Source: Flavobacterium sp. J27
Lineage (GTDB): Bacteria > Bacteroidota > Bacteroidia > Flavobacteriales > Flavobacteriaceae
Length of the DNA stretch: 64,000 nt
NCBI RefSeq assembly: GCF_004303025.1
Contig: NZ_PJQW01000002.1
Location: 231,147 to 295,146, forward strand
Direction: 5' to 3'
A model generated the notes under the pieces. The model saw only the letters and a program-made list of their open reading frames with translations. It ran no database searches and was not told the origin of the DNA. Positions 1-64,000 of the stretch are shown here, piece after piece. The position numbers and the translations under genes are program-made. Each line of letters starts with the position of its first letter. The stretch's first letter is position 1.

Positions 1-2
1 AA

Positions 3-86
3 AAACGTATCATGAGAGAAAATGGAATTCATGTGGTAGATTCTCCAGCTGAAATCGGTAAAAAAGTAAAAGAAGTTTTAGGATAA
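3..86 (+). CDS. sucD: Succinyl-CoA ligase alpha subunit, 3' end only
   Basis: Only the last 27 codons are inside the window (frame 3, stop TAA at 84-86). The visible tail, KRIMRENGIHVVDSPAEIG followed by KKVKEVLG, matches the C-terminal end of the succinate-CoA ligase alpha subunit, where a GI.V..SPAEIG segment precedes the terminus. This TCA-cycle enzyme makes succinate plus NTP from succinyl-CoA. The call rests on a short tail, so another Rossmann-like C-terminus cannot be fully excluded. The gene ends just before a strong hairpin terminator. Confidence 0.65.
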   Translation, partial: KRIMRENGIHVVDSPAEIGKKVKEVLG

Positions 87-108
87 AATTTCTTTCAGAT
101 ATAAAAAT

Positions 109-141
109 GTCCCGAATATATTATTATTCGGGACTTTTTTT
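109..141 (+). terminator. Rho-independent terminator after sucD
   Basis: A 9-bp perfect stem (GTCCCGAAT at 109-117 with ATTCGGGAC at 126-134) is followed by seven T at 135-141. It lies between the convergent sucD end and the cytochrome c peroxidase gene. The A-run on its left side could let it work on the minus strand too. Confidence 0.85.
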
Positions 142-151
142 ATAATATGAA

Positions 152-1339
152 TTATTCAAAAGGAGTACTCCATTTGCTATCTGTGTATACATTAGATCCT
201 GCTAAAGTGAAAAGAAAAGATTGTAATGCATTCATTTCTGCTCCTGTCATATTTAATTGCTGACCGTTTCCAGCAGGACGTAATCTTGGATCCAAATTAG
301 TATTCCCTGGTGCAATAGTAATCGAATTATAATGTCCTATAGCGGCTTGTAGTGTAGCTATATTTCCAGTATGCATCAAAGTAGAATTGATGGTGCCATC
401 TTGTTTTACTAAATCTCTTAATGAAGGTGCTCTAGTATTTGTTATATCAATTCCTGTATTGTTAATGGTTCCAATTATTCCATTATTTAATGTATTGGGA
501 TCAATATCGAATTCTGGAGCTCTATGACAACCAGCACATCCTACACCACCACCAATACGAGAACCATTTGGATCAAACTGGGGTGGAGCTAAAAATAAGT
601 TTTTCCCTGTATTTTCAGTTTGCGTAAAATTTGGAAAAGGTTGATTATCATTGTTTACTAATGCTCTTCCTGTATCATATTTAGAATCAAAAGATTGAAT
701 GCTTCTAATAAATTGAGCCAAAGCATTTTGTATTTTTACTTCTGTAATTTCATCATTTCCATATACAAATGTGAATAATTCTTTATAATAATCTATATTT
801 TCCATTCTCGTAATTAAATCTGCAAAAGATAAATCACCATTTGTTCCACTAAATCCCATTTCACCATGATCTTTAATAGGCATAGTTGTTTGAATTTCGA
901 GACTAGCTGCTCTCTCATCCCAGAAAAATTTAGTTTCTGTGGCAAAACGAGTATTAATTAATCGCATGGAATGTCTTCCTGTAGTTCCATTAACACCATT
1001 ACTTGCCATAGCAGCATTATCTCCAAAAGCATTTTCTTGTTTATGACAACTCGCACAGGCAATGGTATGGTTTGCTGATAAATTGGTGTCATAAAATAAG
1101 ACTCTTCCTAATGTAGCTCCTTTATTGGTTATCGGATTTGAAATGCTATTATCTTTTGTAATATAATTTGGAATCGATTGGCTAGCATAGTTTTCTAAAT
1201 TATTCAGATCTATTGTATTTCCAAATGTAGCGGATACATATGGATATACAGGAATAGATTCATAAAGATCATCTGATTCTTTATGGCAAGAAAAAAATAG
1301 TGAAATTACTAAAAGGGATAAAATTTTGTACATTTTCAT
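152..1339 (-). CDS. Di-haem cytochrome c peroxidase family lipoprotein
   Basis: This 395-residue protein belongs to the MauG/bacterial cytochrome c peroxidase family, which uses c-type haems to reduce peroxide or carry out related oxidations outside the cytoplasm. Two haem-attachment motifs are visible: CASCH at residues 95-99 and CAGCH at 268-272, one per domain, as the family requires. The N-terminus is a lipoprotein signal with a Cys near residue 18 (LFFSC), so it is probably membrane-anchored and extracytoplasmic. Length fits the family. It is the last gene of a minus-strand run behind the ECF sigma/Spy genes, 76 bases downstream of the Spy-like gene, and could be co-transcribed. The physiological electron donor and exact substrate cannot be read from the sequence. 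Confidence 0.88.
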   Translation of the reverse strand: MKMYKILSLLVISLFFSCHKESDDLYESIPVYPYVSATFGNTIDLNNLENYASQSIPNYITKDNSISNPITNKGATLGRVLFYDTNLSANHTIACASCHKQENAFGDNAAMASNGVNGTTGRHSMRLINTRFATETKFFWDERAASLEIQTTMPIKDHGEMGFSGTNGDLSFADLITRMENIDYYKELFTFVYGNDEITEVKIQNALAQFIRSIQSFDSKYDTGRALVNNDNQPFPNFTQTENTGKNLFLAPPQFDPNGSRIGGGVGCAGCHRAPEFDIDPNTLNNGIIGTINNTGIDITNTRAPSLRDLVKQDGTINSTLMHTGNIATLQAAIGHYNSITIAPGNTNLDPRLRPAGNGQQLNMTGAEMNALQSFLFTLAGSNVYTDSKWSTPFE

Positions 1340-1415
1340 TTTAATTAGGTTTTAGTTATTGTCTATTAGTTTAGACGCCACTTTTTTTTTATTCTTGCGG
1401 TAATTTTTTATTTTT

Positions 1416-1871
1416 TTATTTTTTGGGTGGTTTATTTGAAAAAATTTTGGCTAATTCAGCTGTTAAGTTTTCATAATCAGCTAATTGTTCTTCTTTGCAT
1501 ATTTTTTTTATATCTAAAAAATGATTAAAATGCACTTTTTCAATCGCCATTTGTTTTTCTGTAATGGCTTGAAATAGAGAATCTGTCTTATTGGTTGGTG
1601 TTTCGTTCTCAATTAATGTTGCATATAATTCCCTTTTTAATTTTTTGATGGTGCTATCCAATGTGTTAATTGTGTTTCTATGCGTAGCTATAAGTGCTTC
1701 ATATTGAGCTATTTGTTTTGAGTCAAAATGTAATTTTTCAATAATTATTTCTTTTGGCTCTTTTCTAGGCCCTCTAAAATCTTTTGGACCGTTAGAAAGA
1801 TGAAATAACATAAAAATGTTAATTAAAAACAGACATATAATTATGAGAGTTAAGAATTTGGTCTTATTCAT
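1416..1871 (-). CDS. Spy/CpxP-like periplasmic (metal-sensor) protein
   Basis: A 151-residue protein with one N-terminal membrane segment (about residues 7-24) and a mostly alpha-helical remainder rich in K, E and Q. The segment IIIEKLHFDSKQIAQYEAL and the later helices (residues 40-140) resemble the Spy/CpxP/CnrX helical-hairpin fold. It probably stays anchored, with its sensor part in the periplasm. It starts 3 bases after the stop of the small membrane protein gene and follows an ECF sigma factor, an order reminiscent of the cnrYXH metal-sensing module. The assignment is by fold pattern and context; ligand and signal are unknown. Confidence 0.65.
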   Translation of the reverse strand: MNKTKFLTLIIICLFLINIFMLFHLSNGPKDFRGPRKEPKEIIIEKLHFDSKQIAQYEALIATHRNTINTLDSTIKKLKRELYATLIENETPTNKTDSLFQAITEKQMAIEKVHFNHFLDIKKICKEEQLADYENLTAELAKIFSNKPPKK

Positions 1872-1874
1872 AAT

Positions 1875-2138
1875 CTAGTATAATTGATTGTTCGTAGTTA
1901 TTTCAAATAATGGAGAAACGCTAACAGGCTTATGCTCTGTTTTTTTATTTAAGAAAAAAACATTAATCGTTAACAATATAGCCACAGAAGCTGCTACTAA
2001 CCATTTTGTGTAATTATCTATAGGCTTATTTTCTTCAATTTTAGCTTGAATTTCTTGAAATAGTTTTTCATTTGGAATTGCTTTTGTTATTCCTAAGGTA
2101 CTATTTAATATCTTTTCTATAAATGTATCTTGTTTCAT
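1875..2138 (-). CDS. Small single-pass membrane protein, likely anti-sigma factor
   Basis: An 87-residue product with a charged cytoplasmic part (about 1-45), one membrane helix (about 46-63, WLVAASVAILLTINVFFL) and a short periplasmic tail. The ATG at 2138 is preferred over one at 2219, which would overlap the sigma factor gene by 26 bases and add an uncharacteristic basic leader. The gene lies 55 bases downstream of an ECF sigma factor and 3 bases upstream of a Spy-like gene, the position of a membrane anti-sigma factor such as CnrY. I recognise no named domain, so the role is inferred from topology and neighbours. Confidence 0.6.
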   Translation of the reverse strand: MKQDTFIEKILNSTLGITKAIPNEKLFQEIQAKIEENKPIDNYTKWLVAASVAILLTINVFFLNKKTEHKPVSVSPLFEITTNNQLY

Positions 2139-2193
2139 TTTTAAATTGAATTTTGTCAATTTAGAGTTAATGTACTCTATTAGACGATTAAAA

Positions 2194-2694
2194 TTATTTT
2201 TTCTTGCGATAAGATTCAAATTTATCTGAAATTCTTTCTTTTAATGTGGTTTTTGCTCTAAAAATTAATGATTCAATGGCTGAAATACTTGTTTCCATTA
2301 TTTCGGCTATTTCAGGATTGCTTAGTCCATCAATTTTAGATAAAATAAAAGCTGTTTTTTGATGTTCTGGTAAAGTATTAATAATAGCAAACAAAAGAGC
2401 TGCATCTTCTTTCTTTTCTAAGATTATTCCAGGGTGCTCAAAATTTGAAATTTGCACTATTTCTTGTTCGTTATGACTTTTGTTACCAAAAATAAAAAGC
2501 CTTTTTTTACTTTTCTTCTTTTTCAGAAAATCCAAGGATTGATTGATTGTTATTTTATAAATCCACGTTTTTAATGAGGCCTTTCCTTGAAATGAATGCA
2601 AAGTGTAATACACCTTTACAAATACATCCTGTGTTACTTCTTCAGCATCTTGAATGTTTTGTAAATAATGTAAGGCTACATTGTAGACGAGCAC
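2194..2694 (-). CDS. ECF-type RNA polymerase sigma factor
   Basis: A sigma-70 family ECF factor of 166 residues from the first usable start. Region 2 is visible as DAEEVTQDVFVKVY (residues 17-30) followed by LKTWIYKITINQSLDFLK. Region 4 is a C-terminal helix-turn-helix around LPEHQKTAFILSKIDGLSN and PEIAEIMETSISAIESLIFRA (split here only for length). The start at 2694 is GTG and clips the beginning of region 2. The open frame continues upstream to 2733 with plausible region 2.1 sequence (IEPFTKIYNEYK) but no ATG, GTG or TTG, so the true start may be an unusual ATA at 2730. It probably directs its own operon (membrane anti-sigma, Spy-like sensor). Confidence 0.88.
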   Translation of the reverse strand: MLVYNVALHYLQNIQDAEEVTQDVFVKVYYTLHSFQGKASLKTWIYKITINQSLDFLKKKKSKKRLFIFGNKSHNEQEIVQISNFEHPGIILEKKEDAALLFAIINTLPEHQKTAFILSKIDGLSNPEIAEIMETSISAIESLIFRAKTTLKERISDKFESYRKKK

Positions 2695-2865
2695 TTTATA
2701 TTCGTTGTATATTTTTGTAAATGGTTCTATATTTTATCTAAATTTTAATGATATGACATTTAAAATCTCAAAAAGTTTAAATTAAATACGATAAGTTAGA
2801 AAAAAATTGTTAGTACTAAATTAGAAGTATTTTCTTAATCTTTTTTTTTAACTTTAAATTATTAA

Positions 2866-2873
2866 TATATTTG
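2866..2873 (+). promoter_or_regulatory. Bacteroidota -7 promoter element for fabG
   Basis: TATATTTG fits the TAnnTTTG consensus exactly and lies 23 bases before the fabG ATG. No convincing TTG -33 element was found at the expected distance. Confidence 0.5.
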
Positions 2874-2896
2874 ACTTCAAATTTTAAGAAACAAAA

Positions 2897-3643
2897 ATGA
2901 AATTATTAGAAGGTAAAGTAGCTATCATTACAGGTGCTAGCCGCGGTATAGGTAAAGGAATTGCCGAAGTTTTTGCAAAAAATGGAGCAAATGTTGCATT
3001 TACATACAGTTCTTCTGTATCTTCTGCTCAAGAATTAGAAAATGAATTAAATGCATTAGGAGTTAAAGCAAAAGGATATCAATCTAATGCAGCTGATTTT
3101 GACGAATCTCAAAAATTAGTAGATAATGTACTAGCTGATTTTGGTACGATAGATATTTTAATCAATAATGCTGGTATTACTAAGGATAATTTATTAATGA
3201 GAATGAGCGAAGAGGATTTTGACAAGGTGGTTGAAATCAATTTGAAATCGGTTTTCAATATGACTAAAGCGGTTCAAAAAACAATGCTTAAAAATCGCAA
3301 TGGTTCTATCATTAATATGAGTAGCGTTGTAGGTGTAAAAGGAAATGCAGGACAAGCTAATTATGCAGCTTCAAAAGCAGGTATGATAGGGTTTACGAAA
3401 TCTATTGCCTTAGAATTAGGTTCAAGAAATATCCGTTGTAATGCTATTGCGCCAGGATTTATTGAAACTGAAATGACCGCTAAATTAAATGAAGATGTAG
3501 TAAAAGGATGGAGAGAAGCTATTCCGTTGAAAAGAGGTGGATCACCTGAGGATGTTGCCAATGTTTGTGTTTTCTTAGCTTCTGATATGAGTGCTTATGT
3601 AACAGGACAGGTAATCAATGTTGATGGTGGAATGTTAACATAA
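2897..3643 (+). CDS. fabG: 3-oxoacyl-[acyl-carrier-protein] reductase
   Basis: A classical short-chain dehydrogenase of 248 residues that performs the NADPH-dependent keto-reduction of fatty-acid elongation in the cytoplasm. The cofactor motif GASRGIG is at residues 13-19, NNAG at 90-93, the catalytic Ser at 142-143, and the YxxxK pair at Tyr156 and Lys160. The C-terminal segment VTGQVINVDGGMLT is typical of FabG. It stands alone behind its own predicted promoter, with the vWA-like gene 61 bases downstream. Other SDR substrates are possible in principle, but length and the C-terminal motif favour FabG strongly. Confidence 0.93.
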   Translation: MKLLEGKVAIITGASRGIGKGIAEVFAKNGANVAFTYSSSVSSAQELENELNALGVKAKGYQSNAADFDESQKLVDNVLADFGTIDILINNAGITKDNLLMRMSEEDFDKVVEINLKSVFNMTKAVQKTMLKNRNGSIINMSSVVGVKGNAGQANYAASKAGMIGFTKSIALELGSRNIRCNAIAPGFIETEMTAKLNEDVVKGWREAIPLKRGGSPEDVANVCVFLASDMSAYVTGQVINVDGGMLT

Positions 3644-3704
3644 GAATGAGTAACAATTTAAATCATTTTTTGGTTACTAATAGATTACAACACTAAATAA
3701 ATGT

Positions 3705-5732
3705 ATGACAACGAGTACTATTTTACTTCTTATTCTATCAGTATTTATAGCTACTGGTTTATCATATTATCAATACTTTTATAAAGCTAAAAGCAAGTCT
3801 AAGATTCATTTGCTTTTAGCTTTTTTACGTTTTTTAAGTTATGTGGGCCTTTTTTTATTACTTATTAATCCTATAATTTCTAACGCATCTTACGAAATTG
3901 TAAAAACACCTTTACCTATTATTGTTGATAACTCTAAATCTATCAAAGAGTTAAGTGGTAACCATTTAGATTCTTCTTCTATTAAGCAATTAACAGAAAA
4001 TAAAACACTAAATGAAAAGTATAATTTACAATTGTATACATTTGATAAAGAGTTTATCCATAATGGAAAAATAGATTATTTAGGCAAACAATCATTACTA
4101 GATAATGTTGCTAAAAATTTAAAACAATTATATCGTAACATTAATTATCCTGTAGTTCTGTTTACTGATGGTAACCAAACACAAGGAAGTGATTATGTAT
4201 ACAGTTTTCAAAATAACACAAAGATATATCCGGTAGTTCAAGGAGATACAACTACTGTTTTTGACTTGAAAATCAATCAAATTAACGTTAATAAATATAC
4301 TTTTTTAAAAAATAAATTTCCTGTTGAAGTTTTTGTACAATATAATGGCAATCAAAACGTAACTGCTAATTTTGCAATTACAACTGGAAACCAAACCGTT
4401 TTTAAAAAGAATATTACTTTCACATCCAAAATAAAAGCACAATCTATTTCAGTTTTATTAGATGCTAATGCTATTGGGATTCAAAAATATACTGCAACTA
4501 TAACTTCCGCTGAAACTGAAAAAAACAAGAGTAATAATACTCAGAATTTTGTAGTTGAAGTAATCGATCAGCGTACAGAAATAGCTTTAGTTTCAGATAT
4601 GGTTCATCCCGATTTAAGTGCTTTAAAAAGAAGCATTGAAGTGAATGAACAACGTAAAGTAAGTTTGTTGAAACCAAATGAGATTACTGATTTAAAAAAA
4701 TATAATTTATTTATTTTTTATCAACCAAATGCTACTTTTAAAGCGTTATTTGAGGCAAATAAGAATGCTGAAATAAATTCGTTATTAATTACAGGAACGC
4801 AGACCGACTTTAATTTTTTGAATGCTTATCAAACTGATTTTAACTTTAAAATGGGCAATCAAAAAGAAGATTATTTTGCTTCTTTTAATACAGATTTTAC
4901 TGTTTTTGCTCAAGAAAATATTGGATTTGAAAATTTTTCATCTTTAGAAAATAAATTTGGTACCATTACTGTTAAAGGAAATGCAAAAACATTGCTAAAT
5001 GCAAGTATTCGTAATATACAAACTGAAAACCCATTGTTTACCTTTTTTGAAGAAGGAAAAAATAGGAGAGGTTATTTGTTTGGTGAGAACATTTGGAAAT
5101 GGAGAATGGAAACGAATTTAAAAAAGAAATCGTTCCAAGATTTTGATTTTTTTACTGATAAATGGGTGCAATTTCTAACTTCAAATACAACTAAAAAATC
5201 ATTAGAAGTAGATTTTAAAAAATATTACAATGAGGGAGAAACGATAGAAATTACGGCTCAATATTTTGATAAAAACTATGAATTAGATCAAAATGCACAA
5301 TTAAATATTGTAGTAACAAATAAAGAAACAAAATTTAAAAAAACATACAATTTCTTAAAATCAAATATTGATTATAAAGTTGAATTTGATAATTTACCAA
5401 AAGGGAATTATTCTTTTACTGTTACCGAAAATAGTTCTAAAGCTTCTTTTTCAGGAAGTTTTGAAATTTTAGAGTTTGATATCGAGAGACAATTTGTTAA
5501 TCCTGATCGAATTCGTTTAGAACAATTAGCAGCAACAACTTCTGGTAAATTATTTTATCCCAATCAATTAGATCAATTAATAAAAATATTATCAGATAGC
5601 AATTCCTATTTGCCAGTTCAAAAAGAAGTGATTACTAAAAAACCTTTAATAGACTGGAAATTACTCTTGCTTTTAATTGTTTCTTTTCTGTCTTTGGAAT
5701 GGTTTATTAGGAAATATAATGGACTTTTATAA
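3705..5732 (+). CDS. Membrane-anchored vWA-like domain protein of unknown role
   Basis: 675 residues with two N-terminal membrane helices (about 5-22 and 34-60), a large extracytoplasmic part and a C-terminal helix (about 650-668). After the second helix, LPIIVDNSKSI resembles the DxSxS metal-site motif of a von Willebrand A domain, and FTDGNQTQGS resembles its later TDG motif. This layout is seen in conserved Bacteroidota membrane proteins often labelled VWA-domain proteins; function is unknown. The last 6 bases overlap the 3' end of the convergent LTA-synthase-like gene. No operon partner is evident. Confidence 0.6.
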   Translation: MTTSTILLLILSVFIATGLSYYQYFYKAKSKSKIHLLLAFLRFLSYVGLFLLLINPIISNASYEIVKTPLPIIVDNSKSIKELSGNHLDSSSIKQLTENKTLNEKYNLQLYTFDKEFIHNGKIDYLGKQSLLDNVAKNLKQLYRNINYPVVLFTDGNQTQGSDYVYSFQNNTKIYPVVQGDTTTVFDLKINQINVNKYTFLKNKFPVEVFVQYNGNQNVTANFAITTGNQTVFKKNITFTSKIKAQSISVLLDANAIGIQKYTATITSAETEKNKSNNTQNFVVEVIDQRTEIALVSDMVHPDLSALKRSIEVNEQRKVSLLKPNEITDLKKYNLFIFYQPNATFKALFEANKNAEINSLLITGTQTDFNFLNAYQTDFNFKMGNQKEDYFASFNTDFTVFAQENIGFENFSSLENKFGTITVKGNAKTLLNASIRNIQTENPLFTFFEEGKNRRGYLFGENIWKWRMETNLKKKSFQDFDFFTDKWVQFLTSNTTKKSLEVDFKKYYNEGETIEITAQYFDKNYELDQNAQLNIVVTNKETKFKKTYNFLKSNIDYKVEFDNLPKGNYSFTVTENSSKASFSGSFEILEFDIERQFVNPDRIRLEQLAATTSGKLFYPNQLDQLIKILSDSNSYLPVQKEVITKKPLIDWKLLLLLIVSFLSLEWFIRKYNGLL

Positions 5733-7811
5733 TTTTTGATATTTTTTATTTTTCAATAAATAAGCGGCACTTTGATAAAAAGAAATTGTTTCTGTAGCTA
5801 ATGTTGTATTTATCTTTTCTTTTGGAATTTCATCATAATACAATTCAAAAGTATTTGTATTTCCTTTGCTTAATTTTAAATCAAACTGTTTTTGTTTTTT
5901 AACAGGTGATATAATCGTTAACGTATTGTTTTTAATATATCCTAAATCTTCATATGTAGCTATAAAAGCTCTAGGTTGGTAATTGTTTTTCATTATATCT
6001 TGACCAAAAAATTTGCTTTGATAATTAAAATGTAATAAACCAAAAACAGTTGGCATTAAATCGATTTGAGACATAAGTATATTTTCATTTTTGGGAGATA
6101 TAAAACCAGGTGCATAAACCATAGCTGGAATTCTATATTTATCTAAAGGCAATTCCGTTTTTCCAGAACTAGATGCACAATGATCCGCAACAATAACAAA
6201 AATCGTATTTTTAAACCATGACTGTTTTTCAGCCATTACAAAAAACTGACGTAAAGCATAATCAGTATATTTTACACCACCTTCTCTAGATTTTGAATCA
6301 CATGAAATCGAAATTTTTCCATCTGGATAAGTAAAGGGTCTATGATTGCTTACTGTCATCCAATGATTAAAAAATGGTTTACCAGTTTGCGCTTCCTTAT
6401 TCATTATTTGTATCGCTTTTTTAGCCATATCTTCATCACAAACACCCCAAATGTTTGAGAAACTAATTTCCTCAGCTGTAAACGAATTTTTATCAATTAC
6501 ATCATAACCATTTCCTACAAAGAAATCGTTCATATTGTCAAAATAAGCATCACCACCATACAAATATTTTACATCATAACCTTTGGATTTAAAAATACTT
6601 CCTGTACAAAATTTGTTTTTATTGTCTTCTCTTTTAACAACACTTTCACCAGGTGTTGAAGGAATACAAAGTGTTACAGCTTCTAAACCTCTCACGGTTC
6701 GATTTCCTGTGGCATATAAATTAGAAAAATTCAAACTTTGTAAGGCCAAAGAATCTAAAAACGGAGTAAGATTTTGTTGATTGCCATACATTTTCATAAA
6801 AGAAGCACTTAAGCTTTCAATAGTAATTAAGACCACATTCTTTTTTATTTCATCTCCTTCATTGGTTATAGTATGTGTAGATGAATCTTTCTCTATTTGA
6901 GGGAGTTGTTTTTGCAATAAAGCGAAGGCTTCCTCATTTTTAATAGTGTTGTAAAATTGGTAATAATCTAATTCACTATTTTTAAATGCAAGATAAAATT
7001 TAAAAATGCCATTAGCCTGCAATTCATTGGTATACAAATTTTTAGAGTTTTCTAAATAACTTAAGCCAGGAATAATAAATAATGAAAGGATAAAAAACAG
7101 ACCGTATATACCTAATATTTTAATTTTAGTTTTAAAAGAAGGTAAATTATCTAAGTATATCTTTGAATTTTTAACTATAAAATAAGTAGCAATTAATGTG
7201 AGTATACCAACACAGGTAAATAATGGAATTACGGGATAAGACTCCATAATGTTACCAATAACTGTATTAGTATAAACCAAATAATCTACAGCAATAAAAT
7301 TATATTTTAAACCAAATTCATTCCAAAAAAAGAATTCGCTAACCGCATTTTGTATAATTAGTAACGAAAATAAGAAAATAGTAAATGAATAAATAAGTAA
7401 TCGTATGATTTTTCTATAGTTTGGTATAAATACAAGTAATCCTATTAAAACTGTTTTTATTCCAACAAAAATAAGTCCGATTTCAGGTAAAACACCACCA
7501 TACTCATTTAAAATTGATTTGCCAGAAGCAATATAAATAAATAAAAAGGCGTATATTGAAAGTAAAATATAACCCCAAGGTTGTTTTAGTTTTGAATTAG
7601 ATAAGAATAATAAATAAAGCCATAGAAATGCACTAGTTACTATAAAAATAAAAAAATCGGATAGCATGCCTAATAACACTATTTTTAGTATTTCTAGAAT
7701 GGTGAAACTAGATTGTGTAATAGGATGAAAAAAGAGTATGATCCGTAATAATAAATTGATAATTAAATAAAAAATAACCAGATTTTTAAAAGGGGCAAGA
7801 TATTTGTTCAT
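5727..7811 (-). CDS. LTA synthase-family membrane phospho-transferase/sulfatase-like enzyme
   Basis: A 694-residue alkaline-phosphatase-superfamily enzyme with about five N-terminal membrane helices (residues 8-250) and an extracytoplasmic catalytic domain (about 320-640). Visible metal and catalytic positions are Glu332 (TIESLSASF), the nucleophile Thr372 (TGNRTVRGLE), His490 (MTVSNHRPF) and Asp543-His544 (VIVADHCAS). This is the LtaS/EptA architecture, which moves phospho-headgroups onto envelope polymers or lipids. Bacteroidota lack classical LTA, so the true substrate is unknown. Its promoter carries the 11-bp phased repeats proposed to bind the nearby response regulator. Confidence 0.82.
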   Translation of the reverse strand: MNKYLAPFKNLVIFYLIINLLLRIILFFHPITQSSFTILEILKIVLLGMLSDFFIFIVTSAFLWLYLLFLSNSKLKQPWGYILLSIYAFLFIYIASGKSILNEYGGVLPEIGLIFVGIKTVLIGLLVFIPNYRKIIRLLIYSFTIFLFSLLIIQNAVSEFFFWNEFGLKYNFIAVDYLVYTNTVIGNIMESYPVIPLFTCVGILTLIATYFIVKNSKIYLDNLPSFKTKIKILGIYGLFFILSLFIIPGLSYLENSKNLYTNELQANGIFKFYLAFKNSELDYYQFYNTIKNEEAFALLQKQLPQIEKDSSTHTITNEGDEIKKNVVLITIESLSASFMKMYGNQQNLTPFLDSLALQSLNFSNLYATGNRTVRGLEAVTLCIPSTPGESVVKREDNKNKFCTGSIFKSKGYDVKYLYGGDAYFDNMNDFFVGNGYDVIDKNSFTAEEISFSNIWGVCDEDMAKKAIQIMNKEAQTGKPFFNHWMTVSNHRPFTYPDGKISISCDSKSREGGVKYTDYALRQFFVMAEKQSWFKNTIFVIVADHCASSSGKTELPLDKYRIPAMVYAPGFISPKNENILMSQIDLMPTVFGLLHFNYQSKFFGQDIMKNNYQPRAFIATYEDLGYIKNNTLTIISPVKKQKQFDLKLSKGNTNTFELYYDEIPKEKINTTLATETISFYQSAAYLLKNKKYQKL

Positions 7812-7830
7812 AAGCTAATTAATTATGAAT

Positions 7831-7838
7831 CAAAAGTA
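7831..7838 (-). promoter_or_regulatory. -7 promoter element for the LTA synthase-like gene
   Basis: On the minus strand the bases read TACTTTTG, a perfect TAnnTTTG. It sits 19 bases before the start codon at 7811, and exactly 21 bases separate it from the nearest repeat of the 7860-7897 operator. Confidence 0.6.
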
Positions 7839-7859
7839 TAGTTTGTATTAGAGGCTTTG

Positions 7860-7897
7860 CTTAAGTTTTACTTAAAACATTCTTAAGTTTCACTTAA
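7860..7897. promoter_or_regulatory. Four phased CTTAA repeats, predicted OmpR/PhoB-type operator
   Basis: CTTAA occurs at 7860, 7871, 7882 and 7893, exactly 11 bp apart, making four direct repeats on one DNA face. The two 16-bp halves (from 7860 and from 7882) differ at one base. Tandem direct repeats at 11 bp are the hallmark of PhoB/OmpR-family dimers. The site lies between the divergent LTA-synthase-like and thioredoxin-cassette genes. A second copy of the whole arrangement is at 13045-13082. That the regulator at 11019-11681 binds it is inference. Confidence 0.7.
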
Positions 7898-7962
7898 TTT
7901 AAAAGTATGACAATACTGTTAGATTTAAAAAATCGTTTAATTTGTATTAAAATTATTTAAAA

Positions 7963-8397
7963 ATGAAGAAAATTGTAATCCTTTTGTTTTTATTAGTAAC
8001 AACTATAGGTTTTTCACAAGATTGGAAATATAATTTTGAAGAAGCAAAAGAAGTGGCAAAAAAAGAAAATAAAGATATTGTTCTTATTTTTTCAGGATCA
8101 GACTGGTGTGCGCCTTGTATAAAATTAGATAAAAATATTTGGCAATCGGAAGCTTTTAAAAAAGAATCTTCAGACAAATGGATTTTAGTAAAAGCTAATT
8201 TTCCAAGAAAAAAAGCCAATCAATTATCCGAAGAACAAACGGAACATAACAGAAATCTAGCTGAAAAATATAATATTGAAGGAAGTTTTCCATTAGTAGT
8301 CTTGTTAGATAATAATGGAAAAGTTTTAGGAAAAATGGGGTTTAAAAATGTTTCTCCTGAAGAATATATTAAAATGATTTATGCCTTAAAAAAATAA
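7963..8397 (+). CDS. Secreted thioredoxin-like protein
   Basis: 144 residues with an N-terminal signal peptide (about 1-19, ending GFSQ) and a thioredoxin fold. The redox motif is WCAPC, with Cys49 and Cys52 placed after a beta strand (DIVLIFSGSD), and a cis-Pro segment is visible near EGSFPLVVLLD. It should act in the periplasm, reducing or isomerising disulfides. It opens a tightly packed cassette: its stop codon overlaps the apbE start by one base, and DUF4266, DUF3570 and two-component genes follow. Paired with ApbE and a Cys-tailed lipoprotein, a role in redox maturation of that set is plausible but unproven. Confidence 0.85.
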   Translation: MKKIVILLFLLVTTIGFSQDWKYNFEEAKEVAKKENKDIVLIFSGSDWCAPCIKLDKNIWQSEAFKKESSDKWILVKANFPRKKANQLSEEQTEHNRNLAEKYNIEGSFPLVVLLDNNGKVLGKMGFKNVSPEEYIKMIYALKK

Positions 8398-9377
8398 TGA
8401 AATACAGCGTTTTTTTTCTTTTCTACCTATATACAGTGCTTTCTTTTGGTCAAATTATCCATAAGAAGAAGGCTTCTTTATTAGGAAGTCCTTTTGAAAT
8501 AACAGTCGTGGCAGATGATACCATAAAAGGAGAACAGTTTTGTAATATAGCTATTGAAGAGGTTAAAAGAGTGGAACATTTGATTTCAGATTGGATACCT
8601 ACTTCGCAAATTTCAAATGTGAATCAAAATGCAGGAATAAAACCAGTTAAAGTAGATGATGAAGTGTTTGATTTGGTAGAAAGAGCCATTAAAATTTCTA
8701 AATTAACTAATGGTGCATTTGATATAAGTTATGCATCTATGGATAAAATTTGGAAATTTGATGGCAGCATGAAAAAAATGCCAACAGAAGCTGAGATTAA
8801 AAAATCTGTGGAACGAGTAGGCTACCAAAAAATAATTTTAAATGCCGAAGAAAAAACTATTTTCTTAAAAGAAAAAGGAATGAAATTAGGCTTAGGAGGT
8901 ATTGGTCAAGGTTATATCGCGGATAAAATTAAAATAGTATTACAAAGTAAAGGTTGTCAGTCAGGTATTGTAAATGTTTCTGGTGATATTAATACTTGGG
9001 GATACCAAATTGATGGCAACCCATGGACAGTAGCCATTGTGAATCCATTAAATAAAGAAAAAGTGTTTGCTTCTTTTCCGTTAGTAGATAGTGCTATTGA
9101 AACTTCTGGAAATTATGAAAAATATGTTACATTTAATGGTAAAAGATATTCGCATATAATAGATCCAAGAACGGGTTATCCAGCAACAGGAATTATTAGT
9201 GTTTCGGTTTTTGCTAAACAAACGGAAATAGCTGATGCCATAGCTACAGGTATTTTTGTACTTGGTGTAGATATTGGTTTAGATTTAATTAATCAAATAA
9301 ATGGAGTAGAATGTATTATTATTGATGATAAAGGAACTATCCATTATTCTAAAAACATTGACGTTAAAACAAATTAA
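8397..9377 (+). CDS. apbE: FAD:protein FMN transferase
   Basis: A 326-residue ApbE-family enzyme that attaches FMN covalently to Thr/Ser of extracytoplasmic redox proteins. It begins with a signal peptide (residues 1-19, ending LSFGQ). Family landmarks are LISDWIPTSQISNVNQNAG near residue 57, FDISYASM, GGIGQGYIADKI, NVSGDINTWG and the metal-site region HIIDPRTGYPA. The start overlaps the preceding stop by one base, so translation is probably coupled. No neighbour is a known flavinylated protein such as NqrC or RnfG, so its substrate is not obvious. Confidence 0.93.
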   Translation: MKYSVFFLFYLYTVLSFGQIIHKKKASLLGSPFEITVVADDTIKGEQFCNIAIEEVKRVEHLISDWIPTSQISNVNQNAGIKPVKVDDEVFDLVERAIKISKLTNGAFDISYASMDKIWKFDGSMKKMPTEAEIKKSVERVGYQKIILNAEEKTIFLKEKGMKLGLGGIGQGYIADKIKIVLQSKGCQSGIVNVSGDINTWGYQIDGNPWTVAIVNPLNKEKVFASFPLVDSAIETSGNYEKYVTFNGKRYSHIIDPRTGYPATGIISVSVFAKQTEIADAIATGIFVLGVDIGLDLINQINGVECIIIDDKGTIHYSKNIDVKTN

Positions 9378-9424
9378 CCATTTAGAATTTAAAATAAGTT
9401 TAAAAAAAAATACGATATAAAGAG

Positions 9425-9634
9425 ATGAAGAAAATTATAGTAGTACTCGTTTTGGCAGGTTTTGGAACTTCTTGCAATACAGTTAAAGAATATGATAAAC
9501 AATATATTAATGACCCAGATATGAAATTAGCAGCACGATTAACAGAGCGATTTGAAACTAATTTTCAAGTGTATCGTGAAGCAGCAGCTGGAGCAAATGG
9601 TGGTAAAACAGGCGGTGGTTGCGGCTGTAATTAA
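9425..9634 (+). CDS. DUF4266 mini-lipoprotein with CGCN tail
   Basis: A 69-residue lipoprotein (lipobox ending in Cys17) of the DUF4266 family. After the anchor it has the family-typical INDPDMKLA segment, then YREAAAGANGGKTGGGCGCN at the C-terminus, with Cys66 and Cys68 in a glycine-rich tail. Such a tail could bind metal or be a redox or modification site; function is unknown. It lies 47 bases after apbE and 57 before the DUF3570 gene, the usual neighbours of this family. Its small size means nearly half the mature protein is the conserved tail. Confidence 0.85.
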   Translation: MKKIIVVLVLAGFGTSCNTVKEYDKQYINDPDMKLAARLTERFETNFQVYREAAAGANGGKTGGGCGCN

Positions 9635-9691
9635 ACTATCAAAAAAATCAATCAAACTTACTTATAGGTACCAATTAAAAATAAAGGATAT

Positions 9692-11008
9692 ATGAAATTT
9701 AGAATAGGAATACTACTCTTATTGGTAACATTTTTTTCATTTTCTCAAGAAAAAGATTCTACTGAAGTCACTTATAAAAAAAGGGTTTTAGAAAGTATAG
9801 AGGTCGATTTTTTGGCCAGCTATTATAAACAAGATGGTATTCACTCTGCTGTTTCTGGAGGAAAAGGAACAGAAGATTTAACCGATATAACGCCTACAAT
9901 TGTTGTGGCAGTTCCGCTTAATGATGATGATGTACTTACGGTAGATGCTGGTATTTCCGCTTATTCTTCAGCTTCATCAAGTAATATAAATCCTTTTGAT
10001 ACCAATACACCAAGTCCATGGCAAGCTTCTTCAGGAGCTTCTCAATCAGATGCTTTAACGAGTTTAGTGGTAAATTATAGCCACAGTTCAAATGATAGAA
10101 ATACAGTTTGGAATGCACATCTTTCAGGTTCAATAGAATATGATTATTCATCATTTGGTTTTGGAGGTGGTTTAACCAAATTATTTAATGATAAAAATTC
10201 TGAATTTAACGTTTCTGCTAATGTTTATTTAGACACTTGGAGTCCTATTTACCCTAAAGAATTACAAGATTATAAATCTAATGGTAATAACCTAAATGGA
10301 GGTATTTTTAATAATTACACCATTACAGGAAATACAGCTTATAATCCTATCCAATTTTCTTTTCATGAAAATAAGAACAGAAATTCTTTTGCGCTCTCAT
10401 TGAGTTTTTCACAAATTCTAACGAAGAAATTGCAATTTTCTATTTTCTTAGATATTTTGCAACAACAAGGATTATTATCAACACCTTATCAAAGGATTTA
10501 TTTTTCAGATATAGCAGATTCATTTATTAATGATTTTCAATTAGCAGATGATATAGAACGTTTGCCAGATAGTCGTTTTAAATTGCCTGTTGGCGCCCGT
10601 TTTAATTACTATGTAAACGAACGTTTGGTTGTCCGAACTTACTATAGGTATTACACTGATAATTGGGATATTTCTTCACATACTATGAATATAGAATTAC
10701 CCGTTAAACTTTCCGATAAATTTACGGTGTTCCCAATGTACCGCTATTATACACAACAACAATCGAAGTACTTTGCACCTTATGAGAAACATTTATCTAC
10801 AGAAGAGTATTATACTTCAGATTATGATTTATCAACATTTGATGCCAACCAATTTGGTTTTGGATTGAATTATACAGATATTTTTACCAATGCAAAAATT
10901 TGGAAATTCGGTTTAAAAAACATCGATTTACGATATAATTATTATAAAAGAAGTGATGGATTAGACGCAAATATTGTGTCTTTCGGAGTAAAATTTGTTG
11001 AACAATAA
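9692..11008 (+). CDS. DUF3570 outer-membrane beta-barrel-like protein
   Basis: 438 residues with a signal peptide (1-19, ending SFSQ) and alternating aromatic/polar strands through to a C-terminal FGVKFVEQ strand, suggesting an outer-membrane barrel. The N-terminal region DGIHSAVSGGKGTEDLTD (residues 48-65) and the following DVLTVDAGISAYSSAS match the DUF3570 family. The function of the family is unknown, but its genes accompany thioredoxin, ApbE and DUF4266 genes, as here. The response-regulator ATG follows 10 bases after its stop, indicating one transcript with the two-component system. Confidence 0.82.
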   Translation: MKFRIGILLLLVTFFSFSQEKDSTEVTYKKRVLESIEVDFLASYYKQDGIHSAVSGGKGTEDLTDITPTIVVAVPLNDDDVLTVDAGISAYSSASSSNINPFDTNTPSPWQASSGASQSDALTSLVVNYSHSSNDRNTVWNAHLSGSIEYDYSSFGFGGGLTKLFNDKNSEFNVSANVYLDTWSPIYPKELQDYKSNGNNLNGGIFNNYTITGNTAYNPIQFSFHENKNRNSFALSLSFSQILTKKLQFSIFLDILQQQGLLSTPYQRIYFSDIADSFINDFQLADDIERLPDSRFKLPVGARFNYYVNERLVVRTYYRYYTDNWDISSHTMNIELPVKLSDKFTVFPMYRYYTQQQSKYFAPYEKHLSTEEYYTSDYDLSTFDANQFGFGLNYTDIFTNAKIWKFGLKNIDLRYNYYKRSDGLDANIVSFGVKFVEQ

Positions 11009-11018
11009 TATTACAATA

Positions 11019-11681
11019 ATGCATATTCTTATAGTTGAGGACGAAAAAGGAATAATTGATTTCCTCAAGCAAGGTTTAGAAGAAGAAGGATATACTATCT
11101 CTTATGCCACTAATGGAAAGGAAGGCCTTGAAAAAGCATTACAATTAACAATTGATTTAATATTATTAGACTGGATGTTACCTGTCTTGAGTGGCATTGA
11201 AGTATGTAAGGAAGTTAGAAAGCAAAATACAACTGTTCCAATTATTTTTTTAACGGCAAAAGATACGGTTCAAGAAACCATAGAAGGTCTAAAATCGGGA
11301 GCCAACGATTATATAAAAAAACCATTTAGTTTTGAAGAACTTTTAGAGCGAATAAAAGTACATTTTAGAACAAATAAAGAGAAAGAAAAACTAACTTTAG
11401 GAACCATAACTATAGACAGAAATACCTTTCAGGTTTTTGTAGATAAAAAAGAGATTTCTTTAACTCAGCGTGAATTTGAATTATTATCTTATTTGATTGT
11501 AAATAAAGGTAAAGTATGTACCAGAAACAAAATTATAGAAGATGTTTGGGACATTCATTTTGATTATGATACAGGTGTTATAGATGTTTTTATGAATGCT
11601 ATTCGTAAAAAACTAAACATTTCCAAAGAAGAAGAACTAATTAAAACCATACGTGGAGTAGGGTATATTGCCAATGACTAA
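11019..11681 (+). CDS. OmpR/PhoB-family response regulator
   Basis: A 220-residue regulator. The receiver domain (1-120) has the acidic pair in VEDE (residues 6-9), phospho-acceptor Asp51 (LILLDWMLP), Thr79 and Lys101 (YIKKPFS). The DNA-binding winged helix occupies about 125-218 and ends in IKTIRGVGYI. The ATG at 11019 is chosen because the more upstream ATG at 10995 would overlap the DUF3570 gene and add eight residues before the canonical first strand. It overlaps the kinase gene by 8 bases. It is the best candidate to bind the 11-bp phased repeats at 7860-7897 and 13045-13082. Confidence 0.95.
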   Translation: MHILIVEDEKGIIDFLKQGLEEEGYTISYATNGKEGLEKALQLTIDLILLDWMLPVLSGIEVCKEVRKQNTTVPIIFLTAKDTVQETIEGLKSGANDYIKKPFSFEELLERIKVHFRTNKEKEKLTLGTITIDRNTFQVFVDKKEISLTQREFELLSYLIVNKGKVCTRNKIIEDVWDIHFDYDTGVIDVFMNAIRKKLNISKEEELIKTIRGVGYIAND

Positions 11682-13074
11682 TTTTTTATCTTTTTCATTC
11701 AAAAACAGAATAGCATTCAATTATATAATTAGTGGCTCTTTTTTAATAGCCATTGTTTTTATTTTTATTTATTGTATTGTTCGTTATAGTGTTAATCAAC
11801 ACGTAAATAGCGAAATTTCGAATGAGTTGTATAAACATTTAGATGATGTTACGACCGATAGTAATGATACCTATTTAATCCAAGTCGATCAATGGAGAGC
11901 TAGGGAACATAATTCAATAAAAGTGAATCCCGTTTTTGTTGAATTCTATGATGATAATAAACAATTGATTGATAAATCGCCTAATTTAAACGATTCTAAC
12001 CTTAACCTTTTAGAAGAAACTTTTAATGAAAAATTTATTAATTCTTCTTTAAATGGAATTCCGTTACGACAAACGCAAAAAACTATTTTAAACAAAGGAA
12101 AAGTGGTAGGCTATCTAGTAGTAGCTATGTCTTTGGAAGATTTTGAAATTGTAGAAATTTTGAAAGAAACTTTACTCATTTCTTTCCCCATAATTTTAAT
12201 CATTTTGTTCTTAATAGCCCGTTTTTTTGCAGGAAGAAGTATTCGACCTGTAAGTACAATTATAGAAACATCAAGTAAAATTACGAAAGATAATTTACAA
12301 ACTAGAATTCCGTTACCAAATAATAAAGACGAATTATATATCTTATCTGAAAATATCAATAATTTATTAAATCGAATAGAAAACGCTATTGAACGTGAAA
12401 AACAATTTACATCAGATGCATCACATGAATTAAGAACTCCATTGGCCGTAATTAAAGGGACAATGGAGGTTTTAATTCGAAAATCAAGAAGTCAGGAAGA
12501 ATATGAATCGAAAATTAATTTTTGTATTTCTGAAGTTGATCGTCTCAATCATATGGTGGATCAATTGTTGCTTTTAGCTCGTTTTGAAAACCAAAAGCAA
12601 AATAGTAAAGAAGAATCTATCTATTTAAACGCTTTAATTTTAGATAGTTTAACACGCTTTTCTGAAAAGATAGAAACGAAAAAAATTCAAGTAAAAACAC
12701 AATTTCAAGATGATTATTATTTCTTTTCAGATAATTATTTAGTATCAATTATTTTTAGTAATCTTATTTCAAATGCAATTAAATATACTAAAGATAATGG
12801 TTGGGTACAACTTAGTTTGGAACAAAATCATCACCAAATACTTTTTACTATTAAAGATAATGGAGTAGGGATTTCAAACGAAAATTTAGATAAAATTTTC
12901 AACTCTTTTTATCGTTCAGATATGTCACATCATCCTGAAATTAAAGGTACAGGACTCGGGTTGTCTATTGTAAAAAGATTATGCGACTTATTAAAAATTG
13001 AAATAACTGTTACAAGTACATTACATATCGGAACAGAAGTTAAATTAAGTTTTCCCTTAGAAAATCCTAAGTAG
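11674..13074 (+). CDS. Membrane sensor histidine kinase
   Basis: 466 residues from the ATG at 11674 (a TTG at 11668 is in frame but unnecessary). It has a membrane helix at about 13-40, a periplasmic sensor region of roughly 125 residues, a second helix at about 165-185, a HAMP linker, and the HisKA box DASHELRTPLAVIKG with phospho-acceptor His251. The ATPase part shows NLISNAIKYT, DNGVGI and GTGLGLSIVKRL. It partners the overlapping response regulator. The sensor region has no obvious His- or Met-rich metal site; metal or envelope stress is inferred only from the neighbouring efflux operon. The 3' end overlaps the predicted operator. Confidence 0.95.
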   Translation: MTNFLSFSFKNRIAFNYIISGSFLIAIVFIFIYCIVRYSVNQHVNSEISNELYKHLDDVTTDSNDTYLIQVDQWRAREHNSIKVNPVFVEFYDDNKQLIDKSPNLNDSNLNLLEETFNEKFINSSLNGIPLRQTQKTILNKGKVVGYLVVAMSLEDFEIVEILKETLLISFPIILIILFLIARFFAGRSIRPVSTIIETSSKITKDNLQTRIPLPNNKDELYILSENINNLLNRIENAIEREKQFTSDASHELRTPLAVIKGTMEVLIRKSRSQEEYESKINFCISEVDRLNHMVDQLLLLARFENQKQNSKEESIYLNALILDSLTRFSEKIETKKIQVKTQFQDDYYFFSDNYLVSIIFSNLISNAIKYTKDNGWVQLSLEQNHHQILFTIKDNGVGISNENLDKIFNSFYRSDMSHHPEIKGTGLGLSIVKRLCDLLKIEITVTSTLHIGTEVKLSFPLENPK

Positions 13075-13082
13075 AACTTAAG
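13045..13082 (+). promoter_or_regulatory. Second copy of the phased-repeat operator
   Basis: Read on the plus strand, TTAAG-type words begin at 13045 (TTAAG), 13056 (CTTAG, degenerate), 13067 (CTAAG) and 13078 (TTAAG), 11 bp apart. Against the reverse complement of 7860-7897 it matches at 27 of 38 positions, and 14 of the last 16. It overlaps the end of the kinase gene (stop at 13072-13074). It ends 21 bp before a perfect -7 box. Confidence 0.62.
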
Positions 13083-13103
13083 TTATCGTATACTTTTAAA
13101 TAT

Positions 13104-13111
13104 TAATTTTG
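13104..13111 (+). promoter_or_regulatory. -7 promoter element of the metal-efflux operon
   Basis: TAATTTTG is a perfect TAnnTTTG. No TTG -33 element is visible, and the operator repeat sits where it would be, which fits an activator-dependent promoter. Transcription would start near 13117. Confidence 0.55.
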
Positions 13112-13128
13112 TAAATATTCTTGAAAAG

Positions 13129-13152
13129 AAGTCATGTAGTAATGACTTTTTT
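13129..13152 (+). terminator. Hairpin with T-run in the efflux-operon leader
   Basis: AAGTCAT (13129-13135) pairs with ATGACTT (13142-13148), loop GTAGTA, followed by T through 13152; the stem extends with flanking A:T pairs. It looks like a terminator for kinase read-through, but it lies downstream of the predicted -7 box and would therefore also be at the 5' end of the efflux mRNA. Confidence 0.6.
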
Positions 13153-13166
13153 ACTAAATTTAAAGT

Positions 13167-13547
13167 ATGAATAAAATAATTGCCATTTTTTTAATCTCTA
13201 TCTTTTTGTGTGCTAACACATCAATAGGGCAATTATTGAAAATACCAAACCTCATTGCACATTACAATGAACACAAAACACCAGGTTTTGCTGATACTAC
13301 TGTTTCATTTTTTCAATTTTTGAAAGAACACTATTCTAAGAACGCAAAAATACCACATAAAAAACACCAAGATTTACCGTTTAAGAATTTCGACACTTCA
13401 GCTAACCTTTTGTTTACGGTTACTTTTATGCCAATGCAAATTGTACTTAAAACAGTGTTTTTTGAAACAAAAAATCGTTTTTTTTATAACAAATCGTTAC
13501 AATCGAATTTGTTTTTTTCCATTTGGTTACCACCAAAAATTGCCTAA
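13167..13547 (+). CDS. Small secreted protein preceding metal-efflux genes
   Basis: 126 residues with a signal peptide (about 1-21, ending SIGQ). The mature part contains a conserved-looking block around HYNEHK (32-37) and FFQFLKEHYSKN (48-59), with His at 32, 36, 55, 64 and 67, then a hydrophobic segment (NLLFTVTFMPMQIVLKTVFF). I recognise no named domain; similar small proteins precede RND metal pumps in Flavobacteria. It is the first gene after the predicted regulated promoter and lies 94 bases before the pump gene. A periplasmic metal-binding or assembly role is a guess. Confidence 0.65.
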   Translation: MNKIIAIFLISIFLCANTSIGQLLKIPNLIAHYNEHKTPGFADTTVSFFQFLKEHYSKNAKIPHKKHQDLPFKNFDTSANLLFTVTFMPMQIVLKTVFFETKNRFFYNKSLQSNLFFSIWLPPKIA

Positions 13548-13558
13548 CATTTTATTTT

Positions 13559-13614
13559 AAAATTATTGAAATAATTTTCAATTGCCTAATGTATTTGTCA
13601 GTTAATAGACAAAT
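13559..13614 (+). other. Two intercistronic hairpins before the pump gene
   Basis: AAAATTATT (13559-13567) pairs with AATAATTTT (13570-13578), and ATTTGTC (13593-13599) pairs with GACAAAT (13608-13614), with a short extension. Neither is followed by a clean T-run, so they look like mRNA-processing or stabilising structures rather than a full terminator. The first has a very tight 2-base loop. Confidence 0.4.
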
Positions 13615-13641
13615 GCTACTTCATATATTTAATTTAAGAAC

Positions 13642-16600
13642 ATGTTAGAAAAAATAATTTCCTTTAGTTTAAAGAATAAACTTATAATACTACTATTTGT
13701 TATAGGTATGGTAGGTTTTGGTTTGTATTCTTTAACCAAAATACCTATCGGTGCTGTTCCTGATATTACTAATAATCAGGTTCAGGTTATCACAACTTCA
13801 CAAAATTTGTCTACACAAGACATAGAACAATATATTACCTATCCTGTAGAATTAGAGATGGCAAATTTGCCAGGTGTTGAAGAAATAAGATCAGTTTCAA
13901 AATTTGGATTATCTGTTGTTACTATAGTTTTTAATGATGAAATGGGCACTTACTTACCGAGACAGCTCATAGCTGAAAAAATAAAGTCAGCTTCAGAAAA
14001 AATTCCTCAAGGTTTTGGCACCCCAGAAATGGGACCAATAACAACTGGGTTAGGTGAAATTTATCAATATACACTTGAAGTTCAACCAAAATTTAAAGAA
14101 GAATATTCGGTTACAGATTTAAGAACCTTACAAGATTGGGTGGTAAAAAGACAACTTTCTGGCGTTAAAGGTGTGGTTGAAATTAATACTTGGGGTGGTT
14201 ATTTAAAGCAATACGAAATTTCTGTTGTTCCTGCTGTATTAAAATCAATGAATCTTACAATTAATGAAATATTTACAGCTTTAGAAAAAAACAATAGCGT
14301 GGCAGGTGGAGCTTATATTGAAAAAACAAACCAAAGTTATTTTATTCGAGGAGAAGGTAAAGTAAATTCACTTGAAGACATCAATAATATTGTTATAAAA
14401 ACGGTTAATGGTAATCCTATTACTATAAAAAATGTTGCTCATGTAGGTTTTGGTGCTGCTAATCGTTTTGGTGCTATAACAGGAAATGGTGAAGGAGAAA
14501 AGGTTTTGGGTCAGATTATGATGCTAAAAGGAGCTAATTCAAAACAAGTTATTGAAGATGTTAAAAATAGAATTACTGAAATCAACACTACTTTACCTAG
14601 GGGTGTTTATATTAACGGATTTCTAGAACGAAGTGAATTAGTTGCTAAAACAACTTTTACAGTAGCAGAAAATCTAATTTTAGGATGTTTAATTGTAATT
14701 TTTGTTGTTGTGTTATTATTAGGGAATTGGCGTTCTGGTTTAGTTGTAGCTTCGGTAATTCCTTTATGCCTTTTATTTGCTATTTCTTTTATGAATATAT
14801 TTCATATTGATGCTAATTTAATGAGTTTAGGAGCTATCGATTTTGGAATTATAATTGATGGTGCTGTAATTATTGTTGAGTTTATTGCTTTTCAAATAAC
14901 ACAACAATCTGAAAAGCTTCAACATTTAAATAAAGGCAATCAACAAGAAAAAATTGATGAAATTACACAACGAAGTGCTTCAAAAATGATGAATTCAGCA
15001 GTTTTTGGACAGCTAATTATCTTAATTGTCTTTATACCTATTTTATCATTATCTGGTGTAGAAGGAAAGATGTTTCAACCGATGGCATTAACTTTTAGTT
15101 TTGCATTAGTAGGAGCTATGTTACTTTGTTTTACCTATGTACCAGTAGTTTCTTCTTTGTTTATAAAGCCATCTAAAAAAAACAAAGACCCTTTTTCTAA
15201 TAAGTTAATAGATAAATTAAATAAATGGTATTTACCTTTAATCACATGGTCCTTAAAAAATACAAAAAAAGTATTATTAGGAGCGCTAGGTCTATTACTT
15301 ACTGCAATTGTAATTTTTGTAACTATGGGAGGTGAATTTATTCCTACTCTAGACGAAGGTGATTTTGTAATTCAACCCGTTTTAAAAACAGGAACTTCTT
15401 TATCTAAAACGATTGAAACAACCACAAGAATTGAAAAAATTATTCTGAAAAACTTTCCAGAAGTTTCTCAGGTAGTCAGTAGAATTGGAGCAGCAGAAGT
15501 TCCTACAGATCCAATGAGTATGGAGGAAAGTGATATTATTATTAAATTAAAACCAAAGTCGGAATGGATTTCTGCAAATAATAAAGACGAATTAGCTGAT
15601 AAAATTAAAATAGCAATTGAAAAGAAGATTCCCAATATAGAGATTGAGTTTACACAACCTATAGAGATGCGTTTTAACGAGCTCATTTCTGGAACTCGTT
15701 CTGATGTAGCTATTAAAGTTTTTGGAGACGATTTAAAGCTCTTAGCACAAAAAGCAGATGAAATTGCTAGCGCTATTAAAAATATACCAGGTGCTTCTGA
15801 TATTATTATAGAAAAAACAGAAGGATTACCACAAATGGCAGTCACGTATAACCGTTCTAAAATAGCTCAATATGGTATGAATATTGCAGATTTAAACGAA
15901 ATTTTATCCTTGGCTTTTGCTGGTAAAAACGTAGGTACTGTTTTTGAAGGTGAAAAACGCTTCGATATGGTAATACGTCTTAATAGCAATTATAGAAGAG
16001 ATATTCAAGATATTGAGAATGTGTTTGTAAGTACTCCCACAGGAAATCAAATTCCTTTGCAAGAAGTAGCCCAAATAGAATATACTACAGGTCCAGCTAA
16101 AATATCGAGAGACAATACAAATAGAAGGGTAGTAGTAGGTGTAAATGTTAGAAATAGAGATTTACAAAGTGTGGTAGACGATATACAAAAGGCAATAACT
16201 TCTTCTATCAAACTGCCTACAGGTTACAGGGTTACTTATGGAGGACAATTTGAAAACCTGCAAAGTGCAAAGCAAAGACTCATGGTAGCAGTTCCTATTG
16301 CATTAATTCTCATTTTTATACTGTTGTATTTCGCGTTTCATTCTATTAAAGAAGCCATAATGGTTTATTCGGCAATTCCTTTAGCAGCTGTTGGTGGTAT
16401 TTTATTGTTATGGATTCGCGATTTACCATTTAGTATTTCTGCAGGTGTCGGTTTTATTGCTCTTTTCGGAATAGCAGTTTTAAATGGGATTGTTTTAATT
16501 GAGCATTTTAAAGAATTGAAACAACAAGGATTTACTACTTATGATGAACTCATTTTAAAAGGCACAACAGATCGATTAAGACCAGTGCTATTAACGGCAG

Positions 16601-17979
16601 CCGCAGCCGCTTTAGGCTTTTTACCTATGGCTGTTTCATCTTCAGCTGGTGCAGAAGTACAACGTCCTTTAGCTACAGTTGTTATTGGGGGGTTAATTAC
16701 AGCAACATTGTTAACTATGCTTGTATTGCCTGTTTTGTATAAAATATTGGAAACTAAGGATTTAAAAAATAGAACTTTTTCTAAAGAGAAAAGGAGTGCT
16801 TTGATTTTTTTATTAAGCTTATTCTCAACTCAAAGTTTTTCTCAAAATAATACACAAGAACTAGATTCTTTAATAGCTATAGGATTGAAAAACAATCATA
16901 ATATCAAAGCATTACAACTGCATGTAGATAAGGCTGAAATAGCTATAAAAACTGCCTATGCATTGGATAAAACGATGATTTATTATAGTTATGATCAAAA
17001 TAATCTGGCAGCAAATAACGAACCACTTAAAGTTTTTGGAATACAACAAAACTTTGCTTTTCCAACGGTTTATAGTGCTCAAAAGAAGCTTTTGAAAAAG
17101 GATTGGGAGAATGAAAAAGCAAAGTTGAAAATACAAGAAAATCTATTGATTAAAGAAATAACTTCAAAGTATAATCAAATAGTTTATTTACAGCACAAGC
17201 AAAAATTATATTATTATTTAGATAGTTTGTACCAAAATTTCTCAAAAGCAAGCGACAGACGTTTTGAACTAGGTGAAAGTAATTATTTGGAAAAAATAAC
17301 TGCTCAAGCTAAATTTCGTCAAATTAATACCAAATTATCACAGTTGGGAAAAGAAAAAGAAAGTGTCTATGAAGCGTTACATGCAGTATTACAAACGGAT
17401 AAAAAAGTTGTGATTAGGACTTCTAATTTGATAGAACAAAACGATTTAACTATTACTGTTAATAAAGGAATTTATAATTCCTATTTTCAAAGTGTTACAG
17501 ATTTATATAAAAGTAAATGGAAACTTCAAAAACAACAAGCTTTGCCTGATATTCATCTGCAATATTTTCAAGGAAAAAATACTGGATTATCATCATCATT
17601 ATATGGTTTTCAAATAGGGGTTTCTATTCCAATTTTCTTTAATGGGACAATTTCTAAGAATAAAATGGTAAAACTAGAGTGGCAAAGTTGGGAAATGGAA
17701 AGAATGAATAAAACGATGCAAATAGAAGCTTATGTAAATCAGAAAAACAAAGAATTGGAAAAGCAAAAAGAAAGTATAAACTATTATAATAACTATGGGA
17801 AAAAACTTTCAGAAGAAATTTTAAAAGTAGCAAACATGAGCTATAAACATGGGGAAATCGATTTCTTTCAGTTTATACAAAGTTTAGAAAATGCAACTGC
17901 TATTCAATTGGAATATCTAGATGCCTTATTAGAATACAATTTAACGCAATTACAATTGCAATATATTACTATAGAATAA
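13642..17979 (+). CDS. CzcA/CusA-type RND metal-efflux pump fused to a TolC-like channel
   Basis: A 1445-residue fusion. Residues 1 to about 1040 are an HME-RND cation/proton antiporter: DFGIIIDGAVIIVE carries Asp400, Asp406 and Glu413 of the fourth membrane helix, the pattern of divalent-cation (Zn/Co/Ni/Cd) pumps rather than Cu/Ag pumps. Residues about 1070-1445 are a TolC-like coiled-coil outer-membrane factor. Between them is a basic stretch followed by a hydrophobic core ending SFSQ (about 1046-1068), resembling an internal signal peptide. Normal pumps of this class are about 1040 residues and the channel is a separate gene. The adaptor gene follows 13 bases downstream. There is no stop or frameshift at the joint. 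Confidence 0.92.
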   Translation: MLEKIISFSLKNKLIILLFVIGMVGFGLYSLTKIPIGAVPDITNNQVQVITTSQNLSTQDIEQYITYPVELEMANLPGVEEIRSVSKFGLSVVTIVFNDEMGTYLPRQLIAEKIKSASEKIPQGFGTPEMGPITTGLGEIYQYTLEVQPKFKEEYSVTDLRTLQDWVVKRQLSGVKGVVEINTWGGYLKQYEISVVPAVLKSMNLTINEIFTALEKNNSVAGGAYIEKTNQSYFIRGEGKVNSLEDINNIVIKTVNGNPITIKNVAHVGFGAANRFGAITGNGEGEKVLGQIMMLKGANSKQVIEDVKNRITEINTTLPRGVYINGFLERSELVAKTTFTVAENLILGCLIVIFVVVLLLGNWRSGLVVASVIPLCLLFAISFMNIFHIDANLMSLGAIDFGIIIDGAVIIVEFIAFQITQQSEKLQHLNKGNQQEKIDEITQRSASKMMNSAVFGQLIILIVFIPILSLSGVEGKMFQPMALTFSFALVGAMLLCFTYVPVVSSLFIKPSKKNKDPFSNKLIDKLNKWYLPLITWSLKNTKKVLLGALGLLLTAIVIFVTMGGEFIPTLDEGDFVIQPVLKTGTSLSKTIETTTRIEKIILKNFPEVSQVVSRIGAAEVPTDPMSMEESDIIIKLKPKSEWISANNKDELADKIKIAIEKKIPNIEIEFTQPIEMRFNELISGTRSDVAIKVFGDDLKLLAQKADEIASAIKNIPGASDIIIEKTEGLPQMAVTYNRSKIAQYGMNIADLNEILSLAFAGKNVGTVFEGEKRFDMVIRLNSNYRRDIQDIENVFVSTPTGNQIPLQEVAQIEYTTGPAKISRDNTNRRVVVGVNVRNRDLQSVVDDIQKAITSSIKLPTGYRVTYGGQFENLQSAKQRLMVAVPIALILIFILLYFAFHSIKEAIMVYSAIPLAAVGGILLLWIRDLPFSISAGVGFIALFGIAVLNGIVLIEHFKELKQQGFTTYDELILKGTTDRLRPVLLTAAAAALGFLPMAVSSSAGAEVQRPLATVVIGGLITATLLTMLVLPVLYKILETKDLKNRTFSKEKRSALIFLLSLFSTQSFSQNNTQELDSLIAIGLKNNHNIKALQLHVDKAEIAIKTAYALDKTMIYYSYDQNNLAANNEPLKVFGIQQNFAFPTVYSAQKKLLKKDWENEKAKLKIQENLLIKEITSKYNQIVYLQHKQKLYYYLDSLYQNFSKASDRRFELGESNYLEKITAQAKFRQINTKLSQLGKEKESVYEALHAVLQTDKKVVIRTSNLIEQNDLTITVNKGIYNSYFQSVTDLYKSKWKLQKQQALPDIHLQYFQGKNTGLSSSLYGFQIGVSIPIFFNGTISKNKMVKLEWQSWEMERMNKTMQIEAYVNQKNKELEKQKESINYYNNYGKKLSEEILKVANMSYKHGEIDFFQFIQSLENATAIQLEYLDALLEYNLTQLQLQYITIE

Positions 17980-17992
17980 AAAAACCAATAAA

Positions 17993-19108
17993 ATGAGAAA
18001 AATCATTTATATAATTGTAACAATAATACTTTTTGTTTCTTGTAAAGAAAATACAACAGAGAAACCAAATAACTTTAAAGAGGAAAATATTTCAGTAACC
18101 AATGAACAATTTAAAGAATCACAATTTGAAGTAGGTAATCCAAAACGTCACTCTTTTAAAATTGGTGCAAAAGTTACTGGTAAAATTGATGTTCCTCCTG
18201 AAAATAGAACTAAAATCACCTCTTTTTTAGGGGGGTATGTTAAAACAACTCATTTGCTGATAGGGGATAAAGTTACTAAAGGACAAGCTTTGGTTACCCT
18301 AGAAAACACTGCTTTTATAGACCTTCAAAAAGAATATTTAGAAGTTGCTGAACAAATCCATTATTTACAATCAGAGTACGAAAGACAAAAAACACTATAT
18401 ACTGAAAAAATTACTTCGCAAAAGAATTATTTAAAAGCAGAAAGTGATTATAAGAGAGCAAACGGTATGTATCAAAGTCTACGAAAAAAACTAGAATTAT
18501 TACATATTTCTCCAGCACAGGTTCATAAAGGTAATTTAACAGCAACGATTACAATTTATGCTCCTATTTCAGGAGATGTAACAGTAATGAATGCAAATGT
18601 AGGAATGTATATGTCTCCTTCCGATATTATTTTAGAAATTGTAGATACAAATCATTTGCATGTGGAATTAACGGTCTTTGAAAAAGATATTTTGAAAATT
18701 CATGAAGGACAACAAATTCAGTTTACAGTACCTCAAGCATCTAATGAATTATTTAAAGCTGAAGTAGTTCTCGTAGGCAAATCTATTGAAACACAAGATA
18801 GATCTATTATGGTGCACGGACACTTAGACGAAAACATTAAACAACGCCTTTTAACAGGAATGTTTGTGGACGCAACAATTATTACGGGCTCCAAAGAAGG
18901 ACTAGCTGTTCCAATAGACGCGATAATTACTGAGGATGATAAAAATTATGTCTTAGTATTGAAATCAAATTCAAATGGAAATTATATCTTTGAAAAAGCA
19001 GTAGTTCAAATAGGAGAAAAAACGACTGATGCTATTGAAATTATTGCAAACAAAAAAATAAACAAAAACTCAAAACTTTTATTAAAAGGAGTTTATGATG
19101 TTTACTAA
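17993..19108 (+). CDS. RND efflux periplasmic adaptor (CusB/CzcB-like) lipoprotein
   Basis: 371 residues with a lipobox ending at Cys17 (LFVSC). A lipoyl-like half motif (GGYVKTTHLLIGDKVTKGQAL), a coiled-coil hairpin (about 110-165) and the second lipoyl half (ITIYAPISGDVTVMNANVG) are followed by beta-barrel and membrane-proximal domains. This is the membrane-fusion protein that bridges pump and channel in the periplasm. It lies 13 bases after the fused pump/channel gene and 12 before the next gene, so co-transcription is likely. No His-rich tail of the CzcB type is present. Confidence 0.92.
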   Translation: MRKIIYIIVTIILFVSCKENTTEKPNNFKEENISVTNEQFKESQFEVGNPKRHSFKIGAKVTGKIDVPPENRTKITSFLGGYVKTTHLLIGDKVTKGQALVTLENTAFIDLQKEYLEVAEQIHYLQSEYERQKTLYTEKITSQKNYLKAESDYKRANGMYQSLRKKLELLHISPAQVHKGNLTATITIYAPISGDVTVMNANVGMYMSPSDIILEIVDTNHLHVELTVFEKDILKIHEGQQIQFTVPQASNELFKAEVVLVGKSIETQDRSIMVHGHLDENIKQRLLTGMFVDATIITGSKEGLAVPIDAIITEDDKNYVLVLKSNSNGNYIFEKAVVQIGEKTTDAIEIIANKKINKNSKLLLKGVYDVY

Positions 19109-19120
19109 TAACAAAATACG

Positions 19121-19609
19121 ATGAATAAAGCACATTTACACATGGTTTTTAACCATTTCCCTATTATTGGTTTATTTTTTGGTATAGGGATTTTACTTTA
19201 CGGAATTGTAAAAAAGCAAACCATTTTGACTAACACGGCCTATGTTATTTTTATTATTTGTATGATTATGGGTAAAGTAACTATGATGACTGGTGAAGGT
19301 GCTGAAGAAATTGTTGAAAAACTTGGAATTTCCCACCATATGATACATGAACACGAAGAAATTGCTGAGACTTTCATGAAAGTGTTATACCTTTTAGGGC
19401 TAACTTCAATTGTAGGTTTGTTTGCCAATGCGAAAAAGCATGCTAAAGCACATTTTGTGACTTATTTTGCAATTGTAGTTGCTATTGGTGCAGCTATTCT
19501 ATCTAAATCTGTGGGTACTTCAGGTGGTGAAATTCGTCATACAGAAATTAGAGAAAATGTGGCAAACGATGGTATAAATATTAATCATGAAGCAATTGAT
19601 GAAGACTAA
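19121..19609 (+). CDS. Four-helix membrane protein of the metal operon
   Basis: 162 residues with about four membrane helices (roughly 11-28, 34-55, 87-102 and 110-130). The N-terminus MNKAHLHMVFNHFPIIGLFFG resembles DUF2231-like membrane proteins, and the loop HHMIHEHEE (about 72-80) is rich in His and acidic residues, a possible metal site. Spacing of 12 and 9 bases to its neighbours puts it in the efflux operon. The domain assignment is tentative and the function unknown. Confidence 0.65.
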   Translation: MNKAHLHMVFNHFPIIGLFFGIGILLYGIVKKQTILTNTAYVIFIICMIMGKVTMMTGEGAEEIVEKLGISHHMIHEHEEIAETFMKVLYLLGLTSIVGLFANAKKHAKAHFVTYFAIVVAIGAAILSKSVGTSGGEIRHTEIRENVANDGININHEAIDED

Positions 19610-19618
19610 AAACAAGTT

Positions 19619-20326
19619 ATGGAAAATGAATTAGAAAATTATTTAGACAATCATTACATCCATAAAAGTAATTGGTTACGTGCTGCTGTTTTAGGTGCAA
19701 ATGATGGTATTTTATCAACATCGAGTATTGCTATTGGTGTAGCAGCAGCTAGCGACTTCAGAGAACCTGTAATTCTAGCAACTTTGGCAGGTTTAGTAGC
19801 AGGAGCATTATCTATGGCTGCTGGTGAATATGTGTCGGTTAGTTCGCAAACTGATGTTGAAAAAGCAGATATTGAAAGAGAGAAACAAGAACTACAGGAA
19901 ATGCCTGAAATTGAATTAGAAAGATTAGCTGCTATATATGAATCTCGAGGTTTAAAAAAAGAAACCGCACTAAGAGTTGCTAAAGAATTAACAGCTCATG
20001 ATGCATTGGGAGCTCATGTAAGAGACGAATTAGGAATTACCGAAATTAATCAGGCAAAACCTTTACAAGCGGCATTGGCTTCAGGAGCTTCATTTGTTTT
20101 TGGAGGTATGTTGCCTTTTTTAGTTACCTTATTTTTTCCTGTAAAAAACTTAGAATATTACTTGTATGTTTTTGCTATTATTTTTTTAGGTTTTTTAGGA
20201 GCATTAGCCGCTAAAACTGGAGGTTCAAATATTTTGAAAGCGGTTTTAAGAGTTACATTTTGGGGTACAATTGCTATGGTTTTAACTGCAATTGTCGGTC
20301 ATGTTTTTGGTGTAAATTTGGCTTAA
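19619..20326 (+). CDS. VIT1/CCC1-family Fe2+/Mn2+ transporter
   Basis: 235 residues of the VIT/CCC1 family. Landmarks are NWLRAAVLGANDGILSTSS near residue 18, the second-helix signature GLVAGALSMAAGEYVSVSSQ (about 59-78) and the acidic metal-binding helix with repeated Glu (about 82-105). Three further membrane helices fill the C-terminal half. The family exports Fe2+ or Mn2+ from the cytosol. It is the last gene of the efflux operon, 9 bases after its neighbour, which widens the likely metal range of the system. Confidence 0.92.
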   Translation: MENELENYLDNHYIHKSNWLRAAVLGANDGILSTSSIAIGVAAASDFREPVILATLAGLVAGALSMAAGEYVSVSSQTDVEKADIEREKQELQEMPEIELERLAAIYESRGLKKETALRVAKELTAHDALGAHVRDELGITEINQAKPLQAALASGASFVFGGMLPFLVTLFFPVKNLEYYLYVFAIIFLGFLGALAAKTGGSNILKAVLRVTFWGTIAMVLTAIVGHVFGVNLA

Positions 20327-20361
20327 ATTAAAAAATAATTTATATATTTTTTGTTAAACAG

Positions 20362-20393
20362 TTGTTTTTTAAAAAACTTTGTTTTTATATTTG
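20362..20393 (+). promoter_or_regulatory. Promoter of the histidine operon
   Basis: TATATTTG at 20386-20393 is a perfect TAnnTTTG, with TTG at 20362-20364 as a -33 candidate (21-base spacer). It lies 24 bases before the leader peptide start. Confidence 0.6.
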
Positions 20394-20417
20394 TACTGTT
20401 AAAAATAACACAAAACT

Positions 20418-20474
20418 ATGTTTTTAAATCAATTACATCATCATCATTTTTTCCACGCTCAAGCGAGGCAATGA
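20418..20474 (+). CDS. hisL: his operon leader peptide
   Basis: An 18-residue peptide, MFLNQLHHHHFFHAQARQ, with four consecutive His codons and a fifth shortly after. It precedes a hairpin terminator and hisG. Ribosome stalling on the His codons when charged tRNA-His is scarce would alter folding of the leader RNA and allow transcription into hisG. The bases of the last His codons (20440-20448) pair perfectly with 20470-20478 at the leader stop codon. Confidence 0.9.
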   Translation: MFLNQLHHHHFFHAQARQ

Positions 20475-20502
20475 TGATTTTGTAGTAATCCAAAATAATT
20501 AT

Positions 20503-20535
20503 AAACCCGTTTGAGTAAATCAAACGGGTTTTTTC
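20503..20535 (+). terminator. Attenuator terminator of the his operon
   Basis: A 12-bp perfect stem (20503-20514 with 20520-20531, core AAACCCGTTTGA) with a 5-base loop, running into a T-rich tail to 20535. It lies between the leader peptide and hisG, the position of a classical attenuator. The competing antiterminator pairing is not obvious by eye. Confidence 0.88.
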
Positions 20536-20583
20536 TTTTCTAAAAAAGCAATATGATTTACTCAGACATTTTAAAACAAACTA

Positions 20584-21441
20584 ATGAGTATCTTAAAAAT
20601 TGCAATTCAAAAATCTGGTAGGCTTTATGATGATAGCATCCAGTTGTTAAAAGATTCTGGTATTTCTGTTTACAATGGAAACGACCAATTAAAAGTTACC
20701 GCATCAAACTTTCCACTCGAAGTTTATTTCTTGCGAAACTCGGATATTCCACAATATTTAATTGATGGAGTAGTAGATGTTGCTATTGTAGGAGATAATT
20801 TGCTAGTTGAAAAAGGCAAAAATATAAGTGTCGCGGAACGATTAGGATTCTCAAAATGTAAAGTATCAGTGGCTGTTCCAAAATCATTTTCTTATTCTTC
20901 TTTAAAAGATTTAGATGGGTTAAGAATAGCTACCTCTTATCCCAATACGGTAACAGATTATTTTTCATCCAAAGGGATGTCTGTTGATATTCACCAAATC
21001 TCTGGATCAGTAGAAATTGCACCAAACATTGGTCTTTCAGATGCTATAGTTGATATTGTATCTAGTGGAAGTACATTGTTTAAAAACGGACTAAAAGAAG
21101 TGGAAGTCATTTTAAAAAGCGAAGCTGTTTTAGCTGTATCTCCTGAAATTACAACTGAAACCAAAGCTCTTTTAGATAAGTTACAGTTTCGCATCCAAGC
21201 AGTACTGAGATCGAGAAAATCAAAATACATACTCATGAATGTACCTAATGAAAAAATCGATAGCATCACCAAAATTTTACCAGTTTTAAAAAGCCCTACA
21301 GTAATGCCTTTGAGTGAAAAAGGATGGAGTAGTTTACATTCTGTAATTGATGAAGATACTTTTTGGGAAGTTATCGATCAATTAAAAGAAGCTGGAGCAG
21401 AAGGAATATTAGTTTGTCCAATAGAAAAAATGGTGCTTTAA
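20584..21441 (+). CDS. hisG: ATP phosphoribosyltransferase, long form
   Basis: 285 residues, first enzyme of histidine synthesis (ATP plus PRPP). The start LKIAIQKSGRLYDDSIQLL, then VDVAIVGDNL and the PRPP-site segment IVDIVSSGSTLFKNGL, are diagnostic. The extra C-terminal domain (about 215-285, ending EGILVCPIEKMVL) makes this the long, self-regulated form, which needs no HisZ and is normally feedback-inhibited by histidine. It is the first structural gene behind the attenuator, 12 bases before hisD. Confidence 0.96.
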   Translation: MSILKIAIQKSGRLYDDSIQLLKDSGISVYNGNDQLKVTASNFPLEVYFLRNSDIPQYLIDGVVDVAIVGDNLLVEKGKNISVAERLGFSKCKVSVAVPKSFSYSSLKDLDGLRIATSYPNTVTDYFSSKGMSVDIHQISGSVEIAPNIGLSDAIVDIVSSGSTLFKNGLKEVEVILKSEAVLAVSPEITTETKALLDKLQFRIQAVLRSRKSKYILMNVPNEKIDSITKILPVLKSPTVMPLSEKGWSSLHSVIDEDTFWEVIDQLKEAGAEGILVCPIEKMVL

Positions 21442-21453
21442 AAAGTAAAAAAT

Positions 21454-22728
21454 ATGTATAAAATAGAAAATCCCTCACAAAGCGAATGGTCACAATTGTT
21501 ACAAAGACCTACTGCAACTTTTACGGATATTGAAGAGACTGTAAAAGAAATTTTTAAAGAAGTGCAACAAAAAGGAAATCAAGCCATTATAAAATATACT
21601 TCTTTGTTTGATGGAATTACCCTATCCAATTTTGTAGTTACTTCTGAAGAGTTTCAACAGGCTAGTAACTTAATTTCTAATGAATTAAAAGAAGCGATTC
21701 AATTGGCAAAGAATAATATTGAAAAGTTTCATTTTGCTCAAAAAACAAATAAAATTGAAGTAACTACTACTGAGGGCGTTTTATGTTGGCAAGAAAAAAG
21801 ACCGATTCAAAAAATAGGGTTGTACATACCAGGAGGTTCAGCGCCTTTATTTTCAACCGTTTTAATGCTTTCCATTCCGGCTAAAATTGCAGGCTGTAAA
21901 GAAATTATTTTATGTACACCTCCAGATAATAAAGGAAATATAAATCCAGCGATTTTATATGCAGCACAATGTTGTGGTGTTACCAAAATATATAAAATAG
22001 GAGGTATTCAAGCTATTGCAGCCATGACTTATGGTACAGAAACAGTTGAAAAAGTATATAAAATTTTTGGACCTGGAAATCAATTTGTGACAGTTGCAAA
22101 GCAATATGCATCACAATTAGGCGTTGCCATAGACATGCCAGCTGGACCGAGTGAATTGTTAGTTTTTGCCGATGAAACCGCTGTGCCAAGTTTTGTAGCA
22201 TCCGATTTATTAAGTCAGGCCGAACACGGAAAAGACAGTCAAGTTATTTTAGTAACAACTTCAAAAGAAATGGTATATAAAGTAGAAGATGAAGTTGCCA
22301 AACAATTAGAATATTTACCTAGAAAAGTAATTGCTCAACAAGCAATAAATAATTCTAGATTAATTTATGTTGACTCAGAAGAAAAAGCGATGGCATTAAT
22401 TAATGAATATGGTCCGGAACATTTTATCATTTGTGCAAAAAACGAAGATTTTTTTGTAAACGCTATTCAAAATGCAGGATCTGTATTTATTGGAAATTAT
22501 ACCCCAGAAAGTGCGGGTGATTATGCTTCCGGTACAAATCATACTTTACCTACAAACGGTTACTCTAAAAGTTATAGTGGCGTTAATTTAGATAGTTTCT
22601 TAAAAGCAATGACATTTCAGAAAATTACAGAAGCAGGTTTGCAAAAAATTGGCAAGGCAATAGAAATTATGGCAGAAGCAGAAGGATTACAAGCACACAA
22701 AAATGCAATACGTATTCGTTTACAATAA
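21454..22728 (+). CDS. hisD: Histidinol dehydrogenase
   Basis: 424 residues, catalysing the last two oxidations from histidinol to histidine with NAD and zinc. Landmarks are GLYIPGGSAPLFSTVLM, the GGIQAIAAMTYGTETV segment, KIFGPGNQFVTVAKQ, AGPSELLVFAD and the metal/catalytic region YGPEHFIICA. Length matches the family. It sits between hisG and hisC with short gaps (12 and 43 bases) as part of one operon. Confidence 0.97.
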   Translation: MYKIENPSQSEWSQLLQRPTATFTDIEETVKEIFKEVQQKGNQAIIKYTSLFDGITLSNFVVTSEEFQQASNLISNELKEAIQLAKNNIEKFHFAQKTNKIEVTTTEGVLCWQEKRPIQKIGLYIPGGSAPLFSTVLMLSIPAKIAGCKEIILCTPPDNKGNINPAILYAAQCCGVTKIYKIGGIQAIAAMTYGTETVEKVYKIFGPGNQFVTVAKQYASQLGVAIDMPAGPSELLVFADETAVPSFVASDLLSQAEHGKDSQVILVTTSKEMVYKVEDEVAKQLEYLPRKVIAQQAINNSRLIYVDSEEKAMALINEYGPEHFIICAKNEDFFVNAIQNAGSVFIGNYTPESAGDYASGTNHTLPTNGYSKSYSGVNLDSFLKAMTFQKITEAGLQKIGKAIEIMAEAEGLQAHKNAIRIRLQ

Positions 22729-22771
22729 TAAAAAATACTAACAGATAAACCTCTAACAAAACAAAACTTGA

Positions 22772-23839
22772 ATGATGCGAGTCACAGAAAAGAAATTTAA
22801 TCTAAATCTATTAATTCGGGATAATATAAAAGCAATGCGCCCTTATTCTTCTGCAAGAGATGAATTTAATGAATTGAATAGCAATAATATGATTTTTTTA
22901 GACGCTAATGAAAATCCTTTTGAAAATGATGTAAATCGGTATCCAGATCCACATCAAAAAGCATTAAAAGAGGTTTTAGCAACCATAAAAAACGTAAATT
23001 CAGCTAGCATTGTCATAGGTAATGGTAGCGATGAAGTATTGGATTTGTTGTTTAGAGCTTTTTGTGAACCTAATGTTGATAATATTATTACATTACCACC
23101 TACATATGGTATGTACGGTGTTTTGGCCAATTTAAACGCCATTGAAAACAAACGAATTCTTTTAACAGATGATTTTCAACCCAACGTAAGTTCGATTTTA
23201 AACCGAGCAAATGAGCATACTAAAATGATATTTCTTTGTTCACCTAATAATCCTACTGGAAATACATTTTCTGAGACCGAAATATTAAAAATATTAAAAG
23301 AATTTAAAGGGTTAGTAGTTATTGATGAAGCTTATATCGAGTTTTCAGAGAAACCTTCTTGGTTAAAACGAATCAACGAATATGAGAATCTGGTAATTGT
23401 TCAAACCCTTTCTAAAGCTTATGGAATGGCAGGCTTACGATTAGGATTACTTTTCGCTTCGCCTGAAATTATTGCTGTTTTAGAAAAAATAAAACCACCT
23501 TATAATGTAAATAGTATTTCACAAAAAATAGCCATTGAAAAATTGGCAAGTATGAAATATATTTACGAAATAGAAGAATTAAAATCGGAAAGGGAGAGAG
23601 TCATGAAAGCTTTAGTTCGCTGTAAAATTGTAACTGAAATTTTCCCCTCAGAAACTAATTTTATTTTATTTCGAGTTGATAATGCTACTTTTCAATACCA
23701 TCAGTTTTTACAAAATGGCATTGTAGTTAGAAACCGTTCTAATGATTCTTTGTGTAGAAGCTGTCTACGAATTACCATTGGTACACCAAAAGAAAATGAT
23801 AAAGTAATTGAATTACTAAAAAACCTAAAAAATGTCTAA
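22772..23839 (+). CDS. hisC: Histidinol-phosphate aminotransferase
   Basis: 355 residues, PLP-dependent fold-type I transaminase converting imidazole-acetol phosphate to histidinol phosphate. PLP lysine Lys215 lies in [22 protein letters not shown] (157-164) and VIDEAYIEF (183-191) are typical. Two adjacent ATGs (22772, 22775) are possible starts. Its end overlaps the hisB start by 8 bases, suggesting translational coupling. Confidence 0.95.
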
Positions 23840-24968
23840 AAAAGTATTATTCATCGATAGAGATGGAACATTAATTAAAGAAACAATCGACGAACAAATC
23901 GATTCGTTTGAAAAAATGATTTTTTATCCAAAATGTATTCCTTTTTTAAGTAAAATAGCTCAGGAATTAGATTATGAATTGGTTATGATAACCAATCAAG
24001 ACGGTTTAGGAACAGCTTCTTTTCCTGAAGAAACTTTTTGGCCAGTGCATAATTTTATTATAAAAACGTATGAAAATGAGGGTGTTATATTTGATAAAGT
24101 GCTTTTAGATCGTACTTTTCCTTATGAAAATGCACCTACTCGTAAACCAGGAACGGGTTTACTTACTTCTTATTTCTCAGAGACCTATAATCTAAAAGAA
24201 TCTTTTGTAATTGGAGATCGTTTAACCGATGTAGAGTTGGCGAAGAATCTAGGTGCTAAAGCCATCTTTATTAATGATAATACAAATTTAGGAACCAATG
24301 AAATTTCAGTTAAAAGAGAAATATTAACCCCGGTTATTGCTTTAGAGACTAATGATTGGCAACAAATATATGAGTTTTTAAAACTCAAAGAAAGAACGGC
24401 CTCTATAACAAGAAAAACAAATGAAACGGATATTACCATTACTTTAAATTTAGATGGTACAGGAAAGAGTAATATCAATACAGGCCTGGCTTTTTTTGAT
24501 CATATGTTAGATCAAATTGCACGTCATGGTCAAATGGATTTAACAATACAAGTTATTGGTGATTTAGAAGTAGATGAACATCACACTATTGAAGATACTG
24601 CGATTGCGTTAGGAGAAGTTTTTGCATTGGCTTTAGGTAATAAATTAGGTATAGAACGTTACGGCTTTTGTTTACCAATGGATGACTGTTTGGCGCAAGT
24701 GGCTATCGATTTTGGAGGTAGAAACTGGTTGGTTTGGGATGCCGAATTTAGAAGAGAGAAAATCGGTGATATACCAACTGAAATGTTTTTTCATTTTTTT
24801 AAATCATTTACTGACGGAGCAAAAGCCAATTTAAATATAAAAGTAGAGGGGACAAATGAACACCATAAAATTGAAGCTATTTTTAAAGCGTTGGCCAAGG
24901 CTATTAAAGCAGCTATTAAAAGAGATGCAGCTAAAATGATTTTACCAAGTACCAAAGGAATGCTTTAA
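23832..24968 (+). CDS. hisB: Bifunctional histidinol-phosphatase / imidazoleglycerol-phosphate dehydratase
   Basis: 378 residues. The N-terminal half is an HAD-type phosphatase ([10 protein letters not shown], Asp9 and Asp11). The C-terminal half from about residue 188 is the dehydratase, with [29 protein letters not shown] and later [14 protein letters not shown] metal-binding motifs. It performs steps 6 and 8 of the pathway. The two-domain form is the one used by Bacteroidota and enterobacteria. A 71-base gap precedes hisH. Confidence 0.96.
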
Positions 24969-25039
24969 ACTTACTGGAAAGTCATAAAGTTTAAGGAGAA
25001 AAAAATGATATTCTATATTAAAATTTCAATTCAATAAAA

Positions 25040-25624
25040 ATGAAAATAGCCATTATTGACTATGGAGCAGGTAACATACAAAGTGTGTTATTTGCTTTAG
25101 AAAGAATTGGTTTTCAATCTTTTGTTACAAACGATTGGAATCAAATTAAAACTGCTGATAAAGTAATTTTTCCTGGTGTAGGTGAGGCAAGTAGCGCTAT
25201 GAATAAGTTAATTGAAAGCGGTTTGCATGTCTTAATTCCTACTTTAAAACAACCTGTTTTGGGGATTTGTTTAGGAATGCAATTATTATGCAAGAGTTCA
25301 GAAGAAGGAAACACAAAAGGTTTAGGCATTTTTGACATTGATGTGATTAAATTTTCTGATAAAGTTAAAGTACCACAAATGGGTTGGAACACTATATATA
25401 ACTTACAATCTGAACTTTTTAAAGGTATTTCTGAAAATGAATACATGTATTTAGTACATAGTTTTTATGTTCCAAAGAATACAAATGCCATTGCTTTAAC
25501 AGATTATGATACAACATACGCAACAGCTTTGCGTAAAGATAATTTTTATGGAGTACAGTTCCACCCTGAAAAAAGTGGAGCTTTGGGAGAACAAATTTTG
25601 AAGAACTTTTTACTACTAACTTAA
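25040..25624 (+). CDS. hisH: Imidazole glycerol phosphate synthase, glutaminase subunit
   Basis: 194 residues, class I glutamine amidotransferase that feeds ammonia to HisF. The nucleophile is Cys77 in LGICLGMQLL, and the His-Glu pair is in GVQFHPEKSG near the C-terminus. YGAGNIQSV at the N-terminus is typical of HisH. hisA follows after 13 bases, and the partner hisF is two genes on. Confidence 0.96.
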   Translation: MKIAIIDYGAGNIQSVLFALERIGFQSFVTNDWNQIKTADKVIFPGVGEASSAMNKLIESGLHVLIPTLKQPVLGICLGMQLLCKSSEEGNTKGLGIFDIDVIKFSDKVKVPQMGWNTIYNLQSELFKGISENEYMYLVHSFYVPKNTNAIALTDYDTTYATALRKDNFYGVQFHPEKSGALGEQILKNFLLLT

Positions 25625-25637
25625 TTAAGTTAAAATA

Positions 25638-26372
25638 ATGAGAATTATACCAGCAATTGATATTATAGAAGGAAAATGTGTGCGTTTATCTAAAGGCGAT
25701 TATGATACTAAAAAAATATACAATGAGAATCCACTTGAAGTAGCCAAATCATTTGAAAATCATGGTATTGAATATTTGCATTTAGTAGATTTAGATGGAG
25801 CCAAATCAAGTAAAATAATAAATTATAAGGTTTTGGAACAAGTTGCTATAAAAACAAATTTAAAAATTGATTTTGGAGGTGGCTTAAAATCAGATGAAGA
25901 TTTACGAATAGCTTTTGAAAGTGGGGCAAATCAAATAACCGGCGGAAGTATAGCGGTTAAAAACCCTGAAATATTTCAAAAGTGGATAACGCAATACGGT
26001 TCAGATAAAATTATTTTAGGAGCTGACACAAAAGATGGAAAAATTGCTATTACAGGTTGGTTAGAAAATAGTGAAAAACAGATTATTCCTTTTATTCAAA
26101 ACTATCAAAATGAAGGTATTAGTTATGTAATTTCAACCGATATTACTAAAGATGGTATGCTTCAAGGACCAAATTATGGGTTGTATCAGACTATTTTAAG
26201 TCATTGTCCCAATATTAAGTTGATTGCTTCTGGAGGTATTTCTTCTTATGACGAATTACCAAAATTGGCAACTTTAGGTTGTGAAGGGACTATTATTGGT
26301 AAAGCCATTTACGAAAATAGGATTAGCTTAAAGCAATTAGAAGATTTTATTATTAAAAGTATTAATTACTAG
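25638..26372 (+). CDS. hisA: ProFAR isomerase
   Basis: 244 residues, a half-barrel-duplicated TIM barrel that opens the ribose of ProFAR. The N-terminus [20 protein letters not shown] holds catalytic Asp8, and the second half has the matching [14 protein letters not shown] acid. The phosphate-binding loops DFGGGLKS and IASGGISS are in both halves. It has the same fold as HisF but the isomerase-type PAIDI motif. It lies 25 bases before hisF. Confidence 0.96.
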
Positions 26373-26397
26373 TTACTACTACCTAATTCCCAAAATT

Positions 26398-27153
26398 ATG
26401 CTTACAAAAAGAATTATTCCTTGTTTAGATATAAAAAATGGACGTACAGTGAAAGGAGTTAATTTTCTAGATTTAAAAGATGCTGGAAATCCTGTTGAAT
26501 TGGCAAAAAAATATTCAGAAAATGGAGCAGATGAATTAGTTTTTTTAGATATCTCTGCTACAGAAGAGCGAAGAAAAACATGGGCAAATCTAGTAAAAGA
26601 AATTGCTAAAACGATTAATATTCCCTTTACAGTAGGAGGAGGTATCTCGTCTGTTGCAGACGTTGCCTTACTTTTAAATAATGGTGCTGATAAAATTTCC
26701 ATTAATTCTTCTGCTTTGCAAAATCCACAATTAATAAATGAATTAGCATCAAAATTTGGTAGCCAGTGTATCGTTGTGGCTATTGATGCAAAACAAGTTA
26801 ACACTGATTGGATAGTGTATCAAATGGGTGGTAAAATACCTACAGAACAAAGACTATTCCTTTGGGCAAAAGAAATAGAAGATCGAGGTGCAGGCGAAGT
26901 ACTTTTTACATCAATGGATCATGATGGTACAAAAAATGGTTTTGCTAACAAAGCATTAAACCAATTGGCAAAAACAGTAAATATTCCAATAATTGCATCG
27001 GGTGGAGCAGGAAATATGCAACATTTTGTAGATGCTTTTCATTTAGGAAATGCTGATGCAGCTTTAGCAGCCAGTGTTTTTCATTTTCAAGAAATAGAAA
27101 TACCTGTATTGAAGCAGTATTTAAAGAATAAAAAATTAGCAATACGAATGTAA
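26398..27153 (+). CDS. hisF: Imidazole glycerol phosphate synthase, cyclase subunit
   Basis: 251 residues. [19 protein letters not shown] places catalytic Asp11, and [12 protein letters not shown] gives the second acid. The phosphate loops TVGGGISS and IASGGAGN are present. It makes imidazole glycerol phosphate and AICAR using ammonia from HisH. It lies 24 bases before hisIE. Confidence 0.97.
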
Positions 27154-27177
27154 AAAATAGATACAATCTAAATTGAA

Positions 27178-27786
27178 ATGAATACAATGACAATAGATTT
27201 TACAAAAAACGAAAATGGGTTAGTTCCTGCAATTATTCAAGATAATGAAACAAAAAATGTTCTAATGTTAGGTTATATGAACCAAGCTGCATTAGATACC
27301 ACTTTGATGACAAAAAAAGTAACCTTCTTTAGTCGTTCTAAAAACAGATTATGGATGAAAGGTGAGGAGAGTGGTCATTTTTTAGAATTGGTTTCCATAA
27401 AAAAAGATTGTGACAATGACACTTTGCTACTACAGGTGAATCCAAATGGGCCAACATGCCACACAGGTTCAGATACTTGTTGGGATGAACCCAATATATC
27501 AAATTATGGCTTTATCACGAGATTAGAAAATACTATAAAAAAACGTAAAGAAGAAGCGAATACTCAAACCAGTTATGTAGCGAACTTATTTGAGAAAGGG
27601 ATTAATAAAATAGCACAAAAAGTGGGTGAAGAAGCTGTAGAACTTGTCATAGAAGCAAAAGATAATAATGAAAACTTATTTTTAAACGAAAGTGCAGATT
27701 TATTGTTTCATTTTCTTATTTTATTACAAGCAAAAGGATTTGAGTTACATGATGTTGTAAATATGTTGAAAAGTAGAGAAAAATAG
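27178..27786 (+). CDS. hisIE: Bifunctional phosphoribosyl-AMP cyclohydrolase / phosphoribosyl-ATP pyrophosphatase
   Basis: 202 residues. The HisI domain (about 1-112) shows DCDNDTLLLQV and the zinc Cys in GPTCHTGSDTCW. The HisE domain (about 115-202) shows NKIAQKVGEEAVELVIEAKD and NESADLLFHFLILL. It performs steps 2 and 3 of the pathway and closes the operon, so hisGDCBHAFIE is complete. A second start three codons in (27187) is possible. Confidence 0.96.
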   Translation: MNTMTIDFTKNENGLVPAIIQDNETKNVLMLGYMNQAALDTTLMTKKVTFFSRSKNRLWMKGEESGHFLELVSIKKDCDNDTLLLQVNPNGPTCHTGSDTCWDEPNISNYGFITRLENTIKKRKEEANTQTSYVANLFEKGINKIAQKVGEEAVELVIEAKDNNENLFLNESADLLFHFLILLQAKGFELHDVVNMLKSREK

Positions 27787-27806
27787 CGCTATTTAAAAAA
27801 AAATAT

Positions 27807-27828
27807 AAATCACTATTTATAGTGATTT
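27807..27828 (+). terminator. Hairpin at the end of the his operon
   Basis: AAATCACTA (27807-27815) pairs perfectly with TAGTGATTT (27820-27828), loop TTTA. Only a weak T-rich tail follows. A second short palindrome (AAATAGCGCTATTT, 27781-27794) covers the hisIE stop codon. Confidence 0.6.
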
Positions 27829-27848
27829 ATTCAAGTAGGGCTATGTAA

Positions 27849-27856
27849 TATTTTTG
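27849..27856 (+). promoter_or_regulatory. -7 promoter element
   Basis: TATTTTTG, a perfect TAnnTTTG, 26 bases before the start of the secreted repeat protein. No -33 TTG is evident. Confidence 0.45.
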
Positions 27857-27882
27857 CATTTTTAAATATCATAAATATAAAA

Positions 27883-29028
27883 ATGAAACAAATTTTACTT
27901 ATTCTATTTACTATTTTTACATTTAGTATGCAAGCTCAAACCACCTACACATATAATGGAATAGGTGATTGGACAGATCAAGCAAATTGGAGCCCTAGTT
28001 ATCCAGGAACAGTATTAGCTGCCACAGATGAAATTATTATTACGGTTGGTTCTGAAGTAGAAGTAGTATATTATACTATAAATGGAAAATTAACCAATAG
28101 AGGAAAAATAACCAGTAATTCTTTTTTTACAATTAATGGAAGCATGATCAATATTGGAACATTTCAAAGTAATTCTTTTTTTACAAATAATGGAACATTG
28201 ACTAATCTAGGAACATTTCGGAGTAATTCTTTTTTTGATAATTTAGGTACATTTAATAATGAAGGTACCTTGATTAATAATTCGTTTGGAACAAATATAG
28301 GAACAATAAATAACACGGGGGTTTTTACTATAAGTACTAGTTTTTATAATAATAATATAATTCTAAATGATGGATCTATTGTAATTAATTCAACTCTTTC
28401 GGGAAATAATATTTCGCATAGTAATAATTTTAATTTAACAAATGGTTTAAGTCCAGGTGAAAGTAGCAGTTTAAAATTAGGAACTTATGTTTTTGATGCT
28501 GATTTATTTTTTGAAAATAATGCAAAATTATACATCGATATAAATAGTACCGAGAATGATTTAGTAGCAGTTTCTAATGTAGCAACTTTAAATGGTAGAT
28601 TAGATGTTACTCTTTTAGATGATTATGATCCCGTCATAGACTCAGAATTTACTATTTTAACCGCAAATACTATTACGGGTACATTCAGTGCTTTAAATTT
28701 TCCAGATTTAGGAAGCGATAAAGAATTTGTTATTATCTATAATCCAACTTCAGTCGTTTTAAAGGTTGTAGATAGTACTACATTATATGCAGGAAATTTT
28801 AATTCAGAAGACTCAAATTTAATTTTGTATCCAAATCCAACTACAGATGGCGTTTCTATCATAGGAATAACACAACCCGAAAAAGTAGTTATTTATTCTA
28901 CTTTGGGTGTTAAAGTAGCTACATTTACTGTTGATCAGATAAACAATACTATTACTATTAGTCATCTAAAAGAAGGAACTTATTTTTTAACTATTGGTAA
29001 CAATAAACAAAAATTAATTAAAAGATAA
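27883..29028 (+). CDS. Secreted T9SS protein with short Asn/Gly/Phe repeats
   Basis: 381 residues with a signal peptide (1-19, ending SMQAQ) and a C-terminal type A T9SS sorting domain (LILYPNPTTDG near 310 to the end GNNKQKLIKR). Residues about 65-150 hold a degenerate repeat of roughly 17-18 residues of the form NxGTFxSNSFFxNxG, likely stacking as a beta-solenoid. A segment near the start (YNGIGDWTDQANWSP) resembles those before polymorphic-toxin or adhesin-like solenoids. It is exported to the cell surface or medium; function is unknown. Confidence 0.75.
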   Translation: MKQILLILFTIFTFSMQAQTTYTYNGIGDWTDQANWSPSYPGTVLAATDEIIITVGSEVEVVYYTINGKLTNRGKITSNSFFTINGSMINIGTFQSNSFFTNNGTLTNLGTFRSNSFFDNLGTFNNEGTLINNSFGTNIGTINNTGVFTISTSFYNNNIILNDGSIVINSTLSGNNISHSNNFNLTNGLSPGESSSLKLGTYVFDADLFFENNAKLYIDINSTENDLVAVSNVATLNGRLDVTLLDDYDPVIDSEFTILTANTITGTFSALNFPDLGSDKEFVIIYNPTSVVLKVVDSTTLYAGNFNSEDSNLILYPNPTTDGVSIIGITQPEKVVIYSTLGVKVATFTVDQINNTITISHLKEGTYFLTIGNNKQKLIKR

Positions 29029-29044
29029 TTGTTTTATTAAGTAT

Positions 29045-29082
29045 AAAAACCGCTCTATTTTTAATAGAAAGGAGCGGTTTTT
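29045..29082. terminator. Bidirectional terminator
   Basis: An 11-bp perfect stem (AAAAACCGCTC 29045-29055, GAGCGGTTTTT 29072-29082) between two convergent genes, with A and T runs at its ends so it can work on both strands. Confidence 0.85.
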
Positions 29083-29099
29083 AATAGGTGTATTAAGTT

Positions 29100-30116
29100 T
29101 TAATTTTTTAAGAAAGTATTAGAATGTTTATCTAGCATTAATACATATTCTCCTTTTGATAGATGCGAAATACTAATTCTGTTATTTGTAATAATTTCAT
29201 TTTCAATTAATTTCCCTTGAAGATCATAAATTTGATATTTTTCAAAAGTATATTGACTTTCAATTTTAATCACATCAGAAGATGGATTTGGATATACTTT
29301 TATTTTAGGATTAGTAGTTACAAAACTTGTATGTCCTAAGAAAGAATTAATAGGCATTTTAGAAATTTTTCCTGTAATAGTTTGTACAAAAACTAAGTCG
29401 TTACCTATTAAAATAACGCCATTTGGCCATGAATTGACAGGTAATTGTACCATTTCTTGAAACTGAAAATCTGGTTTTGTGTAAATAGAAATGGTACTTG
29501 CCGAACTTTCACAAACAAAGAATAAATCCGTATTCATTACAATTCCAGATGCATAGTTTAAGTTGTTTAAAACTACTTCTAAACTACTAGTAGTTACATC
29601 TAATTTGTATAGTTTATTGGTATAATTAGACGTAAAATACAAATGTCCTTCAAAAGCAGTAAAAAAATTAGGTTTATAACCCACTAACACATCACTTTGT
29701 AAGTTGGTTGTTAAATCTACTTTTACAATTTTAGAATCAGTATATTGTCCAATATATAAATCTCCATTAATTTGTGTCATTGGGCCAGCAACATTTGCCA
29801 AAAATTGAGGTTGAAAATTCTCTGAAGATAAATCTATTTTATACGTTTTATGCGGATTTTCAACACCTACATATAAAAAATTATCCTTAGCATATACAAA
29901 ATTGGGGTTTTCATTCAACTGCAAAATTAATTCAGCAGTAGGGTTCGGTAAGGAATAATCAAAGCGAAATATTTTTTTTCCAGAATACGAATTAAAATAA
30001 ACGTAATTATCCTTGTAGGTTAGGTTTGAAGCAGTGTTCAGGTTGGTTAATAAATCAGTTACTTGACAAAAAACAAAATTGGTAAATAGCAGTAAAATAA
30101 GTAATTTAGTTTTCAT
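29100..30116 (-). CDS. Secreted beta-propeller-like T9SS protein
   Basis: 338 residues with a signal peptide (ending VFCQ, about residue 18). Repeats of the type FLYVGVENPHKTYKIDL, DLYIGQYTDSKIVKVDL and HLYFTSNYTNKLYKLDV (each about 40 residues) indicate a YncE/NHL-like beta-propeller. A type A T9SS sorting domain (IKVYPNPSSDVIKIES near 275 to FLKN) closes it. Such propellers usually bind ligands or act as adhesins; no enzyme motif is visible. Confidence 0.78.
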   Translation of the reverse strand: MKTKLLILLLFTNFVFCQVTDLLTNLNTASNLTYKDNYVYFNSYSGKKIFRFDYSLPNPTAELILQLNENPNFVYAKDNFLYVGVENPHKTYKIDLSSENFQPQFLANVAGPMTQINGDLYIGQYTDSKIVKVDLTTNLQSDVLVGYKPNFFTAFEGHLYFTSNYTNKLYKLDVTTSSLEVVLNNLNYASGIVMNTDLFFVCESSASTISIYTKPDFQFQEMVQLPVNSWPNGVILIGNDLVFVQTITGKISKMPINSFLGHTSFVTTNPKIKVYPNPSSDVIKIESQYTFEKYQIYDLQGKLIENEIITNNRISISHLSKGEYVLMLDKHSNTFLKN

Positions 30117-30266
30117 AATATCAAGGTTTTAAGTTAATTTGGGATAATAAATATAGACAATTAAAAATTAAAACACGTTGAAAAATAAATATTTTTTAAC
30201 AATTCTTTAACGTATATAAAATCTTGTAATTCTTTTTTTACTAAAGTTATTGTTATCTTAGATTAG

Positions 30267-30274
30267 TATTTTTG
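30267..30274 (+). promoter_or_regulatory. -7 promoter element of the DUF2461 gene
   Basis: TATTTTTG, a perfect TAnnTTTG, 34 bases before the ATG. A TTG at 30250-30252 is closer than usual (14-base spacer). Confidence 0.4.
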
Positions 30275-30308
30275 AAAAAGAAATTTTACTTAATAACGAT
30301 ATAATATT

Positions 30309-30974
30309 ATGCTAAAGAAAGAGATGTTTTCTTACTTGTTAGATTTAAAAGAGAACAACAATAGAGATTGGTTTGCAGAAAACAAAAAGCGCTATGAAAC
30401 GGAAAGTAAATTAACCAAACAATTTTTTAATGAAGTAGGTGAAGCATTAGGTAAGATAGATAATATTGAAAATATCCAAATTTTCAGAATATATAGAGAT
30501 GTGCGTTTTTCAAAAAATAAATTACCTTATAAAATTAATTTTAGCGCGGGTTATAGAAGGACAAAGCCTATTTTAAGAGGTGGCTATTATCTTCATATTG
30601 AAAATGATGCCAGTTTTGTGGGTGGTGGTTTTTGGGAACCCAACACAGAAGATTTGTTACGTATTCGAAAAGAAATTGCTCTTGATGCTTCAGAATTAAG
30701 AGAAATAATTGCTGAAGAAAACTTTGTTAAATATTTTGGTACTTTACAAGGAGAAGAATTAAAAACAGCACCTAGAGATTTTGATAAAAATCATCCAGAT
30801 ATTGATTTAATTAGAAAAAAACAATACTTAGTAACTCGATCTTTTACAAACAAAGAAGTTTTAGATGCTAATTTCAAAGATGAAGTAATTAAAACATTCC
30901 AAGTCATGAGACCTTTTTTTGATTATATGACTGAAGTTTTAACCACAAATTTAAATGGGGAAAGCATCATCTAA
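30309..30974 (+). CDS. DUF2461 (TIGR02453) family protein
   Basis: 221 residues. NRDWFAENKKRYE near the start, RIYRDVRFSKNKLPYKINFSA in the middle and GGYYLHIENDASFVGGGFW are the signature of the DUF2461/TIGR02453 family, widespread and of unknown biochemical function. It has no signal peptide, so it is cytoplasmic. It is probably monocistronic, facing a convergent small gene 12 bases away. Confidence 0.88.
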   Translation: MLKKEMFSYLLDLKENNNRDWFAENKKRYETESKLTKQFFNEVGEALGKIDNIENIQIFRIYRDVRFSKNKLPYKINFSAGYRRTKPILRGGYYLHIENDASFVGGGFWEPNTEDLLRIRKEIALDASELREIIAEENFVKYFGTLQGEELKTAPRDFDKNHPDIDLIRKKQYLVTRSFTNKEVLDANFKDEVIKTFQVMRPFFDYMTEVLTTNLNGESII

Positions 30975-30986
30975 AATTAATTTATT

Positions 30987-31376
30987 TTATTCAAATAATT
31001 GAATCTGACTTTTTAAACGCTCAATTAACAAATGCATCATTCGTTTGTTAATATTTGAGGAATTTAATATGTATTCTTTGTATTCAGAAATAGTGAACAT
31101 TCCTATTACAATTCCTTTTAAAGAATTCCTAAATTTGATATCTCTTTGAATGGCATTTTCAATGTAATTCATTTTTTTTTCAGGATTTAAAGTAAAGAAC
31201 ACACCTTTCTGTTTTATGGCATAATTTCGAAAAACTTCAATAAAAAGATCATTTTGAAATTTTAGAATTGGTCTTAAAGTTAAATTTTGAAATTTTTCTT
31301 CTAAACTTGATGCGTCTGTGACAGTTCCAATAGATTCTCCTCTTATTTCTAGTATCGCTTCATCTTTAGTTTTCAT
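30987..31376 (-). CDS. Conserved flavobacterial protein of unknown function
   Basis: 129 residues, soluble, mixed alpha/beta, no signal peptide. The segments NLTLRPILKFQNDLFIEVF and DIKFRNSLKGIVIG match a small conserved Flavobacteriaceae family that databases sometimes label glyoxalase, but no glyoxalase metal-ligand pattern (H...E...H...E) is visible. The C-terminal LLIERLKSQIQLFE is typical of the family. Function is unknown. Confidence 0.65.
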   Translation of the reverse strand: MKTKDEAILEIRGESIGTVTDASSLEEKFQNLTLRPILKFQNDLFIEVFRNYAIKQKGVFFTLNPEKKMNYIENAIQRDIKFRNSLKGIVIGMFTISEYKEYILNSSNINKRMMHLLIERLKSQIQLFE

Positions 31377-31410
31377 AACCCTTTCATTTATATATAACTA
31401 AAGTTAAAAA

Positions 31411-31440
31411 AAAATAGCCTTCAATTTTGAAGGCTATTTT
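31411..31440 (-). terminator. Terminator of the ompA-like gene
   Basis: A 14-bp perfect stem (31411-31424 with 31427-31440) and, on the minus strand, a long T-run (complement of the A-run at 31406-31414). It lies just downstream of the OmpA-family stop. Confidence 0.88.
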
Positions 31441-31465
31441 TTAGTTATTAAGATAGTATTGTTAA

Positions 31466-32722
31466 TTACTTCAATTTAAAAGTAACACGTCTTACTAATT
31501 TTCTTGCGTATGGAGAATTTGCATCAACAGAATTGTCTTCCCCTTTACCAACTTCAATTAAGCGAGAAGCATCGATTCCTGCTTTAACGATTACATCTTT
31601 TACAAATGCAGCTCTAGCAGCAGATAATTTATCGTTATATTCTGAACTACCAATTTCATCAGCATATCCAATAATTTCAGCAGTTGCTTTTGGATTTGCT
31701 TTTAAAAATTGCGTTACAAATTGAATTGCATTATACGAAGCAGCTGTAGGTTTACTCGAGTTAGTATCAAAATAGACATTAACATATCCACCATTAATCA
31801 TTTCTTCAATAGATTGACCATCTTTAGAAACCGGTTTGTCATTTTTAATGTTTTCGATATATTTTTCAATTTCATCTGGTACACCATTGTTATTCATGTC
31901 TACTGCACGACCTTTTGTATCCACTTGAACACCTGTAATACTATTTGGTTCAGCATCTAAATAATCAGGCACACCATCACGATCAGTGTCATTCATCATT
32001 GTTTCTAATTCAGCAACACGTGATTCTAATTCATCTAACTGTTTGTTTCTTGGAATGTACCAATCTGCATGTTTTTCATTTTTACCCAAATAGAAAGAGA
32101 AACCAATACTTGCATTGTAGATAGTACTGTTAAAACCTCTGTCATTTGCAACAGCTGGATCATCAATTCCATCAAAGGTATATCTTTGATTTACATTGTT
32201 AATCATGGTAAAGTCTGTATTCAATGCAATTCTGTTAGATAATCTAAATTGAGCAGTAAGACCTAAAATAAAATTTGTCATATCGTCATTACCATCAAAT
32301 TTATCATTTGTCATGAATGAAAAACCAACACCGGTGTGCGCTTGAAGATTGATAGTATTCGTCCAATCTTCAAAATTTAAAACTCTTCCAAGATTAATTA
32401 CCCCTTGTAAGTTTGTTCTGTAATATTTTCCTTCAAATTCAAAACTCTCAGATTTGTTTTTAAAAGAGTCAAAACCTGCATCTAATTTTAAACCAAACTT
32501 GTTGTTAAACATATACCTTAAACCCAAGTCACCATGGATAAAATTGGTATTACTTGCATAATAATTTGTAGAAAATGGAGCAGTAGGTTTGCTTAAACCA
32601 GCATTTAAATCAATAGACCATCTGTTAAAATCTATTTCAACTTCTTTTTTAGCCTCTTCTTGCGCACTTACAAATGATGTAATCATCAATGAAAGTGATA
32701 AAAAAGCAATAACTTTCTTCAT
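31466..32722 (-). CDS. OmpA/OprF-family outer-membrane protein
   Basis: 418 residues. A signal peptide (about 1-20, ending FVSAQ) is followed by an eight-stranded beta-barrel (about 28-215), a coiled linker (LDELESRVAELE), calcium-type TSP3 repeats (DTDRDGVPDYLDAEP and DMNNNGVPDEIE) and a C-terminal OmpA domain (about 310-418) that binds peptidoglycan. The OmpA core reads NVYFDTNSSKPT, EIIGYADEIGS and LSAARAAFVKDVIV. It anchors the outer membrane to the wall. It has its own promoter and terminator and is probably highly expressed. Confidence 0.93.
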   Translation of the reverse strand: MKKVIAFLSLSLMITSFVSAQEEAKKEVEIDFNRWSIDLNAGLSKPTAPFSTNYYASNTNFIHGDLGLRYMFNNKFGLKLDAGFDSFKNKSESFEFEGKYYRTNLQGVINLGRVLNFEDWTNTINLQAHTGVGFSFMTNDKFDGNDDMTNFILGLTAQFRLSNRIALNTDFTMINNVNQRYTFDGIDDPAVANDRGFNSTIYNASIGFSFYLGKNEKHADWYIPRNKQLDELESRVAELETMMNDTDRDGVPDYLDAEPNSITGVQVDTKGRAVDMNNNGVPDEIEKYIENIKNDKPVSKDGQSIEEMINGGYVNVYFDTNSSKPTAASYNAIQFVTQFLKANPKATAEIIGYADEIGSSEYNDKLSAARAAFVKDVIVKAGIDASRLIEVGKGEDNSVDANSPYARKLVRRVTFKLK

Positions 32723-32748
32723 AATGTATTTGAATATTAAATATTGGG

Positions 32749-32777
32749 CAAAAGTAGGTATTTTTAATTTGATACAA
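32749..32777 (-). promoter_or_regulatory. Promoter of the OmpA-family gene
   Basis: On the minus strand, TACTTTTG (32749-32756) matches TAnnTTTG and TTG (32775-32777) lies 18 bases upstream, a complete Bacteroidota promoter 26 bases before the start codon. Confidence 0.65.
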
Positions 32778-32820
32778 AATAAATTATACGTTATTATATC
32801 GATAAATTTAACAGTTTATG

Positions 32821-32828
32821 TATTTTTG
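32821..32828 (+). promoter_or_regulatory. -7 promoter element of the thioesterase gene
   Basis: TATTTTTG, a perfect TAnnTTTG, 18 bases before the ATG at 32847. It supports the short start rather than an upstream ATG inside the divergent OmpA gene. Confidence 0.5.
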
Positions 32829-32846
32829 CAACTTAATTTCCCTGTT

Positions 32847-33242
32847 ATGAGATTTAATACAAGAAAATGGGTTAAACCTGAAGACCTAAATCCTAATGAA
32901 ACTTTATTTGGTGGTAGGTTATTAGCCTGGATTGATGAAGAAGCTGCTCTTTATACTATTATACAATTAGAGAATACAAGAATAGTTACGAAACACATGA
33001 GTGAAATCAATTTTATGAGTTCGGCTAAACAAGGAGATATAATAGAATTAGGTATTGAAGTAATTCAATTTGGGAAAACTTCTATTACTTTAAAATGTAA
33101 GGCAAGAAATAAAATGACTCAAGAAACCATTTTAACTGTAGATTCTATAACTATGGTTAATTTGGACGAAAACGGAAAGCCAAAACCACATGGGAAAACA
33201 AAAGTTGAATTTGTAGATGATAGGCTAAAAAATAGAATTTAG
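32847..33242 (+). CDS. Acyl-CoA thioesterase (hot-dog fold)
   Basis: 131 residues of the YciA/BFIT-like acyl-CoA hydrolase family. LNPNETLFGGRLLAWIDEEAALYT carries the hot-dog motif with catalytic Asp/Glu, and ITLKCKARNKMT plus DSITMVNLDENGKPKPH fit the family. The open frame extends upstream to 32589, but that part is antisense to the OmpA gene and unlike the family, so the ATG at 32847 behind a -7 box is chosen. It overlaps the convergent mscS 3' end by 4 bases. Confidence 0.88.
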   Translation: MRFNTRKWVKPEDLNPNETLFGGRLLAWIDEEAALYTIIQLENTRIVTKHMSEINFMSSAKQGDIIELGIEVIQFGKTSITLKCKARNKMTQETILTVDSITMVNLDENGKPKPHGKTKVEFVDDRLKNRI

Positions 33243-34483
33243 TTATCTAATATACTCATTCCATTATCTAATTCATATAGTTCTAAGCCAAAGAAACTCA
33301 CGGAAGCAATAATATGGTCAAAAATATCTGCCATAATATGTTCGTAATTTTCCCAAGTTTTATCTTTTGAAAAACAATAGATTTCTACAGGAATTCCTTT
33401 TTCTGTAGGTTGTAAATGTCTTACCATTAGCATCATTCCTTTGTTAATTCCAGAATGATTTTTAATATATTCTTCTATATATTTTCTAAACAAACCTAAG
33501 TTCGTAAGATTTCTACCATTAATAACTAACGATTTATCAATATTATTATTACTATTATATTTATCTATATCATTTTGTCTATGATTGATATATGAAGTAA
33601 TATTTTGAATTTTTTTATAATGTTCTAATTCATCAGTTTGAATAAAACGAACCGATTTTGCTTTGATTAATACGAAACGTTTAATTCTTCTACCATCAGA
33701 ATTTTGCATTCCTCTCCAGTTTTTAAAACTATCTGAAATTAAACTATACGTAGGAATTGTAGTAGTTGTATTATCAAAATTTCTAACTTTTACTGTAGCT
33801 AAATTAATTTCAATAACATCTCCATCTGCACCAAATTTTTCCATGGTTATCCAATCCCCAATGCGAACCATGTCGTTTACCGATACAGAAATACTTGCTA
33901 CAAATCCTAAAATCGTATCTCTAAAGACTAAAATAATGATAGCGGAAACCGAACCTAATGTAGTAATGAAGGCCGTTTTATTTACACTAAAAAGAATAGA
34001 AATAAAAGAAATAACACCAAAAATCCATAGCATTATCATAATTACCTGAATGTAGCTATCTATGGGTTTATCACTATATCTGGGTTTGTGTTTTAGATAA
34101 TCTTTTAAGGCATTAAATACAGATCTTATAATCCATAAAGTGAGAATAATAATGTATATTTTAACGCTTTTTTCAAAGAAAACTTCCCAATATTTAAATT
34201 CAGTCAAAATAATAGGAACTGTTTTATATACAAAAATTAAAGGTACTAAATGGGCTATATATTTTGCTGTTTTATTGGCTACTAAAAAATCATCAAAAGT
34301 AGATTTTGTTCTCGCAGCAATAATTGCTAAAATAACAATGAGTACCTTTTTAAATAGATAATCTAAAAAATAAGCAATAAAAATAAGAATGATAATATTT
34401 GTAAAAACATTAGTATATACTGCTATATTTTCACTTACATCAAGGTTTTTAAGTATTTTATAAGTCCAATTAAAAACAGTCAT
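33239..34483 (-). CDS. Mechanosensitive ion channel, MscS family
   Basis: 414 residues with five or so membrane helices in the first half (about 25-190) and the MscS soluble domain after. ALGSVSAIIILVFRD-like text (TTLGSVSAIIILVFRDTILGF) marks the pore helix, followed by VRIGDWITMEKFGADGDVIEINLATVKVRNFDN, the typical beta domain. It releases solutes during osmotic downshock. It is the last gene of a minus operon with DUF3817 and DedA-like genes (7-base gap). Confidence 0.9.
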   Translation of the reverse strand: MTVFNWTYKILKNLDVSENIAVYTNVFTNIIILIFIAYFLDYLFKKVLIVILAIIAARTKSTFDDFLVANKTAKYIAHLVPLIFVYKTVPIILTEFKYWEVFFEKSVKIYIIILTLWIIRSVFNALKDYLKHKPRYSDKPIDSYIQVIMIMLWIFGVISFISILFSVNKTAFITTLGSVSAIIILVFRDTILGFVASISVSVNDMVRIGDWITMEKFGADGDVIEINLATVKVRNFDNTTTTIPTYSLISDSFKNWRGMQNSDGRRIKRFVLIKAKSVRFIQTDELEHYKKIQNITSYINHRQNDIDKYNSNNNIDKSLVINGRNLTNLGLFRKYIEEYIKNHSGINKGMMLMVRHLQPTEKGIPVEIYCFSKDKTWENYEHIMADIFDHIIASVSFFGLELYELDNGMSILDN

Positions 34484-34490
34484 TATTTAA

Positions 34491-34760
34491 CTACAAGTAT
34501 TTTTTTTCAATGTAAAATGTTCCAAATGGAATGATTGATGCTAAGCATATAATACCAAATTTCTTCATTTCCCATTTTTGTTCTATTTTGAGTAAAAGAG
34601 CTAATGCAATATATAAAATAAATAATAACCCGTGTACCATACCAATATGTTTTACAAATATAGGGTTATGAAAAATATATTTCATTGGCATGGCAAAAAA
34701 CAACAAGGCAAGCAATGAAATACCTTCTAACAAGGCAATAATTTTAAAAATTTTAATCAT
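34491..34760 (-). CDS. DUF3817 small membrane protein
   Basis: 89 residues with three membrane helices. The N-terminal FKIIALLEGISLLALLFFAMP and the central HIGMVHGLLFILYI are characteristic of DUF3817 integral membrane proteins of unknown function. It overlaps the DedA-like gene by 4 bases and lies 7 bases before the MscS gene. Confidence 0.85.
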   Translation of the reverse strand: MIKIFKIIALLEGISLLALLFFAMPMKYIFHNPIFVKHIGMVHGLLFILYIALALLLKIEQKWEMKKFGIICLASIIPFGTFYIEKKYL

Positions 34761-35365
34761 GATAGGGCAGCATAAATAATGTAACCGTAAATTACAAATC
34801 TAAAAATTCTAAGTGAGGCAAAAATAAAGAATTGTTTTTGCGGAAATTTAATCATTCCAGCAGCTAAACAAGCAATAGCAAATGGAAGCGGTAATAAAGC
34901 ACCAACTGCAATTAAAAAACCACCCCATTTTTGCATATTTCTAATGTGTTTGGTCATTCTGCCTTCTAAATAATCATTAATTTTTGGAATTAACAACAAA
35001 GTTCTGCCTTTATAATAAGATATAACTCCTCCTAAATATGAAAGAGCCGCAAGAATGGATAAATAGAGTAGAGGTGAAGCACTGTTCTTCGTCCAAGCAA
35101 TAAAAATATCTGGAGGTAATAACCCTAAAATACTTTCAGAAACTAAAAATAAAGTAAAGATTGATACATCACTAAAGGTTTGAGTAACATGGTATAGCAT
35201 TTCGTCTATAGTTATTACTCTATAATTAATATATAATAGGATTCCAATTATAACAGCAAGTGGAAGTAATGCTTTTTTTGAATTTTCCCAAATAAAAGCA
35301 TAAAAGCCTGTATATTTATAATATTGATGTAGTAATTTAACTCTCGATTTTTTAGGTTTGGACAT
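34757..35365 (-). CDS. DedA/YqaA-like membrane protein
   Basis: 202 residues with about four or five helices. SESILGLLPPDIFIAW, YLGGVISYYKGR and GGFLIAVGALLPLPFAIACLAAGMIKFP are the DedA/SNARE-associated signature in its YqaA-like form; DedA proteins are lipid-carrier flippases. It is the first gene of the operon with DUF3817 and mscS. Confidence 0.82.
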   Translation of the reverse strand: MSKPKKSRVKLLHQYYKYTGFYAFIWENSKKALLPLAVIIGILLYINYRVITIDEMLYHVTQTFSDVSIFTLFLVSESILGLLPPDIFIAWTKNSASPLLYLSILAALSYLGGVISYYKGRTLLLIPKINDYLEGRMTKHIRNMQKWGGFLIAVGALLPLPFAIACLAAGMIKFPQKQFFIFASLRIFRFVIYGYIIYAALS

Positions 35366-35384
35366 AAAGGGTAATTTAGGAATA

Positions 35385-35392
35385 CAAATTTA
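35385..35392 (-). promoter_or_regulatory. -7 promoter element of the DedA-like operon
   Basis: The minus strand reads TAAATTTG, matching TAnnTTTG, 19 bases before the start at 35365. Confidence 0.4.
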
Positions 35393-35432
35393 CTAAGAAT
35401 TTTAGGTTTTTTTGTTAAAGTATAGATAAAAA

Positions 35433-35454
35433 AAAGGGTCAAAAAAGACCCTTT
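35433..35454 (-). terminator. Terminator of the small hypothetical gene
   Basis: AAAGGGTC (35433-35440) pairs with GACCCTTT (35447-35454). On the minus strand it is followed by a run of eight T (complement of the A-rich bases at 35428-35435). Confidence 0.82.
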
Positions 35455-35472
35455 ACAATAAAAAAATATTTT

Positions 35473-35838
35473 TTAAAAAGCAATAAAAGCTTTATTGTAT
35501 TCTCTAATGTCTAACAAATTATTTTTCTTAGATAAATCGTGTAGAAGTGATAAGAAATATTCAAAACTTTCGATATCATTTTCTTCAGAAATATTTTGAG
35601 AAACATCGTTGTCTTCGTTAATAGGTTCATCGTCTGGAATACCAATTAAAAAGGCTCTATTGGCTTCTAAATGTTCATAAGCTAAACGTAAAGACTTAGT
35701 AACTACTGGGTTTTGCTCTTCTAGAGAATACTCCCTAATTTTCTTTAAATCAGTAATAATTGAGTCTACATCAAACTTGTTTTGTAAAACTTCTTTTTGA
35801 ATTTTCTCAATTAATTTTTGTGCATATTTATTTTCCAT
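35473..35838 (-). CDS. Conserved acidic protein of unknown function
   Basis: 121 residues, soluble, acidic in the middle (INEDNDVSQNISEENDIES, about 75-92) and helical elsewhere. No signal peptide, membrane segment or recognised domain is visible. It resembles small conserved Flavobacteriaceae proteins. It is monocistronic, with its own promoter and terminator. Confidence 0.62.
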   Translation of the reverse strand: MENKYAQKLIEKIQKEVLQNKFDVDSIITDLKKIREYSLEEQNPVVTKSLRLAYEHLEANRAFLIGIPDDEPINEDNDVSQNISEENDIESFEYFLSLLHDLSKKNNLLDIREYNKAFIAF

Positions 35839-35860
35839 AGACGTAATAGTTAAAGGGACG

Positions 35861-35891
35861 CAAATCTAAGATTTTATTCAATGGTATACAA
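35861..35891 (-). promoter_or_regulatory. Promoter of the small acidic protein gene
   Basis: On the minus strand, TAGATTTG (35861-35868) fits TAnnTTTG, with TTG (35889-35891) 20 bases upstream. Confidence 0.5.
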
Positions 35892-35926
35892 TATTTTGTT
35901 TCGTATTTTTATCCTCTTTAGTAATT

Positions 35927-35972
35927 TTTATCAGGTAGAAATACCTGTTTATGGGGGTTTTTACCTGATAAA
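35927..35972. promoter_or_regulatory. Nested inverted repeats upstream of the LRR gene
   Basis: An 11-bp perfect inverted repeat (TTTATCAGGTA 35927-35937, TACCTGATAAA 35962-35972) encloses a third half-site, TACCTGTTTA (35942-35951). The inner pair forms the palindrome CAGGTAGAAATACCTG (35932-35947). It could be an operator for a dimeric regulator or a switchable RNA hairpin; no T-run follows, so a simple terminator is unlikely. Confidence 0.55.
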
Positions 35973-36028
35973 TTGTTGTTTTTTCAATCTTTTTTGTACA
36001 TTCGTTAATAATTTCTAGTTGTACATAT

Positions 36029-36973
36029 ATGAAGCAGTATTACTTATTTTTAATTTTCTTGCTATTTAACTACAATTTTTATTCACAAAACACTTACATA
36101 CCAGATAATGGTTTTGAGCAGTTGTTAATTGATCTTTCGGTTGATTTTGGCCCATTGGACAACTATGTTCCAACGGCAAATATAGCTGGATTAGAAGATT
36201 TGTATATTGTTAGTAATTACAATATTTCTGACTTAACTGGATTAGAGGATTTTGCATCAATCGAAGCACTTTATATTAATAACAATCCAATTACAACCAT
36301 AGATTTAAGTGGTAATCCAATTTTATATGATGTAAGTTTAACCAATTTGAATTTAACTTCTATTAATCTTTCTAATAATTCTATTTTAGGTTTTTTAGAT
36401 TTAACGAATAATTCGCTTACAAATTTAGATTTAAGTAGTTTGACTAATTTGCAATATTTAAATTTAGAAGGAAATTCAATAACAGATTTAGACTTAAGTT
36501 CAAAAACAAGTTTAACTACTTTAAATGTAAAAAATAATTCCTTGATAAGTTTAAATGTAAAAAGTGGTAACAATATCATTTTAACAACTTTTGATGCTTC
36601 AAATAATCCTTCTTTGACATGTATTGAAGTAGACAATGACAGTAATGCAACTGCTGGTGTTGGAAATTATGCATCTTGGATAAAAGATGCAACGGCGAGT
36701 TATTCGGTTAATTGTAATCCTTTAAGTATTCCTAATCAAAGTTTAGAAATAAGTTATTTTTATCCAAATCCAATTGGTTCCAATGAAATCCTAAATTTTA
36801 AAAACATAAATAATGATTTTACTTTTTCTATTTATGATTATGCTGGGAAATTAATTGATAAAAAGAGTATTTCTACTGATTCTTATCAATTAGGCAATTT
36901 AGCTAAAGGAGTTTATATTATTCAGATTCAAACTGATTCGGAACTATTCACAAATAAATTATTGGTAAAATAA
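36029..36973 (+). CDS. Secreted leucine-rich-repeat T9SS protein
   Basis: 314 residues with a signal peptide (about 1-19, ending NFYSQ). Residues 45-200 contain about seven LRR units of 20-23 residues, such as LTNLDLSSLTNLQYLNLEGN and LTTLNVKNNSLISLNVKSG. A type A T9SS sorting domain (YFYPNPIGSNE near 246 to NKLLVK) follows. It is a surface or secreted protein, probably for binding. The upstream region holds an unusual nested palindrome. Confidence 0.82.
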   Translation: MKQYYLFLIFLLFNYNFYSQNTYIPDNGFEQLLIDLSVDFGPLDNYVPTANIAGLEDLYIVSNYNISDLTGLEDFASIEALYINNNPITTIDLSGNPILYDVSLTNLNLTSINLSNNSILGFLDLTNNSLTNLDLSSLTNLQYLNLEGNSITDLDLSSKTSLTTLNVKNNSLISLNVKSGNNIILTTFDASNNPSLTCIEVDNDSNATAGVGNYASWIKDATASYSVNCNPLSIPNQSLEISYFYPNPIGSNEILNFKNINNDFTFSIYDYAGKLIDKKSISTDSYQLGNLAKGVYIIQIQTDSELFTNKLLVK

Positions 36974-37048
36974 GCTAAAATGATCAATAAATGAATGTTA
37001 ATAGTAATAATATATTATGAACTATAATATACATTATGTAAAATAGAA

Positions 37049-37080
37049 AAATACAAGCAAAACATTTGCCTGTATTTTTT
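37049..37080. terminator. Terminator between the LRR and msrB genes
   Basis: AAATACAAGCAAA (37049-37061) pairs with TTTGCCTGTATTT (37065-37077) with a single mismatch, followed by T to 37080. It overlaps the msrB stop and serves the plus-strand LRR gene; the A-rich left side could also stop minus-strand transcripts. Confidence 0.75.
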
Positions 37081-37579
37081 ACTTAGATTCTATGAATTTT
37101 AAAGCAGCAGAATTAATACAATATCTTAACCCTGTTGGTTTTGGTCCATCATTAAAAACATGACCCAAATGCAAACCAGTACTTTTTTCCACCACTTCTT
37201 CACGAACCATTCCGTGGCTATTGTCTCTAATCCATTCGACAGCATCTTCTGAAATTGGTTTTGTAAATGATGGCCAACCCGAACCTGAATCATATTTGTC
37301 GTCAGAACTAAATAATGGTTTTCCTGTTGCGGCACTCACATAAATACCTTTTTTATGATTATTATGATAAGCATTATTAAATGCTGGTTCTGTACCACGT
37401 TCAACCATTACATAATATGTATTTGGAGCTAATTTCTCTTTCCATTTCTTTTTTACAGATGCTTCTTTGCTTGCCGTATTCCTCTTTTTTGTTTCTTTTT
37501 TTTCTTGACATGAAATTTGTGAGATACTCAAAAAACTAAGTATAAAAAATACGCATAGATTATATTTTATCTTTTTCAT
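37079..37579 (-). CDS. msrB: Peptide-methionine (R)-S-oxide reductase, lipoprotein
   Basis: 166 residues that reduce the R form of methionine sulfoxide. The lipobox ends at Cys24 (SQISC), so it is exported. The core shows [25 protein letters not shown] and the catalytic Cys154 in [12 protein letters not shown]. The two CxxC zinc pairs of many MsrB proteins are absent ([13 protein letters not shown] instead), so it is a zinc-free form. It lies 6 bases after msrA on the same strand. Confidence 0.93.
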
Positions 37580-37585
37580 TTTAAA

Positions 37586-38266
37586 TTATTTTAAATAGTT
37601 AGAAAATTTATTTTTGAATCGATTGATTCTAGGTACTGATACATTTTGTATATACGAATTATTGGGATGTAAAGATTCATAATTTTGATGATAGTCTTCC
37701 GCAGGATAAAATTTAGTGAATTTTTTTATTTCTGTAGTAATTTTATTTTTAAAAGAATGCTCTTTTTCTAAGGTGTCTATATATTTCTGAATCATTTCTT
37801 TTTCCGCATCATTTTTGTAAAAAGCAATAGAGCGATATTGTGTACCAATATCTGGACCTTGTTGATTTAAAGTAGTTGGATCATGAGAACCAAAGAAAAT
37901 GATGACTAAATCTCGAAACGAAATTACTTTTGGATCATAATAAATTTTTACCGCTTCAGCATAGTCTGTTGTACCACTACTCACCTTTTCATAATTGGGA
38001 TTAGATTGTGTACCACCACTATATCCAGAAACAACTTCATGTACGCCTTTTACACTTTCAAAAATAGCTTCCACACACCAAAAACAACCTGCTGCAAAAT
38101 AGGCCGTTGCATATTGATCTAGATTTTGATCTTCTTTTGTTATTTTAGATTCTAAGACATTTGGTAGTTCTTGCGTGTTTTCTAAATTCTTTTTTGAGTT
38201 TTTAGATTCGCAATTTAAAGTTATCAAACTAATCAGAATCAAACTTATTGTTTTTATATTTTTCAT
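37586..38266 (-). CDS. msrA: Peptide-methionine (S)-S-oxide reductase, lipoprotein
   Basis: 226 residues from the ATG at 38266, chosen because it begins a clean lipoprotein signal (Cys19 in LITLNC); an upstream ATG at 38320 only adds 18 residues. The active site AAGCFWCVEAIFE has catalytic Cys61, and GTQYRSIAFY and PAEDYHQNY are typical. It repairs the S form of oxidised methionine in exported proteins together with the neighbouring msrB. Confidence 0.93.
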   Translation of the reverse strand: MKNIKTISLILISLITLNCESKNSKKNLENTQELPNVLESKITKEDQNLDQYATAYFAAGCFWCVEAIFESVKGVHEVVSGYSGGTQSNPNYEKVSSGTTDYAEAVKIYYDPKVISFRDLVIIFFGSHDPTTLNQQGPDIGTQYRSIAFYKNDAEKEMIQKYIDTLEKEHSFKNKITTEIKKFTKFYPAEDYHQNYESLHPNNSYIQNVSVPRINRFKNKFSNYLK

Positions 38267-38292
38267 TTTCACTACTAATTTTATTGGTATTA

Positions 38293-38320
38293 CAAAATTA
38301 CTAATGATATAAAGGAACAA
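38293..38320 (-). promoter_or_regulatory. Promoter of msrAB
   Basis: On the minus strand, TAATTTTG (38293-38300) matches TAnnTTTG, with TTG (38318-38320) 17 bases upstream. It lies 26 bases before the msrA start and supports it over the upstream ATG. Confidence 0.6.
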
Positions 38321-38421
38321 ATGTTAACTATCTTACATTTGCTGTTAAAAATCTATTAATTTTTGAAAGAACTTAGCTTATTTGAGAGTAAAATTTTAGA
38401 AACCTGGATTTTATAAAAAAT

Positions 38422-38450
38422 GTAACCCGATAGTTTGTTTATCGGGTTAC
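38422..38450 (-). terminator. Terminator of the PL9 gene
   Basis: An 11-bp perfect stem (GTAACCCGATA 38422-38432, TATCGGGTTAC 38440-38450); on the minus strand a T-run follows (complement of AAAAAA at 38415-38420). Confidence 0.88.
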
Positions 38451-38458
38451 TCATTTAC

Positions 38459-40597
38459 TTATTCTTTAATAAATGGTTTGGTGTAGGAACCATTATTGCT
38501 ATTTATTTTGAGAATATAGACTCCTGATTTTAAATGACTAATATCTACTCTACTTTGATCGTTTTGAATAATTGTTTTTAAAATTTCTTTTCCTTCTAAA
38601 TTTATTACCGTAATAGTTCCGTTTACATATTGAGTTGGAAGATTTATTTGTAATTCATCTTGCGCTGGATTGGGATACACTACAATATCAGTTTCATTGT
38701 TACTCTCTTTTTCTGTTTCATAACTCATACGATTGGAATTAAAAATTGAACTTATATAATATAGATTGGCTACATTATCCTTCGTTATAGTATGAGAACC
38801 ACTTGATATACTTATAGTTGCAATTCCTGAACTAGCTGCATAAGAAACATTATCGACTTTTATATTCCCAGTAAAATTACTGTCAAATACTAAGGTTAAT
38901 GTTGCTGAAGTTGTTGTGCTAAAAGCAATAGAAGTACTGGATTCAATTTTCAATCTTCGTGTTAAGTTGAGTCCGTTATAATTTACAGAACCATCAGTTG
39001 CATTCATATTTCCTGAAATACTATAAAAAGAACTATTTTTTTCTGACACAGTAAAATTATGAATTTGATTGCTTGTTGAACCACCTCCATTGGAACCAGC
39101 TGGAGTTGCAGAAGCAGCATTTGAATTAATACTTCCATTGGCTTTTATCCAATAATAATAGGTAGTTCCATTTGTTACATTGCTATCAGTGTAATTTCTT
39201 GTAGTTGTTGGAACTTGAGCTATACGCACTCTTCCACTTGGATTAGAATCGGTATCTCTATATACTTCTAAACCAGTTACTGTAAGATTTGAAATACTCC
39301 AATTTAAATTTACTGAACCATTTGTTCCTGTAGCCGTTACTATAATTTCGACTGTACCTCCTCCTCCATTTGTTGTTCCGGATTCAATAGCACCTAAATC
39401 GGGTTTTGAACCTGAATAAATAATTCCTGTAGAAGTGACACCCACATCAATTAAATCGCTATTTGTATTTAAATTAAGAAAACCATTTCCTGTAGGATTT
39501 GCATTGGCTCCCATAGTTAAAGTTACAAAATCAGAACTAGTTACGGTAAAACCACCTGTTGCTCCAACAAAAGAATTTGGAGCAGTGCTATTGCCTCTAA
39601 TACGGTCATTGGTTCCATTATCAAAAGAAAGATTATTTTTAAAAACATGACTTGCACCGTCTCTAGTATGCCAATTATATCCATCGTTGTTGTAGGATGT
39701 ATTATTTGTAAATTCTATAGCCCCAATATTTCCATTGTCGGTAAAACCATGTTTTCCATTGTTAAATGCAATACATCTTCTTACAATATGATTAATTTGG
39801 TGCGCAGATGAGCCTAATTTATACCCATTTTTATCACCTCCACCAGAAGTGCCACCACTAGTAAGAGTACCATTATGATGCGCAATACAACCTTCTAAAA
39901 CAATCACACCAATTGGTCCAGTATCACTTTTCGTATATAAATCCCAGCCATCGTCTATATTATGATGTGCCACACAATTTCTAAAGATATTTCCAGTGCC
40001 ACAAGTTAATTTTGCTGCAAATCCGTCTGCATTTTCATTTCCACTATCTTTGTTGTCATACGATTCACAACCTAATATTAAATTATTTGTTGGCCATTGA
40101 CTAATACTACTTGCGTTAGTACTGTATCTACTTAATTGAAGACCTGTATCTTTATTATTTCTAAAAATGCAATTTTCAATGGTATTATTATTTCCAGATA
40201 AAAGCATTCCATTATCTCCGGCACCTTGAATGATAATGCCTTTCCAATGCCAATAATCCCCATCTAAAACAATACCTCTATTAGAAGAGCCTTCACTCAT
40301 ATTAAAATTTAAAATGGGAACTTCATTTCCATAGGCAAAAATGTTGATGTTTGCACTTGAAGAACCATTTTTAGTAATCACTATAGTGCTGCTGTAATTG
40401 TGAGTACCTCCTCTAACATAAATTGTATCACCTGATGATACTTGATTGATTGCTTTGGTTAGAGTTTTGAAAGGATTACTAGTTGAAGTTCCTGAATTTG
40501 AGTCGTTTCCATTTGTAGCAACATAATAATTTGTTGCCCATGACGATGCGATACTTATATTGAATAATATAAGCATCAAAAAGATGTTTTTTTTCAT
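38459..40597 (-). CDS. PL9-family pectate lyase with FnIII, CBM-like and T9SS domains
   Basis: 712 residues. A signal peptide (about 1-21) is followed by a right-handed beta-helix (about 25-405) matching family PL9 endo-pectate lyases: NADGFAAKLTCGTGNIFRNC, HHNIDDGWDLYTK, GDKNGYKLGS and NGKHGFTDNGN, with the K and D residues of that catalytic core. Then come a fibronectin III domain (about 415-500), a beta-rich carbohydrate-binding-like module (about 510-620) and a type A T9SS sorting domain ending GSYTKPFIKE. It cuts polygalacturonate outside the cell. It forms its own transcription unit behind a copy of the locus palindrome. Confidence 0.88.
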   Translation of the reverse strand: MKKNIFLMLILFNISIASSWATNYYVATNGNDSNSGTSTSNPFKTLTKAINQVSSGDTIYVRGGTHNYSSTIVITKNGSSSANINIFAYGNEVPILNFNMSEGSSNRGIVLDGDYWHWKGIIIQGAGDNGMLLSGNNNTIENCIFRNNKDTGLQLSRYSTNASSISQWPTNNLILGCESYDNKDSGNENADGFAAKLTCGTGNIFRNCVAHHNIDDGWDLYTKSDTGPIGVIVLEGCIAHHNGTLTSGGTSGGGDKNGYKLGSSAHQINHIVRRCIAFNNGKHGFTDNGNIGAIEFTNNTSYNNDGYNWHTRDGASHVFKNNLSFDNGTNDRIRGNSTAPNSFVGATGGFTVTSSDFVTLTMGANANPTGNGFLNLNTNSDLIDVGVTSTGIIYSGSKPDLGAIESGTTNGGGGTVEIIVTATGTNGSVNLNWSISNLTVTGLEVYRDTDSNPSGRVRIAQVPTTTRNYTDSNVTNGTTYYYWIKANGSINSNAASATPAGSNGGGSTSNQIHNFTVSEKNSSFYSISGNMNATDGSVNYNGLNLTRRLKIESSTSIAFSTTTSATLTLVFDSNFTGNIKVDNVSYAASSGIATISISSGSHTITKDNVANLYYISSIFNSNRMSYETEKESNNETDIVVYPNPAQDELQINLPTQYVNGTITVINLEGKEILKTIIQNDQSRVDISHLKSGVYILKINSNNGSYTKPFIKE

Positions 40598-40750
40598 GAT
40601 TTCTGTTTGTTTGAATTTTTAATTACTGTTTTTACCTAAAAATTGGATTAACTTCAAGGTATTCTGCTTCTTGCTTTGCAATTTTGAATTTGGTTCATAA
40701 CCTTTGATTTAAAGTTTAAATTATAAGGTTAATAGGCAGTAATTTATTTT

Positions 40751-40764
40751 CGTAATCGATTACA
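40751..40764. promoter_or_regulatory. Palindromic operator upstream of the PL9 gene
   Basis: CGTAATCGATTACA, 13 of 14 bases identical to the perfect palindrome at 59825-59838. It lies 153 bases before the PL9 start codon. Likely bound by the LacI-family regulator at 60060. Confidence 0.72.
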
Positions 40765-40791
40765 ATTTTATCTAAATTTTTTTAAGATTCT

Positions 40792-41703
40792 TTAAAAATT
40801 ATGCATTTCCATCCAAATAATACAAGTATTGAACCAATTGGAATTGCTTCTTGTATTTCCCAATCCAAAACCATGTCCACCAACATCATAAAGGTGCATT
40901 TCAGTTTTAATCCCATTCCTATTTAAGGCATAATAGTAATTCAAACTGTTTTCTATTGTTACAGATGCATCGTCAACACTATGAATTATAAAAGTTATAG
41001 GAGTTTGAGTTGTTACATTTTTATCTAAGGAATATTTTAGAATATTTTCTTTTTTTGGATGCATCCCTAAAAGATTTTTTTGAGACCCCAAATGTGTTAT
41101 TTCATTTTCCATAGAGATTACAGGATAAATTAGAATTGAAAAATTAGGCTTAGCACTTAGATTTTCATTAGAATCTGTAAGTTTTTCATCATAATAATTG
41201 CATAAGGTAGCCGCTAAATGTCCTCCAGCTGAAAAACCGATTACGCCAATTTTATCAGTATTAATATTTAATTTTTTTGCTTCTCTACGCATGTAACGCA
41301 TGGCTTCTTGTGCATCTTGTAAAGGTCCAATTGTTTTATCAGGCATAATACTATCCGATGGCAATCGATATTTTAAAACGACAGCAGTAATTCCATTTTT
41401 TTGAAATGCTGTTGCTACTTTATACCCTTCTTTATCCATACTTAAATGCGCGTAGCCACCACCAGGACAGATAAGAACGGCTGTTCCATTTGGTTTTTTA
41501 GGTTTAAAGATGGTTAATGTGGGTACTGAAACTTGGCTAACACGAACTAATACTGAATCTTTATAGGTTTTGATTTCAGTATACCTGTTATTTTCAATAC
41601 AATTAGGAATATCCATTTTCCATAAGTTTACTTCATACGATTGCGCATATACATTAGTCATTAGTATACAAAGGAAAAGAGCTATTTTATACCCAATTCT
41701 CAT
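40792..41703 (-). CDS. Secreted alpha/beta-hydrolase esterase of the pectin locus
   Basis: 303 residues with a signal peptide (about 1-20, ending VYAQ). The oxyanion HGG-like loop appears as CPGGGYAHLSM, the nucleophile elbow is GFSAGGH, and the Asp and His are in HSVDDASV and GGHGFGLG. Such polysaccharide-locus esterases remove acetyl or feruloyl groups; the precise ester is unknown. Its start overlaps the CE12 gene stop by 4 bases and it ends the second operon. Confidence 0.82.
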   Translation of the reverse strand: MRIGYKIALFLCILMTNVYAQSYEVNLWKMDIPNCIENNRYTEIKTYKDSVLVRVSQVSVPTLTIFKPKKPNGTAVLICPGGGYAHLSMDKEGYKVATAFQKNGITAVVLKYRLPSDSIMPDKTIGPLQDAQEAMRYMRREAKKLNINTDKIGVIGFSAGGHLAATLCNYYDEKLTDSNENLSAKPNFSILIYPVISMENEITHLGSQKNLLGMHPKKENILKYSLDKNVTTQTPITFIIHSVDDASVTIENSLNYYYALNRNGIKTEMHLYDVGGHGFGLGNTRSNSNWFNTCIIWMEMHNF

Positions 41704-42461
41704 TCGTTAAGTTTACTATATTTTTTTAATGAAGGTACTTTTTTTGACAGTTCTTTTACGGCTAAATTAGCTACTTCATTGGCTCCTAACTTAGACAGAT
41801 GTGTATTATCTTCAATACCGTCAGGAAAATATTCATTTTCACCTTTTTTGAAATGTAGATGCAATTTTTTAGACTCTTCAACACCATAGGTTATCTCTAA
41901 TTGCTCTGTTTCATATTGTAAATCGATAAAAGGAACATTCATTTCTTGAGCAACCAAACGAGTAATCAAGGTGTAATTACCATGAGAATCTAATAAAACT
42001 CCTTCTTCATTGAATTTTCTTCGAGCTATAGATGAAAACAAAACAGGAATTGCTCCTTTTGCTCTTGTTTCTTCTACATAACGCATTAAATTATAACGAT
42101 AGGAAGTTTGTGGATTGGTATATCTTTTTGGATCTGTATCTTTTGAATCGTTATGGCCAAATTGTATGAATACATAATCTCCCTTCTGTAAAGAATCTAA
42201 AACCGCTTTCCAATGTTTTAAATCTCTAAAACTTTTTGAGCTTCTTCCATTTACAGCATGATTTTTTATAATCACATTTTCAGTAAAAAAAATAGGTAAG
42301 ACTTGTCCCCAACCGTGCTCTGGATTGCTATTTGGATTTTTTTTATTGGCCATAGTAGAATCACCAATCATATAAATAGTTATGGATTGGGTATCATTCG
42401 TTTTTAAAGTTGAACAACTCCAAAAAAATAGTATTATAATTATTAAATTACTCAGTTTCAT
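41700..42461 (-). CDS. Rhamnogalacturonan acetylesterase, CE12 (SGNH)
   Basis: 253 residues, lipoprotein (Cys16 in LFFWSC). The SGNH blocks are IYMIGDSTMANKK (Ser), NHAVNGRSS (Gly), FIQFGHNDSKD (Asn) and DNTHLSKLG (Asp/His). This is the CE12 type that deacetylates rhamnogalacturonan I. It overlaps the lyase-esterase fusion gene by 14 bases and the next gene by 4 bases. Confidence 0.88.
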   Translation of the reverse strand: MKLSNLIIIILFFWSCSTLKTNDTQSITIYMIGDSTMANKKNPNSNPEHGWGQVLPIFFTENVIIKNHAVNGRSSKSFRDLKHWKAVLDSLQKGDYVFIQFGHNDSKDTDPKRYTNPQTSYRYNLMRYVEETRAKGAIPVLFSSIARRKFNEEGVLLDSHGNYTLITRLVAQEMNVPFIDLQYETEQLEITYGVEESKKLHLHFKKGENEYFPDGIEDNTHLSKLGANEVANLAVKELSKKVPSLKKYSKLNE

Positions 42462-44460
42462 ACCAATTGGATTGACTTTTATTACTTCCTAAAATATTTT
42501 GTAAACTATACTTTTTTATTTCTTTTTTAGTTAATTGATGCGACCAAGCCACTCTCTTTGAATAAATTGCACCAGTTCCTTTATTTTCAAATTCAGCATA
42601 AAAAGTGGTTTTCTCGGCTTCAGGTTTTGACCAATTGTGCCATCCTTCCGGAAGAATATGTTGGTCTAAAGTACATTGAATAAAAACAGTTTTAGCATAA
42701 ATTCTCCAAGGTCTTCCTAAATACACTTGTGAAGTTGCACTTGATGCGGTTAGATGACAATTTTTAAAAACATAACCAAAGTTGGTATCCTTAGGTGTTG
42801 AAGCGGCAGTTATATAGGAATCTTTTTTAGAATGAATCGTACAATTTTCAAAATAAGCAGTTGCACTGCCAAAAATAAAATCGGTTGTACCTTCTATATA
42901 ACAATTTTTATAATATTGTTTACCAATGCCTGATGCATATAACGTATCTTGATTTCCTAAAATATTGCAGTTTTCTACCACTACTCTATTTGAAAAAACT
43001 GATAAGGCTACCGCTTGTCCTACATCGCCCGCAGTATTTTCTATAGTTAAGTTTTTTAAAACAATATCATTTGCTTCAACTAAAAGCGTATAGGTATAAA
43101 ATGTACTATTTCTTCCTAAGCTAATTTTATTGAAATAATCATCAAATCGAACAATAGTTTTTTCTTTGTTTTCTCCAATTAAGTTGATATTCGTATTCCA
43201 TTCGTGTATTTTTACTTTTTCGTTGTAAATCCCCTCTTTAATAAAAACGGTAATTTTTTCATAAGGAAATGCCTTTGCGTTATTTATAGCTTCTTGAATT
43301 TTTGTATAATCACCACTACCATCTTGGGAAACAACCATATAGTACTTATCTTCAGTTGGTGTTTTTATAGCAGTAATACCGTGCTTTTCTTTCCATTTAG
43401 GATATTTTTTCAGAACTTTTTCAGGTGTGGTAATATACCAAGCATATCCATTTCTTCTTTCGGGACCAATTTCTGCTAAACTGTATTTTTTAATCCCATC
43501 TCGATCACAAAAGAAAGGTTTGTTATCGTCTAACTCCATAAATCTAGCCCAAAGAGGTTTTGCTTTTTCATCATGAATCAGCTTTTTATCAATTACCTTA
43601 CCTTCATCATTATAAATTCGTTCTTCTCTTAGGTTATTTATTTGTACTTTTTCAAACCAAGCCACTGCAGCATGTATTGCTTGTATAATTTCTGGAGAAG
43701 GATTTTCTATAGCCATTAGTAATAATACAATATTAGCAGATTCATGACCACTTAGTGAAGGTAATTCATACGTTCTAGCTTTAGCGGGTAAAAATGTTTT
43801 TTCATCGTGCTGGGCACACCAACTCGTTAAAACACCATTTTGTTTATATTGTGTTCTTAAAATACAATCAATTCCTTTATTGAAAGCAGTTTGCGCTTTT
43901 GAAACAATTACTTCACTTGGTTTTATGGAATAATAGTCAGTTTTATCTTTAATTTCTTTTAAAAGAGAAAGAATATTAACCATAGAATCATCATTATACG
44001 TAATATGTGTATAATAGCCTTTTTTTAAAGGATAAAACTGTGGCCAACCACCATTTTCATATTGGGCTTCTAAAAGATAGTTTATGCCCTTTAAAAAAGC
44101 TTCTTTATAACGATCATCTGGAACATTTTCATACATTTTAGATAAAAACTCCATTTCTTGAATGGTTGCTCCATTATCTGTAGTAACTTCTTTTGTACTC
44201 GATTTTAAGGCACGTAATACATCTTTTTCATCCTCAGATAATTGCTGTTGCATCTGAATATTTTTGGGCCAACCCCCAATATTTCTTTGATATAAAAGCA
44301 CATTTTCAGCTATTTCTTTTGCTTCAGTAGTACTAAACCAAGCCGATTCACTTTTATGAATAATATCTTTCCATGATTTATTTAAAACCTGACCACTTAC
44401 TAGGGAAACAAAAAATGCTAGTATAAAGGTTGCAATATGCTTTTGTTTATTATAATTCAT
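42448..44460 (-). CDS. PL10 pectate lyase fused to CE8 pectin methylesterase
   Basis: 670 residues with a signal peptide (about 1-23). The first half (about 25-350) is a PL10 lyase: NIGGWPKNIQM, YENGGWPQFYPLKKGYYTHI and TYNDDSMVNILSLL. The second half (from about 372) is a CE8 methylesterase: SQDGSGDYTKIQEAI, GNQDTLYASG, GTTDFIFGSATAYF and YLGRPWR, with both catalytic Asp visible. De-esterification exposes the polygalacturonate that the lyase then cuts. It sits inside the operon between GH105 and CE12 genes. Confidence 0.92.
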   Translation of the reverse strand: MNYNKQKHIATFILAFFVSLVSGQVLNKSWKDIIHKSESAWFSTTEAKEIAENVLLYQRNIGGWPKNIQMQQQLSEDEKDVLRALKSSTKEVTTDNGATIQEMEFLSKMYENVPDDRYKEAFLKGINYLLEAQYENGGWPQFYPLKKGYYTHITYNDDSMVNILSLLKEIKDKTDYYSIKPSEVIVSKAQTAFNKGIDCILRTQYKQNGVLTSWCAQHDEKTFLPAKARTYELPSLSGHESANIVLLLMAIENPSPEIIQAIHAAVAWFEKVQINNLREERIYNDEGKVIDKKLIHDEKAKPLWARFMELDDNKPFFCDRDGIKKYSLAEIGPERRNGYAWYITTPEKVLKKYPKWKEKHGITAIKTPTEDKYYMVVSQDGSGDYTKIQEAINNAKAFPYEKITVFIKEGIYNEKVKIHEWNTNINLIGENKEKTIVRFDDYFNKISLGRNSTFYTYTLLVEANDIVLKNLTIENTAGDVGQAVALSVFSNRVVVENCNILGNQDTLYASGIGKQYYKNCYIEGTTDFIFGSATAYFENCTIHSKKDSYITAASTPKDTNFGYVFKNCHLTASSATSQVYLGRPWRIYAKTVFIQCTLDQHILPEGWHNWSKPEAEKTTFYAEFENKGTGAIYSKRVAWSHQLTKKEIKKYSLQNILGSNKSQSNWYETE

Positions 44461-44461
44461 T

Positions 44462-45697
44462 TTATCGATTTAATTCAATTGCTGCTAAAATAAAAGGTCC
44501 TGTTGCTTTAGGATCGTTATCTTTCTTTTTTTCGTTAATATAATATTCGTAAGAGCCATCTCGATAAGGATTACCACCTAAACCTGCAACAGCACAAGCT
44601 TGTGTAATGATAACGTTACCATTTTCAGAAATTTTTACTAATTTTTCAGTTAAACCATCAAAAGCTTTATTAGCCTTAGTTTTATATTCGATAGGTAAAT
44701 AGCCTTTATTAGCTCCTTTAGCAAAAGCATACGCAAACATGGCAGAGCCAGATGCTTCTAAATAATTCCCTTCTTTATCTCCTAGATTCGTTACTTGATA
44801 CCATAAACCTGAAGGATGTTGTTGTTTCGCTAAAGCTTTTGCTAATTGATTTAAGTATGCGATTAATTCTTTTCGTTTCGGGTGATTTTCAGGAAAATAA
44901 TCCAAAGCATCAACTAATGCCATTGCATACCAGCCTAGAGAACGTGACCAAAAATTGGGTGAAGTACCTGTTTCTTTATTTGCCCAGTCCATTTTTTTAC
45001 TTTCATCCCAACCGTGGTACAATAAGCCTGTTTTGGAATCATATGCGTGTTTTTGAATGAGTTCGAATTGTTTTGCAACATCGTCTAAATTCGTTCCATT
45101 TTCAAACTTTGTTGTATAATGCGCATAAAAAGGTTCTGCCATAAATAAACCATCTAACCACATTTGAGAAGGATATCTTTTTTTATGCCAGAACCCCCCT
45201 TCTGTAGTTCTAGGATGTTCTGATAATTGTTTCCTAAGAAGTTGCATGGCTTTCAAATACTTATCATCTTGAGTAGTATCATACAAATTGAATAAAATAT
45301 TCCCCGCTTCAATCATATCGATATTGAAGTTTTCATATTTGTAAGAAGCGATTACACCCGAACTATCGATTGTTGCATCCGCATAACCTTGAATGTAGTC
45401 ATAATACTTTTTATCTTTTGTTTTTTCATATAATTTTTCAAAAGAGGTTAATACTAAACCATGTACATAGTCCCATTTTGGTTCCTCTTTATCGTCAATT
45501 TGATAGGCTTTAGGATGTTGCTCCATAAGGGTTAAAGCCATTCGTTCTGACCATTTTAAGGTGTCTGAAATAGTATATGTTTTATTTTCAGAATTAGTTA
45601 AAACGGTTTCTTTTTTTTCCGTTTTACATTGAAATAAAAGACATCCAATTGAAAATAAACCTATGATTTTGCTTATGTAGTTGAAATTATTTTTCAT
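44462..45697 (-). CDS. GH105 unsaturated galacturonyl/rhamnogalacturonyl hydrolase
   Basis: 411 residues, lipoprotein (Cys24 in GCLLFQC). The (alpha/alpha)6 fold shows MWLDGLFMAEPFYAHY with the catalytic Asp, NFWSRSLGWYAMALVDAL and the late GLGGNPYRDGSYEYY. It removes the unsaturated uronic acid left by lyases. It begins 2 bases after the DUF4861 gene and ends 1 base before the fusion gene. Confidence 0.92.
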   Translation of the reverse strand: MKNNFNYISKIIGLFSIGCLLFQCKTEKKETVLTNSENKTYTISDTLKWSERMALTLMEQHPKAYQIDDKEEPKWDYVHGLVLTSFEKLYEKTKDKKYYDYIQGYADATIDSSGVIASYKYENFNIDMIEAGNILFNLYDTTQDDKYLKAMQLLRKQLSEHPRTTEGGFWHKKRYPSQMWLDGLFMAEPFYAHYTTKFENGTNLDDVAKQFELIQKHAYDSKTGLLYHGWDESKKMDWANKETGTSPNFWSRSLGWYAMALVDALDYFPENHPKRKELIAYLNQLAKALAKQQHPSGLWYQVTNLGDKEGNYLEASGSAMFAYAFAKGANKGYLPIEYKTKANKAFDGLTEKLVKISENGNVIITQACAVAGLGGNPYRDGSYEYYINEKKKDNDPKATGPFILAAIELNR

Positions 45698-45699
45698 TC

Positions 45700-46701
45700 T
45701 TATTTTAATTTATCTGTAGCGTTTAATTCTGCTAATTTTTGATTAAGATAAGATAAAAATTCCTCTTGAGATTGAATTCCATTGCCCTCTTGTTCCCAAG
45801 CGCCTAAAAAATAAAAGGTTATAGCTGAAGTTGTAGGTTTGAAAACAAGTACATGATCGTAATTACCTTCTGTTATTTCGCTTATAGTTTCTTTTTTATA
45901 GAAGATAGCCATTCCTAAATTATCTGGTACTAAAGATTGTTTACCATAAGTAGCTATATATCCCCATTTTTTATTCTCACTTTCTTTTTGAAGTAACGGT
46001 AAATCACTAAGTTTTACGATACCAGTACAAATTCCTTCTAGTGCTTCAGAACTTTGGATAGTGTGTTTTGTGTATCTTTCGTCTGCTGAAATGCTTAGAT
46101 TAGAAGTAAGATTTGTTTTTTGATTATTGGTTTTCCAACCAAAATAATTCACTTTCACTCCAGATTTAGTATCAAAATTTTCAGCTTTAGCAAATGTAGA
46201 ATCTACTTCATTGAAATGCAATACTTCTTTATTTATATAACGACCAATAGCACCAATACCTAAACCTTTGCCCGCTTTTAAAATATCGGAACCCCAGTTT
46301 TGCATTTCATGGTAAGAATCGAAGCCATCTAAACCAACTTTAGAAAGTACCATGGTGTCTGTCTTTTTACCAAAAATATCAATTGCATTTCTCCAGTCTA
46401 AATAGAGTCGGTAACCAATTTTATTGCTTTCCCAACCTGGTCCTTCATAGCGAATATACCATGAATGATCGGTATGTGCAGCAGGAACTTTTACACTGTC
46501 CACATTTTTAAATGTACCTTCTAAGTATTTTCTTCCTTCCCAATGACCACCTTCTTTTATAGAAATTTCGGCATAAGTTTTTACTTCAGTTGCTTCTTTT
46601 TTGGGTTGCTCTTCTATTGTAGTTTCGGGTTCGATATTTTTTTTACAAGCGGATAAATTCAGTAGCAATAGCATACCTGTTAGAACTGTTATCTTTTTCA
46701 T
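45700..46701 (-). CDS. DUF4861 family lipoprotein
   Basis: 333 residues, lipoprotein (Cys19 in LLLNLSAC). DHSWYIRYEGPGWESNKIGYRLYLDWRN and the DGFDSYHEMQNWGSDIL block are the DUF4861 signature. The family accompanies polysaccharide loci for acidic sugars; its activity is not established here. It lies 1 base after the esterase gene upstream and 2 before GH105. Confidence 0.8.
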   Translation of the reverse strand: MKKITVLTGMLLLLNLSACKKNIEPETTIEEQPKKEATEVKTYAEISIKEGGHWEGRKYLEGTFKNVDSVKVPAAHTDHSWYIRYEGPGWESNKIGYRLYLDWRNAIDIFGKKTDTMVLSKVGLDGFDSYHEMQNWGSDILKAGKGLGIGAIGRYINKEVLHFNEVDSTFAKAENFDTKSGVKVNYFGWKTNNQKTNLTSNLSISADERYTKHTIQSSEALEGICTGIVKLSDLPLLQKESENKKWGYIATYGKQSLVPDNLGMAIFYKKETISEITEGNYDHVLVFKPTTSAITFYFLGAWEQEGNGIQSQEEFLSYLNQKLAELNATDKLK

Positions 46702-46702
46702 T

Positions 46703-47647
46703 TTATGGATTTGATTTTAAAATTTTATCTAAAAATTGGGTGATACAAATGGTGGTTTCATTAAACCATGGATGAAACAACCAAAAAGTATGTGGACTAT
46801 TTTCAATTTGTTTTATTTGATTGTAAATGTGATATTGATTTAAAATTTGAATCATATCATCTCTTCCTGCATGAAAACGTTCAAATTGACTGTTAACAAA
46901 TAAAATGGGCGGTGTATTTTCATTAACATGAGAAAGTGCGGATGCTTCTTGCCAAATCTCAGGTTTTTTTTCATAAGTTCCGCCTAACCATTGAGCAGCT
47001 AATTTGCCTTCTTTTGATTCAGGATGATGAAAGGCTAAAACACCATCTAAATTAACAATTGCTTGAAATTTATCAGGAAATTTAGTTCCAATTAGACTTG
47101 CCATTTGACCACCAGAAGAACAGCCTAAAATCACTGTTTTTGAAGTGTCAATACTAAATTTTGCAGCTTGTTTTTTTACAAAGGTTATGGCTTCCAAAAT
47201 ATCATCAATAGATTGAGGGTATTGTACTTCATCAGAAAGTCTGTATTCTATGCTAAAGCATTGGTATCCTTTTTTACAAATGGATTGTGCTAAAGGTTCT
47301 AACATGGATTTATTTCCTGATTTCCATCCTCCTCCATGTATTAAAAAAACAGCAGTTAATTTCTCTTTACTTTTATTGTAATATGCATCTAAATGCAAAG
47401 GTCTGTTATTCTTTCTACTATAAACGATGTTATGAATTTCAGAAATAACATTGTTATTTGTATCAGGTTTAACAATAGTTATTTCAGGATATGTTCTTTT
47501 TTGTTTTGCATATTCAGAATGAATGGTGTAAGATGTATCTTTTTGAATCACTTGTTGTGCAAATAAAAACATAGCGTTACTGTTTATCAAGCTGAAAAAC
47601 ATCATGATAATGCTATTTTTAAGTATTCGCACAACAAATAATTTCAT
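46703..47647 (-). CDS. Secreted alpha/beta-hydrolase (acetylesterase-like)
   Basis: 314 residues with a signal-like N-terminus (hydrophobic to about residue 31). HGGGWKSGNK is the oxyanion loop, LGCSSGGQMASL the nucleophile elbow, and SPHTFWLF near the end holds the catalytic His. It is of the BD-FAE/acetyl-esterase type and probably trims pectin esters. The gap to the T9SS protein upstream is 12 bases and to DUF4861 1 base. Confidence 0.8.
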   Translation of the reverse strand: MKLFVVRILKNSIIMMFFSLINSNAMFLFAQQVIQKDTSYTIHSEYAKQKRTYPEITIVKPDTNNNVISEIHNIVYSRKNNRPLHLDAYYNKSKEKLTAVFLIHGGGWKSGNKSMLEPLAQSICKKGYQCFSIEYRLSDEVQYPQSIDDILEAITFVKKQAAKFSIDTSKTVILGCSSGGQMASLIGTKFPDKFQAIVNLDGVLAFHHPESKEGKLAAQWLGGTYEKKPEIWQEASALSHVNENTPPILFVNSQFERFHAGRDDMIQILNQYHIYNQIKQIENSPHTFWLFHPWFNETTICITQFLDKILKSNP

Positions 47648-47659
47648 GAATATCTTACT

Positions 47660-48454
47660 TTAAATGATTATTTTAAAAGATTTTTTATTCCCTTCTGATG
47701 ATACAACATTCACAATATAAAAACCTTTATTTAATTCAAAATTTATATCTGTAGAGGTATTTAATGACCTAACTAATTGTCCTGTTAATGTATAAATATT
47801 AATTTGAGTATTTGAAATAATATTTGATATGAAAATTTGACTATTCGTTGCATAAGCGTTTACATTTAATCCATTTTTAAATATATCTGTATCCAAAGTA
47901 GTAGTTCCTAAGGCACCAGTTACTTCAATTTTATAAAGATTATTAGATTGATCTCCGTATATATATAAATTAGTAGCACTTCCTGTATACGTTGCTTCTA
48001 AAATTAATGGATCACCTGAAACATTACTTCCTAGAGAACCTATTGTCGAAGTTCCATCAGTTATATATAATGTTCTTGTTCCCGAACCACCAGTTCTAAA
48101 CCAAACTTTAATAGTACAATTACCTGCTGTAGCAAAATAGACATAACGTTGTGTTGGCATAACTTGAAATGTAGACCCACTATATCCAGCTCCATTTAGT
48201 TTAAATCTATTTGCACCAACGTACCCATCTGTAAAAGTTTTTGGGCTTGATTCTATCACACCTACATTACTAGCTGTTGGACTATTAACGTTCCATTCAA
48301 TTCCTAAATTATCAACAATTGTGTTTGTGTTATAGCCATTACCTATAGGCCAAGTTGTTTCATCATTACCAAAATCCCAAGTTTTGGTTTGCCCAATTAT
48401 TGTTACAGAATATAGTAACAATGAAATGCTTAAAAAAAGTAGTTTTGTTTTCAT
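47660..48454 (-). CDS. Secreted T9SS protein, possible pectin-binding module
   Basis: 264 residues with a signal peptide (about 1-21, ending IIGQ). The mature part starts TKTWDFGNDETTWPIG, a WDFG motif also found at the start of the 1076-residue methylesterase, followed by a beta-sandwich-like region and a type A T9SS sorting domain (about 190-264). No catalytic motif is visible, so it may be a stand-alone carbohydrate-binding protein. It is the first gene of the second operon, with a palindrome 20 bases before its start. Confidence 0.65.
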   Translation of the reverse strand: MKTKLLFLSISLLLYSVTIIGQTKTWDFGNDETTWPIGNGYNTNTIVDNLGIEWNVNSPTASNVGVIESSPKTFTDGYVGANRFKLNGAGYSGSTFQVMPTQRYVYFATAGNCTIKVWFRTGGSGTRTLYITDGTSTIGSLGSNVSGDPLILEATYTGSATNLYIYGDQSNNLYKIEVTGALGTTTLDTDIFKNGLNVNAYATNSQIFISNIISNTQINIYTLTGQLVRSLNTSTDINFELNKGFYIVNVVSSEGNKKSFKIII

Positions 48455-48474
48455 AAGTAATATTTTTAATGTCT

Positions 48475-48488
48475 CGTAATCGATTAAG
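48475..48488. promoter_or_regulatory. Palindromic operator of the second pectin operon
   Basis: CGTAATCGATTAAG, differing from the perfect palindrome at 59825-59838 at two bases. It lies 20 bases before the start codon at 48454, between the PL1 gene and the seven-gene operon. Confidence 0.68.
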
Positions 48489-48556
48489 TAAATTTAAAAT
48501 ATTTTTTATTTTAGTTGTAAATTATCACGTTAAAGTTTTATAAAAGTCGCGTTAAA

Positions 48557-49897
48557 TTAGTTTTTGATAAACTTCCAAGATTCTATTTTGTTATCATATT
48601 TTATATTACAGGAATAAGCGCCTTCTTCTAAGTTTTCTATATTAATTTTTAAGATTTCATTTGCTAAAATATTTTTATATTGATAACTTTTAATTTTTTG
48701 TCCATTTAAAGAATAAATAACCACTTCTAATGTATTTGTAATTGACGAAGGAAAATAAATTCCAATATTTTTATCAATCATAGATGTAAAAAAACGAATG
48801 GTTTGCTCATTTATTTTTGGGTTTGAAAGTGTCGAACAATTACTAGGTGAAATAATTCCTGATGCGGAGACTTGTAACGTAGCTCCAGCACCACAAGTAG
48901 GGTCAGTTAATAAGTTTTCAACTTCATTTACCGGAACTGGTGTGGTACTATAAGAAGGTACTGTTACAGAACCTACATTTGTTGCTCCATTCATACAGTT
49001 ATCAAAGGCAATAGCAACCGTACCTCCATCTCCGCTGTAATAGGTATACACATTTGTAATATTGGCAAAATTTGTATTTTGAACATAACATGTTGAATTA
49101 TTATTTCCGCCACCTAATCCAATTGCTTTTGCACTAGCTACAGAAGTATTGTAATAACAACTCAGCAAGTGTAATTCTGCATTACGTGCTCTTGGCATTC
49201 TTTCTTTGCAACCATTTGCCCAATAACAATTTTGAAAGGTAATGCTGTAATGACCATCTGCTGTAACATCACTAGCAGAAGATCCTACTAAATTAGTAAA
49301 ACGATGATCATTGGAACCACCTGAACCACCAGCAATTGGTGCTTTTAAATAGGTAAACTTACACCAAGAAATAGTAATATTATCTGCAGCTCCTTTATTA
49401 TCAAAATTACCATCCATCCCATCTTGAAATTCACAATGATCTACCCATATATTGGTGCCTTCATTGGTTAAATTATCTCTCCCATCTACATCGTAAGCTC
49501 CTGGTCCTTCAAAAATAAGGTTTCTTATAATTACATTATTAGAGTTTGGTTTGATATTTAATATTCCCGAATTGGCCGCAGAGGTTGTTGAATTACCTAC
49601 AGTAATTTGTATGTTTCTTAATTTGGCTCCTGGTAATCCAATGATTGATTTATTGTTTAATTGCACACTTGTATAATCACATTCTATGGTTCCAGATACT
49701 AAAATAACAGCATTTGCAGGAGAAGTTGATAAGAGTGCATTTTTAAAAGCGGTATAAGTTGATACGGTTACAGGTGTGGCATTACCTCCTCCTGTTGTGT
49801 TTGCACCAAAACCTTGCGGTGTTGCCATATAATAATTCTGTCCAAAAGAACTGATAGAATAAATTAAGGAGCAGAAAATTAAAAGGTAAGTTTTCAT
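48557..49897 (-). CDS. PL1-family pectate lyase, T9SS-exported
   Basis: 446 residues with a signal peptide (about 1-19, ending SFGQ). Beta-helix with the PL1 core: GTNIWVDHCEFQDG, ADNITISWCKF and CKERMPRARNAELHLL, with the calcium Asp and catalytic Arg region recognisable. A T9SS-type C-terminal domain (about 370-446) follows. It cuts polygalacturonate. It lies 9 bases after the large methylesterase gene and ends the first operon. Confidence 0.9.
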   Translation of the reverse strand: MKTYLLIFCSLIYSISSFGQNYYMATPQGFGANTTGGGNATPVTVSTYTAFKNALLSTSPANAVILVSGTIECDYTSVQLNNKSIIGLPGAKLRNIQITVGNSTTSAANSGILNIKPNSNNVIIRNLIFEGPGAYDVDGRDNLTNEGTNIWVDHCEFQDGMDGNFDNKGAADNITISWCKFTYLKAPIAGGSGGSNDHRFTNLVGSSASDVTADGHYSITFQNCYWANGCKERMPRARNAELHLLSCYYNTSVASAKAIGLGGGNNNSTCYVQNTNFANITNVYTYYSGDGGTVAIAFDNCMNGATNVGSVTVPSYSTTPVPVNEVENLLTDPTCGAGATLQVSASGIISPSNCSTLSNPKINEQTIRFFTSMIDKNIGIYFPSSITNTLEVVIYSLNGQKIKSYQYKNILANEILKINIENLEEGAYSCNIKYDNKIESWKFIKN

Positions 49898-49906
49898 ATT
49901 TTAATT

Positions 49907-52900
49907 TTAAAAAGTTATAACTTTAAATGATTGATGATTTGTACCATCTTTTACTAACACAATCCAAATTCCTTGATTCATTTCTATTTGTGTATCTGAA
50001 TTGGTTTCAAATGACTGTATCAATGCGCCATTTAGTGCATAAATTTTCACATTAGTGGGAGCGTTAATATTTGTTAATTTGATTAGATTTTTAAACGAAC
50101 TAACATGAATAGTTGTATTTTGCCCAAAAGAAGTATTTCCTAATAAATCATCAGCTATTAATTGAGGGAATGGATCCCAATCATCGTTTCCTTTAGTAAA
50201 GTTGAAAGTAGTAATTTCTGTACCATCGTTTAGGTAAGGAGTATTTAAAGTGGTTGACCAAGAAGCTCTATTTGGAGTATTATTTACACCAGATTGTTCT
50301 ATTGTTCCATATTCATACATCCCGTTTGAATTACCCCCAAGTGTATTTTGCCAACCTAATGGCATAATCAATGAGTTTCCAACAAAACCTGGATAGTTAG
50401 ACGTTTCAATAGTAGTATTGTAAAAAACTACTTCACTAGTATTGGCTTGCCATGGACGACCAAAATAACCTGGTTTTGCTCTATAAACGGAAGCCGTTTC
50501 TATACTTGGTTGAGCGGTTGTAATGATACATTCATACATTAAAAAACCACGCCCTGAGCTTTGTTGAGCAGCAGTAATATAAGCGGCATCGTTTGAAGTA
50601 TCACTTACATTCATGCTTAGTTTAGATTGATAAAATACCACATCCATAGCTCCAAAAATATAATCGACAGCACCCATCATTTCTCCTTTATAAACAGCTA
50701 CTCTTGCACCAGTACCTCCATAAAAAGAATCTTGCCTACCTACTACTCTACATTTATTTAAAACTACTTTTTGTACATTGTTTTTTATTGCAATAGCTGC
50801 AGCTCTTTCAACAAAACTTCTATCTTGAACAGCAGTATTTCCAGCATTTGTAGGTCTATTTCCTAGACTTCCAGTTGTCCACGCTAGAACCACATCTTGA
50901 GATTCTTTATTCGAAATATATTGATTAAAAGAATTTTCAAAAATGATATCTTCTGCTTCAAAACCATCAGCAGCAATAACTACAGTTGCATTCCAGTAGG
51001 AACCATTTGTCGTTCCAGCACCAGCATTTTGATAAGAGGCATATCCATTTTGAATATTTACATTTAAAACATCTTGATGCCATTTTTGATCAGTTGACAT
51101 ACTATAATAAGTGTATCCATGCCCATAATATGAAGTTATTCTCACTGCATTTGGTTCAATGTCAACTCCTGCATTTAAAAGACCTATACTAGGATTAGTT
51201 GCAGCATTTTTTAAAGTGACCAAGGGTTGATTTATAACCAACATTTCTTCATAATTTCCAGGGTCTATAAGAATAGTAACTCTTTCAGCGTTTGTTCTTT
51301 CCATTTGAGAAACAGCTGTTAATGCTTCATTGATTGTCGCAAAATCTTTGTTAACCCCAACTGTAATTGTTGAACTATACGGTATTGTTTCTCCTACTTC
51401 AATATTAGTGAAATAAGTAGTTGCATTGATATCAATAGTAATATAACCAGAATTTGAACCAGTGTAAGTGTATGTTAGACTATCTGTCGTAGAAGTTGTT
51501 CCAGTTGAATTTATAGTGCTAATTGGAGTTCCGTTTTCAATTGAAAAATTAGCAGCATAATAATATTTAATTGTAATTTTATCTCCCACATTAGCAGGTA
51601 TTTGTATTGAAGAACCGGCTTGAGCAATTAAATGTCCTTGACCCATCGAATTGGAAATGTTTCCTGAAAAAAGTAATCCTTTATATGCTGTATTAGAAGT
51701 TGTTATAATTTGGTCATTAAAAGGCCAATTAGTAACTGGTTCGAAAACTATATTCTTTGAAGTACCGTTACCATTTACAACAAGATTAGAATTTAAAGCC
51801 ATTTGTACCGGATAAAGATCTAAACCACTTGATGCAATAGAATAAACACCATCTCTCAAATTTATTGCATTAATTGATGAAAATTGATAGCTATAATTTG
51901 GCTCATTTAAGTTAGAGAAAGTAAGCTGTAAATTGTTTTCTTCAGTAGTTGTTAATCCTGTTGTAGTAATTGAAATTGGATACGTTGGTTTTGGAGAAAA
52001 AGTAATATTTGAACTTGTGTTTGAATTTGAAATAGTAATTGTGTTTGTATCCAATACATAGTCATTTACTCCATTGGAAGAAATTGAATAGGCAATATTA
52101 GCTTCAAGTTGTACTGAATAAGTAGCATTGGAAAAGTTAATTTGTGGTGAAGGAACATATACCGTATTACTTGAAGGATCAGCGGTGTATAATAGTTCTA
52201 GGTCATTTATGTTTGTACCTAAGCCAATTATGGAACCCGTTACTTCATATAAAGAGACTTCTAGAATAGTAATGTCATGTGTATGAGTAGGATTAATTAC
52301 AGTTGAAAGGTCTAAAATATCACCACTTGTAATGATAAAGCCATTGGCATCCATTAAACTAACTTTATAACTAAATCCCTGTGGCAAATTAACTTGATAG
52401 GTATCATTTGCATTCATTTGTGAAACCCAAGATTTACCAGCGAGATTAGTAAAAACAATGGTATAATTATTTGGTATGGCAGCTGCTTGAGATAGGTCGA
52501 TAGTTCCAGAAACTGTAGTATAAATAGCGGGTTTTCTATAAATTCTATAAAAACTAGCTTTTCCATCTGCAACATAAATTTTAAAGGAGCTGGCATTTTT
52601 AGCTACAAATTTTGCTTCAGTAGTGGCTCCACTTGTAGCAGTTAAATTTAAAATATCAGTTTGCGAGGTTGGATTATTTTCATCCATAAAAGTTAAAGAA
52701 CCTCCAGCATCAGTTCTTGATATAATACTAACTTCATCGTCTTCATTCAAAGTTAGTTGCATAAATCTATTGGTAGGAATTCCATTCGTCATATTTGGAG
52801 TTCCATTGCAATACACTCTGCCAGAAAAATTACTAACACTTGCAATGTTAGCATCATATCTGGTTAAATTTGTATTGGTAGTTCTCAATCTATCACCACT

Positions 52901-53137
52901 ATTACCTGTCCAAGATAAACTACCAACTGTAAAACTAACTGGAAAATTAATGCTTGTACTACCTGGAGCTATGGTTCCATCATACCAAGAATTAATAGTT
53001 GTTTCATCTAAATGATTGTTGTAATTGTTTGTATCTAATGGTGTAGCCCCAAAATCCCAAACATCAATATTTTGTGATTGACTTAGTGAAATGGAGAGCA
53101 CAAAGCAAAGCCATAAAAAAGGTATTTTTTTTGACAT
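49907..53137 (-). CDS. Large multidomain pectin methylesterase (CE8), T9SS-exported
   Basis: 1076 residues. A signal peptide (to about 20) and an N-terminal WDFG-type beta domain (about 25-200) are followed by immunoglobulin-like regions (about 200-450), another WDFG-like region (about 455-570), then the CE8 beta-helix (about 590-950) with GRQDSFYGGTG, AVDYIFGAMDVVF and GYFGRPWQA. A T9SS sorting domain closes it. The accessory domains probably bind pectin. Second CE8 of the locus. Confidence 0.88.
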   Translation of the reverse strand: MSKKIPFLWLCFVLSISLSQSQNIDVWDFGATPLDTNNYNNHLDETTINSWYDGTIAPGSTSINFPVSFTVGSLSWTGNSGDRLRTTNTNLTRYDANIASVSNFSGRVYCNGTPNMTNGIPTNRFMQLTLNEDDEVSIISRTDAGGSLTFMDENNPTSQTDILNLTATSGATTEAKFVAKNASSFKIYVADGKASFYRIYRKPAIYTTVSGTIDLSQAAAIPNNYTIVFTNLAGKSWVSQMNANDTYQVNLPQGFSYKVSLMDANGFIITSGDILDLSTVINPTHTHDITILEVSLYEVTGSIIGLGTNINDLELLYTADPSSNTVYVPSPQINFSNATYSVQLEANIAYSISSNGVNDYVLDTNTITISNSNTSSNITFSPKPTYPISITTTGLTTTEENNLQLTFSNLNEPNYSYQFSSINAINLRDGVYSIASSGLDLYPVQMALNSNLVVNGNGTSKNIVFEPVTNWPFNDQIITTSNTAYKGLLFSGNISNSMGQGHLIAQAGSSIQIPANVGDKITIKYYYAANFSIENGTPISTINSTGTTSTTDSLTYTYTGSNSGYITIDINATTYFTNIEVGETIPYSSTITVGVNKDFATINEALTAVSQMERTNAERVTILIDPGNYEEMLVINQPLVTLKNAATNPSIGLLNAGVDIEPNAVRITSYYGHGYTYYSMSTDQKWHQDVLNVNIQNGYASYQNAGAGTTNGSYWNATVVIAADGFEAEDIIFENSFNQYISNKESQDVVLAWTTGSLGNRPTNAGNTAVQDRSFVERAAAIAIKNNVQKVVLNKCRVVGRQDSFYGGTGARVAVYKGEMMGAVDYIFGAMDVVFYQSKLSMNVSDTSNDAAYITAAQQSSGRGFLMYECIITTAQPSIETASVYRAKPGYFGRPWQANTSEVVFYNTTIETSNYPGFVGNSLIMPLGWQNTLGGNSNGMYEYGTIEQSGVNNTPNRASWSTTLNTPYLNDGTEITTFNFTKGNDDWDPFPQLIADDLLGNTSFGQNTTIHVSSFKNLIKLTNINAPTNVKIYALNGALIQSFETNSDTQIEMNQGIWIVLVKDGTNHQSFKVITF

Positions 53138-53207
53138 AATATTGTATTTGATTGTTTTTTAATTGTTTACAGAAAACAAATGATTTTGGTTTTGAAAATA
53201 ATTTGCC

Positions 53208-53258
53208 TTACCGAATAAATACTTTAACCTCTAAAAAAGGATGATGTTTATTCGGTAA
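53208..53258 (-). other. Stem-loop between susD and methylesterase genes
   Basis: TTACCGAATAAA (53208-53219) pairs perfectly with TTTATTCGGTAA (53247-53258), 12 bp with a 27-base loop. No T-run follows on the minus strand, so it looks more like an mRNA 3'-end stabiliser or partial terminator that would let susCD exceed the genes downstream. Confidence 0.5.
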
Positions 53259-53302
53259 AAACAAATTATAAACTATAACTAACTCAAAGAAAATCTATAG
53301 GT

Positions 53303-55087
53303 TTAATACCCATAATCATTTACAAGAGCTCCATTACTAGAGTCTAAGAACACTTGCCAAATAGGCCAATACTGTCTATTATCTGGATTTGTAGCAGAGC
53401 TATATAATGCATTAATTTTAGAATCGGTAAGATTATCCCATTGATAAGCAGTGTAATCTGGACCAGGTACGGTAGTTTCATTTCTATTTAAACCATAAAT
53501 AATTAAGGTTTCGTTGTCTGCTGCATATTTATAATACAATGTAGAAGGAACATCATAATAATTTCCTACTCTTTGCTGAAGATCAAACATTTTTGATTTC
53601 GCTTCGCTTAATTTTGTACCTAATAAATTCCAACGTATCAAAGCTTGTTTGCGCTCCATTTCTCCTGTGAATTCAAATTTATGTTCTTCAACGATCGCAT
53701 CAAACATTTGTTGTCTACTTCCTAAGGCATCTACATACGCATCTACTTTTACAGCATGCTGAGACGCATCAAAGGCTCTCATTCGTAATTGCTTTAAATA
53801 CGGAGCAGCAGCACTAGGTCCATCTAATTCATTTGCCGTTTCAGCTGCCATTAATAAAATTTCAGCATAGCGCATATATATTTTATTTACGCCATCGTCG
53901 TTTGTAGAAGTAACAATTCTATTCATCCATTCATAGCGATATTTTCCAAAATACCATTTATTTAAAGCGCCTAGTTGTTGTTTTGCAAAATTATTTGTTG
54001 CCGGTCCCCATAAATAAGGCACACAGGTTACATCTCTACGTTGATCTTGTTCATCATAATCATAAAAAATGAAAGGTAATGGTCCAGCTTGACCCCCTCT
54101 GTTATTTCCATTTGAATGATATTGATCATTGTTTGTATGTCTGACAGCAAAAGTAAACAACATTCTACCTCTACCCGCTGAGAAAGGAATTTCCCATAAT
54201 GACTCTCCACCTGCCTGAGTATTTTCTTCATTATATTTTCTCCATAAGCCCTCAAATGTAGGTTCTAAATGAGCAGTTCCACTATCGATAATCGATTTAC
54301 ATTCGTTGAATGCTAAAGTGTACATATTTTGTACAGAAAGTGCTGGATCATTACTTCTTCTAACTGCATCAGGATATTGTTGGTAACCAGACGCTGCTAA
54401 AGCTAATCTAGCTCTTAATCCTTTAACAAAAGCTTTATTTACACGTTCTACACTAGAAGTAGCAGTATTTCCATTTGGCCAAGGAACTAAATCGGAAGCT
54501 TCACCTAAATCTTGAATTAATTGTTTGTAAATAACATCTCTACTCGATTTTGGCAAGTATAAAGTTTCAGAAGAAATAGGCTCAAACCGAGCGGGTACAT
54601 CGCCCCAAGCTTTTAATAAATCAGCATAATAAATTGCTCTCAAAGTAAGCGCTTCACCTAATAAATAACCTAATTCCGAACCTGATGTAGGGTTGCCATA
54701 GGTACGCAATCCTCGAATACAAATATTAGCTCTTTCAATACCTTGATACATTTTATCCCAAGCATTGTTAGAAGTATTCATTTGCGTATTATTTGGTAAG
54801 GCATTATAGTTACACAAAGTAGCATTATCGTTTGATGTAGATTCAGAAGCATTATACCATTCAATATCAGTATTCATTCCATACCAAGGTAAAAATCTTC
54901 CTCTGTAAGAATTGGTTTCACCAAATGGAACTTTTATACCATCTACAGCACCTTGTGCTAATCCTGGTGTTGAAAAAATCACAGATTCATCTAAGGTTGA
55001 TAGCGTTTGAGAATCGAGATAATCATCGTCACAAGAAATTAAAAATGAACTTATGATTATTGCAAAAGCGACTATTTTATTTTTCAT
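53303..55087 (-). CDS. SusD/RagB-family surface glycan-binding lipoprotein
   Basis: 594 residues, lipoprotein (Cys19 in FLISC) with the usual DDDYLDSQ after the anchor. TPR-like helices and WYGMNTDIEWYN, ALTLRAIYYADLLKAWGDVP and RYAEILLMAAETANEL are the SusD signature. It binds pectin oligomers at the cell surface and delivers them to the SusC partner 18 bases upstream. Confidence 0.95.
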   Translation of the reverse strand: MKNKIVAFAIIISSFLISCDDDYLDSQTLSTLDESVIFSTPGLAQGAVDGIKVPFGETNSYRGRFLPWYGMNTDIEWYNASESTSNDNATLCNYNALPNNTQMNTSNNAWDKMYQGIERANICIRGLRTYGNPTSGSELGYLLGEALTLRAIYYADLLKAWGDVPARFEPISSETLYLPKSSRDVIYKQLIQDLGEASDLVPWPNGNTATSSVERVNKAFVKGLRARLALAASGYQQYPDAVRRSNDPALSVQNMYTLAFNECKSIIDSGTAHLEPTFEGLWRKYNEENTQAGGESLWEIPFSAGRGRMLFTFAVRHTNNDQYHSNGNNRGGQAGPLPFIFYDYDEQDQRRDVTCVPYLWGPATNNFAKQQLGALNKWYFGKYRYEWMNRIVTSTNDDGVNKIYMRYAEILLMAAETANELDGPSAAAPYLKQLRMRAFDASQHAVKVDAYVDALGSRQQMFDAIVEEHKFEFTGEMERKQALIRWNLLGTKLSEAKSKMFDLQQRVGNYYDVPSTLYYKYAADNETLIIYGLNRNETTVPGPDYTAYQWDNLTDSKINALYSSATNPDNRQYWPIWQVFLDSSNGALVNDYGY

Positions 55088-55105
55088 TTTACAATATTTT
55101 ATTTA

Positions 55106-58100
55106 TTAAAAAATTAAGTTTAATCCTAACAGAAGTTGTCTGCTTTTTGGATATGGTGAATAATCTACTCCAGGAGTATAAGGAGTTTGCCTTCTTGTAG
55201 ATACTTCTGGATCAAAACCTGAATATTTTGTCCATACAAATACATTACTTACTGTACTATATAATCTTAATTTTGATATACCAATATTTTTCAACATATC
55301 TTGAGGTAAGCTATATCCTAAAGTTATTGTATTTAATCTTAAGAAAGAACCGTCTTCAACTGCCCAATCAGAGAAAACATAATTAGAAAATGGCGACCAC
55401 ATGGTAGTGTTGGCATTTAAGGCAGCTAATTGAGTAGGATCAGTAACTAAACTTCCAGTTGCAGGATCAATATTTGTCCATCGTGTTCCTTCAGCCATTG
55501 TCGTTAATAAATTTCTAAATTGTCCCCCATTAGGTGTTGCAGTAGAATGTTCAATTTTAGTAGCATTATAAATATCGTTTCCATAGCTCCAATTGAAACC
55601 CGCTGAAAAATCAAAGTTAGAATAATTAGCATTAATAACGATACCACCTGTATGTTTTGGATTTGCATTTCCTATGACAGTTCTATCATCTAAATTTACA
55701 ACACCATCACCATTAACATCTTTTAGCTTCATTGAACCTGGTACTACAGTAGTTCCAATCACTGAAGAAGCATCGGCTACGCCACTTTTTAGCGTATAAG
55801 TTCCTCCAGCATAGTCAAAATCAGACACCTCATAACGACCATCACTTTGGTAACCAAACATTAAGCCTAAAGGTTGTCCTACATTTACAAGAAAATCATT
55901 ATTTATAGCTGTAGAAGCCCATCTTGAAGGTGCTCCGAAATTATCTAAATCTCCTAAAGAATTGATATTGTTTTTATTAAGGCTAATATTAAATGCAAAA
56001 CTTAAATTAAATTTGTCTTTTTTAATAGCATCTACATTTAATGAGGCTTCAATACCTTTGTTTTGAATTTCACCCATATTTCTGTATTGCGTATTATACC
56101 CTGTTCCAGGAATTGGGAAATTAATTAATAAATCATTAGTTAAGTTTTTGTATGTATCAAAAGTACCACTAATTCTTCCATTAAAAATTTCATAATCTAC
56201 TCCTAAATTTTGTGTAGTAGTCGTTTCCCATTTTAAGTCTGGGTTTGCCAAAACATTTGATGCTGCCCAATAGCTATTTACATTATTTATCCAAGATGTA
56301 ACCGAAGATTGAAATGGTTGAATGGTTTGCCCCACAGGAATATTGTTGTTACCAGCTTTACCATAACTAATTCTTACTTTTAACAGATTTAACCAGTCAT
56401 ATTCTTTTAAGAAATTTTCTTCTGAGATTTTCCAAGCGGCAGCAACAGAAGGGAAATATCCCCATCTATTTTTACCTAAGAATTTGCTAGAACCATCGGC
56501 TCTATAAGTAGCAGTTAATAAATATCTGTTTTTAAAATCATAATTAATTCTACCAAAAAAAGATAATAGTTTGTCTTCTGGTAAGTTGTAATTTTCAGTT
56601 GAAAATGGAACACCTTGTGTCGTTAAATTGATTGCATTTTCAAATGTAAAAAACTCAGGATATGCATGAATGGTATTAGTTAAAGTATTGGATTTAAAGT
56701 TAATTGTTTCCGCACCTAATAATACTTTTAAGCTATGATCTTTTCCTAAAGATTCTTTGAAATCATAATTTAAAGTTGTGGCGTTTCTAAATCTTTTATC
56801 TTCTCTATTACTGAAAATTAAAGCTGGCATACCTTGATCTTCAACTGCGGGAGCATTATTTACATAATAGGTGCTTTTTCCATAAAAACGATAATCTGAA
56901 AATTTATAATAATCTAAACCAAAATCTGTTGCTAATTGAATTTTATCAGTAATGTTCCATGAAATGCCTCCAAGCATGTTGAAGTTTCTTCTCAATTGAC
57001 GTCTATTGTTATCTGCAACAGTAACATATGGATTTACTAAGTTACTGGCTAAGTCTTCATCTGTACTACTACTAGTTACACCTTCTATTTCAAATGGAGC
57101 ATAGCCTATAAAATGTTTCATACGTGAATCTGCGGTAGATTTTTCGTTTTGTTCATTTGCTCCACCTCCATTAATTTCAGTATCTGAATAACGAACAGTA
57201 TACGTTAAATTGATATCATCATTTGGTTTACTTTTTAATCGAAGGGCTAGATTGTCTCTTTTATAATCAGAACCAATCATAATTCCTTTTAAATTATAAT
57301 GCGTGTAATTGAAATTATAATTTATTTTTTCAGAACCGCCACGAATTCCTAAATCATGATTTTGTACAATTCCTGTTCTTCCAAAAATATTATCTTGCCA
57401 ATTAGTTGTTGGGGTATTATTATATTGACTAATATTTGACCATGGTCCTAAATAATCTTCAAAAGAAGTAAGATCATTGCTTAATAAAGCGTATTCATAT
57501 TGCCAATTCACATAATCTCTCGAATTATTTATATCAAGCGTTTTACGTATTTTATTAAAACCAGTAAACGTATTATAGGTAACTTCAATTTTATCTCCTT
57601 TCGTTCCTGATTTTGTGGTAATTAATATTACACCATAAGCCCCTCTTGAACCATAAATAGCTGTAGATGAAGCATCTTTTAATACAGTTATATTTTCAAT
57701 ATTTGATGGAGAAATATCACTTATACTTGTAACAGGAAATCCATCAACAATATACAATGGAGAAGCATCTTGTGATAAAGAACCACCACCACGAACTCTA
57801 ATATTGATTTCAGCATCTGGTGCGCCTTCTGTTGCAGAAATTTTTACTCCAGCTATTTGACCGGTTAAAGCTTCAGCTACATTGGTTACTGGTCTTTTAA
57901 GTATTTCTTCACTTGACACAGAAGCAACAGAACCTGTTAAATCTGCTTTTTTAGATGTACCATAACCAATAACAATAACTTCATCTAATTTTTTTGTATC
58001 TTGAACAAGGTTAACTGTTAGTTTACTTTGACCATTTACTTGTACTTCTTTTGTTTCATAACCTATGTAACTAAATACAAGTGTTGCATTTGGGTTACTT

Positions 58101-58324
58101 ACTTCTATAACAAAAACACCATCAAAGTTTGTAGATTGACCATTTTTTGTTCCTTTTTCATAAATATTAACACCTGGAATAGGCAGTTTGTCTGAATTAT
58201 CTATTACTTCTCCAGTAATTTTAATTTTTCCATTTTGAGCAAATCCATTTTGAGATAAGAATAAGGATAAGAACAACGCAATTAAATAGAGTTGCCTATT
58301 GGTTAATAAAATTTTCATCTTCAT
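55106..58324 (-). CDS. SusC/RagA-family TonB-dependent outer-membrane transporter
   Basis: 1072 residues. A signal peptide (to about 29, ending GFAQ), a carboxypeptidase-D-like domain (about 32-110, ITGEVIDNSDKLPIPGVNIY), then the plug (DEVIVIGYGTSKKADLTGSV) and a 22-strand barrel ending LLLGLNLIF. It imports pectin oligomers with the SusD partner using TonB energy. Together with GH28 just upstream (13 bases) it heads the first operon. Confidence 0.96.
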   Translation of the reverse strand: MKMKILLTNRQLYLIALFLSLFLSQNGFAQNGKIKITGEVIDNSDKLPIPGVNIYEKGTKNGQSTNFDGVFVIEVSNPNATLVFSYIGYETKEVQVNGQSKLTVNLVQDTKKLDEVIVIGYGTSKKADLTGSVASVSSEEILKRPVTNVAEALTGQIAGVKISATEGAPDAEINIRVRGGGSLSQDASPLYIVDGFPVTSISDISPSNIENITVLKDASSTAIYGSRGAYGVILITTKSGTKGDKIEVTYNTFTGFNKIRKTLDINNSRDYVNWQYEYALLSNDLTSFEDYLGPWSNISQYNNTPTTNWQDNIFGRTGIVQNHDLGIRGGSEKINYNFNYTHYNLKGIMIGSDYKRDNLALRLKSKPNDDINLTYTVRYSDTEINGGGANEQNEKSTADSRMKHFIGYAPFEIEGVTSSSTDEDLASNLVNPYVTVADNNRRQLRRNFNMLGGISWNITDKIQLATDFGLDYYKFSDYRFYGKSTYYVNNAPAVEDQGMPALIFSNREDKRFRNATTLNYDFKESLGKDHSLKVLLGAETINFKSNTLTNTIHAYPEFFTFENAINLTTQGVPFSTENYNLPEDKLLSFFGRINYDFKNRYLLTATYRADGSSKFLGKNRWGYFPSVAAAWKISEENFLKEYDWLNLLKVRISYGKAGNNNIPVGQTIQPFQSSVTSWINNVNSYWAASNVLANPDLKWETTTTQNLGVDYEIFNGRISGTFDTYKNLTNDLLINFPIPGTGYNTQYRNMGEIQNKGIEASLNVDAIKKDKFNLSFAFNISLNKNNINSLGDLDNFGAPSRWASTAINNDFLVNVGQPLGLMFGYQSDGRYEVSDFDYAGGTYTLKSGVADASSVIGTTVVPGSMKLKDVNGDGVVNLDDRTVIGNANPKHTGGIVINANYSNFDFSAGFNWSYGNDIYNATKIEHSTATPNGGQFRNLLTTMAEGTRWTNIDPATGSLVTDPTQLAALNANTTMWSPFSNYVFSDWAVEDGSFLRLNTITLGYSLPQDMLKNIGISKLRLYSTVSNVFVWTKYSGFDPEVSTRRQTPYTPGVDYSPYPKSRQLLLGLNLIF

Positions 58325-58337
58325 AATAAAATTTAGT

Positions 58338-59795
58338 TTAATTAGGGTTGTTGGTTATTTTTCTTTTGTTTATATAGGTGTCTATAAACGTTATATTACT
58401 TACATTTTTTAATGAAAAATCATTTTGAACAGTATCAACCGATACCTTTTTAAAATGTATATTTTCAATTATTGAGTTTTCTAAACCATCAGCTAGAATT
58501 ACATATTTTCCTGAATTTTTAACCGTTACATCTTCTAAAAAAATATTTTTCACTTTTGGAATAAAATTCCCTTGTTGGTTTTCGTAAATACTATATTTTA
58601 AATTTATTTTTAAGAGTGCTTCTTTCACTTCTCCAACTTTCAAATTTTTAACATAAACGCCATCGACTATACCACCTCTTCTGGTATTAGTTTTAATACG
58701 GATAGCTCTTTCTAAGTTAGGGCTATCCATAGTACAATTTTGCACAAATACATTTTGAATACCTGCAGACATTTCACTACCAATTACAACACCACCATGC
58801 CCATCAATCATTTTACAATTTTGGACTACTATATTTTCACTTTTAATGCCTACTCTTCTTCCTTCTGCATCTCTACCAGCCTTGATTGCAATACAATCGT
58901 CACCTGTATTAAAAGTGCAATTTTTGATAATAACATTTTTAGAATATTCAGGATCGCAACCATCATTGTTTGGTCCGTGACTCGTAATAGCAACATGGTC
59001 AACAATTACTGAATTACATTTTATGGGATGAATAATCCAAAAAGGAGCATTTATAATGGTAACATCTTTAATTAAAACATTAGTACATTCAAAAGGTTCA
59101 ATAAAGTTAGGACGCAAATAATGACCTTTACCAAATATTCTTTGATCTAAACCCACTTCATTTTGCCCCATGTGCATTAATGTGGGTAAATTTAAACTGT
59201 CTTTTTGAGACGGTTGCCCATCAATATATCCATAAGAATATCCTTCTGAAGTACTACCTTTCCAAGGCCACCAATTAGTTTCATTGGCTTGACCATTAAA
59301 AGTTCCTTTACCCGTTATGGCGATATTGTTTTTTTGATAGGCATAAATTAAAGGCGAATAATTAAGAAGCTCAATCCCTTCAAAAGAAGTATGTACTAGA
59401 GGATAATAATCATCAGGATTTGTTGAAAACAAAACTTCTGCGTTGTCTTCCAAATGTAAATTAACATTACTTTCTAAGTGAATTGCTCCAGTTAAGAATT
59501 TACCATTTGGTATTAAAACAACTCCTCCACCATTCCTCGAACATTTTTGAATTGCTTTTTCAATTGCATTAGTATTCAAAGTTTTTCCATCTGCTATTGC
59601 ACCAAAATCGACTACATTAAAAACATCTGATTTAAATTGAGGTTCTGTAACATTCTTCAAAATATCATTTAAAATATCTGTATGTTTTTTTTCTTTAAGT
59701 ACAGGAGTACTTTCTTTTTTATGATTGCAAGATTCTATTATAAAAATAAAAAGAATCAGACAGATTAGTTTTTGTTGGGTAAATGAAAATTTCAT
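58338..59795 (-). CDS. GH28 polygalacturonase, lipoprotein
   Basis: 485 residues from the ATG at 59795, chosen because it starts a lipoprotein signal (Cys23 in IIESC); the open frame extends to 59942 but that part is a hydrophobic AT-rich read-through containing the operator. The GH28 core is visible as FNVVDFGAIADGKTLNTNAI, GPNNDGCDPEYSKN, NTGDDCIAIKAGRD, GHGGVVIGSEMS and RAIRIKTN. It hydrolyses galacturonan. It is the first gene of the first pectin operon. Confidence 0.92.
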   Translation of the reverse strand: MKFSFTQQKLICLILFIFIIESCNHKKESTPVLKEKKHTDILNDILKNVTEPQFKSDVFNVVDFGAIADGKTLNTNAIEKAIQKCSRNGGGVVLIPNGKFLTGAIHLESNVNLHLEDNAEVLFSTNPDDYYPLVHTSFEGIELLNYSPLIYAYQKNNIAITGKGTFNGQANETNWWPWKGSTSEGYSYGYIDGQPSQKDSLNLPTLMHMGQNEVGLDQRIFGKGHYLRPNFIEPFECTNVLIKDVTIINAPFWIIHPIKCNSVIVDHVAITSHGPNNDGCDPEYSKNVIIKNCTFNTGDDCIAIKAGRDAEGRRVGIKSENIVVQNCKMIDGHGGVVIGSEMSAGIQNVFVQNCTMDSPNLERAIRIKTNTRRGGIVDGVYVKNLKVGEVKEALLKINLKYSIYENQQGNFIPKVKNIFLEDVTVKNSGKYVILADGLENSIIENIHFKKVSVDTVQNDFSLKNVSNITFIDTYINKRKITNNPN

Positions 59796-59824
59796 TTTTA
59801 TATAATTAATTAAAAATATTTTAC

Positions 59825-59838
59825 CGTAATCGATTACG
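59825..59838. promoter_or_regulatory. Perfect palindromic operator of the pectin locus
   Basis: CGTAATCGATTACG is a perfect 14-base palindrome, 29 bases before the GH28 start and 221 bases before the divergent lacI-type gene. Two near copies occur at 40751 and 48475. LacI-family operators are typically palindromes with a central CG, as here. Confidence 0.78.
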
Positions 59839-59962
59839 AAAATAAATAAAAGACAATTACTAAACAAGTAAAATTTCATAAAAAATAAAAAAAACAGAAA
59901 ATAATTGTTCAATGTATAATAATTGTATAAAATAATTATCATATTGATAGATTAAAAAATAA

Positions 59963-59992
59963 TTGCTATATGTAATAATATGGTTATTTTTG
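59963..59992 (+). promoter_or_regulatory. Promoter of the LacI-type regulator
   Basis: TATTTTTG (59985-59992) is a perfect TAnnTTTG, with TTG (59963-59965) 19 bases upstream. It lies 67 bases before the ATG. Confidence 0.6.
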
Positions 59993-60059
59993 TGTTTCTT
60001 TAACCTTTATAAAAATTGCTATTTTTAAATTAACTCTAGTTAAAGCGCATTAAACATAG

Positions 60060-61076
60060 ATGAAGAAAAAGACCACCATTTACGATATTGCTAAAAAATT
60101 AAATATAACTGCAGCAACTGTATCGAGAGCACTTAATAATCAAAATGATGTAAGTGAAGCGACAAAAGAGCTTGTTTTAAAAACTGCTCAGAAAATGAAT
60201 TATGAACAAAATAAATTAGCACTTGCACTTAAAAGTGGGAAAAGCAATAACGTTGGTGTTATTGTACCTCGTGTAGATAGTAATTTTTTTGGTTCTGTTA
60301 TTAGAGGAATTGAACAAGAACTCAATCCACATGGCTATCATATCATTATTTGCCAAACCGATGGTAATGAAGTGAAAGAAGTCGATAATATTGAAGCATT
60401 ATTAAACGCACAAGTAGATGGCATTCTCATTTCTACTTCTAGTAGTAAAAACTCTATATTTGAGCGTATTTTAAAAAAAGATGTTCCTTTAGTATTTTTT
60501 GATAGAAAAAAATCATTAAGCAATGTTAGTTCAGTTACAATTAATGATTTTAATGGAGGTTATAAAGCGACACAACACTTAATTGACACAGGTAGAACTA
60601 AAATTGCTCATTTTTCGGGTGATACCAATATCGAAATTTTCAAGGATCGGTTTTTAGGTTATAAACAAGCATTGTTAGATAACAATATCGATTACGAACC
60701 AAATTATGTAGTTCGTACAGAAAGTAATTTAGAAGATGGGAAAAAAGCGATTAAAAAATTACTTTCTATGAAAAATCCACCTGATGCTTTATTTTCAGCG
60801 AGTGATTTTGCTGCTTTAGGTGCAATTCAACAATTAAAAGAAAAAGAGATTAAAATACCAGAAGATTTCTCTGTTATTGGCTTTAGTAATGAACCTTTTA
60901 CCAAATTTATGGAACTATCTATTAGTACGATAGATCAGTTTCCAAGAGAAATGGGTAAAATGACTGCCAAAGTCTTTTTAGAACAAATAAATAATACAGA
61001 AAAAGTAAAAATTGAAAAGAAAGTTATTTTAGAACCTGAGTTAATTATTAGAAAATCAACTAGTAGTAATGCATAA
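60060..61076 (+). CDS. LacI/GalR-family transcriptional regulator of the pectin locus
   Basis: 338 residues. The helix-turn-helix and hinge are clear: TIYDIAKKLNITAATVSRALN (about 5-25) and MNYEQNKLALALKSGKSNNVGVIVP (about 51-75). The remaining part is a periplasmic-binding-protein-like sugar sensor (about 65-330). It is divergent from the pectin operons and next to the uxa genes, so galacturonate or a pathway intermediate is the probable inducer. It likely binds the CGTAATCGATTACG palindromes. Confidence 0.93.
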   Translation: MKKKTTIYDIAKKLNITAATVSRALNNQNDVSEATKELVLKTAQKMNYEQNKLALALKSGKSNNVGVIVPRVDSNFFGSVIRGIEQELNPHGYHIIICQTDGNEVKEVDNIEALLNAQVDGILISTSSSKNSIFERILKKDVPLVFFDRKKSLSNVSSVTINDFNGGYKATQHLIDTGRTKIAHFSGDTNIEIFKDRFLGYKQALLDNNIDYEPNYVVRTESNLEDGKKAIKKLLSMKNPPDALFSASDFAALGAIQQLKEKEIKIPEDFSVIGFSNEPFTKFMELSISTIDQFPREMGKMTAKVFLEQINNTEKVKIEKKVILEPELIIRKSTSSNA

Positions 61077-61079
61077 AAA

Positions 61080-61107
61080 AAAGCCGTTTAATTTGTTAAA
61101 CGGCTTT
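61080..61107. terminator. Bidirectional terminator between regulator and uxaA
   Basis: A 12-bp perfect stem (AAAGCCGTTTAA 61080-61091, TTAAACGGCTTT 61096-61107), loop TTTG, between convergent genes with A and T tracts at its ends. Confidence 0.85.
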
Positions 61108-61113
61108 AATAAT

Positions 61114-62721
61114 TTATAGTGAAACTCCTCTTTTCCAAGGAATAAAATCATTCTGATTTAAAAGTTTAGCTTTTGTAATTGTTTTTCCACTGGCTACATC
61201 AATAATAAAATGGAGCATTTCCTCTCCCATTTCTTCAATAGTCTTTTCTCCTCTAATAATGGCACCAGTATCTATATCTATAATATCGGGCATTTTTTGT
61301 GCTAATTCTGAGTTGGATGAAACTTTAATTATAGGTGCAATAGGGTTGCCAGTTGGTGTTCCTAAACCTGTAGTGAACAAAACTAAAGTAGCACCAGAAC
61401 CCACCATAGCTGTTGTACTTTCTACATCATTTCCTGGTGTATTTAATAAATTTAATCCTGCTGTGGTAACATATTCTCCATAGTCTAAAACATCGCAAAC
61501 GGGAGAAGTTCCTCCTTTTTTAGCTGCTCCTGCTGATTTCATTGCATCAGTAATTAAACCATCTTTTATATTTCCAGGTGAAGGGTTCATATCAAAACCA
61601 GAACCAGCATCTACAACTGATTTTTCAAAAGCTTTCATTAATTTTAGAAATTTTTCTCCTTTTTCCACTTTTACACAACGGTTTACCAGTTCTTGTTCGA
61701 CACCACATAATTCAGGAAATTCAGATAAGATAGCTGTGCCACCTAAAGCTGCTAATAAATCGGAAACATGACCTAAAGTTGGATTAGCGGAAATACCTGA
61801 AAAACCATCAGAACCACCACATTCTAAACCAACTCTTAGTTTAGATAAAGGCGCTGATTTTCTTTCTATTTTATTGGCTTCCTTAATAGCTTCAAATGAA
61901 TCTTTAATTATAGCTGATAACATTTCATCAACGGTACCCATTTTTTGTTGTTCATAAATAATAATAGGTTTCTTAGAGTTAGGATTAATGATTTGTAACG
62001 CTTGTTTAAAAATTTCAATTTGCAAATTTTGACAACCTAAGCTCAATACTGTAGCACCAGCAACATTAGGATTATTTACATAACCTGCTAATAATTTGGC
62101 TAATAATTCAGAATCTTGTCTTATGCCTCCACACCCGCCTTGATGTGTAATAAATTTAACATCAATATTTTCAAAAACATTCTCAGTAATCGTTTCTTCG
62201 TCAGCAGATGCACCACTATTTACTAAAGAACGCAACAACATCTGATGTTTATTAACTTTATGTTTTAAAAGTTCTTTTTCGAATACTTCTTTTAAAATTT
62301 CAATATTTCTATTTTCACAAAAAACCAAAGGAAAAAACAACCAAACGTTTTCTGTTCCTACTTGTCCATCTTCACGATGATATCCTAGAAAGGTTTTATC
62401 TTTCCATTTCTCAATATTTGGAGCAATCCAAGAAATGGAACCTGTTTTTCCGAATACTTTTTCACTTTGATGCGTAACATTAATCGTAGTTAAGACTTCA
62501 CCTTTTTTAATTGGAGTATTGGCTTTACCCACTAAAACACCATACATAATAATTCTATCCCCTTTTTCAAAATCTTGTGACGCAATTTTATGTTTTGCTT
62601 TCACTGATTTTGTAATTGTAATTGTAGTACCTTCAAAAGTTACTTTTTCACCCTCATTTAAATCGACAAGGGCAACAATAACATTGTCAGAAGGATGTAC
62701 TTTAATTAATTGCTTTTGCAT
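61114..62721 (-). CDS. uxaA: Altronate dehydratase
   Basis: 535 residues of the UxaA/GarD family, converting D-altronate to 2-keto-3-deoxy-D-gluconate in the galacturonate pathway. The small N-terminal SAF domain (about 1-95) is followed by the main part with TFLGYHREDGQVGTENVWLF, THQGGCGGIRQDSELLA and GLECGGSDGFSGISANPTLG. Length is right for the fused, two-domain form. It starts 10 bases after the uxaB stop. Confidence 0.93.
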   Translation of the reverse strand: MQKQLIKVHPSDNVIVALVDLNEGEKVTFEGTTITITKSVKAKHKIASQDFEKGDRIIMYGVLVGKANTPIKKGEVLTTINVTHQSEKVFGKTGSISWIAPNIEKWKDKTFLGYHREDGQVGTENVWLFFPLVFCENRNIEILKEVFEKELLKHKVNKHQMLLRSLVNSGASADEETITENVFENIDVKFITHQGGCGGIRQDSELLAKLLAGYVNNPNVAGATVLSLGCQNLQIEIFKQALQIINPNSKKPIIIYEQQKMGTVDEMLSAIIKDSFEAIKEANKIERKSAPLSKLRVGLECGGSDGFSGISANPTLGHVSDLLAALGGTAILSEFPELCGVEQELVNRCVKVEKGEKFLKLMKAFEKSVVDAGSGFDMNPSPGNIKDGLITDAMKSAGAAKKGGTSPVCDVLDYGEYVTTAGLNLLNTPGNDVESTTAMVGSGATLVLFTTGLGTPTGNPIAPIIKVSSNSELAQKMPDIIDIDTGAIIRGEKTIEEMGEEMLHFIIDVASGKTITKAKLLNQNDFIPWKRGVSL

Positions 62722-62731
62722 GATTACCTTC

Positions 62732-64000
62732 TTAAGAATTGAATTTCATTTTAAAATTTTGAAAGCCAATTTCAATTCCATTGGTTTCAATTTCGGTTAG
62801 AGCTGACAAAACAGCTTCTGCTAATCCTTTTACTTCTAGTAAATTATATTCCCAAAAATCTTCATTTTCTAAAGTAGCATGAACAATTTTAGGTAAGTCA
62901 TTAGTATCCCAAAGTGTGCTAAAAAAGGATATGATTTCAGCGTTATCATTAATTGGCAAAGCTTTTCCGTTCCAATCGCCCTTATAGAATTGGATTAAAC
63001 AAGCCAATGAAAAAGTGAGATGTAAAGGTAGTTCTTGATTATTGGTAACATATGTTAATAGACTTGGCAACACTCTTACTTTAAATTTTGAAACCGTATT
63101 TAAGGCAATATCTGATAATTTATGGATGATAAATGGATTTCTAAAACGATCCATTACCTCTTCTGCATAATTTGCAATTTCAGTAGGATTCATGTCAAGC
63201 GTAGTGTTAATTTCACCGATTACTTCATTAACAAAGTTTCCTGTAAATGTACCGTCTACTGTTTCTCTTACTGTTTCATTTCCATATAAAATAGAGAAAG
63301 GTACCATGGCTGTATGGGCTCCATTTAGTATACGAACTTTTAAGGTTCTAAACTCTTGCATATCCTCCACAATTTTCACATTCAAATCGGTTTTATGAAA
63401 TGGTAACTTTTGTTTTAAAGCTTCATCTCCTTCAATTACCCAAAGAAAGAAAGGTTCTGCTGTAACAATTAAATTATCGGAATAATCTAGTTTATTATTG
63501 TATTCTTCTATTTCATTTTTTGGATAACCCGGAACGATTCTGTCAACTAAAGTATTGTGATAAGTACAAGCTTCTAATAACCATGTTTTGAATGCGTTAT
63601 CCAAATTCCATAAATCACAATACTGCAATAAAATATTCTTTAAAGTAGCTGCATTATAATTTATTAATTCACAAGGTATAATGGTTACTCCTTTGCTAAA
63701 ATCACCTTTGAAATGTTGAAATCTTTCGTGCAATAAAATGGCTAATTTTGCAGGGAAAGAAGCCGGAGGTTGCATAGTTGATAAATCGCTATCTACAAAT
63801 TCGATTCCTGCTTCAGTAGTATTTGAAATTATAAATTGCAACTCTTCTTCTTTGGCTAAAGCTATAAAACTCTTAAATTCGGTGTAAGGATTGATCCCTT
63901 TTATTACATTTTTAATTAAAGTTATATCTTGAATTTTTTCTCCTTTCTTCACGCCATTCATGAATAAAGTATATAATCCATCTTGATCATTTAGCATATG
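62732..64000 (-). CDS. uxaB: Tagaturonate reductase, 5' end outside the window
   Basis: At least 422 residues; the frame is open to the window edge, and the usual N-terminal Rossmann start (about 60 residues) must lie beyond 64000. An ATG at 63997 is internal. ILNGAHTAMVPFSILYGNETVRETV, KVRVLPSLLTYV and the mannitol-dehydrogenase-type C-terminal domain identify the family; pairing with uxaA favours UxaB (tagaturonate to altronate) over UxuB. Confidence 0.88.
   Translation of the reverse strand, partial: HMLNDQDGLYTLFMNGVKKGEKIQDITLIKNVIKGINPYTEFKSFIALAKEEELQFIISNTTEAGIEFVDSDLSTMQPPASFPAKLAILLHERFQHFKGDFSKGVTIIPCELINYNAATLKNILLQYCDLWNLDNAFKTWLLEACTYHNTLVDRIVPGYPKNEIEEYNNKLDYSDNLIVTAEPFFLWVIEGDEALKQKLPFHKTDLNVKIVEDMQEFRTLKVRILNGAHTAMVPFSILYGNETVRETVDGTFTGNFVNEVIGEINTTLDMNPTEIANYAEEVMDRFRNPFIIHKLSDIALNTVSKFKVRVLPSLLTYVTNNQELPLHLTFSLACLIQFYKGDWNGKALPINDNAEIISFFSTLWDTNDLPKIVHATLENEDFWEYNLLEVKGLAEAVLSALTEIETNGIEIGFQNFKMKFNS

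Follow-up and report, generated by a model that had tools for sequence, protein, structure and literature searches.

Among the described two-component systems, PmrAB and ColRS come closest to the one presented here. The PmrA box of Salmonella and Klebsiella reads CTTAAG N5 NTTAAT, with its half-sites head to tail in an 11-bp phase (PMC3973317, in part). PmrAB has an iron signal and a phosphoethanolamine-transfer target, and ColRS of Pseudomonas putida responds to Zn, Fe, Mn and Cd in excess and regulates a phosphoethanolamine transferase as well as other envelope genes (PMC4074579, in part); RaxRH is the Xanthomonas orthologue of ColRS (PMC8306577, in part). In coupling a metal response to a phosphoethanolamine transferase, these two systems are the nearest functional parallels of the regulon proposed below, as far as the passages of PMC4074579 and PMC8306577 go. 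Operators built of direct repeats are as such a known feature of metal-type two-component systems. The cassette of genes for a thioredoxin-like protein, ApbE, DUF4266 and DUF3570 is already known as well: the DUF3570 protein of Chlorobium luteolum is flavinylated by its ApbE, and 25 of the flavinylation clusters with these four genes also hold VIT1; a two-component system, operators or a link to LTA synthase are not described in the passages of that paper available to us (PMC8238504). In F. psychrophilum, the TAnnTTTG promoter box lies at −12 to −5 (PMC9723704, in part). Among the matches listed in open-licence PMC literature, judged by titles and the starts of abstracts, nothing was found on this operator or on a regulon that combines an LtaS-like enzyme with metal efflux and flavin redox.

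The locus studied here lies in the window, by which we mean the whole 64-kb stretch of DNA analysed. It starts on the − strand with an LtaS/OpgB-like membrane enzyme of sulfatase fold (LTAS, 5727-7811; Pfam Sulfatase, 9e-45). The NCBIfam models PRK12363 and LtaS gave partial scores below cut-off, and the nearest solved structures were 3lxq, LtaP and LtaS. Against the lipoteichoic acid synthase model NF053595 the protein reached 68.7 bits with a cut-off of 970, and its assignment is to the sulfatase-fold superfamily alone. All further genes are on the + strand. The cassette comprises a secreted thioredoxin-like protein (7963-8397; Pfam Thioredoxin_7), the FAD:protein FMN transferase ApbE (8397-9377; Pfam ApbE, 1e-83), a small lipoprotein-like DUF4266 protein whose translation has a C-terminal CGC (9425-9634; Pfam) and a DUF3570 protein with an SGAS motif at residue 114 (9692-11008; Pfam). 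This is the full set of a DUF3570 flavinylation cluster, i.e. ApbE, DUF3570 with [ST]GA[ST], a thioredoxin-like protein and DUF4266 with a C-terminal CXC. Of the two motifs known from the DUF3570 family, one was found here, and by analogy the protein is likely flavinylated.

Two-component genes follow. The OmpR/PhoB-family response regulator (11019-11681; Pfam Response_reg and Trans_reg_C), which we propose as the operator-binding protein, scored best with the NCBIfam model cztR_silR_copR (TIGR01387; 214.9 bits, below the cut-off of 279.2), and the sensor histidine kinase (11677-13074; Pfam) with cztS_silS_copS, again below cut-off. Alignments of the kinase sensor region inspected by eye revealed no conserved ExxE motif, and its AlphaFold model (mean pLDDT 70.9, pTM 0.42) was too weak for placing a metal site. 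ORF126 (13167-13547), a secreted protein of 126 residues with no family in Pfam or NCBIfam, is the first gene of the efflux operon here and in a subset of relatives. It precedes a CzcA-type RND metal pump (13642-17979; Pfam ACR_tran and OEP), which reached 1191.5 bits against TIGR00914 (cut-off 701.45) and whose nearest solved structure was that of ZneA, a zinc pump, with CusA ranking lower. The OEP outer-membrane-channel domain is fused to the pump's C-terminus, giving a single chain of 1445 residues. The operon continues with a CzcB-type periplasmic adaptor (17993-19108; Pfam HlyD_D23, RND_mfp over cut-off), the 162-residue membrane protein orf162 (19121-19609), which has no Pfam match and which we take to be DUF2231-like, and a VIT1-family metal transporter (19619-20326; Pfam VIT1, 3e-66).

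Two putative operators flank the cassette and the two-component genes. Operator 1, read in the direction of LTAS (7860-7897, − strand), consists of four TTAAG words in an 11-bp phase that score 20 of 20, and its last word lies 21 bp from the −7 box TACTTTTG of the LTAS promoter (7831-7838, − strand). Read on the + strand, the same site is CTTAAG-N5-CTTAAA-N5-CTTAAG-N5-CTTAAT. Operator 2 (13045-13082, + strand) has the words TTAAG at 13045, CTTAG at 13056, CTAAG at 13067 and TTAAG at 13078, with scores of 5, 3, 4 and 5 out of 5; the −7 box of the efflux operon, TAATTTTG (13104-13111, + strand), starts 21 bp after 13082. The first-pass annotation had described the 11-bp phase of these words with a degenerate one at 13056, an identity of 27 of 38 positions with the reverse complement of 7860-7897, the 21 bp between the last word and a TAnnTTTG box at both operators and an overlap with the end of the kinase gene. 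Our recount reproduced all of this: the phase is exact, the word at 13056 matches in three of five positions, both distances and the identity hold, and the kinase stop codon TAG (13072-13074) falls inside operator 2. With operator 1 itself excluded, its best match in the 64-kb window was the site at 13045 (27/38 on the + strand and, one base away, 27/38 on the − strand), whereas the top match in windows simulated with a second-order Markov model (n = 12) reached only 24-25 of 38.

Genome scans used a composite pattern of four words, 21 bp and the box, with up to three mismatches in 26 positions and a reversed pattern as control. The genome of origin (G000; 4.33 Mb in 39 contigs) gave three matches, namely operator 1 in both directions and operator 2, and the control gave none. 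The concern that the motif might be common at random positions was not borne out, all three matches lying in the cluster. Three-word candidates with one mismatch were not taken as operators: the pair on C4 lies within a 42-bp tandem repeat before a SulP-like gene, C35:242629 has no cluster gene nearby, and C1:297875 showed no match among the cluster proteins. The repeat just mentioned (L004:1439-1718) carries TTAAGTTTGGTTTAAGCATAACTTAAT words, precedes a transporter gene that is SulP-like by eye, and can pass for the operator when short patterns are scanned.

Across 199 Flavobacterium genomes the composite pattern yielded 88 sites in 68 genomes, and the control two. The 11-bp word phase is common to all 88, of which 87 were re-found in the extracted loci, two of them being registers of one site in L264. 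An LTAS-like gene, CzcA, VIT1 or another cluster gene was the first recognised downstream gene in 79 of the 87. This gene was an LTAS orthologue for 26 sites, an LTAS paralogue (41-44% identity) for 12, CzcA for 29, ORF126 before CzcA for seven, a VIT-like gene for three, orf162 for one and the thioredoxin gene for one, that of the window; eight sites had another gene or none. By these counts, strict sites most often target LTAS and CzcA. In large genomes, G154, G163, G190 and G200 for instance, LTAS and a divergent regulator-kinase pair stand on either side of the site, and no redox cassette separates them.

Among the eight sites without a cluster target, one (L250) sits at a contig end just past the kinase, and the remaining seven precede unrelated genes: a TonB-receptor-like gene, a TolC-like gene before a distant CzcBA operon, a 142-aa gene, a DUF347 membrane protein gene and three DUF1573 genes. 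Six of the seven have three mismatches, and the DUF347 site (L244:5147, − strand) has two. The DUF347 gene and the TolC-like one (L254:3035, + strand, three mismatches) might be extra members of the regulon. The three DUF1573 cases (L252, L253 and L255, from three genomes) have a weak word array with three mismatches before a gene for a DUF1573-like secreted protein, identified by Pfam in one locus and by eye in the others.

The distance to the promoter box was followed in 80 named loci obtained by a kinase scan, mostly titled Flavobacterium and with F. profundi nearest; they are not an independent set, since several are the same records as genus genomes. When sites were chosen on the words only (at least 17 of 20) in these 1.25 Mb, 178 were obtained, counting strands and registers apart, as against two with reversed words. 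A perfect TAnnTTTG started at 21 bp in 55 of them, at 10 bp in nine, at 32 bp in seven and elsewhere in seven; the 16 sites with spacings of 10 and 32 bp are one register away from 21 bp. In 102, reverse-strand readings among them, there was no perfect TAnnTTTG within 60 bp. By promoter, the box was at 21 bp in 37 of 49 cases for CzcA and in 24 of 25 for ORF126, the window included. LTAS orthologues were looser, with T[AT]nnTTTG at exactly 21 bp in 17 of 58 and TAnnTTTG at 22 bp in eight more, and five of 16 LTAS paralogues had a box at 21 bp in the relaxed form NAnnTTTG. Tandem half-sites one helical turn apart and a fixed promoter position, two features of OmpR/PhoB direct-repeat operators, were thus both found. 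The distance from the kinase stop codon, on the other hand, varies (−27 in 28 and −12 in 17 of 62 loci), and coding constraint therefore does not explain the site.

The sites track the regulator. With a threshold of E≤1e-60, regulator orthologues were detected in 139 of the 199 genus genomes but in 66 of the 68 that bear a site (Fisher p 4e-11, a value that ignores relatedness and overstates independence because genomes of one genus are related). Two genomes, G155 and G281, have sites and no regulator at this threshold, 58 have neither, and in 73 of the 139 regulator-bearing genomes no composite site was present at up to three mismatches. In L226 (from G155) CzcA retains operator and box, with no adjacent regulator or kinase and no regulator in the genome at E≤1e-60. 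No part of the regulator is better conserved than its recognition helix, VIDVFMNAIRKKL (0.92, compared with 0.75-0.84; 131 loci, some genomes represented twice).

The half-site is the same as that of PmrA and likewise arranged head to tail, operator 1 displaying it on the + strand, with four copies here and two in the PmrA box. The CCTAAG variant of the PmrA pbgP box recurs in the window at 13066-13071 (PMC3973317, in part). Further likeness to PmrAB lies in the family of the regulator, OmpR/PhoB, and may extend to the iron signal and the phosphoethanolamine-transfer target of that system (PMC4074579, in part). The recognition-helix residues named for PmrA, His193, His195, Asn196 and Glu199 (PMC3973317, in part), however, correspond by eye to Phe, Asn, Ala and Lys, and the regulator scored 151.4 bits against NCBIfam PmrA, whose cut-off is 330, compared with 214.9 for cztR/copR. 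Because the helix lacks the residues named for PmrA, the likeness of the sites does not make this regulator a PmrA. From ColRS the system differs in its kinase, which by eye lacks a conserved ExxE, in its target enzyme, which is LtaS/OpgB-like, and in the presence of RND efflux and a flavin redox cassette in the proposed regulon. CusRS and CzcRS provide the top NCBIfam models for both regulator and kinase, and a CzcA-type pump adjoins the two-component genes here too, but both scores are under the curated cut-offs. The CusR site is a palindrome, whereas the operators described here are direct repeats.

Only two of 147 genomes from other genera carry the four-word pattern; in both it has no cluster gene nearby, and in one it falls in a local repeat. 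Eight genomes from as many other genera hold a regulator at 58-64%. The form found in them has two words, TTAAGNNAATCTTAAG, and its box stands 32 bp beyond the second (= 21+11). It lies in front of the regulator (strict in seven of eight), of CzcA (seven of eight) or of another neighbour. Its presence at these eight loci is not independent evidence, because the pattern was drawn up after viewing them. That it is missing elsewhere when held to at most one mismatch is informative: there were then 21 sites genome-wide, 20 of them within 9 kb of the regulator and the remaining one before a second, partial regulator copy. At up to three mismatches there were 49 matches and 15 for the control, which was not split by mismatch.

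The promoter of the thioredoxin-ApbE cassette requires separate treatment. Operator 1 is nearly as good in this direction (7861-7898, + strand; 18 of 20), and the probable −7 box of the operon is TTAATTTG (7937-7944, + strand), 38 bp after the last word. TAGATTTA (7920-7927), a box at 21 bp that seemed to repeat the geometry a third time, was rejected because it is lost in the nearest relatives while TTAATTTG is kept. Spacings of 37 or 38 bp between a two-word site and T[AT]nnTTTG were present in 51 of 86 thioredoxin promoters, the window included, and the arrangement was absent from the other 35; a control word occurred five times at 37 bp and never at 38. The shared 21-bp distance claimed in the first-pass annotation accordingly holds for the efflux and LTAS promoters, more loosely (21 or 22 bp) for the latter, and the cassette has a 37-38-bp site of its own.

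Of the genus loci that hold the regulator, 62 of 85 have a two-word site, matching in at least nine of ten positions, before the thioredoxin gene; of those that lack it, none of 11 does. We further inspected 40 cassette loci of 13-15 kb each from a family sample, 39 from other genera and one from the Flavobacterium genome G127. None reaches a four-word score of 16 of 20 and none holds the regulator in the locus. We had read this as cassettes away from the regulator bearing no site, a reading overturned at the two-word level: at least nine of ten positions matched before the cassette in four of the 40 (G127, G040, G117 and G031). In G127, G040 and G117, the cassette lies away from a regulator encoded elsewhere in the genome, and the site is present in all three, as against one (G031) of 34 cassette genomes without a regulator (E≤1e-75). 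This trans evidence, from few genomes, suggests that the cassette belongs to the regulon. In G053, G093 and G130, also of other genera, the cassette is part of the regulator's cluster, placed after CzcB or CzcB-VIT1-orf162, and lacks a separate site. In L168, L180 and L188 (also L175 and L176), from other genera, the thioredoxin-ApbE-DUF4266-DUF3570 cassette comes after CzcA-CzcB, with VIT1 in two, and the metal-efflux link should therefore be older than the arrangement seen in the genus.

We thus propose, with a probability of roughly 85%, that 7860-7897 and 13045-13082 are class-II activator operators of the adjacent OmpR/PhoB-type regulator (11019-11681), with autoregulation included. Each would offer four head-to-tail half-sites of consensus YTTAAG, one per helical turn, and thereby room for two regulator dimers, equivalent to two PmrA-box-like sites in series. 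Given the box position in F. psychrophilum and the 21-bp spacing, the end of the last word falls at about −34, which is where activators of the OmpR type overlap with the −35 region. At the LTAS and efflux promoters the regulator, sitting on the −33 region, would recruit polymerase. Operator 1 would act divergently, facing also the thioredoxin-ApbE-DUF4266-DUF3570-regulator-kinase operon with its box 38 bp away, and since this operon holds regulator and kinase, the two-component genes would be autoregulated. Binding of the regulator to both operators and activation from them are predicted from sequence. The signal may be an excess of divalent metal (Zn, Co, Cd, Ni, Mn or Fe) or the resulting envelope damage; divalent metal is a better guess than copper because ZneA precedes CusA as the pump's nearest structure.

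A site ending around −34 could also block the −33 region, and this regulator may use the operators chiefly for repression or in a dual role, another factor then being the activator. We regard this as unlikely, given that the distance to the −7 box stays in a single helical register (55 sites at 21 bp), as expected for an activator. The identity of the binding protein is a separate matter. PmrA, another response regulator, uses TTAA half-sites of this kind (PMC3973317, in part) and two of the 68 site-bearing genomes lack the regulator, so that a different OmpR-type or other protein might bind the words beside merely co-located two-component genes; this is very improbable in view of the regulator's presence in the other 66, of the eight other genera, where all 21 strict sites are found either no more than 9 kb from the regulator or beside its second copy, and of the cassettes distant from it, with a two-word site in 3/3 against 1/34. 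Chance similarity is the reading that the base composition invites: the window has 30% GC, single TTAAG-like words are common, and the short three-word pattern at up to three mismatches matches 542 times, fewer than its reversed control (970). Four words joined to a box are another matter, with no control match in the own genome and two against 88 in the genus, and an accident of the kinase coding sequence would not fix the site to the promoter instead of the stop codon. The counts already refute both versions, to which we give next to no weight.

The earlier idea of one regulon joining efflux, redox cassette and LTAS is supported: sites precede such genes in many genomes of the genus and track the regulator. 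Most likely, one sensor would switch on the LtaS-like enzyme, efflux and flavin chain together. Operators before LtaS-like genes, including paralogues and cassette-free loci, suggest that surface phosphoglycerol chemistry is part of the response. A PmrAB-like circuit of Flavobacterium's own, with surface phosphoglycerol transfer by the LtaS-like enzyme (and in some genomes a paralogue under the same operator) as its core output, switched on along with divalent-metal efflux and periplasmic flavin redox in a single response to metal and envelope stress, is a tentative extension that we consider possible but somewhat doubtful. The DUF3570/ApbE cassette, whose function is called uncertain in passages of PMC8238504, would gain the context of divalent-metal efflux, and the LtaS-like enzyme of a Gram-negative genus would be tied to the same switch. 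The regulon would also come with a defined operator. To our knowledge, few response-regulator sites have been mapped in this phylum.

Finally, a Flavobacterium-type cluster of this kind occurs in metagenome bins whose titles name Bifidobacterium breve, Klebsiella pneumoniae and Sphingobacterium thalpophilum (L298, L299 and L344); either the contigs or the titles have probably been misassigned. In two relatives DUF3570 has a second copy in tandem (L103 from G160 and L141 from G289).
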